From the NCBI RefSeq assembly GCF_031127875.1, contig NZ_JARXIA010000021.1, forward strand, positions 62,001-126,000: a stretch of 64,000 nt of DNA, written 5' to 3'. The translations under genes and the position numbers were made by a program. Position 1 is the stretch's first letter. The number at the start of each line of letters is the position of its first letter. Of this stretch, positions 1-64,000 are shown in pieces. The DNA is from Pelagicoccus sp. SDUM812005. Its GTDB lineage: Bacteria > Verrucomicrobiota > Verrucomicrobiia > Opitutales > Opitutaceae. Below the pieces are notes generated by a model. That model worked only from the letters and a program-made list of their open reading frames with translations, was not told the origin of the DNA and made no database searches.

Positions 1-1
1 G

Positions 2-625
2 CTCGGCGAGCGACAACTGGCATTCCTCGAAAACTGGGCCCAAGACAGCGCCGCTAAACCGCTTCGAGCCGTGCTTTCCCAAACCGGTTTCGCAGGAGCG
101 GCCCACTTTAGCGGCAACCTTGACAACCGCGTCTATGCAGACCTGGACAGCAACGGCTGGCCCCGCTCCGGACGTAACGAGGCGCTCGAAATCATCCGCA
201 AAGCCGGAGCCGTGCATATCGCCGGCGACCAGCACCTGGCAACCGTGCTGCGACATGGCATCGACGAACACGACGACGGCCCCTGGTCCTTCGTCTCTCC
301 TGCCATCGTGAACAATTACTGGAGCCGTTGGTGGAAGCCGAGCGAAGGAGAACTCGCGTCTACTTCACCCATTCCCGCCTCCGGCCTGCCTTGGACTGGC
401 CGCTACAAGGACGGATTCGGCAATCCCATCACGCTGCACGCCTACGCCAACCCGGAAAATGCCGACCACGGGGCGGGCTACGGCCTCATTCGTTTTCGCA
501 AAAGCGAGCGACAGGTCGTATTCGAATGCTGGGCACGTAGCGCCGACGTTTCCGACCCCAAAGCTTCCCAATTTCCCGGCTGGCCCGTCACCATCGATCT
601 GACCACACAAGAGAGAGTCAAGTAG
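2..625 (+). CDS. PhoD-like alkaline phosphatase family protein, C-terminal part (5' end outside window)
   Basis: The reading frame is open from the left edge, so the start lies outside the window and about 207 residues remain. The beginning (LGERQLAFLENW) matches the 'LGxxQ..FL' segment of PhoD-type metallophosphatases. The segment HIAGDQHLATV carries the GDxH metal-ligand motif near the end of the catalytic domain. A beta-rich tail follows. PhoD-family enzymes hydrolyse phosphate mono- or diesters with metal ions and are usually exported. Many PhoD-like proteins in polysaccharide-degrading bacteria have unproven substrates, so a role in carbohydrate metabolism is possible but not shown. It ends 74 bases before the GH5-like gene, in the same direction. 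Family assignment is fairly secure; the exact reaction is not. Confidence 0.7.
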   Translation, partial: LGERQLAFLENWAQDSAAKPLRAVLSQTGFAGAAHFSGNLDNRVYADLDSNGWPRSGRNEALEIIRKAGAVHIAGDQHLATVLRHGIDEHDDGPWSFVSPAIVNNYWSRWWKPSEGELASTSPIPASGLPWTGRYKDGFGNPITLHAYANPENADHGAGYGLIRFRKSERQVVFECWARSADVSDPKASQFPGWPVTIDLTTQERVK

Positions 626-699
626 TCGGGCTTTCCAACCGTCGCACCCCCCCTTAGGAAAGTGCTCAAGCCTCACCCATAAAACATCAGTGTAAATCT

Positions 700-1686
700 G
701 TGATATCTGCGGTTAAGAAAAAACACATCTCCCTGCTCAAAATAGCCATCGCACTCGTCCCGTTCGCGTTCTCCGCCTGCCTCATCGCGAGTGAAATAGA
801 TACAGGACTCAACCTGCCCGCGACCAAGGGCACCTCCAATGCAGGCAATTTCGAGCCCGGCGTCTTCCCCTTCGACTACGCGCCAAAAATCCGACAAGGC
901 ATAGTCGATTCGCATTTCACGCACCTGCGTCTCTCTCTCAACGTGGAAACCGCCCATGACGCCAGGGCCCTTGAGCAACTAGAATCCCTCGCCGCGCTCA
1001 CCGGTTTCCACGGGATCCTCTGCATGTGGGACACCAACCAGGGCGACGAAACCGGGCACGGCAACGGTCTCCCCAACGATCTCGACGCCCTCGCCGCCGC
1101 CTGGAAAAGCGTCCACGCAAAGTTCTCCCCGTATCCGCATTTACGCTACGAGATCTTCAACGAACCCTTTGGCTATCCTCGCAACGCTCAGGCCGCCAGA
1201 CGCTACCTCGCGGACATGCGCCGCATCATTGAAAAAGCGGGCTTGCCCAAAGAACGGTGCATCCTCGACGGGCTGGGTTACGCCGACAACGTTCGCCTCG
1301 TCGCCGAAGCGGGCTGGACCGGCACCCTCGCTTACCACATCTACCCAAACTGGCTGCCGGGACGAAACAACAGCGCAAGCGACTACGCCGCGCTTATGGA
1401 GTCCGAATTGGCCAATCTTTCCAACGAGATTCTCATCACCGAATTCGGAACCAACCTCAAACTGCAGGGGTATTCAGATTCCAGTACCAAAGGATCAGCC
1501 AGCCTTTTTCTCGGCATGCGCCAGGCCATCTCCACTCTTAACCAAAAGGGAGCGAGGATCACTGGAACCTACCATTGGCACGGCTGGGACAATGGCGACT
1601 CCTACAGCTACTGGCACCCCGACAACACCGCTGGCTCCACCTTCGTTCAAGAACTGCAACAGGACCTGAAATCCATTTCCGAATAA
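700..1686 (+). CDS. Secreted GH5-like (cellulase superfamily, clan GH-A) glycoside hydrolase
   Basis: A 328-residue TIM-barrel hydrolase. The motif YEIFNEP has the expected acid/base Glu at about residue 155, and ILITEFG has the expected nucleophile Glu at about 248. An AYHIYP segment with the conserved His lies between them, and THLRLSL near residue 75 fits barrel strand 2. The N-terminus is a hydrophobic export signal (about residues 10-31); FSAC is only a weak lipobox, so Sec cleavage is as likely as lipidation. The start is GTG with no clear ribosome site; I see no better start before the signal sequence. It lies 24 bases before the sulfatase-esterase gene and probably shares its transcript. 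Family is clear; substrate is unknown. Confidence 0.8.
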   Translation: MISAVKKKHISLLKIAIALVPFAFSACLIASEIDTGLNLPATKGTSNAGNFEPGVFPFDYAPKIRQGIVDSHFTHLRLSLNVETAHDARALEQLESLAALTGFHGILCMWDTNQGDETGHGNGLPNDLDALAAAWKSVHAKFSPYPHLRYEIFNEPFGYPRNAQAARRYLADMRRIIEKAGLPKERCILDGLGYADNVRLVAEAGWTGTLAYHIYPNWLPGRNNSASDYAALMESELANLSNEILITEFGTNLKLQGYSDSSTKGSASLFLGMRQAISTLNQKGARITGTYHWHGWDNGDSYSYWHPDNTAGSTFVQELQQDLKSISE

Positions 1687-1710
1687 AAGATACCCATCGA
1701 AACATTCTCC

Positions 1711-3717
1711 ATGAAATCACTCCGTCACCTCACTCTCGCGCTCGCTTGCATTATTTCACTAGCCGCCACGGCATCCGCCAAAGACACGCGTCCCAATATA
1801 ATCTGGGTCATGGGCGAAGACATGGGACCGGAATTGTCCTGCTACGGACACCCTGCCATCCACACCCCGCATTTCGACGCCCTCGCGGAACAAGGCACTC
1901 GCTTCACCCAAGCCTTCGGCACCGCCTCGAGCTGCACTCCGAACCGAAACGCGATGATGACCGGGCTCTACCAAACGCGGGTCGATCTCCAAGATCAGCG
2001 ACGACGCGGCATCAAGCTGCCGCACCCCGTGCGCCCCATCACCCACATCCTGCAAGAAGCCGGCTACTACACCGCCATCGGCTGTGGCTACAGCCAGAAG
2101 ACCGACCTTAATTTCGAAGTCGACAATCTCTTCGACGGACGCGACTGGTCCGGCCGGGCCGAGGGCCAGCCCTTCTTCGCCCAGATCACCCTCTACGAAT
2201 CGCACCGCCTCGTTGACGGTTGGAAAAAGATCACCGAAACGGCCGAACGTCCCGTCGATCGCGACGCCGTCGAATTCCCTCCCTACTTCCCCGACCATCC
2301 CGTCGTGCGCGAAGACTGGGCACGCTACCTGGAATCGATTCAGTACATCGACAACAGCTTCGGTGAAATAATGAAGCGCCTCCACCAAGAAGGAATCGCC
2401 GACAAAACCATCGTCATCTTCATCGGCGACAACGGCCAATGCCACCTGCGCGGCAAGTGCTGGCTCTACGATGCGGGCATCCACGTTCCCTTCATCGTAC
2501 GCGATCCCACTGGAAAATTCGGCGTCGGCGAAGTGAACCACGATCTCGTCAGCACCATCGACATTTCCGCCACCATCCTCGATTGGGCCGGCATCGAGGT
2601 TCCCGACTATTTCGATGGACGCTCGCTCATCGCCGAGGACTACACGCCTCGAGAATACGTCTTCTCCGCTACCGACCTCCTCGACTCCGTCATGGATCGT
2701 ATCCGCTCCGTGAGGACAGATCGCTACAAGTACATCCGCAACTACACGCCTGAAAACGGCTACCTGGATTCCATCTACGTGCAAGAGAACCGTCCTATGT
2801 ATCCGGTTATTCAAGACCTGTATCAACAAGGGAAGCTGAACGCCGCCCAGAGCGCATTCCTCGCCGAGACCAAACCCTTGGAAGAACTCTACGACCTGCA
2901 AAACGATCCTTACGAACTCAACAACCTCGCCGACTCCACAGCCCACGCCTCCCTTAAAAAGTCGCTCAGCAAGCAACTCGACGCCTGGCTCGAGGATACC
3001 GCCGACAAGGGCCTCGCCGAGCAACGCCGCATCGAGAAGCTAGCCACCGGAACCACTGCAGATCCAGCCACCTACCTCGCGGAGTTCCAAGACGAATTCG
3101 AAAAACGCTGGCCCAAGAACCGCCGCATCACCATCGCCGCCCACGGACACAGCGTTCCCACTGGATACACCACGCGCGGCGTGGTAAAGCCCTACGACGC
3201 CTACCCGCATCTCCTCGAGCAAGCTCTCAAGGAACGTTACCCGCACGCAGTGATCAACGTCATCCCAACCGGAATCGGCGGCGAAAATTCCATCCTAGGC
3301 GGCCGACGTTTCGAAAGCGATGTCCTCGCTCTCAAACCCGATATCATCACCATCGACTACTCGCTCAACGACCGACACCTCGGGCTTCGCAACGCCCGCG
3401 AAGCCTGGGAGCGCATGATCGAGAAAGCGCTGCTCGCCGACGTAAAGGTCCTGCTCCTCACTCCCACCGGCGACTGGAAAGCCGACATGCAGTCCCCCGA
3501 CGACCCACTCACCCAGCACGCCGCCCAAGTCCGCGAACTGGCCGAGGAATACGGCGTCGGCCTCGTCGACAGCTACCAGAGCTTCCTCGACCACCTCGAA
3601 GAGCACGGCACCATCAAGCCCATCATGGCCCAATCCAACCACCCCAATCGGCTCGGCCACCAACTGGTGCTGAAGGAACTCGCCAAATGGTTTCCCGGAA
3701 TTGCCCCGGCCCCTTAG
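1711..3717 (+). CDS. Bifunctional S1 sulfatase fused to a C-terminal SGNH hydrolase (esterase-like) domain
   Basis: 668 residues with a Sec signal peptide (about 1-23). Residues 25-440 form an S1 sulfatase: RPNIIWVMGEDMG is the first metal-binding strand, SSCTPNR at 71-77 is a CxPxR formylglycine motif with Cys75, and IGDNGQ and the 'KCWLYDAGIHVP' segment are the usual later motifs. The region from about 472 to 668 is a second domain with SGNH-like blocks: HGHS (Ser481), GGEN (about 523), SLND (Asn553) and SNHPN (His644). In this family the Ser-His pair cleaves esters such as acetyl groups on sugars. The fusion suggests one protein removing both sulfate and acyl groups. Block I reads GHS rather than GDS, and block V has Asn where Asp is usual, so esterase activity needs proof. 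Confidence 0.85.
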   Translation: MKSLRHLTLALACIISLAATASAKDTRPNIIWVMGEDMGPELSCYGHPAIHTPHFDALAEQGTRFTQAFGTASSCTPNRNAMMTGLYQTRVDLQDQRRRGIKLPHPVRPITHILQEAGYYTAIGCGYSQKTDLNFEVDNLFDGRDWSGRAEGQPFFAQITLYESHRLVDGWKKITETAERPVDRDAVEFPPYFPDHPVVREDWARYLESIQYIDNSFGEIMKRLHQEGIADKTIVIFIGDNGQCHLRGKCWLYDAGIHVPFIVRDPTGKFGVGEVNHDLVSTIDISATILDWAGIEVPDYFDGRSLIAEDYTPREYVFSATDLLDSVMDRIRSVRTDRYKYIRNYTPENGYLDSIYVQENRPMYPVIQDLYQQGKLNAAQSAFLAETKPLEELYDLQNDPYELNNLADSTAHASLKKSLSKQLDAWLEDTADKGLAEQRRIEKLATGTTADPATYLAEFQDEFEKRWPKNRRITIAAHGHSVPTGYTTRGVVKPYDAYPHLLEQALKERYPHAVINVIPTGIGGENSILGGRRFESDVLALKPDIITIDYSLNDRHLGLRNAREAWERMIEKALLADVKVLLLTPTGDWKADMQSPDDPLTQHAAQVRELAEEYGVGLVDSYQSFLDHLEEHGTIKPIMAQSNHPNRLGHQLVLKELAKWFPGIAPAP

Positions 3718-3968
3718 CTCGACCGTTCACGCAGCATCCCAGGCTTTCGCCAGGATCGCAAAGCTCGGGCGCCAAAGGAATCCAATGGGCAAGATACAAA
3801 CTGCTTTCAACTACCCTCCAAACGGAGACCTCAATGGCTATGCTTACTGCTACGACGCCCAACAAGGAAAGAGGGCATTTGATCCGGGGCCTTCATCCCA
3901 TCCCTTGCCGTCTCGCTTTCCCAGGCCACGAGTCTACGCTTCGCACGGGCGTCGGCTCGCCCATGAAA

Positions 3969-5432
3969 TTATTCCGACTTCCGGAGCGGTTCGACCGCTA
4001 AGCGGCCTCGCGAGTCGAGCTGTTTGGACAGGTTTTCGACCAAGTCCGAATACTCTTCGCGTCCCGCCAAGTTTTCCACCGACAGCTGCGTTTCACTGTG
4101 ATCGTAAAGTTCGGTGGCAACGATCTCCTTGCTTTCGACGTTGATCCACTCAGTAAAACGCCACCTCGCATCGCGCAGGGTGTAACCAACCACTTTTCCG
4201 CGTCTGTATTCGCTGACCGCATACGGACGAAAATCCAAACTGGGATCAGCCAATACCGGTTCCAAACTCTTTCCGTCCAAAACCTCGGGAACCTGCCCAC
4301 CCGTCAACTTCACCAAGGTCGGAAAAAGGTCGATGATCTCGACTAGGGCTTCCGTTCGTTTTCCCTTTTCCAATCCGGGAGCGGAAACGATAAGCGGGAC
4401 TCGGGTATCCAATTCGAAGTTCGTGTGCTTGCACCACTGACCATGTTCGCCCAGCTTGTATCCGTGGTCTCCCCACATGACCACGATCGTATTCTCCCGC
4501 AGGCCTAAGCGTTCCAATTCCGCCATTACCTTACCAAGCTGGGCGTCCGCGTAGCTAACGCTTGCCGCGTAACCGTGACGCAATTCCCGGGTCAGCTCGT
4601 CGCTTAGAAAACCGTCCTTAGGCATGCCTTGATAAGCCCTCAACTCCCCCCAGTTCGTAAAGGCGATCGGGGGAGCTCCTTCCGGCAAGCGACGATCAGG
4701 CACTTCGAATTGCTCGCGCTCGTACAAGTCCCAGTACTGCGTCGGAGCGGCGAAGGGCAGGTGGGGTTTTGAGAAACCTACGCACATGAAGAAGGGCTTG
4801 TCCTGATGGCGGCGCAGCGAATCGATGGCTTGCTCCGCGACGGCTCCATCCTGATAAACCGTATCCTCGACATCCGCCGCTTCCGTAGCAGGTCCGGCCG
4901 TGAATTCGAACTTCTCCCGAACTGACAGGCCTAGGCGTTCGGCCTCTGCCGTACGCAGGCGGATCGACTCCAGCACCTCCGGATCGGCATACTTCTGGCC
5001 CGGCTTGTTGGGAAGCTCGCACCAGTTTTCCTGATCGTCGTTGTGATGGTGATACACTTTACCGTACGAAAGGGTCCGGTACCCGGCCTCCTTGAAATAG
5101 CGTGGCAGGCTCATGGCATCGGGGATGCTCTTTCGGAGCTGCGTCCATAGATCTTGGATACCGAGCCGATCTGGATACTTGCCGGATAGCATGCTGATGC
5201 GAGAAGGGCCGCAGATCGCCTGCTGGCAGTAGGCACGCTCGAACAGGACGCCCTCCTCCGCCAGCCGATCGATATTGGGAGTCTGAATATAGGTCTCTCC
5301 ATAACACCCCAACTCCGGCCGCAAATCATCCATGAAGAAGATCAACACGTTCTTCTTCTGGTTCCCGGCATGCGACGCGAGAACGTTGGCGAAACAAAAC
5401 AAAATAGCGAAAGACAATCGATACATGAGCAT
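3969..5432 (-). CDS. Secreted S1 sulfatase, iduronate-2-sulfatase-like
   Basis: About 487 residues from the ATG at 5432; a second ATG at 5426 would give 485. The frame stays open much further upstream, but that part runs antisense to the GH39-like gene and lacks family similarity, so I reject it. A signal peptide covers about residues 1-22. NVLIFFMDDLRPELGCYG is the metal-binding start typical of iduronate-2-sulfatase-type enzymes, and AICGPSR carries Cys74 of the CxPxR formylglycine motif. PFFMCVGFSKPHLPF and WGDHGYKLGEHGQWCKHT match the usual catalytic and metal ligands. Such enzymes take 2-O-sulfate from uronic acids or sulfate from related sugars. It is divergent from the GH39-like gene, sharing a 156-base promoter region. 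Confidence 0.88.
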   Translation of the reverse strand: MLMYRLSFAILFCFANVLASHAGNQKKNVLIFFMDDLRPELGCYGETYIQTPNIDRLAEEGVLFERAYCQQAICGPSRISMLSGKYPDRLGIQDLWTQLRKSIPDAMSLPRYFKEAGYRTLSYGKVYHHHNDDQENWCELPNKPGQKYADPEVLESIRLRTAEAERLGLSVREKFEFTAGPATEAADVEDTVYQDGAVAEQAIDSLRRHQDKPFFMCVGFSKPHLPFAAPTQYWDLYEREQFEVPDRRLPEGAPPIAFTNWGELRAYQGMPKDGFLSDELTRELRHGYAASVSYADAQLGKVMAELERLGLRENTIVVMWGDHGYKLGEHGQWCKHTNFELDTRVPLIVSAPGLEKGKRTEALVEIIDLFPTLVKLTGGQVPEVLDGKSLEPVLADPSLDFRPYAVSEYRRGKVVGYTLRDARWRFTEWINVESKEIVATELYDHSETQLSVENLAGREEYSDLVENLSKQLDSRGRLAVEPLRKSE

Positions 5433-5510
5433 GAGGCGATAAGGGTTCCGATCGCGCCTAGGGTAAAAGAACAGGCTAGGGAAAGCGCTCAGACGACCTA
5501 AACTGTAGAA

Positions 5511-5524
5511 ATGGGTTATCCCAT
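5511..5524. promoter_or_regulatory. Short palindrome in divergent promoter region
   Basis: ATGGG-TTAT-CCCAT, with 5-base arms, sits midway between the divergent sulfatase and GH39-like starts. It could be an operator shared by both, but a palindrome this short can arise by chance. Confidence 0.2.
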
Positions 5525-5588
5525 GTCTGAATGACTCACGGCCACTCTCTCTCCTTGAACCAAAGCCACGAAACGTTGGAATGCAACC

Positions 5589-7277
5589 ATGTCCCCTATC
5601 CGCGTTTCTCTTTTCTTGGCACGCTGTCTCCTTGCTCCCGCTTTGGCTAGCGCAGAGGTCTCCCTGCATAGCGACTTTACCGTTCCGGAGAACGAAAGCG
5701 GCATCATCTACGATTTCTGGAACACCCACAATCGCCTCCCTCCCTACGAAAACATCAACGAACCTGCCTTCGGTATGGAGGTTTCCTCGGTCAACTGCGT
5801 TCGCATGCTCGGTGGCTGGATGAAAAAGGGCGAGCGCATGCTCGACTACGATTGCTACAAGTGGGATGGTGAAAAGTACGTCTACGATTGGGAACCACTT
5901 CTGCGACGCATCGACGTCGTATTGAATTCCGGGATACGCCTGAAGCAAATCGTCCTCGACAATCCGCCCTGGGCATTCCAGCGAGGCATCACCTTCGTGG
6001 AGGAGCCGGACGGTATCCACTATCTGGAGGCCGACAAAAACTCGACTTACGGCAACGCCGTGCCACCCAACGATCCCACCGCATGGCCCGCCTTCATCAA
6101 GGCCGCCATCGCTAAGCTCGTCGAAACCTACGGCGAGGAACAGGTTGCCGGCTGGCGCTTTCGCGTCGGTTCCGAAATCGACACCCGCCCCGGCCACTGG
6201 ATCGGCACCCGCCAGCAGTTCTTCGACCACTACCGAAACACCGTAGACGCCGTACGCTCAGTCCTGCCCCGAGCAAAGGTCGGCACCCAATTCCGCGAGG
6301 CCAGCTTCACCGGCGAAAAGTACACCGACTACACCGGCCAGGTCGAAGGCTCCTACGCTCGGGCCTTCATCGAATGGGCCAAGGAAAACGACGTTCCCTA
6401 CGACTTCATCGGCACCTCCTACTATCCCTTCTACGACAAGGAAGACAGCGTCGACATGGACATCGTCTATCGCGAGCAAATCGAGCCCATCCAGCGCCAT
6501 CCGGATTGGCGGCCCGGGGCCCTCTTCGAGATTCACGAATTCTCTGGACTCTCCCAATTCAGAAACGGCGAATTCGTCTGGCTCAGCAACTCCTACAACG
6601 CCGCCCTCTTCGCCAATATATCCAGGATGGTCCTGGAGAACGACATCCGCCAAGTGCACCTTTGGGGAAACAAATGGGACGGGCTCGTAGAGCCGAACGT
6701 ACTCACGCAAAAAGCCCTCATCTCCATGCAGGAAAAGGCCCGCTACGGCAATACGGGCTCCGGCGAGCCAAGGGTCGAAGGCAACATGATCAACGGCATC
6801 TTTGCCGCCGACCTCGACGAACACGCCTACGACGCCTTGATTTTCAACTACAACAAACTCTCCATGGACTACCGGGAGGACGAGTCCGTGGAAGCTGTAT
6901 TCACCGTATCGCTACCTCCAAACTCCAAATATAAATACCGCATCGCTACCTACGGCAAAGAGCAATGCGCCTTCCAGCGCTTCGCCGCCGACTTCCCCCA
7001 GGCCACCAAGCACCAAGCCGACGGCGGCTGGATCAAGGACAGCTACGACACCAACGGCTCGCCCTATATCATGTTCGTCAAGGAGGGCGTCGACACCTTC
7101 AAAGCGAACGCGCATCGCTACACCGAATACAACGAACTCCAATGGTCCGACTGGCAAATGGCCGCGACACAGGAGCTCGCCCCGGCAACGCAGCAGAAGT
7201 CCCGAGTCCGCATCCGAACCCAGCTCCCGTCCTTCTCCTTCCAAAAGATCGAGGTCCGGCCAATCCGTACGCCCTAG
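5589..7277 (+). CDS. Secreted GH39-like glycoside hydrolase (clan GH-A)
   Basis: 562 residues with a Sec signal peptide (about 1-22). The TIM-barrel part runs to about residue 400: WRFRVGSEID has the acid/base Glu196 in the position of the GH39 'NEP' motif (here SEID), and FEIHEFS has Glu317 as likely nucleophile. VRMLGGW and the YDFIGTSYYP strand fit GH39/xylosidase-like proteins. A beta-sandwich follows (about 420-562). GH39 members include beta-xylosidases and iduronidases, both plausible for a xylose- and uronate-containing sulfated rhamnan such as ulvan. Changing Asn-Glu-Pro to Ser-Glu-Ile at the acid/base is a departure from typical GH39. Neighbours are sulfatases on both sides. Confidence 0.78.
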   Translation: MSPIRVSLFLARCLLAPALASAEVSLHSDFTVPENESGIIYDFWNTHNRLPPYENINEPAFGMEVSSVNCVRMLGGWMKKGERMLDYDCYKWDGEKYVYDWEPLLRRIDVVLNSGIRLKQIVLDNPPWAFQRGITFVEEPDGIHYLEADKNSTYGNAVPPNDPTAWPAFIKAAIAKLVETYGEEQVAGWRFRVGSEIDTRPGHWIGTRQQFFDHYRNTVDAVRSVLPRAKVGTQFREASFTGEKYTDYTGQVEGSYARAFIEWAKENDVPYDFIGTSYYPFYDKEDSVDMDIVYREQIEPIQRHPDWRPGALFEIHEFSGLSQFRNGEFVWLSNSYNAALFANISRMVLENDIRQVHLWGNKWDGLVEPNVLTQKALISMQEKARYGNTGSGEPRVEGNMINGIFAADLDEHAYDALIFNYNKLSMDYREDESVEAVFTVSLPPNSKYKYRIATYGKEQCAFQRFAADFPQATKHQADGGWIKDSYDTNGSPYIMFVKEGVDTFKANAHRYTEYNELQWSDWQMAATQELAPATQQKSRVRIRTQLPSFSFQKIEVRPIRTP

Positions 7278-7388
7278 GAGTCCGTGATCGTCTTGCCGGG
7301 GTTCCCAAACGTGCCGCATTTTTAAATGCCGCCGTTTTGCGATCGATTACCCATTCCCTCAGCCATCATCAAAATTGCCCACGTATCT

Positions 7389-8996
7389 ATGAAAGCCATA
7401 CACCTCGCCGCCGCAGTCGTTTCCTTCGCGCTTTCCAGCAGCGGTCTGCCCGCAGTCCATGCCGCCCAAGCTGCCAAGCCGAAAAACATCGTCTTCATCC
7501 TCGCCGACGACTTGAGCTGGATCGACGTAAGCACCGGAAACTCGAACCAGGGCCGCGGCTCCCAATACTTCGAAACGCCAAACATCGACCGCCTCGCCTC
7601 GCAAAGTCGCTCCTTCACCCACGCCTATACCCAGCAAAACTGCGCTCCCACGCGAGCCGCCCTCATCTCAGGCCAATACGCCACCGGCCCCAACAACGGA
7701 GTCTACAACGTCGGCTCCCTCGCGCGTCAGAACAAGCAAACCGAAGGCTACCCCAAGCTCCCCATCAAAGCGGCAGAGCAGCGAAAGAACATTCCCGACA
7801 AGGGAGTATCGATCTTCAACATGGCTCAGAGCGCCGGCTTGCATACCTGCCTTATCGGCAAGAGCCACGGCACCCCGAACCCTCTCGAAGGCGGATACGG
7901 GCTCGATCTGCCCGCCTACGTCCACCACATCCTGCACGGCACCGTCGACGGGAAGAAAGTCACCAACCAACATTACATGGCCCTGAAGGACGACGAGCGA
8001 GGCTGGACATTCCTCTCCAACTACGTCGACCGCTACGCGGCTCCCTACGATCGCGGCTATATCGAATCCAAGCTGGCCCCCTTCCAGAACCAGAACGACC
8101 TCTCCCTCCTCCTCGGAACGCCCAAGCATCTCACCGACGCCATCGGCGACTTTTCCACCGACTACATAAAAGAAAGAGCCGCCGAGGAGACGCCGTTCTT
8201 CCTCTACGTTCCCTTCCACGCCATCCATACCGACATCGTCGGGCGCAAGGACTACGTCGCCAAATACGCAGCCCGAGGGTTCGACGCCCAACAAGCAGAA
8301 TACGCCGCCCTCGTCGAACTTCTCGACCAAAACGTCGGCCGCATCCTCCAGTCCCTCAAAGACCCCAATGGCGACGGCAACTTCGACGACGACCTTTCGG
8401 CGGATACTCTTGTCATCTTCACTTCCGACAACGGCGGCCTGCGCAGCAACACGCCCCTAACCGGCCGCAAAGGGCACTTGTACGAAGGCGGCATTCGCGT
8501 CCCCCTCATGATCCGCTGGCCCGCAGTCATCGAGCCAAACAGCGTCAGCAACCAAGCTGTCCACAGTATCGACTTTTACCCTACGTTCGCCGAACTGCTC
8601 GGCGTCGACGTAAGCGATCGCCAACTCGACGGCGTATCCATCGCGAGCATACTGAAGGGAGAAGCGACCCGACTCGAACGCGAAAACCTCTTTTGGCACT
8701 TCCCTGGCTACATGGATTTCCGCACTCGCCCCAGCACCGTCGTCCAGCGACGCGTCGGCGACCAATACTATAAACTCTTTTACTACTACGAAACCGGAAA
8801 GTGGGAGCTCTTCCACCTCAACGAAGACATCTCCGAACAAAACGACCTGCTAGCCCACCGCCTGCCGGAGCAGTTGACCGGACTGCTCAAAAGCATGAAA
8901 CGAGACATGCGGGACTGGCTCGTCGCCACCCAAGCTCCGACCGGGACCTGGATCGAGAGCGGCAAACCAGTCGACTATCCGCGAGCCGACCAATGA
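7389..8996 (+). CDS. Secreted S1 arylsulfatase-type sulfatase
   Basis: 535 residues from the ATG at 7389; an upstream in-frame ATG at 7326 would add 21 residues without signal-peptide character. The signal peptide is about 1-26. KNIVFILADDLSW gives the metal-binding Asp pair, QQNCAPTR carries Cys85 of the CxPxR formylglycine motif, and IFTSDNGGL plus LYEGGIRVPLMIRWP are the conserved second-half motifs of arylsulfatase-A-like enzymes. The long insert around residues 115-200 and a 'DPNGDGNFDDDL' stretch, which resembles a calcium-binding loop, are notable. It lies 111 bases after the GH39-like gene in the same direction, likely the same operon. Desulfation of a polysaccharide fragment is expected; the position cleaved is unknown. 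Confidence 0.88.
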   Translation: MKAIHLAAAVVSFALSSSGLPAVHAAQAAKPKNIVFILADDLSWIDVSTGNSNQGRGSQYFETPNIDRLASQSRSFTHAYTQQNCAPTRAALISGQYATGPNNGVYNVGSLARQNKQTEGYPKLPIKAAEQRKNIPDKGVSIFNMAQSAGLHTCLIGKSHGTPNPLEGGYGLDLPAYVHHILHGTVDGKKVTNQHYMALKDDERGWTFLSNYVDRYAAPYDRGYIESKLAPFQNQNDLSLLLGTPKHLTDAIGDFSTDYIKERAAEETPFFLYVPFHAIHTDIVGRKDYVAKYAARGFDAQQAEYAALVELLDQNVGRILQSLKDPNGDGNFDDDLSADTLVIFTSDNGGLRSNTPLTGRKGHLYEGGIRVPLMIRWPAVIEPNSVSNQAVHSIDFYPTFAELLGVDVSDRQLDGVSIASILKGEATRLERENLFWHFPGYMDFRTRPSTVVQRRVGDQYYKLFYYYETGKWELFHLNEDISEQNDLLAHRLPEQLTGLLKSMKRDMRDWLVATQAPTGTWIESGKPVDYPRADQ

Positions 8997-9092
8997 AATC
9001 AGGATAAGGCCAAGGAAATACCGATTTGCACCAGGATTCGAAATAGCCTCCTGAAGCTATTCGCTGCTGTATAATTGAAGCCCCATTTCCCC

Positions 9093-10442
9093 ATGCTTAT
9101 ATTCGCTCGACTCGTTTTCCTTCTCCTTGGCATCGCCTTCTCCGTTCTCGTCGCCATCGGCCAGCAAGACGACGACGACGACCTGCTCCTCATCGAGATC
9201 GAGGGCTTCGAGGTCTTCTCCAACAGCATGAAGATCATCGATGGGATGACCGGCAGGGAATACACAGGCGAGCATCCCGTCATCCTAGGATTCCGAAGGG
9301 AGTTCGACACCATCCTCACCAAGTACCACAACAAGCTCCTGCTGGACGAAGCGAAGCGCCTCAAGGAACGCGCGGAAATAATCAAGCCCTTCACCGAAGA
9401 ACTCGCAGCCTTAGCCAGCCGCTTCGGCATCGACGGCTTCGCGGTCACCGGCCCCCACCTGACGCGCGAGCTTTCCATCTTCAAACGCATGGCGAAGGAT
9501 CCTTTCTTCAATATCGAAGAACTGGTCGTTTGGGATCTCCATCACCTCGGAAAAGACCCAAGCAAGCTCCCGGACAACAAGTACGCGAAAAACATTCGAT
9601 TCAACGCGGAGACTGGAGAATGGGAGCGACGCGTCACCACCAAGTGGGAAGTTTCATGGATCACTCCCGACCGCTACCGTCGGCAAGTCTACAAGTTCAA
9701 GGAGCAAGGCCTCAACCTCGAAACGCAAAAGGGCTACCACTTCAGCGCCGGACTGCGACCCGACGTTCCCTCGAACGCGTTCCAGGACGTAAAGCTCCAG
9801 TATCCAATTTTCTACAACACCGGCGAAACCGTGGAAACCCAGGTCAAGCAGCTAACCCATAACTTCCTGCTCAACTTGATCTACATCTACGACCCATACA
9901 GCTGGGTCCTGCGCGGCAACACCCGCTTTCGCGGCGGCTTCCAACGTCAACTGCACGAGCACATCAAAAAGCGCCCGCTCCCCATCAGCGATCGCGAATG
10001 GTTCGATCGCGTGCTCTCTCACTTCCTAAACGATATCGTCACCCTTCGCTACTGGGGGCCGGACGAAATCTACGACCTCCAGATGCTTTCCGCGGATCCA
10101 AGGAATAGCCACCAGCTGGGAGTCGGCCTAGACTTGCTCAATTGGCAAAAGGGCGAAAACCGCCAAGTCGACTTCGACCCCGACGCCCCTGTCGAAATTC
10201 CGGACATCAGCTTCCACAATCCCCATCGTGCCCGCTACGTTCTGCTCGACGCGTACCGACGCTATGGCGACACCTTCCTCGACGCCCTGGTCGATCGCTT
10301 TCTAGCCCTCGAAAAGCGCGGCAGCGGAAAAGAGCTAGTCAAGGAGGCCATCGCCGCAGTTTCCGGCGTATCCGCCGACAAGTACATACCTGCCGCGATT
10401 CAGGTGCAAAAGGCCGAGCTCAAACGCTTCGCGAGAGAATAG
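9093..10442 (+). CDS. Unrecognised secreted protein, 449 residues
   Basis: I do not recognise a characterised family. The start is taken as ATG 9093; a TTG at 9075 would add six residues. A hydrophobic segment (about 2-22) looks like a signal peptide or anchor, directly followed by an acidic run (QQDDDDD) and LLLIEIEGFEVFSN, which loosely recalls the acidic 'ELSPFEV' segment at the mature N-terminus of the TonB receptors here. The rest is mixed helix and strand, rich in charged and aromatic residues, without cysteines or an obvious catalytic motif. It ends a run of same-strand genes (GH39-like, sulfatase, this gene) and starts 96 bases after the sulfatase. Real coding is supported by length, codon pattern and position; function is unknown. 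Confidence 0.7.
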   Translation: MLIFARLVFLLLGIAFSVLVAIGQQDDDDDLLLIEIEGFEVFSNSMKIIDGMTGREYTGEHPVILGFRREFDTILTKYHNKLLLDEAKRLKERAEIIKPFTEELAALASRFGIDGFAVTGPHLTRELSIFKRMAKDPFFNIEELVVWDLHHLGKDPSKLPDNKYAKNIRFNAETGEWERRVTTKWEVSWITPDRYRRQVYKFKEQGLNLETQKGYHFSAGLRPDVPSNAFQDVKLQYPIFYNTGETVETQVKQLTHNFLLNLIYIYDPYSWVLRGNTRFRGGFQRQLHEHIKKRPLPISDREWFDRVLSHFLNDIVTLRYWGPDEIYDLQMLSADPRNSHQLGVGLDLLNWQKGENRQVDFDPDAPVEIPDISFHNPHRARYVLLDAYRRYGDTFLDALVDRFLALEKRGSGKELVKEAIAAVSGVSADKYIPAAIQVQKAELKRFARE

Positions 10443-10515
10443 CCATCGGCTCTAGCCACAGCACGGGAGGCCCTTGAGGCTCCGGTTCAACACCGGTTTC
10501 TGAACGGGGATCTAT

Positions 10516-10530
10516 TTGTATCGAATACAA
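10516..10530. promoter_or_regulatory. Candidate operator, TTGTAT-CGA-ATACAA
   Basis: A perfect inverted repeat with 6-base arms and a 3-base centre, about 165 bases upstream of the GH78 gene at 10694. It has the size of a dimeric regulator site. Which regulator would bind is not evident. Confidence 0.35.
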
Positions 10531-10693
10531 GCAAATGGCTCCTCGGGGCCCGCCCTGCTCTTATACACGGAAATCCTAAGCCCCGTACCTTGCCTGCTGC
10601 GTGTATCTCTCACGGAATCAAGAGATTACCTCCCAATGCCCGTATCCCAGGCAAGGCTGAGCTCCAGGGCAGCAACATCCCCTTTTCCGAAAC

Positions 10694-13600
10694 ATGAGAC
10701 TCACAGTCCTGAAGACCTTCACTCTGGCTGCGCTTCTAAGCGCTTGCCTTGCCGCATTTTCGAGTGAAATCAAACTCGTCGAACTCAAGTGCGACTACCG
10801 CAGCGCCCCCCTCGCAGTGGACAGGCCGGATCCAGTTTTGTCCTGGCGACTCGAGGGAGAACGCCAAGGACTTAGCCAAAGCGCCTTCCAAATCCGAGCC
10901 GCCTCGACGCTTGAGCAGCTCGCCGCGGCCGAACTCTGGGATAGCGGATGGACGCGTAGTTCCTCGTCTACAGGAATTGAATACGCAGGCAAGCCCTTCG
11001 CATCGAAGCAACGGATCTATTGGCAGGTCCGCATTCAGGACGAAAAGGGCGTCACCTCGCCTTGGAGCGAACCCTCTTGGTTCGAAGGCGGACTCCATCA
11101 AGACAGCGACTGGCAAGGGGCTCGCTGGATCTCCTGCTCCCGCGAACAACAAAACGAATACGCCCCCTTCGACGTAATGGGCGACTGGATCGCCGCTTCC
11201 GCAGCACCGCAAACGGCCGACTCCATCACCTACTCCTACCACTTCGAACTGCCTGACAAACACGTCGTCTACGCCGGAGCCTGGTGGAACTACCCAAGCA
11301 GCGGAACCTCCGAGCTGAACCTCAACGGACAAAGGGGAGCCAGCTTTACGGAAGGCCCGCCTAGCGTCTACTACGAGGATTTCGGCTTTTTCATGCGCGA
11401 GCAAAACACCGTTTCCATCACCCTGAAGGGCGCGGATACCGCAACCCCAGTTTCCTTCGGCATGCAGGTCGTTTTCGCCGACGGCAGCGAACAGCTCATC
11501 CAAAGCAGCAAGGACTGGTCAAGCAAGGTCGGCGACAAGGAAAAACCGGTCGAAGCTCTCGCCGTGTATGGAGAATCCCCCTACGGAGAAGCGAAGATCT
11601 CCCCTCGCGCCCCACTCGAGGCTGCGTGGTACAAGAAGGACTTCGAACTGAAAAAGGAAGTCGCGGCGGCTCGCCTGTACCTCTGCGGCTTAGGCTACAG
11701 CGAACCTTACCTCAACGGCAAAAAGGTAGGCGACCACGTCCTCGATCCCGGCCAGACCGACTACCCAAATATCGCCCACTACCAGGCCTGGGACGTTGCC
11801 GAGCACCTCCAGGCAGGAACCAACGCCCTCTCCGTCCTCTTGGGCGACGGTTGGTTCAACAACGACCGCATGTTCTCCAAGGATCGCCACGTCTACGGCA
11901 AGCCAGGCCTTAGGGCGTATCTGGATATCCGATACGCCGATGGAACCAGCGAAACCGTAGTCTCCGACCAAAGCTGGCGATGGAAGCCTTCCGGGCTCAC
12001 TCTCTCCAACCTCTTTCTTGGCGACCACATCGATTACCGCAAGTGGCACGCGGAATGGGAAAAGCCGGGGTACCCTGCAGGCTGGCAAGCAACCCAGGAA
12101 GTCGCGCCGCTATCGCCCAAACTCGTCGCCCAAGACTTTCCGCCCATCCGCATCGTACGCGAAATCGAACCGATCGACACCTGGCAAATCGGCGAAAAGA
12201 CCTGGATCGTCGACCTGGGTCAAAACATCAGCGGCTGGATCGGCATGAAGATCGACGAAGCTGCCGACACCATAATTCGGATACGCTGCTCCGAAATACT
12301 CACCGAGGACGGAAAACACCTCGATAACGCCCCCGGATCCTTCCAAAGCTGTCACGCCGCCCCGCAGCACCACCAGATCATCGCAGACGGAAAACCGCAC
12401 AGCTGGCGTCCGTTCTTCAGCTACCACGGTTTCCGCTACGCCGAAGTTCACGGCCTGAGCTCCGCTCCTAAACCGGGACAAATAAAAGGTCTCGTCGTCA
12501 ACACCGACGCTCCTGTAACCGCAAGCTTCCGCTCCTCCGATCCTTTGCTCGACCGCATCTTCCAGATGGGCATTCAAACCCATCACAACAACATGCACTC
12601 CATCCTGGAGGACTGCCCGCACCGCGAGAAATGCCTCTGGGGCGGAGACCTGCACTCCTCTTGGGCGACCGGTTTCTACACCCTGGATTCCGCATCCTTC
12701 TATCGCCAACAGGTAAACCTCTTCTATACCCCTCCTTTCGACAAGCGCGGCATCCCAGGCCGCATCGGCGTAGGCAGCCGCCACACCGACCTCACCCTCG
12801 ACTTTACCTGGTCGGTCTCCCCTCTCTTCCTTGCCTGGAGAAACTACCAGATCAACGGAGATATCCAAACGGTGGAGACGCACTACGACGTCATGCTCAC
12901 CTTCCTCCGCTTCACGGAAGGCGACTCCACCAAGCTCATGCCCAACATCCACCGCTACGGCGACCACGCGGCACCGATCGGCATCGACCGCGTTCCCGCC
13001 GACAGCCAATTGATCGCCGGGCTCAACTTTTTCGCCGCCGCCAAACGCTTCGCCGTTTTCGCTGAGGTCCTTGGCAAGACGGAAGACGCCGCATGGAGCC
13101 GCGATCTCGCGGAGCGTATCCGGAAATCAATTATCGAAAACTACTACGACCCGGAAACCCGCACCTTCGGCAACGGCACCCACGACAGCCTAGCCCTCGC
13201 TTTCGACGTTTTTCCAGAGGACGAGCAATCTGCCCTCGCCGCCACCCTTGCCCAAACCTATCAGGACAACGGCAAGAAGTTCGACGGCGGTTTCATGTCC
13301 TACTTCATTTATCCTGAGCTTACCGAGCACGGACACGTCGACCTCGCCCTCGAAATGCTGCGCAATCCCGACTATCCCGGCATTGCCCAGAGCATCCGCG
13401 ACTACGATGCCACCACCATCTTCGAGCGCTACCGCAGCGACAATCGGAAGCGCCAGCTCAACCACTCGCTCGACCACCACGCCATGAACCATCCGACCGC
13501 GTGGATGCTCAACTACCTCGCAGGCATTCGTATCCATCCCGAAGTACCGGGCTCCCGCAAGCTACTCCTGCAGCCTTACTTCCCAGAGACGCTCGACTGG

Positions 13601-13822
13601 GTGGATGCCGAAAAAGAGACGCCCTACGGAACCGTTAAAAGCGCGTGGAAGAAGCAGGGCTCCCAAGTTGCCTGGAAGATCGCCATCCCCGCAAACTCGG
13701 TCGCCGCGGTCAAACTCCCGCCATTAAGCGAGGGCGTTACCATCCAAGGCCAAACCACCCACGAGGCCTCCTTCGAACTTTCCTCAGGCCACTACACGAT
13801 CCAATTCACGATTCCTGACTAA
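10694..13822 (+). CDS. Exported GH78 alpha-L-rhamnosidase
   Basis: 1042 residues, full length for GH78. The signal sequence is about 1-24; LSAC with Cys18 fits a lipobox, so it may be a lipoprotein. An Fn3-like start (LVELKCDYRSAP, PVLSWRLEG) is followed by the N-terminal rhamnosidase sandwich (LYLCGLGYSEPYLNGKKVG), the second sandwich (IVDLGQNISGWIG), the (alpha/alpha)6 barrel and a C-terminal beta domain. DCPHREKCLWGGD at 640-652 is the catalytic motif (Asp640, Glu645, Asp652), and ATTIFERY supplies the later conserved Glu. GH78 enzymes invert and release terminal alpha-L-rhamnose. An extra sandwich around 170-265 (TITYSYHFELPD) lies before the standard N domain. It is convergent with the lyase-like gene 15 bases downstream. 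Confidence 0.9.
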   Translation: MRLTVLKTFTLAALLSACLAAFSSEIKLVELKCDYRSAPLAVDRPDPVLSWRLEGERQGLSQSAFQIRAASTLEQLAAAELWDSGWTRSSSSTGIEYAGKPFASKQRIYWQVRIQDEKGVTSPWSEPSWFEGGLHQDSDWQGARWISCSREQQNEYAPFDVMGDWIAASAAPQTADSITYSYHFELPDKHVVYAGAWWNYPSSGTSELNLNGQRGASFTEGPPSVYYEDFGFFMREQNTVSITLKGADTATPVSFGMQVVFADGSEQLIQSSKDWSSKVGDKEKPVEALAVYGESPYGEAKISPRAPLEAAWYKKDFELKKEVAAARLYLCGLGYSEPYLNGKKVGDHVLDPGQTDYPNIAHYQAWDVAEHLQAGTNALSVLLGDGWFNNDRMFSKDRHVYGKPGLRAYLDIRYADGTSETVVSDQSWRWKPSGLTLSNLFLGDHIDYRKWHAEWEKPGYPAGWQATQEVAPLSPKLVAQDFPPIRIVREIEPIDTWQIGEKTWIVDLGQNISGWIGMKIDEAADTIIRIRCSEILTEDGKHLDNAPGSFQSCHAAPQHHQIIADGKPHSWRPFFSYHGFRYAEVHGLSSAPKPGQIKGLVVNTDAPVTASFRSSDPLLDRIFQMGIQTHHNNMHSILEDCPHREKCLWGGDLHSSWATGFYTLDSASFYRQQVNLFYTPPFDKRGIPGRIGVGSRHTDLTLDFTWSVSPLFLAWRNYQINGDIQTVETHYDVMLTFLRFTEGDSTKLMPNIHRYGDHAAPIGIDRVPADSQLIAGLNFFAAAKRFAVFAEVLGKTEDAAWSRDLAERIRKSIIENYYDPETRTFGNGTHDSLALAFDVFPEDEQSALAATLAQTYQDNGKKFDGGFMSYFIYPELTEHGHVDLALEMLRNPDYPGIAQSIRDYDATTIFERYRSDNRKRQLNHSLDHHAMNHPTAWMLNYLAGIRIHPEVPGSRKLLLQPYFPETLDWVDAEKETPYGTVKSAWKKQGSQVAWKIAIPANSVAAVKLPPLSEGVTIQGQTTHEASFELSSGHYTIQFTIPD

Positions 13823-13837
13823 GGCGGAAGCGAAGCT

Positions 13838-15319
13838 TTACTCCTGCAATTGCTGGGCTTCGCTCTTCAAACGAGACACAGGGCCTTCGTCGCCCAGCAA
13901 GTAGACGCGGTGCCAATCGGATCCGGGCTGCTTCTCGGCCACGAGGGCGCGGGCTTCCGGGATCGAATTTCGGATGATTGAGGTGATCGCCCAGCCGGCC
14001 TTCTCGCGACGCAATACCTCGGCGCCCTTGCCAAAGGATTTGCCACCGTCCTCGCTGTTCCACCAAGCCACCACTCCGACGCCCTCTTCCCTGTAGGCCA
14101 GCAAGTAGCGAACCTCCTGAGGCGATTCGACCAGGAAGTCGCCTCGCGAGTCTACGCTGGGAGCGATGTCTGCCACCGGCTCGCCGCCTAGCCACTGTTC
14201 GCCCGTCCAGCGATAGTGGCTGGTGCGCTTGGGGCCACCAGTCTTCAGGCCTAAGTCCTCGCCGATGTTCATGCCGATGTGCGGATAGCCCTTCGAATCG
14301 AGATGCACCGTTCCGTTAAACGTCCAGCGCTCGCCCGTGCGGGCCGCCAAAGTCTTCTCGTCCGCGTACTCGCGAGTGATCGGCATCTCCAACTCCTCGC
14401 CCTCCACATTGGTCCAAACGCCCGTCTTCGTATTGAAAACCATGTAATAGACGTCGTGGCGTTCCGTGGTGTGGCCGCGGCCGTTCACTCCAGCTCCACC
14501 ATCCCAGCAAAGATGGTAGTCGTAGCTGACAATGATATCGTCGCCCTCGCCTCGCCCCACCCAGGCGTACCAGCTGTCGACTGCCTTCAGGTCGTCGCGG
14601 CGCTTGTGCTTGAGAAAGGATACCGCCGGGCCAAAGCTGCGCCCATTGTCGGTGGATTTATGATACACCCAATCGCTGCGGTGAGCTCCGTGCCGGTAGA
14701 AGAGGTAAATGTCGCCATTGTCCATCTTAACCGCTTGGTTGTAGGTGCCGAACGGTGGGATCGTATCCAAATCTTCCCACTCCGTTATATCGTAAGGCCG
14801 TTTGGATACGGCATGCTTGTTCTCGCCATAATGATGGTTGCCCAGCGGGTTGTCGCCATGCGCTTCGGGAGTACCGCCATGGCCTCCGTAGAAGACGTGG
14901 ATATAACCCTCGTCATCGACGATGAGCGTCGGCTTGCCGTGGTTGTCGATCTTCTTCGTTCGATTCGGGTCCTTCCCCATGGCGCTCACGCCTGCCTTGA
15001 AGGGACCCGTCCAGCGATCGGACTTGTGGTCGTAGGCCGCCACGTACGGATCCTCCAAGGGGCCTTGGTAGGAAACGTAGGTTACCCCATTCACATGCTC
15101 GCCGGCCGGATGCTGCACCACAGCCAGCGGATTGCCCCATGCGTTGTCAGCGAAGTGGTCGACCCGCTCTCCCTCCTGGGCCACTGGGGGCGACGCCTTC
15201 TCCGAGCAGGCAGCCAAAGCGAGGCAGCTAGCGACACCGAGCAAAGCGACTCCTTTGCAGGTTCGCTTGGATTCGGTTTTGTTAGACAAGGAATTTCGAT
15301 CCATAGAATACGTAAACAT
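13838..15319 (-). CDS. BNR-4 beta-propeller lipoprotein, PL24/PL25 ulvan-lyase-like
   Basis: 493 residues; an ATG at 15304 (MDRNSL) is an alternative start. The N-terminus ends in LAAC (Cys38), a good lipobox, so the protein is probably anchored to a membrane, perhaps on the cell surface. The body has repeated blade-like strands (GVTYVSYQGP, IHVFYGGHGG, IYLFYRHGAH). IDNHGKP and YGGHGG place His127 and His147 exactly 20 residues apart, a spacing shared with the other two propeller proteins in this window. As I recall, beta-propeller ulvan lyases of PL24/PL25 use His and Tyr residues to cleave next to uronic acid. Polysaccharide lyase is the favoured role; an inactive binding propeller is possible. 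It lies just downstream of receptor 1 on the same strand. Confidence 0.72.
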   Translation of the reverse strand: MFTYSMDRNSLSNKTESKRTCKGVALLGVASCLALAACSEKASPPVAQEGERVDHFADNAWGNPLAVVQHPAGEHVNGVTYVSYQGPLEDPYVAAYDHKSDRWTGPFKAGVSAMGKDPNRTKKIDNHGKPTLIVDDEGYIHVFYGGHGGTPEAHGDNPLGNHHYGENKHAVSKRPYDITEWEDLDTIPPFGTYNQAVKMDNGDIYLFYRHGAHRSDWVYHKSTDNGRSFGPAVSFLKHKRRDDLKAVDSWYAWVGRGEGDDIIVSYDYHLCWDGGAGVNGRGHTTERHDVYYMVFNTKTGVWTNVEGEELEMPITREYADEKTLAARTGERWTFNGTVHLDSKGYPHIGMNIGEDLGLKTGGPKRTSHYRWTGEQWLGGEPVADIAPSVDSRGDFLVESPQEVRYLLAYREEGVGVVAWWNSEDGGKSFGKGAEVLRREKAGWAITSIIRNSIPEARALVAEKQPGSDWHRVYLLGDEGPVSRLKSEAQQLQE

Positions 15320-15535
15320 AGGGCAATGGGTTAAGTCGGCTGCCGAACGCGTCCAGCTCTGCGGGACGCCCCAATTCGAAGCGCTCTGGAAGAATCCTAG
15401 CTCCCGGCCCGCATGTCCACGCCAGTCTTACGAAAGCGCCCCCGAAATCGCTCAATACATATGGCGCCGCAACTCGGTAGGCGCCTCAGGCAGACCAATG
15501 TATCCAAATCTTAGCGACTCGATCCCTAAACTTAT
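15320..15535. other. Gap without a gene, between receptor 1 and the lyase-like gene
   Basis: Apart from the terminator-like hairpin next to it, I see no gene, repeat or clear promoter here. It must hold the promoter or leader of the minus-strand lyase-like gene if that gene is not co-transcribed with receptor 1. Confidence 0.5.
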
Positions 15536-15567
15536 ACAGCCCTATCGCTCGAAAGCGATAGGGCTGT
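15536..15567 (-). terminator. Hairpin downstream of TonB receptor 1
   Basis: A perfect 14-base-pair stem (arms at 15536-15549 and 15554-15567) closed by a CGAA loop, 59 bases after the receptor 1 stop. The T-run is weak on both sides, so termination may be partial or the hairpin may protect the mRNA end. Confidence 0.6.
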
Positions 15568-15625
15568 TTGAATGTAAGGCTGAAGGACTGGAAAAACGCA
15601 GCCCTTCAGCGAATTGGGTTCTAGA

Positions 15626-18600
15626 CTAGAACTTGAAGGTGTTCGTCCACTGGACGAAGCTTTCGCGGCCCGCGCGGTAAGCGGCCGGGGTACCGTCGGG
15701 ATTGATGGCGCTCAGCTCGATATCGTCGTCGCCAACCAAATTGTTGACCTGCAAGCGCGAGATCCAAGTGACGCTGTCGTCCAGGATCTTCTTGCGGAAG
15801 GTCGCATTGACGCCGACGTTCAGCGTAGAATCGCCGATGAAGGGATTCTCCAGGTCGGAGGCCGGTCCGTTTTCCGTCTGGATGATCGGATAGCCGAGAG
15901 CGTTGCCTTCACGCCAACGAGCGTTGGCGCCGATCGAAAGTCCCTTGAATCGACCATCGGTGAAGCTGTAGTTCGTTACGAGGTTCGCAGCGTATTCAGA
16001 TTGTCCTACATTGATGCGGCCTTCGCCCGCGGCTGCCGTGTTCTGAGCGGCTACGATACGGTTGGTGAACTCATCGATCATGTAGTTTCGGATGGAGCGA
16101 TCCTGAAAGCGGATACCTGGTTCCTCGCGGATAACCGAGCCGTCTGCATTATGCAGGCTCCATGGGATCCACGTTTTATTCCAGATGGGAATACGAGCCT
16201 CGACGTACTCGTTGAAGCCTGGGCCAATGTTGTCCTGGATGGTTTGCACCTTGGTCCCGTTGAAGGCGATGCGCCAGTTCTTGGTGGGATTGTAGGTAAG
16301 CTCCAGCTCGTAGCCTGTGGCGTCCACGTCGACCGTATCATCGGAGTTCACCGGAGCGAAGTAGCGGGCTTCCGTGTTGGGACCGATCTTGTCCGGAGCA
16401 TCCGGATCGTACCATGCGTAGCGGAAGAAGTCTTCCATTTCCTGCTGGCTGAGGCGTACGCCATCGAGCTCCATGTAGCGACCGTTGCCGTAGTCGCGAA
16501 CGCGGTTGTTACGGAAGTTACGAATGGTCGCCCAAGCGAAGCGCTCGTAGGTGTTGACGCCGAAACGTGCCGTATTGGCGAGGGTACCGCGGCCGGATAC
16601 GTTCTTCTGGGAGGACTCGAAGCGGTTGAGCTTAACTTCAAGCTTGTTCTCCATAAGGCGCATCACGATGCCGACGTCCTCGCCCACTCCGGAAGGATTC
16701 GGGATCGGATCGAGCGTTGGATAAACGCGCAGGGCGCCGACCTCGAAGTTGTTGGACTCGTTATAATGGAAGGAGAGCCAATCGAAGGCGTGGAATACGA
16801 TCCCCTTCGAACTGGTCGAACCGGTAATCGACGCGTTGGGATCGAGGTCGCGAGCGAGCGCTTCGCGTTCGTGGATCGCAGGCCCCCAAACCTCGGAGTT
16901 GCTGGGGTCGACCAAGCTGGTGAACTCGTCTCGGTCCTGGTTCGCTGCACGCGAGCTCACGGTATCTTCGCGGAAGCCGAGCGTCGTCACGATCTTGTTG
17001 TTCCACAAGTAACCTTGCCAAGTGATCCCCTTGCCCTCGGTGTCGAGGTCGCTCCAAGAAGCGCGGCTGTAGGTCGTCTCGGTCGGAGTAGGAGGCGAAA
17101 AGCCCCAGATCAAGGGATCGTTAATCGTGGCGCCGTTTTCTGGGCGGTAGACGCGAATCGGAGTGCTCGGGTCGATGTCTTGCGTAGTGTAAGTGGTGTA
17201 GTTCGGGTACTCTTGGTCCGGCGTGAAGGGGTCGCCCAGGTACCAGTTCTGGAATACCCAACTGCCGTAGATGGAACGGTTGAGGCCGAAGGACAAAACG
17301 TCATCGGAATTGAAGGAGCTAGGGCTGGCGCCGAAGCTTGTATTCGTCGTTCTGCTATCGAAAAGCGAGCCGGAGAAGACGTGGCGGCCGAGGAAACCTA
17401 GCTTGTCGCCAATCTCCGTGAAATCGAGATCGTAGGCGGTGGAGAAACGGTAGGCTTCGCGATCGTCTTCGCTTTCGTTCTTGCCGCCGCGACCCGAGAT
17501 GTAAGGACGAAGGTAACCGGGGTTCTCCGTAACTCCGTCAAGCAGGACCGGATTAAGATCGATCGATACCGCGCGGTCCGCTCCGTTGAAGCGAGAAACG
17601 TTAACGTTCTCCGTGTTGTCCTTGAACGCGGACAGCTCGAAGTGGAAGTTTTCCGTTACTTTCTGAGTCCAGGTCACGTGATGGGTTTCGCTCTCGCGCT
17701 TCTGGCTGTTACCTGGCAAGGCCGCGAGGTTGATGTCGTAGATCGGAAAGATCCGCGGGTCCGTGACGCTGGTGTTGATGAAGTTGTCGACTTGGTCGAA
17801 GGCGCTGCGGCTGCGAGCCAATACGCGACGCGACTCGTCCGCCACGAGGTTGATGTTCTTGTAGTTCCCGTTTTCATCGAGGTCGCGGAAACCGACCGCT
17901 CCCTTGGTCGTGATGAAAGGAACCGTAGGATCATCGCTACCCGGCAGGAAGAACTGGATGTTGGTGAAGGGGAACGGGCTGTTGATTTCCTCAACGCCGC
18001 CGTTCAAAGTCGCCGGTGACGCCGGATTGGTGCTGCCCGATGGGCCTCCCGGGAAATTCGTTGCCGGGAATACGCCTTGGTTTTCGGGTTCGCGGATATC
18101 CCATGTGGGCCTTCCTTCGGCAATCCAGTGCGAGATGTTGTCGATCGGCAACGAGTAGTTCGGACGGCGAGCGTCATTGTCCGTCATCTCGAAATTGTAG
18201 CGAAGGCTGGTGCCCTTAAACGGCTTGGCTAGCAAGGATACCGTCAAACGATCGTCCCGGTCAAAGGAGGTATCGTACTGGCTCTTCGTATTCTCGTCCA
18301 ACTTCATCAAGCGGATCGCGAACTTCTCGCCAATCGCTCGGTTAAAGTCGAAGCTGGCTCGGCGCGTGCCGAAACTGTCCACCATCAAAGAAATTTCGTT
18401 GATGTCCTTTCCGACAGTAGCCTTCTTCGTAGTGTAATTGATGATACCTGCAGGACTGCCGAGACCGAACAGAATGGAGTTCGGCCCGCGCACCAAAGCG
18501 ATGCGGTCGACGTTGTAGCGATCCAGGTTTCCGTTGCCCGTTTCGAAGAAGTCCCGCGTCAAGCTGGCCCGAGCTAGACCACGAACGCGATTGTTGCCGG

Positions 18601-18973
18601 GCTGGGTATTGACGCTGCTGTCCTCCAGCTCGCCGGACGGTCCTCTCTCGGAGGTGTCCGTATTCAGGGCCGTCTCTACGCCCGCAACGTAGGAAAACGC
18701 AGTCTCGATATCCGTGGCTCCCACATCGTCGAGAAACTCGGAGGTCAGCACGGATACGGAGGCTGCGACGTCCTTAAGCTGGGTATTCAGACGGGAACCG
18801 GCCAAGGTCGAATTGGCGCGGTAACCAACGTCATCCGACGATGAAACCTCAAAAGGAGAAAGCTCAAATATTTCCTCCTCGGAATCGCTCTCTTGGGCAT
18901 AGGCGTATCCACCTGCCAAAGTTGCGGCTAAAACAAGCGACGAGCCTCGCCTGATTCGTGTAGGTATGTTCAT
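15626..18973 (-). CDS. TonB-dependent outer-membrane receptor 1
   Basis: 1115 residues from the ATG at 18973 (MNIPTRIRRGSS); the open frame continues upstream without signal-peptide character. The signal peptide (about 1-26) ends in AYAQ. The mature protein begins with the acidic segment EEEIFELSPFEV, then the plug domain (LNTQLKDVAASVSVLTSEFL, VRGLARASLTRDFF, LVRGPNSILFGLGSPAGIIN), then a large beta-barrel ending in TNTFKF with a terminal Phe, as expected for Bam-dependent insertion. Such receptors take up oligosaccharides, or other scarce ligands, using TonB energy. No SusD-like lipoprotein is next to it. Position beside a lyase-like lipoprotein suggests import of cleaved fragments. It has no STN domain, so no direct sigma signalling is expected. 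Confidence 0.92.
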   Translation of the reverse strand: MNIPTRIRRGSSLVLAATLAGGYAYAQESDSEEEIFELSPFEVSSSDDVGYRANSTLAGSRLNTQLKDVAASVSVLTSEFLDDVGATDIETAFSYVAGVETALNTDTSERGPSGELEDSSVNTQPGNNRVRGLARASLTRDFFETGNGNLDRYNVDRIALVRGPNSILFGLGSPAGIINYTTKKATVGKDINEISLMVDSFGTRRASFDFNRAIGEKFAIRLMKLDENTKSQYDTSFDRDDRLTVSLLAKPFKGTSLRYNFEMTDNDARRPNYSLPIDNISHWIAEGRPTWDIREPENQGVFPATNFPGGPSGSTNPASPATLNGGVEEINSPFPFTNIQFFLPGSDDPTVPFITTKGAVGFRDLDENGNYKNINLVADESRRVLARSRSAFDQVDNFINTSVTDPRIFPIYDINLAALPGNSQKRESETHHVTWTQKVTENFHFELSAFKDNTENVNVSRFNGADRAVSIDLNPVLLDGVTENPGYLRPYISGRGGKNESEDDREAYRFSTAYDLDFTEIGDKLGFLGRHVFSGSLFDSRTTNTSFGASPSSFNSDDVLSFGLNRSIYGSWVFQNWYLGDPFTPDQEYPNYTTYTTQDIDPSTPIRVYRPENGATINDPLIWGFSPPTPTETTYSRASWSDLDTEGKGITWQGYLWNNKIVTTLGFREDTVSSRAANQDRDEFTSLVDPSNSEVWGPAIHEREALARDLDPNASITGSTSSKGIVFHAFDWLSFHYNESNNFEVGALRVYPTLDPIPNPSGVGEDVGIVMRLMENKLEVKLNRFESSQKNVSGRGTLANTARFGVNTYERFAWATIRNFRNNRVRDYGNGRYMELDGVRLSQQEMEDFFRYAWYDPDAPDKIGPNTEARYFAPVNSDDTVDVDATGYELELTYNPTKNWRIAFNGTKVQTIQDNIGPGFNEYVEARIPIWNKTWIPWSLHNADGSVIREEPGIRFQDRSIRNYMIDEFTNRIVAAQNTAAAGEGRINVGQSEYAANLVTNYSFTDGRFKGLSIGANARWREGNALGYPIIQTENGPASDLENPFIGDSTLNVGVNATFRKKILDDSVTWISRLQVNNLVGDDDIELSAINPDGTPAAYRAGRESFVQWTNTFKF

Positions 18974-19642
18974 AGATTTTGGGTTTGGTTTGATCGGGGC
19001 GTCCGAGCCTGAGAGCAGGTCAGGGTCTCGTACGAAAACTTGATGCGCGAAAGGCCGCATCGACTTAAAACGCTGTCGCTAGAACTCCTCCGTCCCAGAC
19101 AAAGAGCCACCATGACAACACGTCGACGCATGCTGTAACCATTGCGAGTTCGCTACGGAACCCGGGAAGATTTTGAAGGGGTAGTGGGGGAAATCTAACT
19201 TCTCCACTATACCTCAATCCCCCCACCTCAAACAATGGACGCTGTCCTTAATCTTTGTACTTTTGCATCCAAGGAAGACACCTGCAACCGCGCTTCCACC
19301 AAAAAGCGGTTAAGAATAGCCTCAGCTGTGTGAAGTTTGGCCAAGCGAGTCCGTCCAGCAAGCTGACCTGATACATACTCCCCGGACGACACCGATACCG
19401 TGATGCGCTTTTGCATATAACATCTCCCCTAAAGCAGCTCTCATCTAGCCCTCCACCTCCGCTAACAAGAAAGCTGCGCCTGCATCGGCTCCAACAGCCT
19501 TCCATACGTATCAATAAAATCGATCTTCTTACCAAGACGAGAACCCCCTATCCCAAACCTTACCGCATACCTCCCGCACCGCTTTTCGAAAACGGATTTC
19601 GCGTTCCCCTAATACATTCCGCACGCCCACACACCCTAACAC
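18974..19642. other. 669-base divergent intergenic region
   Basis: This holds the start regions of receptor 1 (minus) and the cytoplasmic-type GH78 (plus). I see an inverted repeat GATGCG-8 bases-CGCATC at 19042-19061 and, on the minus strand, TATAGT at 19206-19211 preceded 18 bases upstream by TTGTTT, a possible promoter with a leader of about 230 bases. Short open frames on the minus strand near 19228-19535 show no protein-like features and I do not call them. Confidence 0.4.
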
Positions 19643-22471
19643 ATGACCCTTGCCCTCTACGATCTTCGCTGCGAATTCCTCAGCCAACCCATCGGCATCC
19701 AAAGCTCTTCGCCACGCCTGAGTTGGAAACTCGAGTCCGACCAACGCGAGACCCAGCAAACCGCCTATCGAATCGAAGTGGCCCGCTCGGCAGCTCATCT
19801 AGCCGCAAAGGAAGCCGACCTTTGGGACAGCGGAAAAGTCTCTAGCGATACCTCCCACCTCGTTCCCTACGACGGCGCATCTTTAACATCTCGGCACATC
19901 GCGTACTGGCGAGTCACCGTCTGGGACAACCATGGACAGCATGCCACCTCCGAAATATCGTCTTGGGAGATGGGGCTTCTGGACGCCTCCGACTGGAGCG
20001 CCTCTTGGATCAACGCCGCAAAACTCCCCCCTAGCCAGGATCCGATCGTTCTCGATTGGTGCGAAAAGGTGGTATACCGGCCGACTACCGACGGCGGCTA
20101 CGAGCGGGAACGCAAGCTCGATGAAATTGCGATCGAGAAAAGGGTCGAGCGTATCCAAACCGTGGAGTCAGCGCAGCCCGCCGCCTGGCTACGTCGCCGC
20201 TTCAGCATAAGCAAGCCCGTACACAAAGCCCGACTCTATGCTGCAAACCTCGGATACGCGGAGCTACACCTGAATGGATACAAACTCAACGACCGCGTGC
20301 TCGACCCCGCCCAGACCGACTACGAACTTCGAGCTCTCTATACCATAGACATCCTCGACGACCGCCTCCACGAGGGCGAACACGAGCTGCGCATCCACCT
20401 TGCCGAAGGATGGTACGGACAAAGCCACGGTTTCTTCGATACACATTTCCGCTACGGCAAACCACTCGCCCTCGCCCAGTTGGAAATCGAATACTGCGAC
20501 GGAACGCGCGAAACCATCGTCACCGACTCCCACTGGCAAGCAGCCTCCAGCCAAGTCCTCAAGGCCAATCTCTACACCGGCGAAGTCTACGACGCCCGAA
20601 TCACCGAGAGCGACTTGCAGTGGGGTCCCGTCGCGGGCCCGGACTCGGAGCAACCTCTCCCCCAACGCCTAGAGGCGCAGCTCCTACCGCCCACTCGAAA
20701 AGTCGACCGACTCGCGCCTAAATCCATTATTGAAACCACCCCCGGCACCTACGTCGTTGACATGGGGATCAATTTTGCCGGTTGGGTTTCCCTCGCCCTA
20801 GAAGCCCCGCGAGGCGCCGTTGTCGACCTCACCTATTCAGAGATTCTCACTCCCGAAAACAAGCTAGACTGGGACACCATGGGACGCCGCGCCGTCGGAG
20901 CCTACCAGTGGGATCGCTACATCACCAACGGCCAAGGCCGCGAAACCTACGAGCCTCGCTTCACGTATCACGGCTTTCAATACATCGAGATCGTAGGCCT
21001 TCCCCAAAAGCCTGAACTCGATGACATCGTCGGCTACCAGGTCCGCACCGACTTTAAGCGAACCGGCTCCTTCGAATGCTCGGACTCCTTCCTCAACAAA
21101 CTCCACGAGACCATCCTCTGGACCTACGAGGCGAATTTCGTCGGACTGCCCGCCGATTGCCCGCACCGCGAAAAATGCGGTTGGCTCGATGCCTACAACA
21201 CCGCCGAAATGGTCTACCACAACTGGGACATCGGCCCCAGCATCGGCAAGTACATCGAAGACATCCGCAGTTCCTCCGAGCTTCTGGGCGGCTTGCCGGG
21301 CAACATCGCGCCCGGCCGCCGCAACGGCATGTTCGAAGCCTTCGACTGGGGCATCTGCACCATACTCCTACCGTGGTGGAAATACCACTACACCGGCGAT
21401 CTCCGCATCGTGGAAGAGCATTGGGACCACATGCTGCGCTACCTGGACTTCGCTCACGAAAAATACCCAAGCGGCATCCCCACCGGATCCCTCGGCGACT
21501 GGTGCGACCAACCAGCCACCCTCGAGCTCTCCTTCACCCGCGTCGACGGCAGTCCCTTCAACTCCCACCCAGCGACTACCGCCGCCATGCACTACTACTT
21601 CGCAGTCAAGTCCATGGCCATGCTCGCGCGGAAACTGGACAAATCCCCTCGCCTCGTCGACACCTTCGAAAAGCGAGCCGAACGTATTCGCCAAACGATC
21701 AACGCCACCTACTTCCACGCCCGGGCCATGACCTTCGGCAGCCAGGCAGAAAACGCCCTCGCCCTCATCTATGGCGTTGTCGATCCAGAGAATCGCCAGG
21801 CTGTGGCGGACCGCCTCGCCGAAGAAATCGTGCACGGCAACGACGGACACTTCAACGTCGGCGCCCATGGAGCCGGATTCCTCTACCACGCCCTCAGCAA
21901 CTACGGGCACGCCGACGTCGCTTGGAGAATGTTCGAAAAGGAAACGTACCCAAGCTACCGATACATGTTCTCCCAGGGAGCAACCACCATCTGGGAAAAC
22001 ATGAGCCGCTGGGATCCCATCAAAATAACGACATCAAAGTCCCTCAGCCACCCCTTCCAGTCCAGCTTCCACCATTGGTTCTACAACGCGATCGGCGGCG
22101 TACAGACCGATCCTAGCGAAGTGGGCTTCAAAAAGCTCATCTTCATGCCGCAGGCTGTCGGCCTGCTCGACTCTGCCTCGGCCAGTATCGAAACGCCCTA
22201 CGGCAAGGCTCGGAGTTCGTGGCGAATCGCGGAACAAGCCTTCAGTTGGAAAATCGAAGTCCCAGCCAATACGAGCGCTACCCTTGTCATTCCCAATGCG
22301 ATCGTAGAAGTCACACTTGATCAGCAACCGATTGAGCGAGCGGAAAGAAAAGTCCTAGGTACCCACTACCCTCAGACGCTGGAATTGGGATCCGGCAACT
22401 ACCAAATCGAAGGTCGTATCCATGCAGCGCCGACAGTTCAAAGCGTCACGCATCGATTGAATCTAAGCTAA
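19643..22471 (+). CDS. GH78 alpha-L-rhamnosidase without signal peptide
   Basis: 942 residues with the complete GH78 layout: Fn3-like start (LYDLRCEFLSQPIGI, RLSWKLES), N-terminal sandwich (LYAANLGYAELHLNGYKLN), second sandwich (VVDMGINFAGWVSL), catalytic barrel and C-terminal domain. DCPHREKCGW starts at Asp505 with Glu510, and GATTIWE provides the later Glu. It begins MTLALYDLRCEF with no export signal, so it may act in the cytoplasm on imported disaccharides, unlike the other GH78 proteins here. The catalytic motif continues WLDAYN where most members have WxGD, so the third acidic residue is shifted by one. A charged insert at about 130-180 is unusual. Rhamnosidase family is clear; linkage specificity is not. 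Confidence 0.88.
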   Translation: MTLALYDLRCEFLSQPIGIQSSSPRLSWKLESDQRETQQTAYRIEVARSAAHLAAKEADLWDSGKVSSDTSHLVPYDGASLTSRHIAYWRVTVWDNHGQHATSEISSWEMGLLDASDWSASWINAAKLPPSQDPIVLDWCEKVVYRPTTDGGYERERKLDEIAIEKRVERIQTVESAQPAAWLRRRFSISKPVHKARLYAANLGYAELHLNGYKLNDRVLDPAQTDYELRALYTIDILDDRLHEGEHELRIHLAEGWYGQSHGFFDTHFRYGKPLALAQLEIEYCDGTRETIVTDSHWQAASSQVLKANLYTGEVYDARITESDLQWGPVAGPDSEQPLPQRLEAQLLPPTRKVDRLAPKSIIETTPGTYVVDMGINFAGWVSLALEAPRGAVVDLTYSEILTPENKLDWDTMGRRAVGAYQWDRYITNGQGRETYEPRFTYHGFQYIEIVGLPQKPELDDIVGYQVRTDFKRTGSFECSDSFLNKLHETILWTYEANFVGLPADCPHREKCGWLDAYNTAEMVYHNWDIGPSIGKYIEDIRSSSELLGGLPGNIAPGRRNGMFEAFDWGICTILLPWWKYHYTGDLRIVEEHWDHMLRYLDFAHEKYPSGIPTGSLGDWCDQPATLELSFTRVDGSPFNSHPATTAAMHYYFAVKSMAMLARKLDKSPRLVDTFEKRAERIRQTINATYFHARAMTFGSQAENALALIYGVVDPENRQAVADRLAEEIVHGNDGHFNVGAHGAGFLYHALSNYGHADVAWRMFEKETYPSYRYMFSQGATTIWENMSRWDPIKITTSKSLSHPFQSSFHHWFYNAIGGVQTDPSEVGFKKLIFMPQAVGLLDSASASIETPYGKARSSWRIAEQAFSWKIEVPANTSATLVIPNAIVEVTLDQQPIERAERKVLGTHYPQTLELGSGNYQIEGRIHAAPTVQSVTHRLNLS

Positions 22472-22948
22472 AACGTTATCTTCCCAGACAAACGAAGTTA
22501 CTCTTAATCTCCCCTCATCCCCAAAGCCCCCAATAAAAATAGATGTTCATCACCAAAAGCGGCGGGATTGCCGTTTACCTGTAAGGCCGTCACCGTGGGA
22601 GACGAAGCTCAAAGAGCAAAGGCTGCTTCCGACCTGCCGCAGATCCCAGCTCTAATATCCTGCATAGCGGCGTGGAGCGAGCGCCAGCCCTACACTCGAG
22701 AGCGTCTCCCCGCAAAGTGGTGGCTCCCCCCAAAAAAGGTTCATCACCAAAAGAAGTGGAAACTGCTGCTCGGGAAAAACATCAAGCTCACTAGTAGGGC
22801 TGCCGCTTGCGGCATGCCGCAAGTCCCTTCTGCCTGGCGGCGTGGCGACAAATAGTCTTCGTACGAGGATACGACCGTCATGCCATCAGCCCTACGCCTC
22901 GACAGCCTCGCACCCGCTGAGAGCTTTTCCCGCATAGGCTGATGAACC
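22472..22948. repeat. Non-coding stretch with diverged repeats and an 18-base palindrome
   Basis: The 15-mer GTTCATCACCAAAAG occurs at 22545-22559 and 22739-22753. Each copy is followed by a GC-rich block containing TGCCGCA and GCGGCGTGG. The second block holds a perfect 18-base palindrome, CTTGCGGCATGCCGCAAG, at 22806-22823. This looks like two decayed copies of a small repetitive element. No gene is supported. Confidence 0.45.
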
Positions 22949-22985
22949 AAAAAAAAAAGGCGGCGAACTCGAAAGTCCGCCGCCT
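22949..22985 (-). terminator. Rho-independent terminator of the repeat/GH-A protein gene
   Basis: Read on the minus strand, an 8-base-pair GC stem (AGGCGGCG/CGCCGCCT), extended by three inner pairs, is followed directly by ten T. It lies just beyond the stop codon at 23008 and is a textbook terminator. Confidence 0.85.
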
Positions 22986-23007
22986 CGACAATATTTTTCA
23001 GCCGCCT

Positions 23008-26000
23008 TTAGGGATTAGTAAAGTCGCCTTCTAGCAGGAGCATGATTATCTCCGAATCGGATCCACGTCCGTCGGTGCCTGGATTGATGCGAACGCGCGC
23101 TTGCTTGAGCCCGTTTGTCCTTTCGACCAGACTCACTTCACCAGTGATGTCTTTGATGGAGGCCACCCCCTTGGAGTTGGCAACGTCGCGATACATCAAT
23201 TGGGCCATCTTGACGTTCGTCGCGTTGAATCCAGCAGTGTTTATGCGCACGTCCTGATCTCCGGCTCCCACTCCCAGCAGGAAGACTACGAGCTCGTTGC
23301 CATTGCGAGAGGCTGCGGCGAGGACGCGCTGTTCGGTGACTTGCACCGCATCACCCACCAGGAAGGTGGACATCCAGTTGAAGGCAGTCCCGCTTGGGAA
23401 GATGTCGCCGAAACCGGTATTCGCGTTGTTGCTCGAGTCCACGAAATCCTCCACGAGGCCTAGGCCGGTGATCGCCGTCTGGTGGACAGGCCAGATGGCG
23501 CCGATCTCGATCCCCGCCCGCTGCATCAGCCAGGTGTGCTTGATCTGCAAGTTGGCCCCTTGCATGTAGATCTTGCCGCTTGTGTAGGCCTTGGAGGAAT
23601 TCCACTCGGAAACGTAGAGCTTGTCCTTCCCGGAGTCCGTTTTCAGCTGCTCCATGCGCTGGAGGATCGTGTCGAAGCCATGCTTCTCATCTTCGTCGCC
23701 CGCATAGATGTGGACGTTGAGCCCGTCGACGTACTGCCAGTTGTCATCCGCTTCGAACTGCTGGCGGAGGCTAGCCATTCGCTGCGGCTCTTCCCACTCG
23801 GCTACGATGTAGGTCTGGGCCGTCGGATCGACAGTCTTGACCGCCCGTGCGATCGCTCCCGCAATGGTGGCGTAGCTGGCCTGGTTCTGGGCGTCGTCGC
23901 CAAAGAAGTTGTACCACTCATTGCCAATTTCCCAGATCTTCACGTCGTCCTTGTAGGTCTCCACGACTTTCGTAGCCACGTCGATCAATAGAAGGTAGGC
24001 TTGCTGGGCGGTGACCGTCATGGTGTCGTTGACGCGCGATGTGCCGCTTCTCACCGCTTCAATATACTCGCGAGTACGGAGGACGAAGGTGGGCTCGACG
24101 CCGCGGGCCTTGGAAGTCGCAAGGACCTGCTCCGGCGTAGCTCCCGGTACCGCGGGCTTGTTGCTCCATCGCGGCGTGCGGTTGGCCGGAGTCTCGCCCG
24201 CGGCTTCCCACAGGTAATACTCTGACTCGAAGCCGCCCGGATAGCGGATGAGGTTATAGCCGACATCGTCGAGCTTCTCCTCGAAGATCGTATGGTTTTC
24301 CCCGGTCGTGCGGCGCCAGTCGTTGTTGACTCCGTAGATGAGCGGATTGATCGGTACGCGATTGTTGGCGAAGACGGTCACGACCGACACCAGCGAAGAA
24401 CGCCCCTCCAGGGCCTGGAAGGTGTAGTCGCGTTCGGTCCACTCTCCAGTCGGGCGGTTGAGCGTACGCAAGCGAACATAGATGGTGCTGCCATCGAGCG
24501 GAATTTCGTCCACCAGCGCCGTGTTCAAGGTGCGGTAGATCGACTGACGGTCGATGTTGTCCGAGCCGACGCCATCCGTGCCCACCCAGAGCTGGTAGCC
24601 GTTCTGTACATCCGGACTCAAGGCCTCCCATTCGAAACGCTGCGTCGTGCCGCTCAAGGTAGCGCCTTCCGTGGGGCTGATCAGATTCGCCCGAGGCTTG
24701 CCCGAAGTGAACGTGTAGGATGGCACTGGGGTGACGAACGATTGCGTATCGTCGTCGTAGCTGTTCAACGTCACCGTGATCGGCTCGCCCGTCGCGGGAA
24801 TGCCTCCTTCGTAAGTGTAGGAGTTTTGCTCCAGACGGGGGCTGCGATGGATATCCTGCGAACGGAACCCACCGGTACCAATTTGCAGGATGTAAGCCTC
24901 AACCCCGACTGGCTGATCCCAGGTGAAAGTGACAGGACCAGGCCCGAGCTCCGATCCCTCTTCGGGACTGAGCAAAACCGCCGGGACGGGTTGGGTCGAT
25001 TCCGAGGCCGGCGCGATGAAATCGTACTGGCGGGCAGGAAGGACAAACATCTGCGTCTCGTCGTCATAGCTGTTCAGCGTCACCGTTATCGGCTCGCCGT
25101 TCGCCGGAATCACTCCTTCGGCGAGCGTATAGGTCGTTTGCTCGAGACGCTCGCTGCGATGGATGTCTTGCCGAGCGGCTCCGATCGCCGCGGTTCCGAC
25201 CTGCAAGACGAAGGCATCGACGCCTGCCGGCTGATTCCAGGTGAAGGTAATCGGACCGGCGGGGAGCTGCGATCCTTCCTCTGGGCTGAGAAGCGACGCG
25301 GAGGTCAAAGCGATGGGTGGAACGGGTGGCTCGGGCGCCGTGAAGTCGTACGAGCGAACAGGTTCGACCAGAGAAATCGTTTCATCGTCGTAGCTCTCTA
25401 AGGTCACGTTGATCGGCTCGCCAGTGGGCAAGAGACCGGGCTCGTAGGTGTAGCTGGTCTCCTGCAATCTCGGACTGGTGTGGATATCCGCCGAACCGGG
25501 ACCGTTGCGGCCGATTTTCAGCACGAAACCATCGACCCCGGCAGGCCCGTTCCAAGTGAACGTGATCGGTCCTTCATCGAACTGCGAACCCGGCGTCGGG
25601 CTGAGCAGCTCCGCGGAAGTCAGCACGGCCGCTTGATATTCGTAAACCTGAATCGGTTCGATGAACTCGCCAAGCCCGTCGCTGTAGCTCATCAGCGTGG
25701 CCGTGACCATTTGGCCATTCGGCGGAACGCCTTCCTCGAAGGTATAAGTCGTTCCAGAGAGCGGTCCGCTGTTCAGGATATCATCGGATTCGGCTCCAGC
25801 GGTACCGATGAGCAAAACGAACGCATCGTTCGCAGGCGGTTGATTCCATTCGAAAGTCACTGGCCCAATCGGCAAGGTCGAGCCATCCGATGGGCTGATC
25901 ATCTGGGCGGGCACCACTTCGAAATCGACGCCGGATCGGTTGAAGACTTGGATTTCAGAAAGTCCGACGTTCGCTCCTTCGCCGCTGTTCACCTGGATAC

Positions 26001-26760
26001 GCGCCCATCTGACAGAGCGCCGCTCAATCGACACCGGATACGCGGAACCGTCGGCCGGCAAAGGGCCAAGTTCGATGCTACTGCCATCGCTAAACGACAG
26101 AGTGGCAGATAGGATATTTTCATTCACGTTAGCCCGATCGAAGAGCACCAAGTCATCGATGAAGACCGTTTCTTCCCAATCGAGCTGTATCCAAGGCGTT
26201 TCCTCGCCGGCGCTCGCCCATTCGCCCTGGTTGATTTCGCCCAGGACGCTATCGGCCACATTCTCCATGGCGAAACGCTTGGAACGCTCGGAGGAAGCGG
26301 TAACCACAGCCCGCGGCGCCCGATTCCCGATCCCATCGCCATCCGCTGCAGTAAACGAATAGAGATTCGTATGCCACCCTCCGTTGACCACCGTCGAGAG
26401 GCGAACGTAAACAGTCGAGCTATCGGTGGGCAGATCGGTAAAGGTGTAACTCGTGCTGCGGACCACTCCACTACTATGGATGTCGGAACGATCCGGAGCC
26501 GTCCCGATCTCGATGCAATATACGCTAGCCGAATCCGTCCAGGAAAAGGTTTCTATCATGCCGGCCAGCCTGCATCCGGGCGTAGGGCTAAGCAGCTCAG
26601 CAGGGCTTCTCGCGTTTGCTGTTTCAGCCGCGAGATTCTCGTCGACTGGGGGTGGCGAGTCGGACTCCGCGAAGCTCGCAGGGTGAATTCCAAACACCAT
26701 CGAAAGCATTAGCCAGGCCGTAAGGAGACCCGATCTGGTAGATTTTTTTCTTCGTGTCAT
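23008..26760 (-). CDS. Large secreted protein: six Fn3-like repeats, F5/8-type-C domain and arabinofuranosidase-like GH-A domain
   Basis: 1250 residues with a signal peptide (about 1-31, ending SFAE). Six copies of a repeat of about 95 residues share the pattern 'LLSPxxGSxL..GPxTFxW..P.GVDAFVLxIGT' followed by 'xSYTY' and 'VTLxSYDDET'. Between copies 1 and 2 lies a discoidin-like (F5/8 type C) domain at about 145-280 (ERSKRFAMENVADSV, WIQLDWEETVFIDDLVLFDR). From about 795 the protein is a clan GH-A barrel: NLIRYPGGF, WEIGNEW with acid/base Glu948, and LYVSEWN with nucleophile Glu1052, resembling GH51/GH39 arabinofuranosidases. The sandwich repeats could bind polysaccharide or hold the enzyme away from the cell. 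Substrate is unknown. Confidence 0.82.
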   Translation of the reverse strand: MTRRKKSTRSGLLTAWLMLSMVFGIHPASFAESDSPPPVDENLAAETANARSPAELLSPTPGCRLAGMIETFSWTDSASVYCIEIGTAPDRSDIHSSGVVRSTSYTFTDLPTDSSTVYVRLSTVVNGGWHTNLYSFTAADGDGIGNRAPRAVVTASSERSKRFAMENVADSVLGEINQGEWASAGEETPWIQLDWEETVFIDDLVLFDRANVNENILSATLSFSDGSSIELGPLPADGSAYPVSIERRSVRWARIQVNSGEGANVGLSEIQVFNRSGVDFEVVPAQMISPSDGSTLPIGPVTFEWNQPPANDAFVLLIGTAGAESDDILNSGPLSGTTYTFEEGVPPNGQMVTATLMSYSDGLGEFIEPIQVYEYQAAVLTSAELLSPTPGSQFDEGPITFTWNGPAGVDGFVLKIGRNGPGSADIHTSPRLQETSYTYEPGLLPTGEPINVTLESYDDETISLVEPVRSYDFTAPEPPVPPIALTSASLLSPEEGSQLPAGPITFTWNQPAGVDAFVLQVGTAAIGAARQDIHRSERLEQTTYTLAEGVIPANGEPITVTLNSYDDETQMFVLPARQYDFIAPASESTQPVPAVLLSPEEGSELGPGPVTFTWDQPVGVEAYILQIGTGGFRSQDIHRSPRLEQNSYTYEGGIPATGEPITVTLNSYDDDTQSFVTPVPSYTFTSGKPRANLISPTEGATLSGTTQRFEWEALSPDVQNGYQLWVGTDGVGSDNIDRQSIYRTLNTALVDEIPLDGSTIYVRLRTLNRPTGEWTERDYTFQALEGRSSLVSVVTVFANNRVPINPLIYGVNNDWRRTTGENHTIFEEKLDDVGYNLIRYPGGFESEYYLWEAAGETPANRTPRWSNKPAVPGATPEQVLATSKARGVEPTFVLRTREYIEAVRSGTSRVNDTMTVTAQQAYLLLIDVATKVVETYKDDVKIWEIGNEWYNFFGDDAQNQASYATIAGAIARAVKTVDPTAQTYIVAEWEEPQRMASLRQQFEADDNWQYVDGLNVHIYAGDEDEKHGFDTILQRMEQLKTDSGKDKLYVSEWNSSKAYTSGKIYMQGANLQIKHTWLMQRAGIEIGAIWPVHQTAITGLGLVEDFVDSSNNANTGFGDIFPSGTAFNWMSTFLVGDAVQVTEQRVLAAASRNGNELVVFLLGVGAGDQDVRINTAGFNATNVKMAQLMYRDVANSKGVASIKDITGEVSLVERTNGLKQARVRINPGTDGRGSDSEIIMLLLEGDFTNP

Positions 26761-27368
26761 TGGTTTGTTTTTAGGGGGGGGTTAGCGTGTTGAATTCACC
26801 GTCCACTATAGAACCATGCCCGATTCCCTCTCGCTTCAGGAACTAGCAGCGCCCGCAAAAGAGGCCTACGGAATCCCTACAGGACCGATAAAGCTATCCC
26901 TGCAGAAATCCGATATTCCTACGCTCTCGATACTGAATAAAACCTAGGGACACAGTGTTCCCAGCGGCGCTCCTGGAATCGCAAAGCTGATAGTCATGGG
27001 GTGTTAAACGAGGGGTTATTTTCTTGGGGGGAGGTTCTATCGATTAGGCGATAAACAATAGAATATTCGGTAGATACCGAATGCAGCCGATGGTACGATT
27101 CTCATAAGATCGGCGAACACCCCCAATCTACCAGCAATCCACTCCAATATGAATAGACCTTCCAAATAAAAAAGATGGACTATCCTGACCTCTTCGTTGC
27201 CCAGAAAAAAGTACCTGCTTCGCTCGCAGACCCGAGTTGTGAACTAATCCTAATAATCATTATAATAACCTAACCAACCAGCCGCAGTAGTTCAGCGTCC
27301 GTATTCACAACGACAGGACAATTTGAAAACTTAAGCTACCCCAGTCAGCCCGAGCTGCTAGCCGATTG
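26761..27368. other. 608-base intergenic region upstream of the repeat/GH-A protein gene
   Basis: It separates two minus-strand genes and should hold the promoter of the downstream one. TATAGTGGA (minus strand, complement of 26802-26810) is a possible -10 region about 45 bases before the start; the same nonamer occurs upstream of receptor 1. A strong palindrome at 27065-27082 is listed separately. The stretch near 27240-27290 is AT-rich. No gene is seen. Confidence 0.4.
27065..27082. promoter_or_regulatory. Candidate operator, 18-base palindrome
   Basis: ATTCGGTA-GA-TACCGAAT has perfect 8-base arms around a 2-base centre. It lies between the LacI gene (27369-28397) and the gene starting at 26760. 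Size and symmetry fit a dimeric regulator site. Confidence 0.45.
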
Positions 27369-28397
27369 CTAATCTCCCCTGAAAGTCTTGCCTTCCCACA
27401 TTTCGCCAACCACCAAGCTTACGCAACGACTCTCCGGGATCCCCTTTTCATTCCGAAAGAGCTGTGCCGCCACCGCATCTATGGCTAGCCTCCCGAGAGT
27501 CGTGAGGGGAAGGTGGATCCCGGAATACTCAAGAGTATCCGCCATAACCGCAGGCGTGACAAGACCCACATCCCTCGGAACTTGAACCCCGATGGACCCC
27601 AGCCATCGCCTCACGTCGTCGTAAACCGTAACGATCACCTCTGGCTTGTATTCGCTGTACCACTTCAAAAAAACATCGCGTTCCCAGCGGTCCGCAACCA
27701 AAACGGGGATCCGAGTCGCGGACTCGAGTTCGTCCCGAAAGAACTCAAAGGCCGAACGAAACTGGTAACGCACGCGATTATCAATAAATCCCGATATCGC
27801 CAATCCGATCCTAGTTACCTTGCTTCCACGCAAACGGGAAAAGATCAGTTCCATGTTACCAAGATGGTCGAACCCGACGTTGTGATAATTTGGATACGCG
27901 ATCGAATCGCCGATCAAAACGGTCGAAAAGCATTCCCATTCCATACCAAGCCTCACCTTCGAGTCCCGGTGTGGACCGATCACGACCCCGTGTATGCCCC
28001 GGCTTTGCAATATCCCCTTCAATCGATCCCAAGACAGGTTGGCTTCTTCGTAGCAAAAAGGCTCCAACTTATAACCCAGTTCGTTCGCCCTCTCTCGCGC
28101 TCCTTCGTAGGCGCCCTTGTGCGTGAAGTCCTTCGCTAACATCTGTTTCAGCGGGCGATCTGACAAATAGGCCAAGGTCGCAACGTAGCCCGACTTGGAC
28201 TCCGAACGGCGAACGTTCGATAAATGAACCGCTACCAAGGGATTCGCGACGTACCCCATCTCAGTAGCGATCCTCTGAATACGTTTCCGCGTCTCCTCAG
28301 CGCATTGAGAACTGCTCTTCAACGCATAGGCGACCGTCGACTTCGAAACGCCCGCCCGCTCCGCTATATCCCGAATCGTTACCCGCTTCCCCTGCAT
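27369..28397 (-). CDS. LacI-family transcriptional regulator 1
   Basis: 342 residues. The N-terminal helix-turn-helix VTIRDIAERAGVSKSTVAYAL (about 6-26) is classical LacI. It is followed by the linker region (MGYVANPLVAVHLSNVRR) and a periplasmic-binding-protein-like sensor domain (THKGAYEGARERANELGY, GIHGVVIGP, RIGLAISGF). It is divergent from the GH78 gene at 28514, and their 116-base shared promoter contains the palindrome TGGACGTGTCCA. The same palindrome precedes the GH78 gene at 42031, so a plausible regulon is this gene plus both rhamnosidases. The inducer is probably a rhamnose-containing sugar (inference). It is less similar to the other two regulators here than they are to each other. 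Confidence 0.9.
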   Translation of the reverse strand: MQGKRVTIRDIAERAGVSKSTVAYALKSSSQCAEETRKRIQRIATEMGYVANPLVAVHLSNVRRSESKSGYVATLAYLSDRPLKQMLAKDFTHKGAYEGARERANELGYKLEPFCYEEANLSWDRLKGILQSRGIHGVVIGPHRDSKVRLGMEWECFSTVLIGDSIAYPNYHNVGFDHLGNMELIFSRLRGSKVTRIGLAISGFIDNRVRYQFRSAFEFFRDELESATRIPVLVADRWERDVFLKWYSEYKPEVIVTVYDDVRRWLGSIGVQVPRDVGLVTPAVMADTLEYSGIHLPLTTLGRLAIDAVAAQLFRNEKGIPESRCVSLVVGEMWEGKTFRGD

Positions 28398-28422
28398 CGA
28401 AGGGCAGACTCTGCGGTATTTT

Positions 28423-28434
28423 TGGACGTGTCCA
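28423..28434. promoter_or_regulatory. Candidate operator TGGACGTGTCCA (copy 1)
   Basis: A 12-base palindrome with 5-base arms and a GT centre in the divergent promoter of LacI regulator 1 and a GH78 gene. An identical copy lies at 41902-41913 upstream of another GH78 gene. Confidence 0.5.
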
Positions 28435-28513
28435 GAACAGAATTCCTATAAGCCACCGAGCCGCTCGGCTAATCTTTCGCTTCGAACTTCCCCAATTATC
28501 GTTAACGCATCAA

Positions 28514-30874
28514 ATGAAACTACCGACCCCGCTCCTTCCCTTCTTCCTAATTGCAGTCACGCTGCCAGCCGCCTTTGCGACGGAATGGAGCGCCAAATGG
28601 ATCTGGGGGGCAGATGTCGAAACTGAAAACAGCTGGGTCGCCTTTCGTAAAACATTCGACCTCGAAACGATACCTTCGAAAGCGAATGCCTCCATCGCCG
28701 TCGATACCAAGTTCTGGCTCTGGGTCAACGGCCAGCTTGTACGCTTCGAGGGAGGGCGCCCCGGAGCCCCTTCCATGGCTCGAGAATGGCAACGCGTTAA
28801 GCCTGTCGAGGAAATGCCCGCCTCTGAAAAACCACGCAACACCTGGTACCAAGAGGTCGACCTTGCCCCTTACCTTGTAGAGGGCGAAAACCTAGTCGCC
28901 ATCCTCGTCTGGCATTGGGGACGAGAAACTCACAAAGGCTACCACATCGATTCCGGCAAAGGCGGACTGTTCTTTCAGCTCGACCTCGCCGGCCAAACCG
29001 TAATCTCCGACCGCTCTTGGAAAGCGCTTCAACACCCGGCATACGACCCTCAGGCCGGCGAACGCGACCGCAACGTAATCGGATTCGACATCGGTTTCGA
29101 TGCAAACAAGAGCCTCGGAGACTGGACCGAAAACGCATGGTACAATAACAAATACAACGCCGAGCAATGGCCGGTCGCAGCAGAAAAAGGAACCGCCCCA
29201 GGCGCCCCTTGGCACGAGCTGGTTCGCGACGACATTCCTCCGCTCCAAGACCACGGCCTGATGCGATACGTCAACCATGGCGATCTCCAGCTCCCCCTCG
29301 TCAGCGACGGTTTAGACATCCGCGTCAAACTTCCCTTCAATAAACAGGTAACTCCTTACTTCGAAATAGAGTCCGACCGCGCGGATGAAACAATTACGAT
29401 CACCACCGACAACCGACTCAATCGTATCGATGCGTTCTATACAACCCGTCCTGGAAAACAGTCTTTCGAAAGCTATTCTTGGATGAGCGGGCATGACGTG
29501 ATTTATAGAATCCCTGCTGGCATTACCGTTCACGACCTCAAGTACCGCTGGCTCAGCGTCGGCGAAATCGAAGGCTCGCTCAGCACTTCCGACTCCGATC
29601 TGCAACGGCTCTGGGACATGGGTGCCAACACCCTCATGGTCTGCGCCCGCGACAACTTTATGGACTGCCCCGACCGAGAGCGGGCTCTGTGGATCGGCGA
29701 TGTCGCCGACCAAACCAGCTACCTCTTCTATGTCATGGGCCACGACGGCCGCGCCCTTCTCCGGCGGGCTATCCGCTCCACCTTCCTCTTCAGTGAGGAC
29801 GGCACTTTCGGCGCTCTTGGACCGCTCCGCCTTCGCGAGCTACCCGGCCAAAGCATGCAGTTCGTCTTCCAATGCGTGTGGGAATACTATCTGAATACCG
29901 GTGACCGCGAAACTCTTGAATTTTCGCTGCCCTATATCCACGCCTATCTAGAAAAATGGGAGATGGGCGACAACGGCCTCCCCAAATACCTACCAGGAAC
30001 CAGCCCCGACCGCTGGGACTGGATCGACTGGGGAGAAAAGGATACCTGGGACAAGCCAGTCATTCAAGTTGCCCTCTACTTCGCCGCCCTTCAAGCCACC
30101 CAGAGGATGGCCGAAGAGCTGGGCGACACCGAAATCGCCGATTGGTGCGCCACCCGCGGCCTAAGCATCAAGGCTGCCTTCGACCAGACGTATTGGACAG
30201 GCAACTACTACAGCAGCGACCCTGAAACCCTACAGGACGACCGGGCCAACGCGCTCGCCATCCTTACTGGACTCGCGGAACCGGAACGATTCGAGCCCGT
30301 CGTCAAGAACGTCCTCATTCCAAATCACTACTGCAGTCCCCACTACGAATGGATGGTCAACCTCGCTATGTTCGACGCCGGATATCCCGAAGCCGCAGTC
30401 GAACGCATGGCCACCCGCTACCGCGGCCAAATCGACCGCAAGTGGCTCACTACACTCTACGAGAAGTTCCCCAACGGCGGCAGCTACAATCACGCCTGGA
30501 ACGCCCCCAACGCTATCATCGCCCGCCGCATCGCCGGCATCGAACCCACCGTCCCCGGATGGAAGGAATTCTCCATCACCCCCACGCTCCTCGACATCAG
30601 GCAACTCCACCAAAAAGTTCCCAGCGTCGCCGGCAACATCGAATTCGGTTGGGAGAGAGTCGATAGGAAAACCGTATTCACAATAACGATACCTGAAGGA
30701 ACCCAAGCCCACTTCAAGCTCCCCAAGTCGGCTGCACCCCACAACTCCATCACCGTCAATGGCACCCAAGTCCAACAAAACGCAGAACTCCCCGGCCTAA
30801 AATTCATCAACGAAACCCAGGACCGCATCACCTACACTTTACAGCCAGGCAACTGGATTTTCTCAACGCAATAA
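28514..30874 (+). CDS. Secreted GH78-type alpha-L-rhamnosidase, short architecture
   Basis: 786 residues with a signal peptide (about 1-22, ending AFA). It lacks the leading Fn3-like domain and starts directly with the sandwich AKWIWGADVETENSWVAFRKTF, which also carries FWLWVNGQLV. The catalytic motif MDCPDRERALWIGD has Asp384, Glu389 and Asp396. The later conserved Glu is likely in LTTLYEKFPNGGSYNHAWN. The C-terminal beta domain ends the protein. It resembles the next gene along its whole length (for example SGKGGLFFQLDL against SGKGGFFFSAQL), so the two probably arose by tandem duplication. Expected to release terminal rhamnose in the periplasm; substrate details unknown. It is divergent from LacI regulator 1, its likely controller. 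Confidence 0.85.
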   Translation: MKLPTPLLPFFLIAVTLPAAFATEWSAKWIWGADVETENSWVAFRKTFDLETIPSKANASIAVDTKFWLWVNGQLVRFEGGRPGAPSMAREWQRVKPVEEMPASEKPRNTWYQEVDLAPYLVEGENLVAILVWHWGRETHKGYHIDSGKGGLFFQLDLAGQTVISDRSWKALQHPAYDPQAGERDRNVIGFDIGFDANKSLGDWTENAWYNNKYNAEQWPVAAEKGTAPGAPWHELVRDDIPPLQDHGLMRYVNHGDLQLPLVSDGLDIRVKLPFNKQVTPYFEIESDRADETITITTDNRLNRIDAFYTTRPGKQSFESYSWMSGHDVIYRIPAGITVHDLKYRWLSVGEIEGSLSTSDSDLQRLWDMGANTLMVCARDNFMDCPDRERALWIGDVADQTSYLFYVMGHDGRALLRRAIRSTFLFSEDGTFGALGPLRLRELPGQSMQFVFQCVWEYYLNTGDRETLEFSLPYIHAYLEKWEMGDNGLPKYLPGTSPDRWDWIDWGEKDTWDKPVIQVALYFAALQATQRMAEELGDTEIADWCATRGLSIKAAFDQTYWTGNYYSSDPETLQDDRANALAILTGLAEPERFEPVVKNVLIPNHYCSPHYEWMVNLAMFDAGYPEAAVERMATRYRGQIDRKWLTTLYEKFPNGGSYNHAWNAPNAIIARRIAGIEPTVPGWKEFSITPTLLDIRQLHQKVPSVAGNIEFGWERVDRKTVFTITIPEGTQAHFKLPKSAAPHNSITVNGTQVQQNAELPGLKFINETQDRITYTLQPGNWIFSTQ

Positions 30875-30888
30875 TCACCCTGTGTGAA

Positions 30889-30984
30889 TTGCCCACAAAG
30901 AGCACGAATCAACACGAAGAAAGATAGTAGGCCTCCCAGCTTTCTTAATAATACTTGGTGCTGCTTCGTGTCCTTCGTGGGCAA
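30889..30984. repeat. Inverted 'CACGAAG'-type repeat between two GH78 genes
   Basis: TTGCCCAC at 30889 begins a block that pairs with 30964-30984 (17 of 21 bases complementary), giving a long stem over a 54-base interior. The right arm contains GTGTCCTTCGTGGGCAAA, found again at 33367-33384. It resembles dispersed 'cacgaag' repeats known in several bacterial groups. It lies in a transcribed gap and could shape mRNA stability. Confidence 0.5.
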
Positions 30985-30996
30985 AAAAACAAAAGC

Positions 30997-33321
30997 ATGA
31001 AAACCTTCACGCTACTACTCTTAGCTTTAAACCTAACGCTCTTCAGCTTCGCCCAAGAAGCCCAATGGATCTGGGGCGACGAAGACGGCCCCGACAACAC
31101 CTGGCGCTGCTTCCGCAAGGAATTCGATCTCGCCTCCATCCCCACTTCCGCCGTCGCCAAAGTCGCCGCCGACTCTAAGTTCTGGCTCTGGATCAACGGC
31201 GAACAAGTCATCTTCGAAGGTAGCGCTAAACGCGGCCCCCATCCCAACGGAACGTACTACGACGAAGTCGACATCCGCCCCTTCCTCGTCGAAGGACAAA
31301 ACTCCATTGCCGCCCTCGTCTGGTATTGGGGACGCTCCGGATTCTCCCATGTAGACAGCGGCAAAGGCGGATTTTTCTTCTCTGCCCAGCTCGACGATAA
31401 CTCTCTCGCAAGCGACACCTCCTGGCGCACCCTCGTCCACCCAGCGTATTCGCGCGAAAAGACAGCGGACCCGCAGCCAAACTACCGCCTCTCCGAGCAC
31501 AACATAAACTATTTCGCCGCCGATAACCTAATCGAAGGCTGGAACGAAAAAAACTACCCGCGCTCCAACGCTTGGAAACCCGCCGTCGCAAAAGGCCCAG
31601 CCGGGGCTCAACCATGGGGCGAACTGCGCAAGAACCCCCTCCCGCTCTGGATGCTCACGGACCTGCGCCCCTACGAGAACGATTCCGAACTTCCCCAAAC
31701 CGGAAACCGCGAAACCATTGTCGCCAAACTCCCCTACAACGCCCAAATCATCCCCTACCTCAAAGTCAAAGCCGCCGCCGGCAAGACCATCGACATTCGT
31801 ACCGACGCCTACCAAGACGGCGGGATTCAAGAGAAGCGCCCCCAATGGGCCACACGCAGCGTCTATACCACTACCGATGGTATCCAAGAGTTCGAAGCCA
31901 TCGCCTGGCTTAGCGGCCACGAGGTTCACTACAACATCCCCGAAGGCGTCGAAATCCTCGAACTCAAGTACCGGGAAACCGGATACGCCACCGAGTTCAC
32001 CGGCAGCTTCCACTCCGACGACCCCTTCTACAACAAGCTCTGGACCATGGCTCGTCGCACCCTCTACATCAACATGCGCGACACCTTCTTCGACTGCCCG
32101 ACCCGCGAGCGGGCGCAGTGGTGGGGCGATGTCGTCAATCAGCTCGGCGAAGTATTCTACACCTTCGACCTCCAGTCTCACCGCCTCGTCAAAAAAGCGA
32201 TCTACAACCTAGCCGAATTCCAAAAGCCAAATGGCCAGCTCTACTCTCCAGTCCCCGGGAAAAATCGATCAGAGCTACCCCTCCAGATGCTCAACAGCGT
32301 CGGCTGGTATGGCTTCTGGACTTACTATCTAAATACCGGCGACGTCCAAACTATCCGCGACGCCTATCCCTCCGTCAAAAGATACTTGAGCCTCTGGGAG
32401 CTCGGCGAAGACGGTCTCGTTGTCCAACGCTCCGAAGGCATGTGGTTCTGGGTAGACTGGGGCGAAAACTCCGACTTCGGGGTCCTGCAGAACTGCTGGT
32501 ACTATCTCGCCCAAAAAGCAGCCGTAGAAATGGCGAAGCTCTCCGGTAACGAAACCGACGTCGCCGGCTACCGCCGCAACATGCAAAGCATCGAGGACAA
32601 CTTCGATGCTCTTTGGAACGGCACCGCCTACAACAGCGGTAACTTCAAGAAGCCGCAAGACGCCCCCGACGACCGAGCCAACGCCATGGCAGTGCTCTCC
32701 GGTCTCGCCTCGCCGGACAAATATCCCGCCATCAAAAAAGTGCTCGAGGAACAAGAATTCGCCAGTCCCTACATGGAAAAATACGTGCTCGAAGCCCTCT
32801 GCGTAATGGGCGAAGAAGAAGCCTCCCTCCAGCGTATGAGGAAACGCTATACAGTCATGGTCGACGCCCCCTACACCACCCTGTGGGAATTCTGGAAAAC
32901 CGGAGGCATGGGCACCTACAACCACGGCTGGAACGCCCCCAATACAATCCTCTCCCAATACATCGCCGGCGTCGCCGTCGTGGATCCCGCCTGGGAAACC
33001 TACCACGTCAAACCCCAGCTCGGACCGCTAAACTCCCTACAAGTGCGCGTCCCCTCCGTCAAAGGCGACATCGACGTCGACATCAACAAGTCGGACAAGA
33101 CCTTCAGTATCCACCTCCTCTCTCCTGAAGGAACCACCGCCATCGTCGGCATCCCAAAGAAGCACTTCGAGATCAAAGAAATCCACGCCAACAACAAGCG
33201 AGTCTGGAAGGACAAACCTGTCGGCAAACTCAAAGGACTTACACCCATTGGCGAAGACGAAAACTACATTCTCTTCGAAGCCGCCTTCGGCGAGTGGACC
33301 TTACGAGCAACCGCCAAGTGA
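30997..33321 (+). CDS. Secreted GH78-type alpha-L-rhamnosidase, short architecture (paralogue of preceding gene)
   Basis: 774 residues from ATG 30997 (MKTFTLLLLALN), which gives a clean signal peptide ending SFAQ; an upstream in-frame start at 30955 adds only repeat-derived residues. The N-terminal sandwich opens with AQWIWGDEDGPDNTWRCFRKEF and includes FWLWINGEQV. The catalytic motif FDCPTRERAQWWGD has Asp366 and Glu371, and the later Glu lies in YTTLWEFWKTGG. It follows its paralogue by 122 bases and precedes a sulfatase by 71 bases, suggesting one operon. Two similar rhamnosidases in a row may differ in tolerance to sulfate or linkage (inference). Confidence 0.85.
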   Translation: MKTFTLLLLALNLTLFSFAQEAQWIWGDEDGPDNTWRCFRKEFDLASIPTSAVAKVAADSKFWLWINGEQVIFEGSAKRGPHPNGTYYDEVDIRPFLVEGQNSIAALVWYWGRSGFSHVDSGKGGFFFSAQLDDNSLASDTSWRTLVHPAYSREKTADPQPNYRLSEHNINYFAADNLIEGWNEKNYPRSNAWKPAVAKGPAGAQPWGELRKNPLPLWMLTDLRPYENDSELPQTGNRETIVAKLPYNAQIIPYLKVKAAAGKTIDIRTDAYQDGGIQEKRPQWATRSVYTTTDGIQEFEAIAWLSGHEVHYNIPEGVEILELKYRETGYATEFTGSFHSDDPFYNKLWTMARRTLYINMRDTFFDCPTRERAQWWGDVVNQLGEVFYTFDLQSHRLVKKAIYNLAEFQKPNGQLYSPVPGKNRSELPLQMLNSVGWYGFWTYYLNTGDVQTIRDAYPSVKRYLSLWELGEDGLVVQRSEGMWFWVDWGENSDFGVLQNCWYYLAQKAAVEMAKLSGNETDVAGYRRNMQSIEDNFDALWNGTAYNSGNFKKPQDAPDDRANAMAVLSGLASPDKYPAIKKVLEEQEFASPYMEKYVLEALCVMGEEEASLQRMRKRYTVMVDAPYTTLWEFWKTGGMGTYNHGWNAPNTILSQYIAGVAVVDPAWETYHVKPQLGPLNSLQVRVPSVKGDIDVDINKSDKTFSIHLLSPEGTTAIVGIPKKHFEIKEIHANNKRVWKDKPVGKLKGLTPIGEDENYILFEAAFGEWTLRATAK

Positions 33322-33352
33322 CATAAAACTAACGAACAACCACCAAAACCAC

Positions 33353-33384
33353 CTTCGTGCCCCTTAGTGTCCTTCGTGGGCAAA
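33353..33384 (+). repeat. Second copy of the 'TTCGTG' repeat, before a sulfatase start
   Basis: Contains GTGTCCTTCGTGGGCAAA, identical over 18 bases to 30968-30985. Both copies end within about 11 bases of the start codon of the next gene, so they sit where a ribosome-binding site would be. Confidence 0.5.
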
Positions 33385-33392
33385 TCAAGATC

Positions 33393-34772
33393 ATGCATCA
33401 CCTAACCAAAAAAGTCCTAGCAGCCTTCACCCTCACTGCCCTCGCCACCGTCTCGGCCGCTAACGACCGACCGAACATCGTCATGATCCTCTCGGACGAC
33501 CAGGCTTGGACCGACTACGGCTTCATGGGCCACGAGCACATTCGCACCCCTAACCTAGACAAGCTCGCGGAAAGCGGCGTCCTCTATCCACGGGCCTACG
33601 TCCCCACCCCTCTCTGCCGTCCCTCTTTGATGACCCTCGCCACGGGCCACTACGCTCGCGACCACAAGATCACCGGCAACGACCCCTCACCCAGACTCGC
33701 GCCCAAACAAGATCCCAAGCACGTCGAGCTCTCCATCGAGCTCTTCGATAATATCGACCGATTGGATACGCTGCCCAAACTCCTGGGCGAAGCCGGATAC
33801 CTCAGCCACCAAAGTGGCAAATGGTGGGAAGGCCACTACAGCCGCGGCGGATTCACCCACGGCATGACTCAAGGCAGCCCCGGTCGAGGAGCGCGCCACG
33901 GCGACGCCGGCCTTAAAATCGGACGCCAAGGCATGGACCCCATCTTCGACTTCATCGCCCACGCCCAAGAAGAAGAAAAACCATTCTACATTTGGTACGC
34001 TCCCTTCCTGCCGCATACGCCGCACACTCCTCCCGAGCGGATCCTCGCGCGCTATAGCGCTCTCGACCTCGACCCTGACCTCGCTAAGTACTACGCCATG
34101 TGCGAGTGGTTCGACGAAACCTGCGGACAACTCATCGACCACCTCGAAGAAAAAGGTCTCCGCGAAAGCACGCTTATCTATTACGTTTGCGACAACGGCT
34201 GGGTTCAGACTCCCTCCACCGTCAAAGGCAAAGACGGCTGGCGACATGGTTTCCTCCCCAAATCCAAACAAAGCGTCAACGAAGGCGGAGCCCGTTCCCC
34301 CATCATCCTCTCCTGGCCAGGCGTCATCGAGCCCGACATAAAAGGCGACCTCGTCAGCAGTATTGACCTTTTCCCTACAGTCCTCAGCGCCGCCGACGTC
34401 GAAATCCCCGACGGACTGCCCGGCATAGACCTCATGCCCAACGCCCGCGATGGCGATCGTATAGACCGTGACACAATCTTCGGTGACTCCTACGCCCACG
34501 ACATCGCCGACCTCGACAACCCTGAAGCCTCGCTCATGTACCTCTGGTGCATCCGCGACCATTGGAAGCTCATCCTCAGCTACGACGGCGAAGTCAACCG
34601 CTACCGCGACGTCCATCCTCGAGAGTTCCCCATCCAGCTTTACGACATCGTCGCCGACCCTCACGAAGAAAACAACCTAGCGGAAAAGTATCCCAACATC
34701 GTTGCCGATCTCAAAGACGCCATCGAAAACTGGTACCCCCTCACTGAACGCAAACTCGTATCCAAAAACTAA
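33393..34772 (+). CDS. Secreted S1 sulfatase with variant CRPSL motif
   Basis: 459 residues from ATG 33393 (MHHLTKKVLAAF), chosen because it begins the signal peptide; upstream in-frame codons come from a repeat. RPNIVMILSDDQAWTDYG is the metal-binding start. The formylglycine site reads PLCRPSLMTLATG with Cys75: the Arg of CxPxR is replaced by Leu. YVCDNGW and the NEGGARSPIILSWPG segment complete the fold. The Leu variant is seen in some environmental sulfatases, so I treat it as probably active, but maturation could be less efficient. It follows two GH78 genes and precedes a LacI gene, all on the plus strand. Confidence 0.87.
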   Translation: MHHLTKKVLAAFTLTALATVSAANDRPNIVMILSDDQAWTDYGFMGHEHIRTPNLDKLAESGVLYPRAYVPTPLCRPSLMTLATGHYARDHKITGNDPSPRLAPKQDPKHVELSIELFDNIDRLDTLPKLLGEAGYLSHQSGKWWEGHYSRGGFTHGMTQGSPGRGARHGDAGLKIGRQGMDPIFDFIAHAQEEEKPFYIWYAPFLPHTPHTPPERILARYSALDLDPDLAKYYAMCEWFDETCGQLIDHLEEKGLRESTLIYYVCDNGWVQTPSTVKGKDGWRHGFLPKSKQSVNEGGARSPIILSWPGVIEPDIKGDLVSSIDLFPTVLSAADVEIPDGLPGIDLMPNARDGDRIDRDTIFGDSYAHDIADLDNPEASLMYLWCIRDHWKLILSYDGEVNRYRDVHPREFPIQLYDIVADPHEENNLAEKYPNIVADLKDAIENWYPLTERKLVSKN

Positions 34773-34817
34773 AGATTTTTTCCAAACCACCCGCTACCTT
34801 GGAGAACAGGGAGCAAC

Positions 34818-34837
34818 GGAGTAATTAACAATACTCC
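34818..34837. promoter_or_regulatory. Inverted repeat upstream of LacI regulator 2
   Basis: GGAGTA-8 bases-TACTCC, 72 bases before the regulator start. It may be an operator for autoregulation or a weak end-of-operon hairpin for the sulfatase; no T-run follows. Confidence 0.3.
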
Positions 34838-34908
34838 CCTCGTCGTCGCCAGCCTCCTCGGCCCCGCCCGCCTCGTGAAAAAATAGAAGTAAAAAGCCAA
34901 AACCTAGC

Positions 34909-35934
34909 ATGTCCAAAAGATTTGAGCCCGTTTCCCAGCTCGATATAGCTAAAGCATTGGGCATAAGCCAATCCACGGTTTCTCTCGCCTTGCGAGGTAA
35001 CGATGAGGTTTCAGAAAAGACGCGTCGACAGGTTGCTTTAAAAGCAAAGGAATTGGGCTACGTGCATAACCCAAAAATGGGAGCCCTTACCAGCTACCGC
35101 CAAACGAGCTCAATAAAGCGAGTCGTACCAAGGCTCGCTTGGGTCACCAATTTCCCGACAGAGAAAGGCTGGAGAAAATCACACAACCTCAAGTACTACA
35201 ATGGGGCAAGGCGAAGGGCAGCAGAGCTGGGGTTTGAGTTGGTCGAATATTGGTTAAGCGATGTACGAGTATCTAAAGAAAAACTACAAAAAGAACTGAC
35301 CAATCTAGAAATAAGCGGGCTACTATTCGCGCCTCAGGCAACACTCGAAGCCAAAATCGACTTGGATCTTACCGCCTTCTCATCCGTTTCTATCGGGGGC
35401 TCGCTGAAGTCTCCGATTCTGCATTCCGTTGATAGCCATGCTGTAGGCAACGTTCAGCAAGCCGTCCTAAATTTACGCCTTCGTGGTTACAAAAGAGTTG
35501 GGCTAGCGGCATGCGATAGCATAGATACGAGAGTGGATGGCGCCTACTCTGGGGGATTCTTGAGTGTCGACGATGGCGGAGCCATTCCCCCATTCATGAT
35601 CGAACCCTTTGATCATAACTCATTCGGGCATTGGTTCAGACGTTGGCAACCCGATGCGATTGTCGCCTGGGGCGACTACTTAACCAGGATTGAGAGTTGG
35701 CTGGTGGGACATGGCATCGAGGTGGGAAGAGAGATCGCCTTAGCGGGACTGGACCTGGAGGACGAAAAGGGTAAGTACGCTGGAATTTACCAGCAATCCG
35801 AACTGATCGGAGAAGTCGCGGTCGAGACCCTTGTCACCTATTTCAACCAATTTGCCTACGGGGTTCCCGAATATGCTTACCAGACTTTGATAGATGGACG
35901 CTGGGTTGATGGGCGGAGCGCTCCAGGAAAGTGA
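34909..35934 (+). CDS. LacI-family transcriptional regulator 2
   Basis: 341 residues. The helix-turn-helix is SQLDIAKALGISQSTVSLALRG (about 9-30), then KELGYVHNPKMGALTSYR as linker in place of the usual LacI hinge. The sensor domain follows (WRKSHNLKYYNGARRRAAELGFELVEYWL, ISGLLFAPQ, RGYKRVGLAA). It is clearly paralogous to regulator 3 (40452-41720), and the two flank TonB receptor 2, suggesting a regulator-receptor-regulator unit. A weak stem (CTCCA/TGGAG) and a T-run follow the stop. The effector is probably a sugar imported by the neighbouring receptor (inference). Confidence 0.9.
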   Translation: MSKRFEPVSQLDIAKALGISQSTVSLALRGNDEVSEKTRRQVALKAKELGYVHNPKMGALTSYRQTSSIKRVVPRLAWVTNFPTEKGWRKSHNLKYYNGARRRAAELGFELVEYWLSDVRVSKEKLQKELTNLEISGLLFAPQATLEAKIDLDLTAFSSVSIGGSLKSPILHSVDSHAVGNVQQAVLNLRLRGYKRVGLAACDSIDTRVDGAYSGGFLSVDDGGAIPPFMIEPFDHNSFGHWFRRWQPDAIVAWGDYLTRIESWLVGHGIEVGREIALAGLDLEDEKGKYAGIYQQSELIGEVAVETLVTYFNQFAYGVPEYAYQTLIDGRWVDGRSAPGK

Positions 35935-36049
35935 ATCACACACGCAGACCGGCTCATCAGGTTCCTCCACAAGAATGATGGAGCACGCTTTAATCACTTT
36001 TTTTTAATCACCCCTATCCAGCAATTTCCACTGCGTTTTCGGATGAACC

Positions 36050-36083
36050 AAAAAAGTCCCCATCTCACTAGGAGACGGGGACT
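36050..36083 (-). terminator. Rho-independent terminator of TonB receptor 2
   Basis: On the minus strand a 12-base-pair stem (one G-U pair) with a 5-base loop is followed by six T. It begins about 30 bases past the receptor stop. The sequence after the T-run, GGTTCATC, matches that after the terminator at 22949-22985. Confidence 0.82.
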
Positions 36084-36113
36084 AGGTCATTTGGAGGTAA
36101 CGAAGATTCTAGA

Positions 36114-39100
36114 TTAGAAGCTGAAGCTATTGCTCAGGCGGAATGTAGTCGGGCGGTTGAGACCGAAGACTGGGCTGCCGTCCGCGTTGACGCGGATGAT
36201 GCGCAGGTCGTCACCTTGCTTGAAAACATTGTCCACATTCAACTGGACGCGCCAGTCGATCTTGTCGCCGCTGAGCTTGCTCTTGTAGTTGAGCATCAGT
36301 CCACCCGTTACGTGCGAGTCGCCTTCATACGGGTTGTTCACGTCGCGACGGACTGGCTGGAACTCTGCACCATCGATCTGTCCGTCCCCATTCGTGTCTG
36401 GATTCGGGAAGTTGAATGGCAGTTCGTCCAGTCCAACGGGAATCGAGGTGTAGCCCAAGGCCTTGCCGCTTTCCCAACGGAGATTGGTGCCAAAGGAGAA
36501 GCCCTTCATGAAACCGTCGCGGAAACTGTAGTTCGCCGTGATACGAGCGTTGTACTCGGAGATACCGTGGCTGGCTACACCTTGCACAGCGATCGCCTCG
36601 AGGATGTCGTCACCTACGGTGTTATAGAATCGAGCGGCGAGTAGGCTGTCGTCCGAAGCCCGGCCTCCAAGGTTGTCGACCAGGAAGCTGTTGGCAGGCA
36701 ACGGGCCATCCGCATCCGGTGCGGTATCCCAAACAGGCAGGTCACCGTTATCGGCAGCGATCGACCCTGGTCGAGCGAAGTACTGAGTCGCATCGTTGTG
36801 GCCATTGGTGTGGTAGCCTGCCTCGATGAACTGATTCCAGTACTCGCCGCGCAGCGCCACGTACTCGAGGGTTTGGGAGTGCACGTTCGAGATCGCATTC
36901 TCGAGGCGTGAAACGCTTCCTCGGAGTCGCAGGTTCTTCGTTGGGTTCCAAGTGCCGCTTAACTCCCATCCTTTGGATACAGAATCGAAGGTGGTGTTCG
37001 AATCCTCGGGTCGCTGCCACCTTTGAGCTTCGTCGTCGTAGGTCCACTGAGGAACCCCGGCGCCATTGACGATCTGCTCGCCGGTCTCCTCGTCGATATC
37101 TGGAATGCGAGTGAAACCGCGCTCAACAATGAGATTGCCGCTTGCGTCGATGCCGGCCACACGCTCCCAGTCCTCGATGGTGTACGGAGTGTCTTCGCCG
37201 TTTTCGATGAAGCGCTGGTCGAGAGCCTTAAGGGCGGAGTGCACAGCCGATTCGAAGCTGACCATGCGCGACCAGACGAGGCCGTTGCCTTGTCGAGCGT
37301 TGACCTGCGCCGACTCGAATACGTTGAACTTCAGGTCGAGCTTGTTCTCAAACAGGCTCATACCGAAACCATACTCGGTCGTTTCACCCCCTTGGGAAGG
37401 AATGCGTCGACCGAAGCCGTCGAAGTTAACGGTAGACAGGTCGAAGTTCTCCGACTCGTTATAAAAGAAGCGCAACCAAGGCGTAGCGTGGAAAACGATA
37501 CTACCGGTCATGAGTTCCTCTTTTTGGACGTCTTCGGTCGAAACGTTTACAGACGTATCCCAGTCGGAGCGCTCGTCCCCATCGCTGACGCGGTCCCAGG
37601 CGGGCGTAGGGTCAGGGTACCGATCGTAAATCACAGTTTCGACTTCGTCGGAGCGCCAGCCCAGCGTCGTTACGATTCGATTGTTCCAAAGGTAACTCTG
37701 CAAGGAAGTGCCATATCCTTTCTGGTCCAGACCGTTAAAGGCAAGCGTGCCGCCAATGATACCGGGACCAATCTCAAGCCCCTCTTCGCTTACCGCCCAT
37801 CGACCTCGGTCGTCATTGCCGGTCGTGTCGTAGTAGTAGTGACCAATGCGATTGTTAAGGTGCGGACGGGTGCTGTCTGGAGCTCCCGTGAAGTTTAACG
37901 TCGTATCACCGACCTGTACTGGATCGCCTACATAGAAGATCGGCCAGAACCACCGGTTCGCTGAATGCTGGTCGTTCGGACCGGTTCTCGCAAGGTCCTC
38001 GTTGTAGGTGGCTACATCACTCGCACGGTATTTCAGCGCGTCATCCCTTGAAACGGAACCAAACACGGTCATGCGGTGCAAGCCGAGGAAGCCAAGCCTA
38101 TCAGAGCGGTCCCTAAAATCTAGGTCGTAGTTCGCTTGGAATAGCGCTGCTTCCGACTGGAAGTCCTCGTAGCCACTGATGTGACGTCCATGGAAGAACG
38201 GGCGAAGGAAGTTCGGGTTCTGCTCGCGATTGGCAACCTGCTCAAGGAAAAGCGCGTTGTTGGCAGCGATCTCTTCAAGCTCACCCTCCCCTGGGAGACG
38301 TGTCTTGTTGCCTACTCTACGAATCGTTAGCGAACCACCATTGTTGATGTGATCAATAATCGCCTGCGCTTGTGCAACGGCTTCATCAAGCGTCGGATCG
38401 ATGCTGGCGCCTCCTGGGAATGCAATCACGTCACCTTCTGGACTGAGAAGGTTAGCTACCTGAGGAGCTCCGAAGAAGAGGCCAGGGTCCTGAATCGCGC
38501 CTGGGAGGTAACGGTTAACGTCGATCGAGATCGCTTGCGATTGGGCGAGCGGACCGAAGTTTTGGTTACGTTCGTAGTCCTCTTTCAGATACGAAAACGA
38601 AAGGTACAGATCCTCGTTTACTTTTTGTTCCCAATTGAAGCCGAACTTCTGACTCTTAACTTCCTGGAAGTTTCCGGGCAAGGTGCTAAGCTCTTGATCG
38701 TAAATCGGGAAGATGCTCTCGTCGAGTACCTGCGGGTCAGCGAAAGCGTTACCGTCGCGGTTGTCGAATGGATGGGAACTGCGGGCGAAACGAAGACGAG
38801 CACGTGGGTACGCGTTACGTCCGTTTCCGTTTTGCGGCTGTCCTCCGTTGGTCCGAATAGTACCGTAGATGGATGTCAGGCCTTCGCCACCAGGGCTGTA
38901 GGGGATCGACCAGTCTCCACCGGAGTAAGTTGCATCCCCAGAGTAGTAGCCGGTGAATGCGCGGTCGCGACCATCCATGTGACGAACATATCGACCTTCG
39001 AATTGCAGAGGGTTGCCGTCGGCGTCCGTTCTGATACGCTCATCGAAGACGTAGTCTCCCGTCGCTGTTGGTTGACCGTTTGAAGTTCCGGGCCAGGAAG

Positions 39101-40079
39101 CGTCCCAGATGAAATTGCGCTCGCGGAACTCCTCGAGGCTCATGTCACCATAACGATCCGGATCTTCCGCCTGTAGCTCAGCGAGGCGGGTACCTGCGTT
39201 GTTCCAAGCGTTGAGCCAATCGCTGACATTGTCCTGTGGCAAACGGTAGTTAGGACGGCGACCGAAGGCGGAACTGCGCTCGACGTATGCGTCGAACGTT
39301 GTTTTCTCGAAAGGCTTGTATCTAAATGTCAGATACGCCTTGCGATCAAGATTCTCTGCAGTTTTCGCCATGTAGCGTGTGTCTGAAACGACACCCGCGA
39401 AACGGACCGCCAGCTTATCCTCTATCAAAACACGGCTGAAGTCGACCTGCACACGGCGAGAACCGAAATTGTCGAGACGGAAGTTGATATTATTGATATC
39501 GCGACGGAGCTGAGCCTTTTTGGTCGTATAGTTCACCACGCCAGCGGGGCGGCCGAGTCCGAAGAGAAGCGAATTCGGACCTCTCAGAAACTCCGTACGC
39601 TGCATATTGTAGCGGTCAAGCGGACCGCGAACCTTCAGGTAGTTGGCCGACTGAGTCGCACGCCCTAGACCACGGATTCGAACTGAACTCTCTCTGGAAT
39701 TAGGGTCAGAGAAGTCACCTCCGATGTATCCGCCGCCACCAGGGTTAGCGATGCTCTGCGTATCGTTTGTTAAGTCGGTATCGACACCGGCCAACATCGA
39801 AAGAGCTCCGTCGAGATCGGTGGCTCCCAAGTCGTCTAGGAAGGCGTCGGTCAAAACTTCGACCGATGCGGCCACGTCCTTTAGCTGCGTATTGAGACGG
39901 CTTCCAGCTGTGGTAGACTGCGCGCGATAACCATCATCGCCTTCGTTCGTCACCGTAAACGGAGACAGCTCGAAGATATCCTCTTCATCGCTGTCTTCGG
40001 TTTGGGCAACAATGTGCGCCCAAGGGGTCGCGGCTGCTAACGAAAGCGCTAGCCAACCACTTTTAGGGATCTGTTTCAT
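36114..40079 (-). CDS. TonB-dependent outer-membrane receptor 2
   Basis: 1321 residues. The signal peptide (about 1-26) ends IVAQ, followed by the acidic segment DSDEEDIFELSPFTV, the plug domain (LNTQLKDVAASVEVLTDAFL, VRIRGLGRATQSANY, FLRGPNSLLFGLGRPAGVVN) and a long barrel ending LSNSFSF with terminal Phe. It is about 200 residues longer than receptor 1, mostly from extended loops in the barrel (for example around residues 330-430), which may form a larger binding surface. No SusD partner is present. It is flanked by two paralogous LacI-type regulators and divergent from regulator 3. Uptake of an oligosaccharide is inferred from context. Confidence 0.92.
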   Translation of the reverse strand: MKQIPKSGWLALSLAAATPWAHIVAQTEDSDEEDIFELSPFTVTNEGDDGYRAQSTTAGSRLNTQLKDVAASVEVLTDAFLDDLGATDLDGALSMLAGVDTDLTNDTQSIANPGGGGYIGGDFSDPNSRESSVRIRGLGRATQSANYLKVRGPLDRYNMQRTEFLRGPNSLLFGLGRPAGVVNYTTKKAQLRRDINNINFRLDNFGSRRVQVDFSRVLIEDKLAVRFAGVVSDTRYMAKTAENLDRKAYLTFRYKPFEKTTFDAYVERSSAFGRRPNYRLPQDNVSDWLNAWNNAGTRLAELQAEDPDRYGDMSLEEFRERNFIWDASWPGTSNGQPTATGDYVFDERIRTDADGNPLQFEGRYVRHMDGRDRAFTGYYSGDATYSGGDWSIPYSPGGEGLTSIYGTIRTNGGQPQNGNGRNAYPRARLRFARSSHPFDNRDGNAFADPQVLDESIFPIYDQELSTLPGNFQEVKSQKFGFNWEQKVNEDLYLSFSYLKEDYERNQNFGPLAQSQAISIDVNRYLPGAIQDPGLFFGAPQVANLLSPEGDVIAFPGGASIDPTLDEAVAQAQAIIDHINNGGSLTIRRVGNKTRLPGEGELEEIAANNALFLEQVANREQNPNFLRPFFHGRHISGYEDFQSEAALFQANYDLDFRDRSDRLGFLGLHRMTVFGSVSRDDALKYRASDVATYNEDLARTGPNDQHSANRWFWPIFYVGDPVQVGDTTLNFTGAPDSTRPHLNNRIGHYYYDTTGNDDRGRWAVSEEGLEIGPGIIGGTLAFNGLDQKGYGTSLQSYLWNNRIVTTLGWRSDEVETVIYDRYPDPTPAWDRVSDGDERSDWDTSVNVSTEDVQKEELMTGSIVFHATPWLRFFYNESENFDLSTVNFDGFGRRIPSQGGETTEYGFGMSLFENKLDLKFNVFESAQVNARQGNGLVWSRMVSFESAVHSALKALDQRFIENGEDTPYTIEDWERVAGIDASGNLIVERGFTRIPDIDEETGEQIVNGAGVPQWTYDDEAQRWQRPEDSNTTFDSVSKGWELSGTWNPTKNLRLRGSVSRLENAISNVHSQTLEYVALRGEYWNQFIEAGYHTNGHNDATQYFARPGSIAADNGDLPVWDTAPDADGPLPANSFLVDNLGGRASDDSLLAARFYNTVGDDILEAIAVQGVASHGISEYNARITANYSFRDGFMKGFSFGTNLRWESGKALGYTSIPVGLDELPFNFPNPDTNGDGQIDGAEFQPVRRDVNNPYEGDSHVTGGLMLNYKSKLSGDKIDWRVQLNVDNVFKQGDDLRIIRVNADGSPVFGLNRPTTFRLSNSFSF

Positions 40080-40451
40080 ATTATATAGTTATATAGTTTG
40101 CGTTTCTTTTGTATTCACACTCTTCAGCGCACGCTCAAATACCTTGAAACCAGTGAACGTGTATACGTAGTTCAACTACAGAAACATACGACCATTCGGG
40201 GCATGGGGTCTTAAGGGCGGGGAGAGCTTACGAAGTTAATAAGGTTTTTGACATCCTCATACGCAATTTATTTTGGGTCATTTAAATTCGATGCGTATTA
40301 GTTTTAATAATCGATACGTATTATATTAATTCACAATTTGACTCTAAATCCCTACCTTCGCTTTGAATAAGTTATTCCCATTTTAAAAATAACGGCTCTG
40401 CCAACGCGGCTTTAGACGCTCATATTCACAGAATTACATCCTACTCTCACA
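40080..40451. promoter_or_regulatory. Divergent control region with several candidate operator half-sites
   Basis: AT-rich, between receptor 2 (minus) and regulator 3 (plus). Near the receptor lies the palindrome GTAGTT-C-AACTAC at 40167-40179. Nearer the regulator lie ATACGCAA at 40259-40266, TCGATGCGTATTA at 40288-40300 and TCGATACGTATTA at 40311-40323. The last two are direct repeats spaced 23 bases apart with one mismatch; the first is their inverted partner. TTGACA at 40248-40253 could be the regulator's -35 box. The arrangement suits a regulator with more than two DNA-binding heads. Confidence 0.5.
40167..40179. promoter_or_regulatory. Candidate operator GTAGTT-C-AACTAC
   Basis: A perfect 6-base-arm inverted repeat about 90 bases before the start of TonB receptor 2 on the minus strand. 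Confidence 0.35.
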
Positions 40452-41720
40452 ATGCCCGGTAGCGTAAAACCAGTTCGTCAAATCGATATCGCGATGGCCT
40501 TGGGCATTAGCCAGACCACGGTGTCACTCGTCATGAGGGGGGACGCGCGCATACCGAAGAAAACTCGTGAAAAGGTCCTTTCTAAGGCTCGGCAACTAAG
40601 CCTCCAAAGCTCATCCTCTCCTCCATGCGGAAGTCCTTCAAACAAACCACGCCAAAACTTCGCCTCAACCAGCAAGCCAAGTCGTATAGGACAAGCTCAG
40701 ATAGCCCGAGAACTCGGACTTAGCCAGTCGACCGTTTCGGAAGCTCTGAGGGGCAGGAAAAACGTTTCCGTTCACACTCGGGCAGCGGTACTCGCCAAAG
40801 CTGAAGAACTTGGCTACGTTCCGGACCCCAACTTAGTTGCCCTGTCAAACCGAAGATCAAGCAAACGTAAAAAGAAGTTCCTAGGAACGCTGGCATGGGT
40901 AACCAACCACGACTCATCCGACGAATGGAGGAAAGGTGAGACGACTCGCAGACAATACAACGGCGTAGCAGCACGATCAGCGAAATACGGATACAAGTTG
41001 GAAGAATTCTGGTTAGCTGACCCTAATTTGACGAACCAAGAAGCCCGCGAGATACTGCTAGCCCGAGGAATACGCGGCTTGATTCTCGCACCTCAGCCAA
41101 CTTACGGGGCACGACTTGATTTCGATTTTTCCGATTTCTCTGCCGTCACCTTTGGTACTACCTTGGAACACCCTCTCCTTCACCGGGTAGGTAACCACCT
41201 GCAATCGTCAACCCGTATGGCATACCAAAAGCTCAAGGAGCTTGGATACAAAACGGTTAGTCTTTGTGTCAGTGAGGACGTCGATAGACGTACCAATAAT
41301 TGCGTGAGCGCTGGATACCTAAGTATGAAAAAGCAGGTTAGTGAATCTGAATTCATACCGCAATTTATATACCGAGACCTCGACAAGCGAAGCTTTCTTC
41401 GATGGTTCGAGATGCATCGCCCAGATGGCATTCTCACCATGAGCTGGGCGGCTGCAACCATAAGACAATGGCTCGAGTCTGAAGGTCTAAAGATCGGCGA
41501 AGATTTTGGAATAGCTGTTCTAAATTGGCATGACTCTAGAAGATTCATGGCAGGCATCGATCAAATGCCTACGCAATTGGGAGAGGCAGCAGTAGATGTC
41601 ATACACAGATTGCTGAGAAATTCCGAGTACGGCATCCCCCCTTACCACAGTCGTACCCTCTTATCGGGAGTCTGGAGAGATGGCGACAGCGCCGCTCCAA
41701 GGATCACTTTTGAACCGTAA
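40452..41720 (+). CDS. LacI-family regulator 3 with two tandem helix-turn-helix domains
   Basis: 422 residues, about 80 longer than a usual LacI protein. A first complete LacI-type DNA-binding domain lies at about 8-50 (VRQIDIAMALGISQTTVSLV). A Ser/Pro-rich linker (50-77) follows, and a second DNA-binding domain at about 79-129 (GQAQIARELGLSQSTVSEAL, then ELGYVPDPNLVALSNRR). The sensor domain follows (RQYNGVAARSAKYGYKLEEFWL, IRGLILAPQ, GYKTVSLCVSED) and resembles regulator 2. Both helix-turn-helix copies keep the core 'GxSQxTVS'. A dimer would present four DNA-reading heads, which fits the cluster of half-sites upstream. Such a duplication is rare in this family to my knowledge. Confidence 0.88.
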   Translation: MPGSVKPVRQIDIAMALGISQTTVSLVMRGDARIPKKTREKVLSKARQLSLQSSSSPPCGSPSNKPRQNFASTSKPSRIGQAQIARELGLSQSTVSEALRGRKNVSVHTRAAVLAKAEELGYVPDPNLVALSNRRSSKRKKKFLGTLAWVTNHDSSDEWRKGETTRRQYNGVAARSAKYGYKLEEFWLADPNLTNQEAREILLARGIRGLILAPQPTYGARLDFDFSDFSAVTFGTTLEHPLLHRVGNHLQSSTRMAYQKLKELGYKTVSLCVSEDVDRRTNNCVSAGYLSMKKQVSESEFIPQFIYRDLDKRSFLRWFEMHRPDGILTMSWAAATIRQWLESEGLKIGEDFGIAVLNWHDSRRFMAGIDQMPTQLGEAAVDVIHRLLRNSEYGIPPYHSRTLLSGVWRDGDSAAPRITFEP

Positions 41721-41741
41721 AAAACGTGCCACCTCTCGTGC

Positions 41742-41775
41742 CTAGAGCCTCGTAGAACGCATCCCGAGGCTCTAG
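41742..41775 (+). terminator. Hairpin after LacI regulator 3
   Basis: CTAGAGCCTCG and CGAGGCTCTAG form a perfect 11-base-pair stem with a 12-base loop, 21 bases after the stop. No T-run follows, so it is only a possible terminator. Confidence 0.45.
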
Positions 41776-41901
41776 CCTTGGGCCCAGGTCCCTTTCCCTT
41801 TTCGGCAGAGACTCCCGCCACGTCAAAGACGGAACCATAGCTTCTAAGGTCGTCCCAAACTAAGCTGCCGAAGAACGATTTGTTTTCACCAGAAGCTCCT
41901 C

Positions 41902-41913
41902 TGGACGTGTCCA
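41902..41913. promoter_or_regulatory. Candidate operator TGGACGTGTCCA (copy 2)
   Basis: Identical to the palindrome at 28423-28434 and 117 bases before the GH78 start at 42031. It suggests control by LacI regulator 1. Confidence 0.5.
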
Positions 41914-42030
41914 AATCATAATGCCTTTGAGAGCTCTCTTCGCTCCCTAGACTCCTCTCGTTTGAACTATCCCGGGAAATATGTCCCTGTCCGTCCCGCA
42001 ACGGGTTCAAGCTAGACCGCCCCCCTTTCA

Positions 42031-44757
42031 ATGAAACCACTGATTCCATTTTTGACCCTAGCATTCACGTGCATTGCGCGCCTCGCCGCGACTCCGCAAT
42101 CCCCCGTAGAGCTGAAACTTTCCGAGGGGTTTAAGAACCCTTTCGGCTTTTACGACGCCGCACCCAGCTTCTCTTGGCAACTCCCCGCTGACCCCCAAAG
42201 TACATCACAGACCGCCTTCGAAATCGTTGTCGCTAGCGACCTGAACCTTCTCTTTGCAAACGCGGATCGTTGGAACTCCGGAAAAGTAGCGAGCGATCAA
42301 TCCCTCTACATCCCTTACCACGGTGCCAAACTTTCCTCTCGAGAGCGAGTGTATTGGTCCGTCCGATACTGGAACCAACACGACGAAGTCTCTCCCTGGG
42401 CGGAACCCGCAAGCTTCGAGCTCGGCCTTCTCACCAACGACGACTGGCAAGCCAAATGGATCGGCTTCCCAGGTCACGGCAAAAATGAGCGGACCCAATA
42501 CGACACGCCCCTCTACCGTCCCGTCTATTTCCGCAAAGACTTCTCCGCCAAGGCCGACGTCGTCAACGCTCGTCTTTACATCACCGCCAAAGGCCTCTTC
42601 GAGGCCCACATCAACGGCCAACAAATCGGTCAAGACCGCATGGCTCCGGGCTGGACTCCCTACCACACCCGCGTCGAAACCCTCACCTACGACGTCACCA
42701 AAAATCTGGCGCAAGGCGAAAACGCCATCGGCCTCATCCTCGCCGAAGGCTGGTACGCCGGTCGATTCGGCCCTAAGCGCACCTGGGGCAACGAACCGCC
42801 TCCTGAAATCATCTGCCAACTGGAAATCGAGTACGCCGACGGCTCACAGCAAAAAGTCCTCACCGACAGCTCCTGGCTCGCCACCACCGACGGCCCGATC
42901 CGCACCTCCGGCATCTACGACGGCGAAACCTACGATGCAAATTACGAGATGCCGGGCTGGAACCGGCCTGGCTTCGCTGCCACCGATTGGATTCAATCCG
43001 TCGAATTTCCCATCGACTCCAAAATCCAACTACGCCCCAAGCGCCACTTCACCACCCGCGACAAGCTCGAACTCACTCCGATCTCCATCTCCCAACCCGC
43101 GCCCGACACTATCGTATTCGACATGGGACAAAACATCGTCGGTGTGCCCCGGATCTCGTTGCCCATGAAGAAGGGCCAAACCCTTCGTACTCGAGTCGGC
43201 GAAGCCCTCAACCGCGACGGCACCCTCTTCACCGGAAACCTCGGCACCGCCAAGTCGATAAATAACTACACCGCCGCCGAAAACGGCATCGCCGAATGGC
43301 AACCCCAGTTTACCTTCCACGGCTTCCGCTACATCGAGGTAACGGGTCACGACAGCTCGCAACCGCCAGAATTCAGTTGGGTCAAAGGCGTAGTGCAATA
43401 CACCGACTTCGAGGACACCGGCCACTTCGAAACCTCCGACGTCAACATCAACCAACTGCAAAGCAACATCCTCTGGGGCCTTCGTGGCAACTTCCTCGAT
43501 ATCCCTACCGACTGCCCGCAGCGCGCCGAACGCCTCGGCTGGACCGGTGACGCTCAGGTCTTTGCCCCTACCGCCCTCTTCAATTCCGACCTGCACGCCT
43601 TCTGGAGCGCTTGGCTGCAAAGCATGCGAGAGGAGCAGTACGACGACGGCCAAATCCCCGTCGTCATCCCAAACGCCACCGGGAAGTTTACCGAAACAGG
43701 ATGGTCTGATGCTTGTACTATCATACCTTGGGAAACGTATTGGAGAACCGGAGACAAAAAGGTTCTCGAAGAAAACTACGACATGATGCTGCGCTGGCTC
43801 GACTACAGCGCCACCCACGTCACCGACGGCATCAGCACCCAACGCACCGTGGGCGACTGGCTTCAGCCGTATTCTCAGCAAAAAGACGAGCGACGCGGCG
43901 ACACCGACAACTCCCTCATCTCCACCGCCTACTACGCTCGCTCCATCGAACTCACCCAACGCACCGCCGAAGTCCTCGGAGACACGGGAAAAAGCAAGGA
44001 ACTCAAAACCCTGCACACTTACGTCAAACAGGCGTTCCAAAAGCGATTCTTCGACTCCGACGGCCGCCACACCGGAGCTTTCGAGACCCAAACCAGCTAC
44101 TTGCTCGCTCTCGGCTTCAATCTGCTCTCGCCCGATATCGCTAAAAAAGCCGCCAACCACCTCGTCCGCTCCTTAGAAAACGCCGACGGACACCTCCGTA
44201 CCGGATTTTTGGGCACGCCGCTCCTCGCTCCGACCCTCGACAAAATCGGACGCCAGGACCTCGCATTCGATCTGCTCTTCAAGGAAACCTATCCCTCTTG
44301 GCTCTTTTCCGTAAGCCAAGGCGCCACTACTATCTGGGAGCGTTGGGACGGCTACACCCACTTGCACGGCGTCAATAAAAGCCAAGGCTCGCTCAACCAC
44401 TACGCCTACGGCGCCATCGGCGAATGGATGTACGAACGCGTCGCCGGTATCTATCCCCTGGAGGCCGGATACAAAAAAATCCGCATCGCTCCCCTCGTCG
44501 ACAGTCATCTCACGTATTCAAAAGGTGCATACCAATCTCCCTACGGCCTCATCGAATCCGAATGGAAACTCAAAGACAACACTCTCCAGCTCTGGCTCAC
44601 CATCCCACCCAACACCACCGCAATCGTCACTCTGCCAGAGCCCTACACTCAAAATGTCCAAGTAAGCGGCAAACCGTATCAGCTGGAGGCAAATTCAAGC
44701 CTACAGCTCGAACCGGGGACGTATCACCTAACAGCCTCTGGACCAGCCAGTCCGTAG
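42031..44757 (+). CDS. Secreted GH78 alpha-L-rhamnosidase, canonical motifs
   Basis: 908 residues with a signal peptide (about 1-20). The full GH78 order is present: Fn3-like start (VELKLSEGFKNPFGF, FSWQLPAD), N-terminal sandwich (LYITAKGLFEAHINGQQIG, APGWTPYHTRVE), second sandwich (VFDMGQNIVGVPRI), catalytic barrel and C-terminal domain. The motif TDCPQRAERLGWTGD (Asp494, Glu500, Asp507) is the canonical form, and GATTIWERWDGY supplies the later Glu. Of the six GH78 proteins here it is nearest to well-studied members, so activity on ordinary alpha-L-rhamnosides is most likely for this one. Probably controlled through the palindrome at 41902-41913. Confidence 0.93.
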   Translation: MKPLIPFLTLAFTCIARLAATPQSPVELKLSEGFKNPFGFYDAAPSFSWQLPADPQSTSQTAFEIVVASDLNLLFANADRWNSGKVASDQSLYIPYHGAKLSSRERVYWSVRYWNQHDEVSPWAEPASFELGLLTNDDWQAKWIGFPGHGKNERTQYDTPLYRPVYFRKDFSAKADVVNARLYITAKGLFEAHINGQQIGQDRMAPGWTPYHTRVETLTYDVTKNLAQGENAIGLILAEGWYAGRFGPKRTWGNEPPPEIICQLEIEYADGSQQKVLTDSSWLATTDGPIRTSGIYDGETYDANYEMPGWNRPGFAATDWIQSVEFPIDSKIQLRPKRHFTTRDKLELTPISISQPAPDTIVFDMGQNIVGVPRISLPMKKGQTLRTRVGEALNRDGTLFTGNLGTAKSINNYTAAENGIAEWQPQFTFHGFRYIEVTGHDSSQPPEFSWVKGVVQYTDFEDTGHFETSDVNINQLQSNILWGLRGNFLDIPTDCPQRAERLGWTGDAQVFAPTALFNSDLHAFWSAWLQSMREEQYDDGQIPVVIPNATGKFTETGWSDACTIIPWETYWRTGDKKVLEENYDMMLRWLDYSATHVTDGISTQRTVGDWLQPYSQQKDERRGDTDNSLISTAYYARSIELTQRTAEVLGDTGKSKELKTLHTYVKQAFQKRFFDSDGRHTGAFETQTSYLLALGFNLLSPDIAKKAANHLVRSLENADGHLRTGFLGTPLLAPTLDKIGRQDLAFDLLFKETYPSWLFSVSQGATTIWERWDGYTHLHGVNKSQGSLNHYAYGAIGEWMYERVAGIYPLEAGYKKIRIAPLVDSHLTYSKGAYQSPYGLIESEWKLKDNTLQLWLTIPPNTTAIVTLPEPYTQNVQVSGKPYQLEANSSLQLEPGTYHLTASGPASP

Positions 44758-45118
44758 CGAATCCCGAGCGCTTCCCGCAGGCCAAACTCCCCCGCATCCA
44801 GAACGACGTCACCACCCAGACAGGCTCTGTACAGACAGCATCTGGAAACACAGTGGAAAACGGCAGCGCGAAGCTGGCTCAGCCTCGGCCCTGGGACGAA
44901 ATCGCCTCTTAGATCACTGTCAAGCGATCGGGCCCGATGCGATCTGCCTTGATGCTCGAATGCGAACTGCAAGGAAGCGCGATTTTCTTTTGGTGAGTTG
45001 CCGCGCTTTCGAAGTCGTAGCGAGTAAGACCTTTCCCGAACAGGTCTAGATCCAACACGACCGCCACCGGACCAACGCGACTCAACCACCTATCCAGCAA
45101 TCCCATTTATCAATCGTT
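44758..45118. other. Intergenic region before the sigma factor gene
   Basis: 361 bases without a supported gene. A 12-base palindrome ATCGGGCCCGAT is present at 44927-44938. The promoter of the sigma/anti-sigma operon should be here, but I cannot define it. Confidence 0.4.
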
Positions 45119-45655
45119 ATGGCACTTCCGGACAAAAACGAGTGGTTCGAGGAGGAAATAGAACCTCACGAATCCTCACTGAAGGCGTGGCTTCGCAACC
45201 AATTCGGGATCGAACATATCATCGACGATATCGTTCAAATCGCCTACATGCGCGTCCTGAGAGCCCAGGACAAGGGAACAATCTCCTCACCCAAAGCCTA
45301 CCTCTTCAAGACCGCCCGCAATGTCGCCATTGACCAACTCAAGGACCTGAAGAAACGCCAAGCCGAACCGTTGGAAAACCATACCAATATCGTCTATTTG
45401 GAAAATTGGGACAACGCGAAGGACATACTCGAACACCGAAACGAGGTCGAACTACTCAAAGCTTCCATAGCGGCCCTCCCCCAGCGCTGCAGAGAAATAT
45501 TTGTGATGCGAAGGTTGCACGGCCTAACAAGCGCTGAAATATCGCGTAAATTAGGAATCTCTACGCACACGGTTTCCTCTCAATTGACCATTGGTCTAAA
45601 AAAGTGCACTGAATTCATAGAGCGGGCAACAAACCGGCCTAAGCGGCTGCAGTGA
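45119..45655 (+). CDS. ECF (FecI-type) RNA polymerase sigma factor
   Basis: 178 residues. Region 2 lies at about 20-90 (HIIDDIVQIAYMRVLRA, SPKAYLFKTARNVAIDQL), and region 4 at about 113-165 (LPQRCREIFVMRRLHGLTSAEISRKLGISTHTVSS is its helix-turn-helix part). These are typical of extracytoplasmic-function sigma factors of the iron-citrate type. The anti-sigma gene starts one base after the stop, so the two are translationally coupled. With the STN-containing TonB receptor downstream, this forms a cell-surface signalling set: ligand at the receptor, message to the anti-sigma, release of sigma. Target promoters are unknown; the receptor gene itself is the first candidate. Confidence 0.93.
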   Translation: MALPDKNEWFEEEIEPHESSLKAWLRNQFGIEHIIDDIVQIAYMRVLRAQDKGTISSPKAYLFKTARNVAIDQLKDLKKRQAEPLENHTNIVYLENWDNAKDILEHRNEVELLKASIAALPQRCREIFVMRRLHGLTSAEISRKLGISTHTVSSQLTIGLKKCTEFIERATNRPKRLQ

Positions 45656-45656
45656 A

Positions 45657-46709
45657 ATGAGCAAAAAAGGTTATACTAAAATAGAAGACCAAGCAGCAGA
45701 ATGGGCTTTAAAGATCGAAGACGGCTTAACCGTCTCGCAGGAAACCGAACTCGAAGCCTGGCTAAGGAAACATCCAGACGCTGAAAGCCAATTGGCAAGA
45801 TTCCAGAAGTCATGGGAACGATTCGAAATCCTAGACCCTCAGCACTTCCCAATGGAAAGCTTGCATCCGGACGAAGCGCAAAGCGCTCCAAGCATCGGAT
45901 TCTTCGCTAAGAAGTGGCGTTGGGCAATCGGAGCCGCAGCTGCTATCGCCATTTTTGGAATCGGTCTTTCGCTCCACGAAAGGAGCCACCAGGAAACAGC
46001 CTATTCCATGCATACCTACCGCTATACGGAAGGTGACTTCTACGAGCTCGAGGACAGGTCGACGCTGGATCTGAATGACGGAGCGGTAGTGGAAAGCAAA
46101 TACTCGGAAGATCGTCGCGAATTTTGGATAAAGAGCGGAGAGGCATACTTTACGGTAGCAAAAGACCCGGACCGTCCCTTCGACGTCTATGCGGGTGAGA
46201 CGCGCCTGCGGGCGCTGGGCACCCAATTCAATGTCAGGTTCTACGATTCAGCTGTAGAAGTGCTCGTTACCGAGGGAATCGTATCGCTCTCCCTCTCAAA
46301 ACCGAATGAGCTAGATACAATCGAGCAAAAATCGGATACAGAACAAGCGCATAAAAAGTTAATTCGAAACCAAAAAGCAGTCGTCCATCAAAGCGCCGAC
46401 CACCAAAGCGGTTACGTCGTTGAAGAAATAGAAGAAGAGGAAGTCTCGGAAATCCTGCTATGGAAACCAGTCACCTTGAAATTCGACTCTACCCCGCTCT
46501 CCGAGGTCGTCGCTCGCTTCAACCGCTATAACGACAATAAAATAGTAATCGCAGATGAACGCATCGAGGCGTTGCAAATAGTAGCGACTTTCCGCTCCAA
46601 CAAGATAGAAGGCTTTATCAACTTGCTTCAGGCTACCTCAAACGTAGTAGCTGAATACAAGGGAAACCAGATAATCCTCACGAGTAAAAACCGGGAGAGC
46701 CGACACTAG
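45657..46709 (+). CDS. FecR-type anti-sigma factor (membrane sensor)
   Basis: 350 residues. The cytoplasmic part (about 1-85) contains AAEWALKIEDGLT and ELEAWLRKHPDAESQLARF, the sigma-binding segment of FecR proteins. One membrane helix lies at about 87-106 (RWAIGAAAAIAIFGIGLSL). The periplasmic FecR domain follows (YELEDRSTLDLNDGAVVESKY is its typical start, GTQFNVRFYDSAVEVLVTEG its core). A C-terminal STN-like/DUF4974 domain occupies about 265-345 (LKFDSTPLSEVVARFNRYN). It would hold the preceding sigma factor inactive until the receptor's STN domain signals. A glutamate-rich stretch (EEIEEEEVSE, about 256-265) links the two periplasmic domains. Confidence 0.93.
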   Translation: MSKKGYTKIEDQAAEWALKIEDGLTVSQETELEAWLRKHPDAESQLARFQKSWERFEILDPQHFPMESLHPDEAQSAPSIGFFAKKWRWAIGAAAAIAIFGIGLSLHERSHQETAYSMHTYRYTEGDFYELEDRSTLDLNDGAVVESKYSEDRREFWIKSGEAYFTVAKDPDRPFDVYAGETRLRALGTQFNVRFYDSAVEVLVTEGIVSLSLSKPNELDTIEQKSDTEQAHKKLIRNQKAVVHQSADHQSGYVVEEIEEEEVSEILLWKPVTLKFDSTPLSEVVARFNRYNDNKIVIADERIEALQIVATFRSNKIEGFINLLQATSNVVAEYKGNQIILTSKNRESRH

Positions 46710-47167
46710 GAAGCGCTAAATAGGGGAACAATAAACCGGCTCCTCTTTCGCTATGTCACCTTAAAGCGTGGCTCGAGTTCGAAGAAAACTCGATTCACCC
46801 CATTTTCAGTCCCTAACAGCCCCTCCGGAAAGGCGGACGCCGCAGATCGAGCATCACGCACTGCGGCTCGCTAGGCTGCCGCTCTTCTCCGCGAGCTGGA
46901 AAAAAACGGGCTGCGGTACCCTTGCCAATCAGTCCTGGGCGGCAGCGGTTGCGGCGTTTTATCATTTTTCTGTAGAATGCCTATCGACTCACCATCGATT
47001 TTGCCTACTCTTCGAGAATCCCTTTGCTCAATAAGAGACGAAACAGCGAGAACGTATCCCGTCGCCCAAAAGTCTAATTGCTGCTCTACCCCGCCTTCCA
47101 GAGAGCAAATTTTTTGATTTTTTCAAAAGTCCCCTTAGTGAGTTTAGGCTTTCTCAAAGTCTAGCTT
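46710..47167. other. Intergenic region between anti-sigma and STN receptor genes
   Basis: 458 bases. A GC-rich block at about 46830-46960 carries several GCCGC/GCGGC inverted segments and resembles the repeat blocks near 22600-22850 (shared GCTGCCGCT). Closer to the receptor is an AT-rich inverted repeat TTTTGA-5 bases-TCAAAA at 47111-47127. A sigma-dependent promoter for the receptor is expected here. No gene is supported. Confidence 0.4.
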
Positions 47168-50100
47168 GTGAACTCAAAACCTGACACGCCCCGCGCCCCA
47201 TTTGTCAACCTCAGTAGAGGTCGTCTATTCCTACTCTGGATACTGATTGGGATGCTCGGTGTTGGAACGACGATACAAGCCACCCCTTTGGAAACAGAAA
47301 AGCAAAGCTACCGATTTTCAGTTCCCGAAGGTTCTGCAATTCGAACCCTGAAGAAAGCAGCCGAGCAATGCGAAATCGACATGCTGTACAGTCCGGACGT
47401 TGTCAAAGGCGTACGGACAGCCGCAGTGCAAGGTCGATTCACAATCGAGGAAGCTTTCGATAAGATGCTGAAAGGCACCACCTTAGAACTCTATCAAGAT
47501 TCGAATTCACAGGCATATGCGATCATAGTTCAACAGGTTTTATCAAACACCGATCATAGTATTAACGATACTGCGATTGGAGAACCTAAAGCTAGAAAAA
47601 GTTCTATAATGCCCCCACTACCAACGAGATCAGATAAACAAGGATCCAAGAGGAAATCCTTTTTCCGCAATACAATTGCGGCCCTATCCGCCGCCGGCGT
47701 CTTCGCGACCGCGTCCGGCCAAGACGATGCGTCGAGCGATGGCGAAGATATCTTCGAGCTTTCTCCCTTTACAGTGGATGGCTCGAACACTGAAGGCTAC
47801 CGAGCCTCTTCCACATTGGCCGGAACGCGTCTGAATACCAAGCTGAAAGACGTGGCCTCTTCGATCAGCGTCGTCACGAAAGACTTTCTAAACGACACAA
47901 GCGCGACCGACCTTAAGCAGCTGCTCGTCCACACCACCAGCACCGAAGTCGCCGGTCCGATGGGCAACTTCGCGGACGATGCGGGTCGAAACAACGAAAG
48001 AGAATTCACCGAACGTCCCATTGAGATCAACGCCACCACTCGCGTAAGGGGATTGGCCGGAGCCACAATTACGCGGGAGTACTTTGAAAGCCTAATCCCG
48101 ATGGACAGCTACAACACGGATAGCGTTACTGTGAATCGAGGAGCGAACTCGATCCTATTCGGAGTGGGCAGTCCGGCAGGTATCATCAACACCGGATTAA
48201 TTGCACCCATTTTCGCTGACCAGAACAAGGTGAGCCTTAGCTATGGCTCCTACGGTTCGGTCCGCAGCAGCGTCGATGTCTCGCGGCTGATCAACGACAA
48301 ACTAGCGGTTCGCTTCGCCGCGCTGTATGAGGATAATAAATACCAGCAGAAGCCGGCCTTCGAGCGCGACAAGCGCCTCTTCGCCACCCTCGCCTATCGC
48401 CCCACCCAAGATCTCACCTTCAAGTTGAATGCGGAGAACGGAAGGATCGACGCGAACCAGCCTCGCCAATTCGCTCCGGTTGACAGTTTGACCATGTGGT
48501 GGGATCCTTTGGCCCACCCCGAGGGATTAGTGAAGCCCGAGCACGATGCGATTGCGACTCCAGCGCTCAGTCCGTACGGCGCCTATTTCGGCCCCTTGGG
48601 TCCGATCGTAGGCCCACCCGTCATCTGGTCGGTTGCAGGCTCCGGAGAGGTCGACTCCAGCGTCAACCCCAGCAATGCGGAAGCTTTCCTGATATTTAGG
48701 CATCCGAATTTCACGCCGAGCGATTCTAGCGATAGAGAACTCCGCGCCTTTGCAACGCTTCGGGGCACAGGTCAGAATCAACGCTACTACAACAACGGCC
48801 AAAACGAGGCGATTGCCAATCAGTTCGCGAATCGATCAGTTTCGGACGAATCTATTCTAGACTTCCGCAACAATCTGCTGGACGGGGACAACAAGGGGTC
48901 GAACATGGATTTCGAGTCCTTCAGCTTCACGGCCGAACAACTCTTCCTCGACAAGAAAGCCGGGATCGAAGTCGCCTTCGATTCGCAGTCGGTGGAGCTT
49001 TCGAGCCACTCCCTTTTCGGGGGAGCTCGCTCCTATAATCTACAGATCGACGTGAACACGGTCCTTCCGGACGGGAATCCCAATCCAAACTTCGGGCGCC
49101 CCATGATCTCCTGGAGCGGTGGAGACTGGGATGAGGCGACCACCGAAAGCGACACTTACCGGGCGACCGGATTTCTCAACCTGAATGCCACCGAGAAAAT
49201 CGAAGGCTTCCTGGGCAAGGTTCTCGGCGACCACACGATTACCGGACTCTACGAACACCGGAAGGAGAAGAATGAATCGATGGGAGGCCTGCAGTACGCT
49301 TGGGGCGACGACTACGTCGAATTCAATCGCAAACCCGACGGCGCCCTCACCCTTGGCGGGATTGGCAATGTGGGAAATAGAACCTTCCGCTCCGCAGGCG
49401 GAATCGTTTACCTTGGAGATTCGTTGAAAGACGCCGCCAGCCCCTCGAATGCCAACTTGATCGAGCGCCTGCCTAAACTAAACGTCGGCAACTCCCGCAG
49501 CTTGCGAACGTACAGCTACAACGACGACGCCTGGGTAACGAGAGACTTCGGCATTATCCAAAATCCAATTACAAGCGCGGGCCTTAACCGCCTGGAACGT
49601 ACCTCTAAAGCGATTATCTTTAACAGTCGTTTCCTCGAGGACCACTTGATCGCAACCTACGGTTGGAGAGACGACGAAGTTAAATCGTTCGCGCTGGACG
49701 GCGTGCCGCGCGGAAGCGATGGAGCGGTATTGCTGGACGATCCATCCTTCGTTGCAACCCCAAGCGGTGATCCCTACCAAGATACAACATTCTCCTGGGG
49801 AGTCGTCGCCCATATGCCCCGTTCCATTGTCGATAAGCTCGGTCCAATCAATCGGCTAAGCGTCCACTACACGGAAGCGGAAAACAGGGTTGCAAGCAAT
49901 CGCGTGAGGCATGACTTCTTCGACAGAGCGCTCAGCGCGCCTCTCGGAGAGACGAAAGAGTACGGCGTCTCGGTCGCGCTATACGAAGACAAGCTTTCAA
50001 TCCGGGCGAACGTATACGAAACCGTTCAGTCGCTCAGAAGCGATAGCTCCCTCAACGGGCTTACCGGTATCATCGGTCAGGAATCCCGCTTCATCAACCA

Positions 50101-50938
50101 AATCGAAGACGTGATTGCTGTGAATCCCGGAAATCGCGCTGATATCGAATTGCTGCGCGATTACCCTGACTTTCCTCAAGTCATCAAAGAGGCGTGGAAC
50201 ATCAAGAAGGATTCCAACGGATTGCTAGAATTCGACGCTCCGGACAACCTGTCGGTGACTAGCGACGGAGTCTCCAAAGGCTTCGAGCTCGAGATGGTTG
50301 GCAACCTGACATCCAATTGGACTATTTCCATGAACGCTGCCAAGCAAGAGGTCACTCGCGAAAACAGCGCGCCCGCCGTTGCTGAGTACCTCTACGGTGA
50401 TATCAACCGGGCTGCAGTTTGGGAAGATAGCGCCTTCGGACGGTTTAACTTCAATCCAGCAAACAATGTAACGATTGGAGAGCAGATGGACACCTACACT
50501 TCCAGCTTGCAACTGGCGCAAATGCAGGACGGTTCCACATCCGTTGACCAGGTTCGCGAGTGGAGATTCAATGTCTTCACCAACTACAAGTTCGCCGATG
50601 ACAGTTCGCTCAAAGGCTGGACCGTTGGCGGCGGAGCGCGTTGGCAGGACGAGGTCGCGATCGGATTCCCGCAGATCTTTGATACGCAGCTCGGCGAATA
50701 CAGGCCGGACGTGACAAGCCCTTACTTCGGTCCGGATCAGCTAAAAGTCGACGCATTCGTCCGCTATAAACGTAAGCTCTTTGAAGATCGCGTCGACTGG
50801 ACCATCCAGTTGAACATCAACAACGCCCTCGACGAAGACGACCTAGTTCCCGCGGTCGCAAACCCAGACGGCAGTTTCCCAGTCTTCAGCATCCCAGCGG
50901 AGCGCACCTTCACGCTCAGCTCCACCTTTGATTTCTAG
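47168..50938 (+). CDS. TonB-dependent receptor 3 with N-terminal STN signalling domain
   Basis: 1256 residues from a GTG start. A signal peptide (about 17-38) is followed by an STN domain (about 45-125: YRFSVPEGSAIRTLKKAAEQ, VQGRFTIEEAFDKMLKGT), the part that contacts FecR-type anti-sigma factors. A linker then leads to a second signal-peptide-like stretch at 160-184 (KRKSFFRNTIAALSAAG...ASGQ), the acidic ELSPFTV segment, plug (LNTKLKDVASSISVVTKDFL, VRGLAGATITREYF, NRGANSILFGVGSPAGIIN) and barrel ending STFDF. From residue 160 on it aligns with receptors 1 and 2 including their signal peptides. An internal ATG at 47609 (Met148) could start a form without STN. It is the sensor of the sigma/anti-sigma set upstream. 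Confidence 0.92.
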   Translation: MNSKPDTPRAPFVNLSRGRLFLLWILIGMLGVGTTIQATPLETEKQSYRFSVPEGSAIRTLKKAAEQCEIDMLYSPDVVKGVRTAAVQGRFTIEEAFDKMLKGTTLELYQDSNSQAYAIIVQQVLSNTDHSINDTAIGEPKARKSSIMPPLPTRSDKQGSKRKSFFRNTIAALSAAGVFATASGQDDASSDGEDIFELSPFTVDGSNTEGYRASSTLAGTRLNTKLKDVASSISVVTKDFLNDTSATDLKQLLVHTTSTEVAGPMGNFADDAGRNNEREFTERPIEINATTRVRGLAGATITREYFESLIPMDSYNTDSVTVNRGANSILFGVGSPAGIINTGLIAPIFADQNKVSLSYGSYGSVRSSVDVSRLINDKLAVRFAALYEDNKYQQKPAFERDKRLFATLAYRPTQDLTFKLNAENGRIDANQPRQFAPVDSLTMWWDPLAHPEGLVKPEHDAIATPALSPYGAYFGPLGPIVGPPVIWSVAGSGEVDSSVNPSNAEAFLIFRHPNFTPSDSSDRELRAFATLRGTGQNQRYYNNGQNEAIANQFANRSVSDESILDFRNNLLDGDNKGSNMDFESFSFTAEQLFLDKKAGIEVAFDSQSVELSSHSLFGGARSYNLQIDVNTVLPDGNPNPNFGRPMISWSGGDWDEATTESDTYRATGFLNLNATEKIEGFLGKVLGDHTITGLYEHRKEKNESMGGLQYAWGDDYVEFNRKPDGALTLGGIGNVGNRTFRSAGGIVYLGDSLKDAASPSNANLIERLPKLNVGNSRSLRTYSYNDDAWVTRDFGIIQNPITSAGLNRLERTSKAIIFNSRFLEDHLIATYGWRDDEVKSFALDGVPRGSDGAVLLDDPSFVATPSGDPYQDTTFSWGVVAHMPRSIVDKLGPINRLSVHYTEAENRVASNRVRHDFFDRALSAPLGETKEYGVSVALYEDKLSIRANVYETVQSLRSDSSLNGLTGIIGQESRFINQIEDVIAVNPGNRADIELLRDYPDFPQVIKEAWNIKKDSNGLLEFDAPDNLSVTSDGVSKGFELEMVGNLTSNWTISMNAAKQEVTRENSAPAVAEYLYGDINRAAVWEDSAFGRFNFNPANNVTIGEQMDTYTSSLQLAQMQDGSTSVDQVREWRFNVFTNYKFADDSSLKGWTVGGGARWQDEVAIGFPQIFDTQLGEYRPDVTSPYFGPDQLKVDAFVRYKRKLFEDRVDWTIQLNINNALDEDDLVPAVANPDGSFPVFSIPAERTFTLSSTFDF

Positions 50939-50973
50939 AGCGAGTAGTTAAGCTCCTTTTCAAAATGCTTCTC

Positions 50974-51004
50974 GCCCGACACCTTTTCCGGTGTCGGGCT
51001 TTTT
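50974..51004 (+). terminator. Rho-independent terminator of receptor 3
   Basis: GCCCGACACC and GGTGTCGGGC form a perfect 10-base-pair stem with a 6-base loop, followed by five T, 35 bases after the stop codon. Confidence 0.9.
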
Positions 51005-51228
51005 CATTGCAACGCGCAACCTGCCACCGGATCGAGAGGCGAATCCCCCTTTCCCACAAGCCACCCCACTCTCCTGCTTCGAGCTGCCAGAATAGAATTC
51101 CTTGGCCGCCCCGCAATCGATATGTATAGATTACGCGACTAGCAATTTCGTGGAAATCCGCTGCTGATCTGAAATACTCACACTTTTGCGAAGCCCAGTA
51201 CCCTCCGGGCCCAACCACCCCTCACAAA

Positions 51229-52893
51229 ATGAAACGACTACGTCCAGCTTGCTTGCTCCTGGTTTCCATGCCCTTCCTCTTCGCGTGCTCAAAGTCCACG
51301 CTCAGCGAAGAAGACTACCGGGCCCAAAGAGCGGCCTTAATCGAGGCCCACTCGGCTCAAGACCCAACCTTCGCCGCATTGCAAAGCGAAATGGAAAGCG
51401 AGGAGAGCTATAGCAGCGAGTACTGGCGCTGGCGCATCGACCAGTACCTGTACGGCCAATACACCGAGTTCCAGCCAATCTACGATGCCTTCGTCCGCGG
51501 CAAGTCCTTCACGCAAATCTACGACCTTCCCGCTGAGGATCTCGCCGCGACCCCAGAACCTGGAGCGGAGCTGACAGACCTCCCCGAAGGCTTCTTCACC
51601 GACAACCTTCCCGGCAACGTACACACTGGCAAAACCGTATTGGCAGACGGCAAAGTCTACATCACTTACCAGGGCCACCTGACCGACCCCTACGTCGCGA
51701 GCTACGATCTCGAAAACGATACCTGGGACGGTCCCTACAAGGCCGGCCATAGCACCCTTTCCAAGGACGGTCGCAAGGTCGACAGCCACGGGCGGCCAGC
51801 CATCGAACAGGACAGCGACGGTTATTTCCACATCGTATACGGCGGCCATGGCGGCGAGCGCGAAGACGGCCTCAATCCGCTTTCGATCGATACTCCACAC
51901 GCGGGGGGAAGGATGATTCACGTGGTATCCGAAAAGCCATACGACATCAGCTCCTTCGTCGAAAAGGATGACATCACGCCTTTCGCCTCCTACACCGCGA
52001 CCTGCAAGATGGGCAACGGCGATATCTATTTCTTTACCCGAGCCGGCACCCACAAGTCGCCTTGGGTCTACTACAAGATGAAAAGCGGTAGCCAAACCTT
52101 CGAGCCACCCGTGCTCATCACATGGCCCGTCCCCCAAGCGGACGATCCTATCCACGTGGATACATTCTATATCACCCCAAAGAAAGTTTCGGACACTGAA
52201 ATCGTCGTCACCTACCTTTGGCACGAATGCAACTTCAAGGAGATCCATGACCGAACCCACTACAGCCGGATCAACACCTACTACATGAAGTTGGATACCA
52301 GCGACGACACCTTCTACAACGTCGAAGGCAAGAAGCTCCCCCTTCCGCTCACCAAAGCCACCGCTGACGAACTTACCCTCGCCTACAACTCCAGCGAAAC
52401 GGGTGAAACCTGCTTCGGCACCCGCCCGCTCGTTCTCGAAGACGGGCGACCGGCCGCCGCCTACGAAGCCATGGGCGACGACTATCGCGAATGGCGAATG
52501 GTCGTCTACGAAAACGGAAAGTGGACGCACAGCCTACCCATACCAGGAACAAAGCGTAACAGCGTTACGGATACATCAGGGCGCAAGATCAAGAGCCTCC
52601 TGAAGCACGAAACGATCAAGGAAGGCGGAAGCTCGGCCACAGCAGCTGTTATCTACCGCAACGCCGCCGGCGAAACCGTATTCGCTACCGCACAAAAAAG
52701 CGCCGACTCTACCCCATCGGAAGAGGCTTGGACGGTTGATAGAGAATACCTCAGCCTCTCCAAAGCCAGCATGCAGATGCATGCCGTGCGAAACGAAGCA
52801 GGCGAGGCAGAAGCCCTTGTCCTTAACGTCAGAAAGGGCTCCGCTCAACGTCTCTACCTCTGGCACGACGGGGCTCTCCGGCCCCAAAACTAG
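51229..52893 (+). CDS. BNR-4 beta-propeller lipoprotein, PL24/PL25 ulvan-lyase-like
   Basis: 554 residues. The signal sequence ends LFAC with Cys20, consistent with a lipoprotein. A charged helical region at about 24-105 (SEEDYRAQRAALIEAH, EYWRWRIDQYLYGQY) precedes the propeller and is absent from the other two homologues. Propeller strands include KVYITYQGHLTDPYVASYD, FHIVYGGHGG and IYFFTRAGTHKSPWVYYK. His187 (VDSHGRP) and His207 (YGGHGG) are 20 residues apart, as in the lipoprotein at 13838-15319, to which it is clearly related. Likely a lyase acting on a uronate-containing sulfated polymer; this rests on family resemblance. It begins a run of genes with two sulfatases and another propeller. 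Confidence 0.72.
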   Translation: MKRLRPACLLLVSMPFLFACSKSTLSEEDYRAQRAALIEAHSAQDPTFAALQSEMESEESYSSEYWRWRIDQYLYGQYTEFQPIYDAFVRGKSFTQIYDLPAEDLAATPEPGAELTDLPEGFFTDNLPGNVHTGKTVLADGKVYITYQGHLTDPYVASYDLENDTWDGPYKAGHSTLSKDGRKVDSHGRPAIEQDSDGYFHIVYGGHGGEREDGLNPLSIDTPHAGGRMIHVVSEKPYDISSFVEKDDITPFASYTATCKMGNGDIYFFTRAGTHKSPWVYYKMKSGSQTFEPPVLITWPVPQADDPIHVDTFYITPKKVSDTEIVVTYLWHECNFKEIHDRTHYSRINTYYMKLDTSDDTFYNVEGKKLPLPLTKATADELTLAYNSSETGETCFGTRPLVLEDGRPAAAYEAMGDDYREWRMVVYENGKWTHSLPIPGTKRNSVTDTSGRKIKSLLKHETIKEGGSSATAAVIYRNAAGETVFATAQKSADSTPSEEAWTVDREYLSLSKASMQMHAVRNEAGEAEALVLNVRKGSAQRLYLWHDGALRPQN

Positions 52894-52914
52894 CAACGCT
52901 TCTTCAACTCCGTC

Positions 52915-54303
52915 ATGAGAAAATTCGCTCTCCTGCTCACCGTTCTCGCTAGCGCCCTTTCCCTAAAGGCTGCCGTGGCGGAACCCGTTCGTCCCAACGT
53001 GCTCTTCATTGCCATCGACGACCTGCGACCCGAGCTCGGATGCTACGGTGATCCGGTGGCTCAAACGCCGCACCTCGACAAGCTAGCTGGCGAGGGAGCC
53101 CTGTTCGAACGCGCCTACTGCCAGGTCGCGGTGTGCGGCGCCTCCCGGGCGAGCATGATGACCGGCATCTTGCCCACCAAAACGCGCTTCGTGGACTACC
53201 TGGCCACCGTCGATGGCGACGCTCCGGGCGCCGCCACCCTAGCCCAGGTATTCAAGGAAGCAGGCTACACCACCCTCGTTAACGGCAAGATCTTTCACAA
53301 CAGTCGAGATACCGCGGAACGATCCTGGAGCGAAAAGCCCCGCGGCACCGGCCTCAACCATCGCACCAGCCACGACCCCCAAACGAACCAAACCACGACC
53401 CAGCAAGGCAACGGGCTGTTCTTCGAATGCGTCGCCGTACCGGACGACGCCTACACCGACGGCCGCGTCGCCGCCCGTACCATCGAGGACCTCCGACGTT
53501 TCAAGGATAGCGGGGAACCCTTTTTCATCGGTTGCGGATTCATCCGACCACACCTTCCCTTCTACGCTCCCAAGAAGTATTGGGATCTGTACGATGCGAA
53601 CGCTATTCCTTTAGCCAGCTACCGGGATCGTCCTAGAAACGCACCCGACGCCCTGTCGGGATCCGGTGAATACAGAACGTATTTCCTAGGCGACTACGAC
53701 GCACAATCCGAAGCCTTTCATCGAAAGATGAGGCACGGCTACCTCGCCTCAACCAGCTACGTGGACAAGCTGGTGGGCGACGTCTTAAACGAACTCGACG
53801 CCCTCGGCCTTGCCGACAATACCATTGTGGTCGTTTGGGGCGACCACGGCTTTCACCTCGGCGAATACAACTTCTGGGGCAAGCACAACACCATGCACCT
53901 GGCCACTCGCATACCGCTCATCGTCAAAGCCCCTGGAAAACTGCAGGGACTGCGCAGCGAGGCCCTTATCTCTAGCGTAGACATCTTCCCTACGCTTTGC
54001 GCTCTCGCTGGTATCGAGACGCCTGCGAGCGTCCAAGGAAAGAGCTTCGTCGCCTCCCTTAGCGACAAGGACGCGACCAGCAACGCTGTCGTGTACACCC
54101 GCTTCAAAAGCGCCGACGCCATCGTAACCCCACGCTTCAACTACACGCGCTACGAAAATGGAGAAGAAATGCTCTACGATCTCAAAATCGATCCCGGAGA
54201 AACGCTAAACCGCGTCAGCAACCCTGAATACAAAGCAACCCTAGCGAAGCTTCGCATTCTCCTGCAGGAACAAATCGAAATCGCGGAATCAGCCCCCTTT
54301 TAA
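52915..54303 (+). CDS. Secreted S1 sulfatase, iduronate-2-sulfatase-like, CGASR motif
   Basis: 462 residues with a signal peptide (about 1-22). RPNVLFIAIDDLRPELGCYG is the metal-binding start. The formylglycine site reads AVCGASR with Cys74, that is CxAxR instead of CxPxR, a form accepted in some bacterial sulfatases. FFIGCGFIRPHLPFYAPKKYWDLYD and WGDHGFHLGEYNFWGKHNT match iduronate-2-sulfatase-type enzymes and resemble the sulfatase at 3969-5432. It starts 21 bases after the lyase-like gene, and the next sulfatase starts 5 bases after its stop, so these genes are co-transcribed. Removal of sulfate from uronic acid or rhamnose units is expected. Confidence 0.9.
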   Translation: MRKFALLLTVLASALSLKAAVAEPVRPNVLFIAIDDLRPELGCYGDPVAQTPHLDKLAGEGALFERAYCQVAVCGASRASMMTGILPTKTRFVDYLATVDGDAPGAATLAQVFKEAGYTTLVNGKIFHNSRDTAERSWSEKPRGTGLNHRTSHDPQTNQTTTQQGNGLFFECVAVPDDAYTDGRVAARTIEDLRRFKDSGEPFFIGCGFIRPHLPFYAPKKYWDLYDANAIPLASYRDRPRNAPDALSGSGEYRTYFLGDYDAQSEAFHRKMRHGYLASTSYVDKLVGDVLNELDALGLADNTIVVVWGDHGFHLGEYNFWGKHNTMHLATRIPLIVKAPGKLQGLRSEALISSVDIFPTLCALAGIETPASVQGKSFVASLSDKDATSNAVVYTRFKSADAIVTPRFNYTRYENGEEMLYDLKIDPGETLNRVSNPEYKATLAKLRILLQEQIEIAESAPF

Positions 54304-54308
54304 GCCCT

Positions 54309-55724
54309 ATGAAACCTACGGTTTTAAAATCGATCGGCATTGCCTTAACGATCGCGTTCACCTCGGACCTGCAGGCGCAGCCCAATATAGTCTTCTACCT
54401 GGCCGACGATCAAGATATCGGCGACTACGGATGCTACGGCAACGAACGAGTACAGACCCCCGCCGTCGACCGCCTCGCCAGAGAAGGCATGCGCTTCACC
54501 CACGCTTTTACCGGACAAGCCATCTGCGCCCCCAGCCGCTCCCAGCTCTACACCGGCAACTACCCGCTGAGAAACGGCGCCTTCCTAAACCATGTCCCGG
54601 TCAAGGACGACCAAGTCAGTATCGCCAGCTACCTAGGGAATCTGGGCTACGAGGTTATCCTTGCCGGGAAAAGCCATGTAGAACCGGACAGCGTTTTCAC
54701 ATGGACCGAAGAATGGCCGACCGTCGATAAGGACGGGGTCCCTCGAGAATACATACCGCTCGAAAAGATAGAATCCTATTTCAAAAGCGCCGATAAACCG
54801 TTCTGCATGTTTATCGCTTCCATGTATCCACATGGCCCCTACTTCGAGGTAGAGGGAGCATCCGCCGAATCCATAAAATTCTATCCGTACAACCAACGGT
54901 TCAGCGACAAACAATCCGAAATCGACAAGAAAGCGGGCTACTACCGCAGCATCGAAGAAGACAACGCGCAACTCGAGCGGGTACTCGAGCTTGTCGACAC
55001 CCATTTGGACCCGAACACGCTTTTTATCTACAGCTCCGACCACGGCGTATCAGGCAAATATACAGTCTACGACCGCGGCCTGAACGTGCCTTTCGTAGCC
55101 CGTTGGCCCGGCGTTATCGCCCCCGGGTCGCTTACGGATCGTCTCGTGCACTACACCGACATCCTGCCTACCCTTGTCGAAATCGCCGGCGGAACCGTTC
55201 CCGCGGAGGTGAATGGCAAGAGTTTCTATCCGATCCTCAAGGGCAGCGCGGAGCCCCTGCACGAATACGTTTACGGCGTCAGCACCAACCAAAACATTCT
55301 TGCCGCCAAGGTTTTCCCCTCACGAATGATCCGCAGCCATCGCTACAAATACATTCGCAACCTCAACGCTCTCGAGGTCGTAGAGAAGAACCTCGGCGAC
55401 AATCCGCGCGTAAACGCGTTCATACGGCTCGGCGCCCAAAGGTACCCAAATACTCCCTACGAGGAATTGTACGACCTCGAAAACGATCCCTACGAACAAA
55501 TCAATCTCGCCGGCGACCCCAGATACGCCGAGCTCCAAGAAGAAATGGCGACCCAACTGCTCGCATGGATGAAAGCTCAAAACGACATCTTGTCCGGCGA
55601 GCCGGGAACCATGCCCCTCATCCATTCCCACTTCAAACTGGATAAGCCATCCAAGTGGAACAAAGTCCCGGCCCACCTAGAAAACACCCTCCAAGAATCA
55701 GACTACCTGAAGCTGCACTTCTGA
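54309..55724 (+). CDS. Secreted S1 sulfatase
   Basis: 471 residues with a signal peptide (about 1-23). QPNIVFYLADDQDIGDYGCYG is the metal-binding start, and AICAPSR carries Cys73 of the CxPxR formylglycine motif. FMFIASMYPHGPY, YSSDHGVSGKYTVYDRGLNVPFVARWPG and the HRYKYIRNLN segment complete the fold and recall the sulfatase half of the fusion protein at 1711-3717 more than the iduronate-type enzymes. Spacing of 5 bases from the previous sulfatase indicates a shared operon. Two different sulfatase types side by side suggest that at least two sulfate positions on the substrate are handled (inference). Confidence 0.9.
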   Translation: MKPTVLKSIGIALTIAFTSDLQAQPNIVFYLADDQDIGDYGCYGNERVQTPAVDRLAREGMRFTHAFTGQAICAPSRSQLYTGNYPLRNGAFLNHVPVKDDQVSIASYLGNLGYEVILAGKSHVEPDSVFTWTEEWPTVDKDGVPREYIPLEKIESYFKSADKPFCMFIASMYPHGPYFEVEGASAESIKFYPYNQRFSDKQSEIDKKAGYYRSIEEDNAQLERVLELVDTHLDPNTLFIYSSDHGVSGKYTVYDRGLNVPFVARWPGVIAPGSLTDRLVHYTDILPTLVEIAGGTVPAEVNGKSFYPILKGSAEPLHEYVYGVSTNQNILAAKVFPSRMIRSHRYKYIRNLNALEVVEKNLGDNPRVNAFIRLGAQRYPNTPYEELYDLENDPYEQINLAGDPRYAELQEEMATQLLAWMKAQNDILSGEPGTMPLIHSHFKLDKPSKWNKVPAHLENTLQESDYLKLHF

Positions 55725-55758
55725 TCCTGAGCTAACCCCGCCGCCCCATCCCAACAAA

Positions 55759-56775
55759 ATGAATACACTCAAGCGAGCTTGCCTCCTCTCCTCCCTAATC
55801 CTTTGCAGCGCATCCTTCGCTCACCCCGGAAACGATCATACTCACCCTGGAACGTTGCCGGAACTTCCGGTCATTACCGGAAACGGCCAGCATACCTACC
55901 AAACCGTCCCTCAATGGGGCGCGCTGCCCGACGGCCAGATACTTGGCCCCACCCACGGTAGCGTGGCCGTTTCAAAAGAGGGACGTATCTATGTGTCCAC
56001 TGAAGGCGAACGCGGAATCTGCGTCTTTTCCGAGGATGGGAAATTCATCCGCTCCATTGCTCCCGATTGTTCCGGTACCCACTCCCTTACCCTTCGCGAA
56101 GAAAACGGGGTCGAATACCTCTACGGAGCTCACCGCCGGGGTGAACGTATTATCAAGCTCACCCTTGACGGAACCCTTGTCCTTCAAATCCTTCACACCG
56201 AAGAACAAGCCATTCCCGGAAAACTTCAGGGGCTGACCGCAGTTACCGTCGCACCCGACGGCCGCATCTTCGCCGCTGTCGGCTATGGCTCGAACATGAT
56301 TCATATCTTCGACGCGAACGGAACTCTCGAAAAGAGCTTTGGATCCAAGGGCGACGGTATCGAAGAATTCCAGGCCTGCCATGGAATCGCTATCGACCCT
56401 CGCTTCGACGAACCCCGCCTCCTTGTGGCCGACCGTGAAAACCTCCGCCTCAAGCACTACGACTTGGACGGGAACTTCATCGGAATCCACTCTCAAGACC
56501 TCCGGCGTCCCTGCGCGGTCAGTTTCTATGGCGAATACTGCGCCGTGGCAGAACTCGCCGGGCGCGTTACCATCCTGAACAAAAACGGCACCCCTGTCGC
56601 CTTCCTTGGAGACAATCCAAGGAAAGAACAGTGGGCCAAGTTCAGGACGCCGCTCGAGGAAATCCCTGAAGGAGTCTTCACCGCTCCCCATGGCTTGAGT
56701 TACGACTCCCAGGGCAACCTCTATATACAGGACTGGAACCAAAGCGGAAAAATCACCAAGCTACGAAAGTTGTAA
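55759..56775 (+). CDS. Secreted NHL-repeat (six-bladed) beta-propeller protein
   Basis: 338 residues with a signal peptide (about 1-21). The mature start is His-rich (HPGNDHTHPG). NHL-like repeats follow: HGSVAVSKEGRIYVSTEGERGICVFSEDGKF, TAVTVAPDGRIFAAVGYGSNMIHIFDANG, HGIAIDPRFDEPRLLVADRENLRLKHYDLDG and HGLSYDSQGNLYIQDW. Such propellers bind ligands or act as lyases or lactonases; the conserved His at blade starts resembles peptidyl-hydroxyglycine lyase-type proteins. It follows the sulfatase by 34 bases in the same direction. In this setting it might handle an unsaturated uronate or lactone, but nothing in the sequence proves catalysis. Confidence 0.7.
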   Translation: MNTLKRACLLSSLILCSASFAHPGNDHTHPGTLPELPVITGNGQHTYQTVPQWGALPDGQILGPTHGSVAVSKEGRIYVSTEGERGICVFSEDGKFIRSIAPDCSGTHSLTLREENGVEYLYGAHRRGERIIKLTLDGTLVLQILHTEEQAIPGKLQGLTAVTVAPDGRIFAAVGYGSNMIHIFDANGTLEKSFGSKGDGIEEFQACHGIAIDPRFDEPRLLVADRENLRLKHYDLDGNFIGIHSQDLRRPCAVSFYGEYCAVAELAGRVTILNKNGTPVAFLGDNPRKEQWAKFRTPLEEIPEGVFTAPHGLSYDSQGNLYIQDWNQSGKITKLRKL

Positions 56776-57110
56776 CCGATCGAATTCGGTTTCTCACCCT
56801 TCTATAAAAGCGCCCGCAAAGCGTGGACGCCCCACCGGCGTACCCACTCGATACCTACACTTCCCTTAGCCGGCCCTTGATTACAATTCAGGCTACAGCG
56901 GGATACTATAAGTTTAATTCATACTTATCGATCCTTTTGACTCGGGAGGCTCGCCAAGCATCCCTTAGATGCTTCCCCAAGCCCCCTAATAAAGTGCCCG
57001 TTTTCCCGATCTGAACTTCGCCCCCTGGAACGAAGTGACTCCCCTTACCTGCTTCCGTATCTCACGAGGCTGCTAGCGATAGCTGTCTCTCAACCCCACC
57101 CCCCAAAAAA
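56776..57110. other. Intergenic region with candidate operator before the third propeller gene
   Basis: 335 bases without a gene. ATAAGT-9 bases-ACTTAT forms an inverted repeat at 56908-56928 in an AT-rich patch, about 185 bases before the next start. It could be an operator; no promoter boxes stand out. Confidence 0.35.
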
Positions 57111-58493
57111 ATGAAAAAGGTAATACCCACCATCACAGCTGCCGCTCTCCTAGGAGCCTCCACAGTCCAAGCAGTATCCTCCGGAACTGCCCACGTTGAC
57201 GATATAGACGGTACCGTCCAATTCTTCAACAATAGTATACGCGAATTCTCGTACAGCTCGAATTCCGCCCCGCACCAGCAAAACGCACTGGTCGTCGCCG
57301 ACGATAATATCTATGTTACGTTCTTCAATACGGACGGCTCCTTAATGATAGCCCGTCGCTCGGAAGATAATAACAACGACAACTGGACTCGTAGCGAATT
57401 CTCTTCTTCGCACGATTCTTCGGACCCCGATTCGCATCGTACCGCGAACATCGCGGTCTCTCCCAACGACAAACGGATCCACATCATGTGGGGGCACCAT
57501 GCCGACAAGCTCCGCTACGTCGTCACCAAGGACCCCAACGCAACCTTGAAGCCCGACTCGCAGTTCAACGTCAGCCTTTTCGAATCCGAGCGACAATACT
57601 TAAAGTCCGGCCAAAACCTCAGCAAGGTTTGCTATCCTCGCATGTTCGTTGGAGCGAACGACAAGCTGCAAGTCGTCTGGCGGGACGACGGTGGTTCCGG
57701 AAACGCGAACAGCTATATTGCTACCTACAACGACGACAAGACCTGGACTTCGCGTCTCAAGATCATAAACGGCAAAACCGGAACCTATGCCGGAGACAGC
57801 AACCGCAACGCCTACTTCAACGACATCGGGTATCGAAATGGAACCACCCATGTAAGCTGGACCTGGAGGGAGAGCGCCCAGAAGGTCAACGGCTACGTTA
57901 CCAACCACGACCTCCTCTACGCCTACAGCACCGACTCCGGGAACACGTGGCGAAACCGCCTCGGCAACCAGGTTGCCGGTACGGGCAGCTGGACCATGAA
58001 CCTCAATACTTCCGACATTAAGTTCAAAACACTCGGCTACAGCGATCGCGTGGAAAACCAGTGCGGACAAGCGATCGACCGCACCGGACGCGTCCACATG
58101 CTGTGGCGTCACGACAACGCGAGCGGCAGCAAAACGCTTTTCCACTACTTCAAGTCGAACGGCAGCTCCACCGTCAACACCCGCGAACGCAGCGGACTAA
58201 GCTCCAGCATCCGCCCCAAGATCTACGCGGACCCCACAAACAACAGCAAGGACACCCTCTATATCGTTACCATCTCCGGCACTAAAATTAAGGTCTACGG
58301 AGCCAACAAAGGTACAGACTACTGGGGAACTTGGGAAACCCTCTACACGAGCGCAGACGATTACATAACGGCTACCGCCCAAATCGCCGACGACGGACGA
58401 AAGCTATTTATCATGGCGCAGAAACGCCCAGCCGACGTAGCGACAGCCACATCGAGCGGACTGGATCTGATCACCCTCCCCGTAACCCCCTAG
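57111..58493 (+). CDS. Secreted BNR-4 beta-propeller protein, PL24-type ulvan-lyase-like
   Basis: 460 residues with a signal peptide (about 1-21, ending VQA) and no lipobox, so probably soluble and secreted or periplasmic. Propeller strands recur: NALVVADDNIYVTFFNTDG, IHIMWGHHADKLRYV, LQVVWRDDGGSG, THVSWTWRES, VHMLWRHDN. DSHRTAN (His109) and MWGHH (His129) keep the 20-residue His spacing seen in the two lipoprotein homologues, though overall similarity to them is low. The second half (YAYSTDSGNTW) is typical of BNR-type proteins. I favour an ulvan-lyase-like enzyme of a different family from the two lipoproteins. It is followed by a strong terminator, closing this gene run. Confidence 0.7.
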   Translation: MKKVIPTITAAALLGASTVQAVSSGTAHVDDIDGTVQFFNNSIREFSYSSNSAPHQQNALVVADDNIYVTFFNTDGSLMIARRSEDNNNDNWTRSEFSSSHDSSDPDSHRTANIAVSPNDKRIHIMWGHHADKLRYVVTKDPNATLKPDSQFNVSLFESERQYLKSGQNLSKVCYPRMFVGANDKLQVVWRDDGGSGNANSYIATYNDDKTWTSRLKIINGKTGTYAGDSNRNAYFNDIGYRNGTTHVSWTWRESAQKVNGYVTNHDLLYAYSTDSGNTWRNRLGNQVAGTGSWTMNLNTSDIKFKTLGYSDRVENQCGQAIDRTGRVHMLWRHDNASGSKTLFHYFKSNGSSTVNTRERSGLSSSIRPKIYADPTNNSKDTLYIVTISGTKIKVYGANKGTDYWGTWETLYTSADDYITATAQIADDGRKLFIMAQKRPADVATATSSGLDLITLPVTP

Positions 58494-58521
58494 CGGATAC
58501 GCAACCAATTGCGTAATACAG

Positions 58522-58549
58522 AAGGCGTCCTCGAAAGGGACGCCTTTTT
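58522..58549 (+). terminator. Rho-independent terminator after the third propeller gene
   Basis: AAGGCGTCC and GGACGCCTT form a 9-base-pair stem with a 7-base loop, followed by T-rich sequence, 28 bases after the stop. Confidence 0.85.
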
Positions 58550-58626
58550 CTTTGCTGCGTTCCTATCGAAAAGGCCACGAAACAGAAGCGACGAGCCATG
58601 CGATCCCGCTCGTCGGCATGCCCTCC

Positions 58627-59652
58627 CTACAAGCCCATCCTGCGCGCCCAGGCCTTAGCGGCCCCTGGATCGAGCATTTCCCAGTTAACCAAGATCGCCC
58701 GTGCCGCTTCTTTCTGCATGCCCCGGTCCGGCATTGCTTCTACATACGAACGAGCGGCCTCTACATCCGAAACCGACCAGCGCTCGATGAGCTTGGGCAG
58801 CATTTCTAGCTGTAACTCAGGCTCGAGCGATTCCCACTTGGACAATGCCGCCGTGGGGTCTTCGTCCAGCTCCACGAGGAGCAAGGCTCGCTTCGCCTCC
58901 TCGTACCCAACGTCGCTCAAATAGCGCTCCAGCTCCTCTACGCCAACGTCGGGATTCTCCGACAGCGCGGCAGCAAGCGCCTGCACCAACAGGCCCTCGT
59001 CTACGCGCCCGGGGGCCAAGGTAAAAGCCAGATCCAAGGCCCCCACCGGATCGTCCCGCACCACCTCACGCAACAGGCTTCCAGCGAGCTCTCCTACCTC
59101 TTGAGCGCTGGCTGGATCCGCTAGGAACGTCAAGGCAGCGTCAGCATTTTCTTGATACATTCGGGCAAGCATCACCCCCGCAATACCGGGATCCGACCAT
59201 GGGCTCAGCATCGCGTAGGAAGTCGCTGCCTGCAAGTCGCGCCTCGACCACTTGAGCAAGATCGCGTTATAAACACGGTCCCCTGACTCGAAGTCCACAA
59301 ATGCCTCGAGCCTTCGCAAGGCTTGCTCAGGGTTCTCCCGAGCCCACTCAAAAAACACGGATTCCAAAGCAAGCGAGCGTTGCTGGTCATCGGGCAAAGA
59401 GAGAATGGCGTCGCGAAAGCCTTCCCAGTCGCTTACGGCACGCTCTTGAGTCGGCGAATAAGCAATCCACTCCGCTTCCCCTTCGCCCGCTGAAACAGGC
59501 GCCGCCTCAGCATGCTCAAGCGTCCCGGCACCTACACCGTCGGCAGCCACCGGCTCCGCCCCTGGTCCCGCTTGCTCCTTCGCGATCCAAAGGGCAGCCA
59601 GCAACAGCAGGACCGCCAGGGTAAACAGGCCAACTGAAGCTTTCGCAAGCAT
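58627..59652 (-). CDS. Membrane-anchored helical-repeat protein of unknown function
   Basis: 341 residues from the ATG at 59652, chosen because it begins the membrane helix (GLFTLAVLLLLAALWIA, about 8-24); the frame is open upstream but overlaps the oxidoreductase gene. A Gly/Ala/Glu-rich linker follows. From about 70 on there are short amphipathic helix pairs (FFEWARENPEQALRRLEAF, ILLKWSRRDLQAATSYAML, MLARMYQENADAALTFL) like those in Verrucomicrobia/Planctomycetes proteins with 'W...P..A' TPR-like repeats. Probably a scaffold exposed on the periplasmic side. It lies 40 bases downstream of the oxidoreductase gene on the same strand and has no evident link to polysaccharide use. Confidence 0.7.
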   Translation of the reverse strand: MLAKASVGLFTLAVLLLLAALWIAKEQAGPGAEPVAADGVGAGTLEHAEAAPVSAGEGEAEWIAYSPTQERAVSDWEGFRDAILSLPDDQQRSLALESVFFEWARENPEQALRRLEAFVDFESGDRVYNAILLKWSRRDLQAATSYAMLSPWSDPGIAGVMLARMYQENADAALTFLADPASAQEVGELAGSLLREVVRDDPVGALDLAFTLAPGRVDEGLLVQALAAALSENPDVGVEELERYLSDVGYEEAKRALLLVELDEDPTAALSKWESLEPELQLEMLPKLIERWSVSDVEAARSYVEAMPDRGMQKEAARAILVNWEMLDPGAAKAWARRMGL

Positions 59653-59692
59653 ACCGACGCGTAGTGGAAAAAGCAGACAGCTGGCGCTTGGC

Positions 59693-60637
59693 TCAGTCTC
59701 CAGCCAGGTAGCGAGCCGCGGCCCGGCCGGAGTCGTAGGCCCCTTCGATCTTGGCAATTCCAAAGGAATCCCCAGCAAACGCGATCGGGAGCGAGGCGGA
59801 GGCCGCGGAGCTGTCGCCCGCCCCTTTGCCCTTCCGGTGGGCATAGCGCCATTTGTGCAAATAGCTTTCCTCGATTTCCAGCGGATAAAGCTCTTTAACG
59901 GCATCGATCATGAGTCGTTCGAGCTCCGGACGATCCTTCTCGTAATTCGCTTCCGCAAAGGCTGCCGTCGAGTGCACGATCAATCCAGCCTGAGAGCTCG
60001 TTCCTTTCTGTCGCGCATCCGTGATCGTATCCAATTTTTCATTAACGCCCTTTATGAACCCCGGAGCGGCAAGGCCGAGGTCCGCCTTCAAGCGCAGCAG
60101 AAGCGTCAAGCAGGGATCGTAGCTTACCGCCGCCAAACGTTGGAACAGTTCAGGCTCCAGCTTGACCTTCGAACGTTCCACGATCGCCAAGGCCTGCGGA
60201 GCTGGGCAGGTGAACAACACTTTCCTGGCTTTCCACTCATCCCCCTTGGCGCAGCGGAGCGCTACGCCGGCTTCGTCCACTCGGAGAGTCTCGACCAACT
60301 GCTGCCGGTGCACCTCGAGTCCGGAGGCCATTTCCTTGGCCAACGCGTTCATGCTGGGTAAACCCGCGTACAAGTGACGCTCCCCGTCGCGGAACCACAA
60401 CCTAGCGAGCTTCGCTGCCTCCCAGCGCTCCAACTCCCCTCGAAAGGCATCGCCGACCACCGAGAAGAAGTGGGCCCCATTGTCGAAGCTCTCGCCGTCG
60501 AGACGACGCGTGGCAAGCCGACCGCCCACCCCTCGGGATTTCTCTAGCACCGCCACCTTCTGGCCACGCTCCTGGAGCAGTCTGGCAGCAGCTAAACCAG
60601 CAATGCCCGCCCCCACAATGATCGTATCAAATTCCAT
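59693..60637 (-). CDS. FAD-dependent oxidoreductase (renalase/amine-oxidase-like)
   Basis: 314 residues from the ATG at 60637 (MEFDTIIVGAGIAGLAAA); earlier in-frame starts exist up to 60673 but add nothing conserved. GAGIAG at about 9-14 followed by a Glu-ended strand (KVAVLEKSRGVGGRLATRR) is the Rossmann FAD-binding motif of the renalase-like group. The C-terminal FAGDSFGIAKIEGAYDSGRAAA is the usual second FAD-binding motif. No signal peptide, so cytoplasmic. Related proteins are widespread in bacteria with poorly defined substrates. It marks a switch from polysaccharide genes to what look like ordinary genes. Confidence 0.85.
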   Translation of the reverse strand: MEFDTIIVGAGIAGLAAARLLQERGQKVAVLEKSRGVGGRLATRRLDGESFDNGAHFFSVVGDAFRGELERWEAAKLARLWFRDGERHLYAGLPSMNALAKEMASGLEVHRQQLVETLRVDEAGVALRCAKGDEWKARKVLFTCPAPQALAIVERSKVKLEPELFQRLAAVSYDPCLTLLLRLKADLGLAAPGFIKGVNEKLDTITDARQKGTSSQAGLIVHSTAAFAEANYEKDRPELERLMIDAVKELYPLEIEESYLHKWRYAHRKGKGAGDSSAASASLPIAFAGDSFGIAKIEGAYDSGRAAARYLAGD

Positions 60638-60717
60638 CGAACAACGCGTCGTAGTCATAGGTAAACGATCCAATAGCCTTTCCGCCCAAAGACAAGAAAC
60701 GAAGGCCGATTGCGCCC

Positions 60718-62187
60718 TTACGAAACCTCAGGCAAATGTTGAACCCACGGATCCTGGGTCTTTCGCAACCAAGGCTTTAGCTCCGTCCGAACCAGTTCAG
60801 CCACCAAGTCCGGCCGGGCAGCCGCGATATCTTCCAACTCGTAGGGGTCTTCTTGCAGATCGTACAGGGCACGGCGCGGAGGACCGGTCTCGCCAACTTC
60901 CAATACGAGCTTGTATCGAGAAGTTCTGACACCCCGGGTTCCTCGCTCGGGTTGGTCAGAGGACATTCGTAGGTAGAGCTGGGAAGAAGGACGATCCCCG
61001 CCTTCCCCTCTAAAGATTCCTGCGTGGCTATTCCCCTGCACAGACTCCGGCACCTCATCGGCAAAGCCCATCAAGTCCAGCAAGGTGGGATATAGGTCTG
61101 GGGTGGAGAGCAACAAATTGTCGCTCCCGGGAGCGATCTTGCCCGGCCAACGAATCAAGAACGGCACCCGCATGGACTCTTCGAAGGGGTTGTTTTTAGA
61201 AACCTCCCCGTGAGTGCCCAGACAATCGCCGTGGTCGGAGGTGAAGACTACAATTGTATCGTCCTTCAAGCCGGCGTCATCGAGCGCCTTTAAGATTCGT
61301 CCGAACTGCTCGTCTACACCTGTGACACTGGCGAAGTAGTCGCGCGTATTGGCTTCAGCCTTGGGATGAGCGGGATCGACGTTTGGACGAACCAACAAGT
61401 CCTCGAGCGACTTGTCGGCATAGGGTTTGCGATAACGATCTGGATACAAATGGTAAGGTGGGTGCGGAGGGTTCATCGCCACTACGAGCGCAAACGGCTT
61501 TTCCGAGTCACGCTTTGTCCCGTCCTTATTGCCGATAAAGTCGATAGCTTTGTTCGCTTCGTGTTCTGGACTCCACTGATCGACGAAATGATACTCGTCG
61601 CGCCCGGCGTTCGTCTCCCAATACATGGGGCGATTGTGATCGTTGTAGGTGCCATATGAATACCAATAGTCGAATCCGTGCCTACGCTCGGGCGGACACC
61701 AGGTATTCCACTTGGGATTGGCATCGATAAACGGCTCGCGCGGAGCGTCGAGGTGCCACTTGCCGATGTAGCCCAAACTGTAACCCTGAGACTTGAGGAC
61801 ATCCGACCAACAAACCTCGTCCTGCTGCAACTCGACGTCGTACTGGGCTCGATCCGCGCGACAGTTCCCAGTCACCTTGTTGGCATGCGAGTACTTGCCG
61901 CTCATCAGCATGCCGCGGTAGGGACTGCACAGCGGATAGTTGGCCACGGTCTGAGGCAGGGAAAGACTCTCCCTTGCGAAGGCGTCCAGATGCGGCGTGA
62001 CCACTGGATCCTCGTTCAAGAATCCAAGCGCCTGACCGCGCCACTGGTCCGGAAAAACGAATACCAGGTTGGGACGTTTGCCACTGCTCGCATTGGCCGA
62101 CCCTAAAAGTGACGAAGGCAGAACCGAGGCAGCCATAGAAGCGCCAGCTGTTTTCTTAACGAAATCGCGTCTCGTGAGATGCTTCAT
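60718..62187 (-). CDS. S1 sulfatase with twin-arginine (Tat) signal
   Basis: 489 residues. The N-terminus MKHLTRRDFVKKTAGASMAA has the RRxFxK pattern of Tat signals, unlike the Sec-type signals of the other sulfatases here, so this enzyme may be exported folded. RPNLVFVFPDQWRGQALG is the metal-binding start (Asp-Gln), PLCSPYR carries Cys87 of the CxPxR formylglycine motif, and FTSDHGDCLGTHGEVSKNNPFEESMRVPFLIRWPG completes the active site. It starts 6 bases after the GH78 gene upstream on the same strand ends, so the two are co-transcribed and probably act on the same sulfated rhamnose-containing substrate. Confidence 0.92.
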   Translation of the reverse strand: MKHLTRRDFVKKTAGASMAASVLPSSLLGSANASSGKRPNLVFVFPDQWRGQALGFLNEDPVVTPHLDAFARESLSLPQTVANYPLCSPYRGMLMSGKYSHANKVTGNCRADRAQYDVELQQDEVCWSDVLKSQGYSLGYIGKWHLDAPREPFIDANPKWNTWCPPERRHGFDYWYSYGTYNDHNRPMYWETNAGRDEYHFVDQWSPEHEANKAIDFIGNKDGTKRDSEKPFALVVAMNPPHPPYHLYPDRYRKPYADKSLEDLLVRPNVDPAHPKAEANTRDYFASVTGVDEQFGRILKALDDAGLKDDTIVVFTSDHGDCLGTHGEVSKNNPFEESMRVPFLIRWPGKIAPGSDNLLLSTPDLYPTLLDLMGFADEVPESVQGNSHAGIFRGEGGDRPSSQLYLRMSSDQPERGTRGVRTSRYKLVLEVGETGPPRRALYDLQEDPYELEDIAAARPDLVAELVRTELKPWLRKTQDPWVQHLPEVS

Positions 62188-62193
62188 AACAAA

Positions 62194-64000
62194 TTAATCC
62201 TCTATCAGAAACGAGTACTGTCCCGATCCAAGCCTTAGTTTCACGCTCGGCCGCATCGCATCCGTCGAAACTTCCGCGTTTCGAATTCCGGATACATTCT
62301 CGAGATCGCTTCCTGACTCGGAGACCGCTTCCAACGAGCCCGTGGGCAGGTACGCGACCGCTTCCGAATTTACGGGTATCTCCAACACCCACTGCAGCCC
62401 CTCTTCCGTGCGCCTCCATTCGCTGCGAATCGTTCCGTAGGGAGATTCCTTGCTCACTCGAGCCCAATCCAGCTCGGCCATCAGGCGGGGACGAAATTCG
62501 ATTGTTTGGTAGCCCGCCCCATCGAAGACCGGACGAATGCCGCCAATTCCCTCGTAGAAAAATGCGGCGAAGCCACCCTGCATCGGATGGTTCATGGAGT
62601 TGCGGTAGCGCGGTTCCTTATCCCAATTGAACTGGCGCTCCGGCCAGGTCGTAAATCCGTAATCCGCAAGATAGCCAGGCCCCGGAAAGGTCCGATCCAG
62701 CAGCATCTTGCCAGCGAGTGTCTCGTGCCCGAAGTCAGCGAGCACCGTATAGATATGACGCAAGCCATGAATACCGACCGCGTGGTGCCCCGCATGCAGG
62801 TCTTCGATATCGCGAACAAGACCGCGGACTACTGCCTCGATCTTGTCCTCGGGAACCATGCCAAACTTCAATGCCATCACAGTAGCGGTTTGGCTCCCGT
62901 AGAAAAGCGAACCGGAAGCCGCATCCTCCACCAAGTAGGCCTCGTTAAACGCATCCTTCACGTCCTCTGCAAGCTTGCCGCAATAGGCCTCGTACTCTCT
63001 CTCGCCAAACAGGCCGGCCATTTTTTCGCTGATCTGGAGGGCTCTATAGTAAAAGGCCGTACCGGATACATGAGGATGGCAATACATATACTCAGGAGCG
63101 CTCTTCCGGTCCCATAGGGGTGGACACCAGTCCCCGAGTCCGCTGGGCAGGATTTCGCCTGGGCCGCGCATCGATTCGAAATAGGAAACGAAGTGTTTGA
63201 TGTTTTGGTAATGCCTTCGAAAAACATCAGCGTCTCCGGTATGCAAATACAGGTCCCAATTAAGAATGACATAGGCGACCGCCCAATCGATTGCCAAAGG
63301 CCAATTCGGAGTACGCTTTCCCGGAGCCACGAAAGTGGGCACGCCATCTCCCCACCCTACCACTTGCTCGTAACGAGCATCGGGCCTCAAGCTATCTTCG
63401 ATATCCCTCAGGAACTTCGCTAGGAACCGCTCAATGTCGTAACCATAGAAGCTGATATCGGAGGTGGCGTGAGCATCACCCAGCCATCCACACTTTTCGC
63501 GGGCCGGACAGTCCTCCGGGATCGAATGCCAATTTGCTTCCAAGGTGCGGCAGGTAATTTCATACTGCAAGTTGAGCAACTCCTCCGAGGATTCGAAACG
63601 TCCCGTTTTCTGGATATCGCTGTGCACGAGTGCCGCTTTCAATTGCCCCGGCTGCGGAGCTGAGCGCAAGCCGCTAATCTCGATGTACTGAAATCCATGA
63701 TACGCAAAGCGAGGACTCCAACGCTCGGGCCCATCGCCTCTGGCGACGTAGATCATCTCCTGAATTCGACCGGGAGCGCCCCCCGAGGTGCCCGTATTTA
63801 CGGTCACACCATCCGGCTCCATGCGTTCGCCTGCCACTATCGTAATGACATCGCCCGCCTCTTGCTCCACTTCGATTTCAACCCAGCCGGCTAGATTCTC
63901 TCCGAAATCGACGACGTACTTTCCTCCTCCAATATCTTTGACCTCCACCGGTTCGATCAGGCGTTGCACCCGAATGGGAGGGATCAGCTGAGAACGCAGC
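62194..64000 (-). CDS. GH78 alpha-L-rhamnosidase, C-terminal part (5' end outside window)
   Basis: The frame is open to the right edge; the last bases still code for PPIRVQRLIEPVEV, a conserved GH78 stretch, so about 600 residues of a larger protein are seen. YVVDFGENLAGWVEIEV is the second sandwich domain, EDCPAREKCGWLGD the catalytic motif, and FTTWPERQFNW carries the later conserved Glu, with the neighbouring residues altered from the usual TTIWE. The C-terminal beta domain (SPYGTIRSEWRR, VLEIPVNSEAVAYLP) is complete. Signal peptide and N-terminal domains cannot be judged. It is coupled with the Tat-type sulfatase downstream. Confidence 0.9.
   Translation of the reverse strand, partial: LRSQLIPPIRVQRLIEPVEVKDIGGGKYVVDFGENLAGWVEIEVEQEAGDVITIVAGERMEPDGVTVNTGTSGGAPGRIQEMIYVARGDGPERWSPRFAYHGFQYIEISGLRSAPQPGQLKAALVHSDIQKTGRFESSEELLNLQYEITCRTLEANWHSIPEDCPAREKCGWLGDAHATSDISFYGYDIERFLAKFLRDIEDSLRPDARYEQVVGWGDGVPTFVAPGKRTPNWPLAIDWAVAYVILNWDLYLHTGDADVFRRHYQNIKHFVSYFESMRGPGEILPSGLGDWCPPLWDRKSAPEYMYCHPHVSGTAFYYRALQISEKMAGLFGEREYEAYCGKLAEDVKDAFNEAYLVEDAASGSLFYGSQTATVMALKFGMVPEDKIEAVVRGLVRDIEDLHAGHHAVGIHGLRHIYTVLADFGHETLAGKMLLDRTFPGPGYLADYGFTTWPERQFNWDKEPRYRNSMNHPMQGGFAAFFYEGIGGIRPVFDGAGYQTIEFRPRLMAELDWARVSKESPYGTIRSEWRRTEEGLQWVLEIPVNSEAVAYLPTGSLEAVSESGSDLENVSGIRNAEVSTDAMRPSVKLRLGSGQYSFLIED

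Follow-up and report, generated by a model that had tools for sequence, protein, structure and literature searches.

The LacI/GalR family, which includes LacI, PurR, CcpA and RbsR, is a textbook family of repressors whose members share the order helix-turn-helix (HTH), hinge and sensor. A different arrangement is found in AraC/MarA-type regulators, which carry two HTH domains per chain, closely joined. In the excerpted text of Ravcheev et al. 2014 (PMC4052901), the LacI layout, a single N-terminal HTH with a single effector domain, is called rigid. No description of a LacI protein with a doubled HTH was found in titles and abstract openings, a scope that most subscription journals fall outside.

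The locus described here lies in Pelagicoccus sp. SDUM812005 (NZ_JARXIA010000021.1, positions 62,001 to 126,000); the window is this whole 64,000-nt stretch of DNA, and all coordinates refer to it. The protein encoded at 40452–41720 resembles the LacI/GalR family in the order of its second HTH (HTH2), hinge and sensor and in the position of its gene beside sugar-use genes. It differs in carrying an extra complete LacI HTH (HTH1) in front, attached by a Ser/Pro linker and lacking a hinge of its own. Two HTHs per chain are a departure from the usual LacI layout, not from LacI homology. The protein shares this number with AraC/MarA-type regulators, but AraC belongs to another HTH family, the linker of the host protein is predicted to be disordered, and no AraC family was present among the best 25 of its 33 Pfam matches.

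Domain architecture of the doubled regulator

A preliminary description of the locus, made from the sequence alone, had proposed two complete, non-decayed HTH domains joined by a Ser/Pro-rich linker ahead of a single sensor in one continuous reading frame, and each of these elements was borne out. ORF 40452–41720 is open throughout (422 aa) and has the following parts:

40452–41720, plus strand: LacI/GalR-type regulator with two HTH domains, 422 aa (ORF, Pfam, AlphaFold2)
40473–40604, plus strand: HTH1, residues 8–51, no hinge behind (PF00356, model, domain comparison)
40605–40685, plus strand: Ser/Pro-rich linker, residues 52–78 (translation; pLDDT below 50 at 57–72)
40686–40817, plus strand: HTH2, residues 79–122 (PF00356, model, domain comparison)
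40818–40865, plus strand: hinge segment, residues 123–138 (translation, AlphaFold2)
40878–41696, plus strand: periplasmic-binding-protein-like sensor (Peripla_BP_3, model, Foldseek)

The LacI profile PF00356 matched the ORF twice above its cut-off of 27 bits (HTH2, 40.8 bits; HTH1, 31.3 bits), and the sensor was matched by Peripla_BP_3 (PF13377; residues 260–392, 28.1 bits, cut-off 26.5). The host genome has 39 PF00356 matches, 37 of them above the cut-off; two lie in ORF 40452–41720 and the remaining 37 occur one per place, making this the sole doubled LacI ORF in the genome. The expectation that LacI proteins normally carry one HTH is therefore upheld in this genome, in agreement with the excerpted text of Ravcheev et al. 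2014 (PMC4052901).

An AlphaFold2 model of the 422-aa chain (29-row alignment, mean pLDDT 89.6, pTM 0.67) predicted both HTHs with ten-residue pLDDT means of approximately 93–96, with helices at residues 10–17, 21–28 and 36–53 in HTH1 and at 81–88, 92–100 and 107–120 in HTH2. The linker between them is predicted to be disordered (pLDDT below 50 at residues 57–72). A hinge helix follows HTH2 (residues 126–138, pLDDT block means 75, then 51), no hinge helix is attached to HTH1, and the sensor is well predicted; the model gives no mutual placement of the domains. Foldseek matched the model to the Lac repressor (1efa), SghR (7ce1), RbsR (9ny8) and entries for CcpA and PurR, with TM scores of 0.4–0.5 on the query because the extra HTH domain is loosely placed.

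In-frame ATG, GTG or TTG codons occur at residues 1, 15, 17, 24 and 28, and none was found between residue 28 and the end of the scan at residue 160. A start at residue 15 or beyond would cut HTH1. As there is no ATG, GTG or TTG from residue 28 to 160, no ordinary start exists between the domains, where initiation would require a rare codon (e.g. ATA at 79 or 84), and a start downstream of HTH1 was ruled out on this ground.

The integrity of HTH1 was assessed with a profile built from 153 training domains, with both HTH1 and HTH2 left out. HTH1 scored 59.6 bits and HTH2 68.9 bits, relative to a 5th percentile of 59.4 and a median of 71.6 for the training domains. At positions 10, 14, 16, 19, 20, 21, 34 and 35 of what we take to be the LacI numbering, HTH1 has A, G, S, T, V, S, T and R, each the commonest residue among the 153 domains compared, in keeping with the earlier statement that both copies retain their core residues. 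The recognition residues at positions 17, 18 and 22 are Q, T and L in HTH1 and Q, S and E in HTH2, and Glu at position 22 occurs in 4 of the 153 domains. HTH1 ends in Ser-Leu at its C-terminus, compared with Gly-Tyr in HTH2. By these measures HTH1 is intact, though among the more divergent of intact domains. The doubling of the LacI-type HTH in this protein is real.

Gene neighbourhood and candidate sites in the shared promoter

The genes and sites relevant to the regulator are as follows:

36114–40079, minus strand: TonB-dependent receptor with Plug domain (Pfam), divergent from the regulator and its likely target by position
42031–44757, plus strand: alpha-L-rhamnosidase (Pfam), downstream, a possible target by position
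34909–35934, plus strand: single-HTH LacI paralogue, its HTH the closest to HTH1 among those compared (Pfam, domain comparison)
40288–40300, plus strand: repeat 1, TCGATGCGTATTA, with CG-centred core ATGCGTAT, candidate operator (motif scan)
40311–40323, plus strand: repeat 2, TCGATACGTATTA, with CG-centred core ATACGTAT, candidate operator (motif scan)

The TonB receptor gene is flanked by the two regulator genes, 34909–35934 and 40452–41720. With a third at 27369–28397, they bring the LacI-type regulators in this part of the window to three within 15 kb, in the company of TonB and glycosidase genes; by eye, one sulfatase and two further rhamnosidase-like genes are present as well. A sigma-factor-like and FecR-like gene pair (45119–46709, by eye) adjoins the rhamnosidase gene.

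The 372-bp region between the regulator gene and the divergent TonB gene contains two copies of TCGATRCGTATTA, 23 bp apart, and weaker copies at 40163 and 40259. The candidate core ATRCGYAT is symmetric, and the two cores ATGCGTAT and ATACGTAT are symmetric over 8 bp only. The excerpted text of Ravcheev et al. 2014 (PMC4052901) describes LacI operators as mostly even palindromes with a central CG and reports intersite distances that peak at 13, 22 and 32 bp. On that account, pairs spaced by about 22 bp are common for ordinary LacI proteins, so the 23-bp pair is no proof that HTH1 is used.

Two or more exact copies of ATRCGYAT arose in 1 of 1000 shuffles of the region, and 6 of 1000 gave four or more copies when one mismatch was allowed, for a motif that was picked after looking; a 13-mer direct repeat equally good arose in 55 of 1000. 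A promoter-like site on the minus strand, pointing toward the TonB gene, has a −10 box that overlaps repeat 2; two promoter-like sites were found in the region, and 1.4 are expected by chance. Allowing one mismatch, CGATRCGTATTA had 27 matches in the genome and its reversed control 15. Among the 20 of these 27 that were examined, two are the pair in the window, and 17 of the other 18, both further exact copies in the genome included, lie within frames of at least 150 codons, one lying outside such a frame; a wider regulon of the repeat is thus unsupported. No copy with two or fewer mismatches was detected near the paralogue 34909–35934.

Single-HTH relatives and genome surveys

The nearest relatives of the doubled regulator share 41–43 % identity with it in the sensor and have one HTH each. 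Among the matches listed, the closest full-length relatives (G000:C43, G019, G007 and G003; 44–46 %) align from residue 76 or 77 on. When residues 1–135 were used as the query, at least 55 of 252 family genomes returned a match, and among the matches listed only that in the host genome covered the query end to end. Likewise, 40452–41720 was the only doubled member of 162 LacI-like ORFs in the loci compared (some of them overlapping), and no orthologue keeping HTH1 was present among the matches listed in the genomes searched. The preliminary description had treated two things jointly as grounds for doubt, close homologues without the first domain and decayed contact residues within it. The first is what we found; the second is not, the contact residues of HTH1 being undecayed.

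Profiles of two concatenated HTHs (A1 and A3) were used to catch doubled proteins with other linkers, and each count of such proteins given here is a minimum. A1 picked out only the host genome and G259 among the matches listed for the 252 family genomes (E 1e-20), and only the host genome among those listed for 387 phylum genomes. A1 missed the doubled proteins of G046, G160 and G275; A3, which includes the host and G259 proteins as rows, recovered all three. In the 252 family genomes, A3 matched at least 12 places in 10 genomes (E 1e-19 or better), five of the 12 with two full HTHs and seven single. Doubled LacI ORFs therefore occur in at least five of 252 family genomes (host, G259, G160, G046 and G275). 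The A3 searches of 372 order genomes (at least six places listed; two doubled, host and G046, and four single) and of 363 phylum genomes (at least eight listed; the same two doubled and six single) drew on overlapping samples. Eleven further places with alignments into or past HTH1, or in very long frames, all had a single HTH. No single place covering 80 % of the double-HTH query was found in plasmids (72,556 records, 126 with a match) or phages (50,697 records, four with a match). Separately, one 7.4-Mb genome of the same family (G012) returned 184 first-look candidates for the doubled regulator and 215 for its HTH pair, which suggests a very large LacI expansion.

A separate clade of doubled regulators in four other genera

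The search for the same architecture in relatives was productive: doubled LacI proteins are present under four other genus codes of the same family, namely L187 (G259:C121), L188 (G160:C120), L182 (G046:C3) and L189 (G275:C36). They lie in stop-to-stop frames of 413–468 codons, and the G259 protein has two LacI stretches (88.6 bits, Pfam). Like the host protein, they combine two LacI HTHs with one sensor; unlike it, they have a linker about 21 residues long that includes a hinge-like NPLxSxLM stretch, where the host protein has about 27 Ser/Pro-rich residues, and their sensors belong to another clade.

A FastTree phylogeny of 131 sensors placed the host protein with the 34909–35934 paralogue and the C43 group (L058, L003, L002 and L004), which have one HTH only and are its closest sensor and HTH relatives (support 0.996). 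The four doubled proteins formed a clade of their own (support 1.0) among single-HTH relatives. An IQ-TREE analysis of 31 of the 131 sensors agreed (supports 99 and 100) and required two trait changes for the doubling. A single clade of all five doubled proteins was rejected on the same 31 sensors (p-AU 0.004), in a test that used a quick tree search and a group named only after the first tree had been seen. We therefore rejected a common doubled ancestor of the host protein and the four-genus clade, as the two are separate in both sensor trees and the p-AU value is 0.004. The doubled LacI group in four further genera is new and branches apart from the host protein, and on these sequence comparisons doubling of the LacI HTH probably arose more than once in the family.

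The doubling is patchy within genera. In the genus of G046, one of 13 genomes has it, and the next relatives (40–44 %) align from HTH2 on and are single; in the genus of G259, one of three genomes has it, and a full-length-looking match in G260 is single. The doubled gene of G046 adjoins GH2, MFS and GH31 genes, and the other three have similar neighbours (by eye).

For HTH1, dS and dN were 0.61 and 0.19 between L187 and L188 (dN/dS approximately 0.32) and 1.21 and 0.21 between L182 and L189 (approximately 0.17), and by these values HTH1 of the four-genus clade is under purifying selection. The corresponding dS and dN for HTH2 were 0.34 and 0.20 (L187/L188) and 1.17 and 0.05 (L182/L189), those for the sensor 0.46 and 0.09 and 1.57 and 0.18, respectively; purifying selection on HTH2 of L187 and L188 is only weak.

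The motif TRGCATCGTTYAAT lies just upstream of the doubled regulator in all four clade loci, and an inverted copy with one or two mismatches lies just past the doubled gene in three of them, 1.25–1.29 kb away; two further matches elsewhere have three mismatches each. The sites are:

L197: 7297 and 8552
L198: 8439 and 7187
L199: 7581
L200: 7615 and 6326

Around these seven sites GCATCGTTYAA is conserved, and within 40 bp on each side only three more, scattered, columns are. The motif is a probable operator of the four-genus doubled regulators, judged by its position and conservation, and its paired copies may possibly serve looping. It lacks dyad symmetry, and no second conserved half-site was present within 40 bp of the 11-bp core in this clade. 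The preliminary description had pictured a dimer contacting four half-sites or bridging two operators; the lone 11-bp core speaks against a simple four-half-site operator in the four-genus clade.

Origin of HTH1

Among the HTHs compared, HTH1 is closest to that of the neighbouring regulator 34909–35934 (24 of 44 residues identical), compared with 19 of 44 for HTH2. HTH2, in turn, is closest to the HTHs of the C43 group (29 of 44). A domain tree, with modest supports from an alignment of 44 residues, joined HTH1 to the 34909–35934 HTH (0.82) and placed HTH2 beside the C43 group (0.80); the seven domains together formed one clade (0.89). Internal duplication is less likely in light of the lower identity to HTH2 than to the paralogue and the pairing in the tree, and we favour a fusion in which HTH1 was taken over from a paralogue, the 34909–35934 regulator being a relative of its likely source. 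In one relative (L010), two LacI genes lie head to tail in overlapping stop-to-stop frames (22–1107 and 1011–2153); an HTH fusion could plausibly have begun from a gene pair of this type.

Proposed role and alternative explanations

Our preferred reading, which we regard as evenly poised between right and wrong, is that the protein is a LacI/GalR-type repressor of the divergent TonB gene in which HTH2 and its hinge are the canonical reader and HTH1, acquired by fusion, is a tethered second grip. Going by gene order and family, it would be a dimer that responds to sugar and represses the TonB receptor gene, its own gene and perhaps also the alpha-L-rhamnosidase gene. The retained HTH-hinge-sensor order points to HTH2 and the adjoining hinge as the canonical operator contact. 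HTH1, derived from the HTH of a paralogue and attached through some 27 residues of flexible linker, would add a second DNA contact, and the dimer could thereby take hold of an adjacent site, for instance the second of the 23-bp-spaced repeats.

A rather unlikely alternative, though one with several points in its favour, is that HTH1 is a folded relic of the fusion that makes no specific DNA contact, leaving an ordinary LacI dimer that binds through HTH2 and the hinge. The closest relatives among the matches listed do without HTH1, its profile score is close to the 5th percentile for intact domains, it has no hinge of its own, and pairs of sites are usual with single-HTH LacI proteins too in the excerpted text of Ravcheev et al. 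2014 (PMC4052901). However, no contact residue of HTH1 has decayed, its fold is confidently predicted and the frame is open, and HTH1 is under purifying selection in the separate four-genus clade.

HTH1 might instead alter the sequence that is read, the two HTHs forming an AraC-like pseudo-dimer or reading, each in a different way, an operator that is asymmetric or compound. This idea, which we consider distinctly improbable, arises because the HTH2 residue corresponding to LacI Arg22 is an unusual Glu, seen in so few of the domains compared; it would also fit the differing recognition residues of HTH1 and HTH2 and the missing dyad symmetry of TRGCATCGTTYAAT. The candidate core in the host, on the other hand, is symmetric, and the linker is long and predicted to be floppy. 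Nor is asymmetry confined to doubled proteins: the conserved upstream blocks of two single-HTH groups are also non-palindromic over their full length, and we rejected operator asymmetry as a mark of the doubled proteins.

It is very unlikely that HTH1 competes or cooperates with the 34909–35934 paralogue at the sites of the latter, or binds distant sites (e.g. in looping). The closeness of the two HTHs in identity and in the domain tree, and the TonB gene flanked by both regulators, would agree with such an interplay, but the repeat has no copy near the paralogue with two or fewer mismatches, and position 18 differs (T in HTH1, S in the paralogue). The chance of a gene-call artefact, with translation beginning behind HTH1, is negligible: by eye there is no clear Shine–Dalgarno sequence ahead of the first ATG, but no in-frame start lies between residues 28 and 160, and untranslated DNA would by chance have to encode an intact HTH above the Pfam cut-off.

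Implications for the LacI family

Returning to the tethered second grip, a broader reading that we advance tentatively, and hold to be on the doubtful side, is that LacI regulators of this family gained a second HTH at least twice independently, so that a single dimer reads a compound operator with built-in cooperativity. If this is true, the operator would consist of two spaced palindromes or of two different half-sites, and one chain would hold the cooperativity that other LacI proteins obtain from two dimers.

The doubled layout is surprising in so stereotyped a family, and the second clade lends it more support than a lone odd protein could. Where a genome has 39 PF00356 matches, doubling could be one of the means by which paralogues are kept from cross-talk. 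Doubled LacI proteins would provide naturally occurring designs for regulators of longer or compound operators, and a layout that arose at least twice and was kept in four other genera would put to a natural test how domain gain shapes the evolution of operator recognition and of cooperativity.
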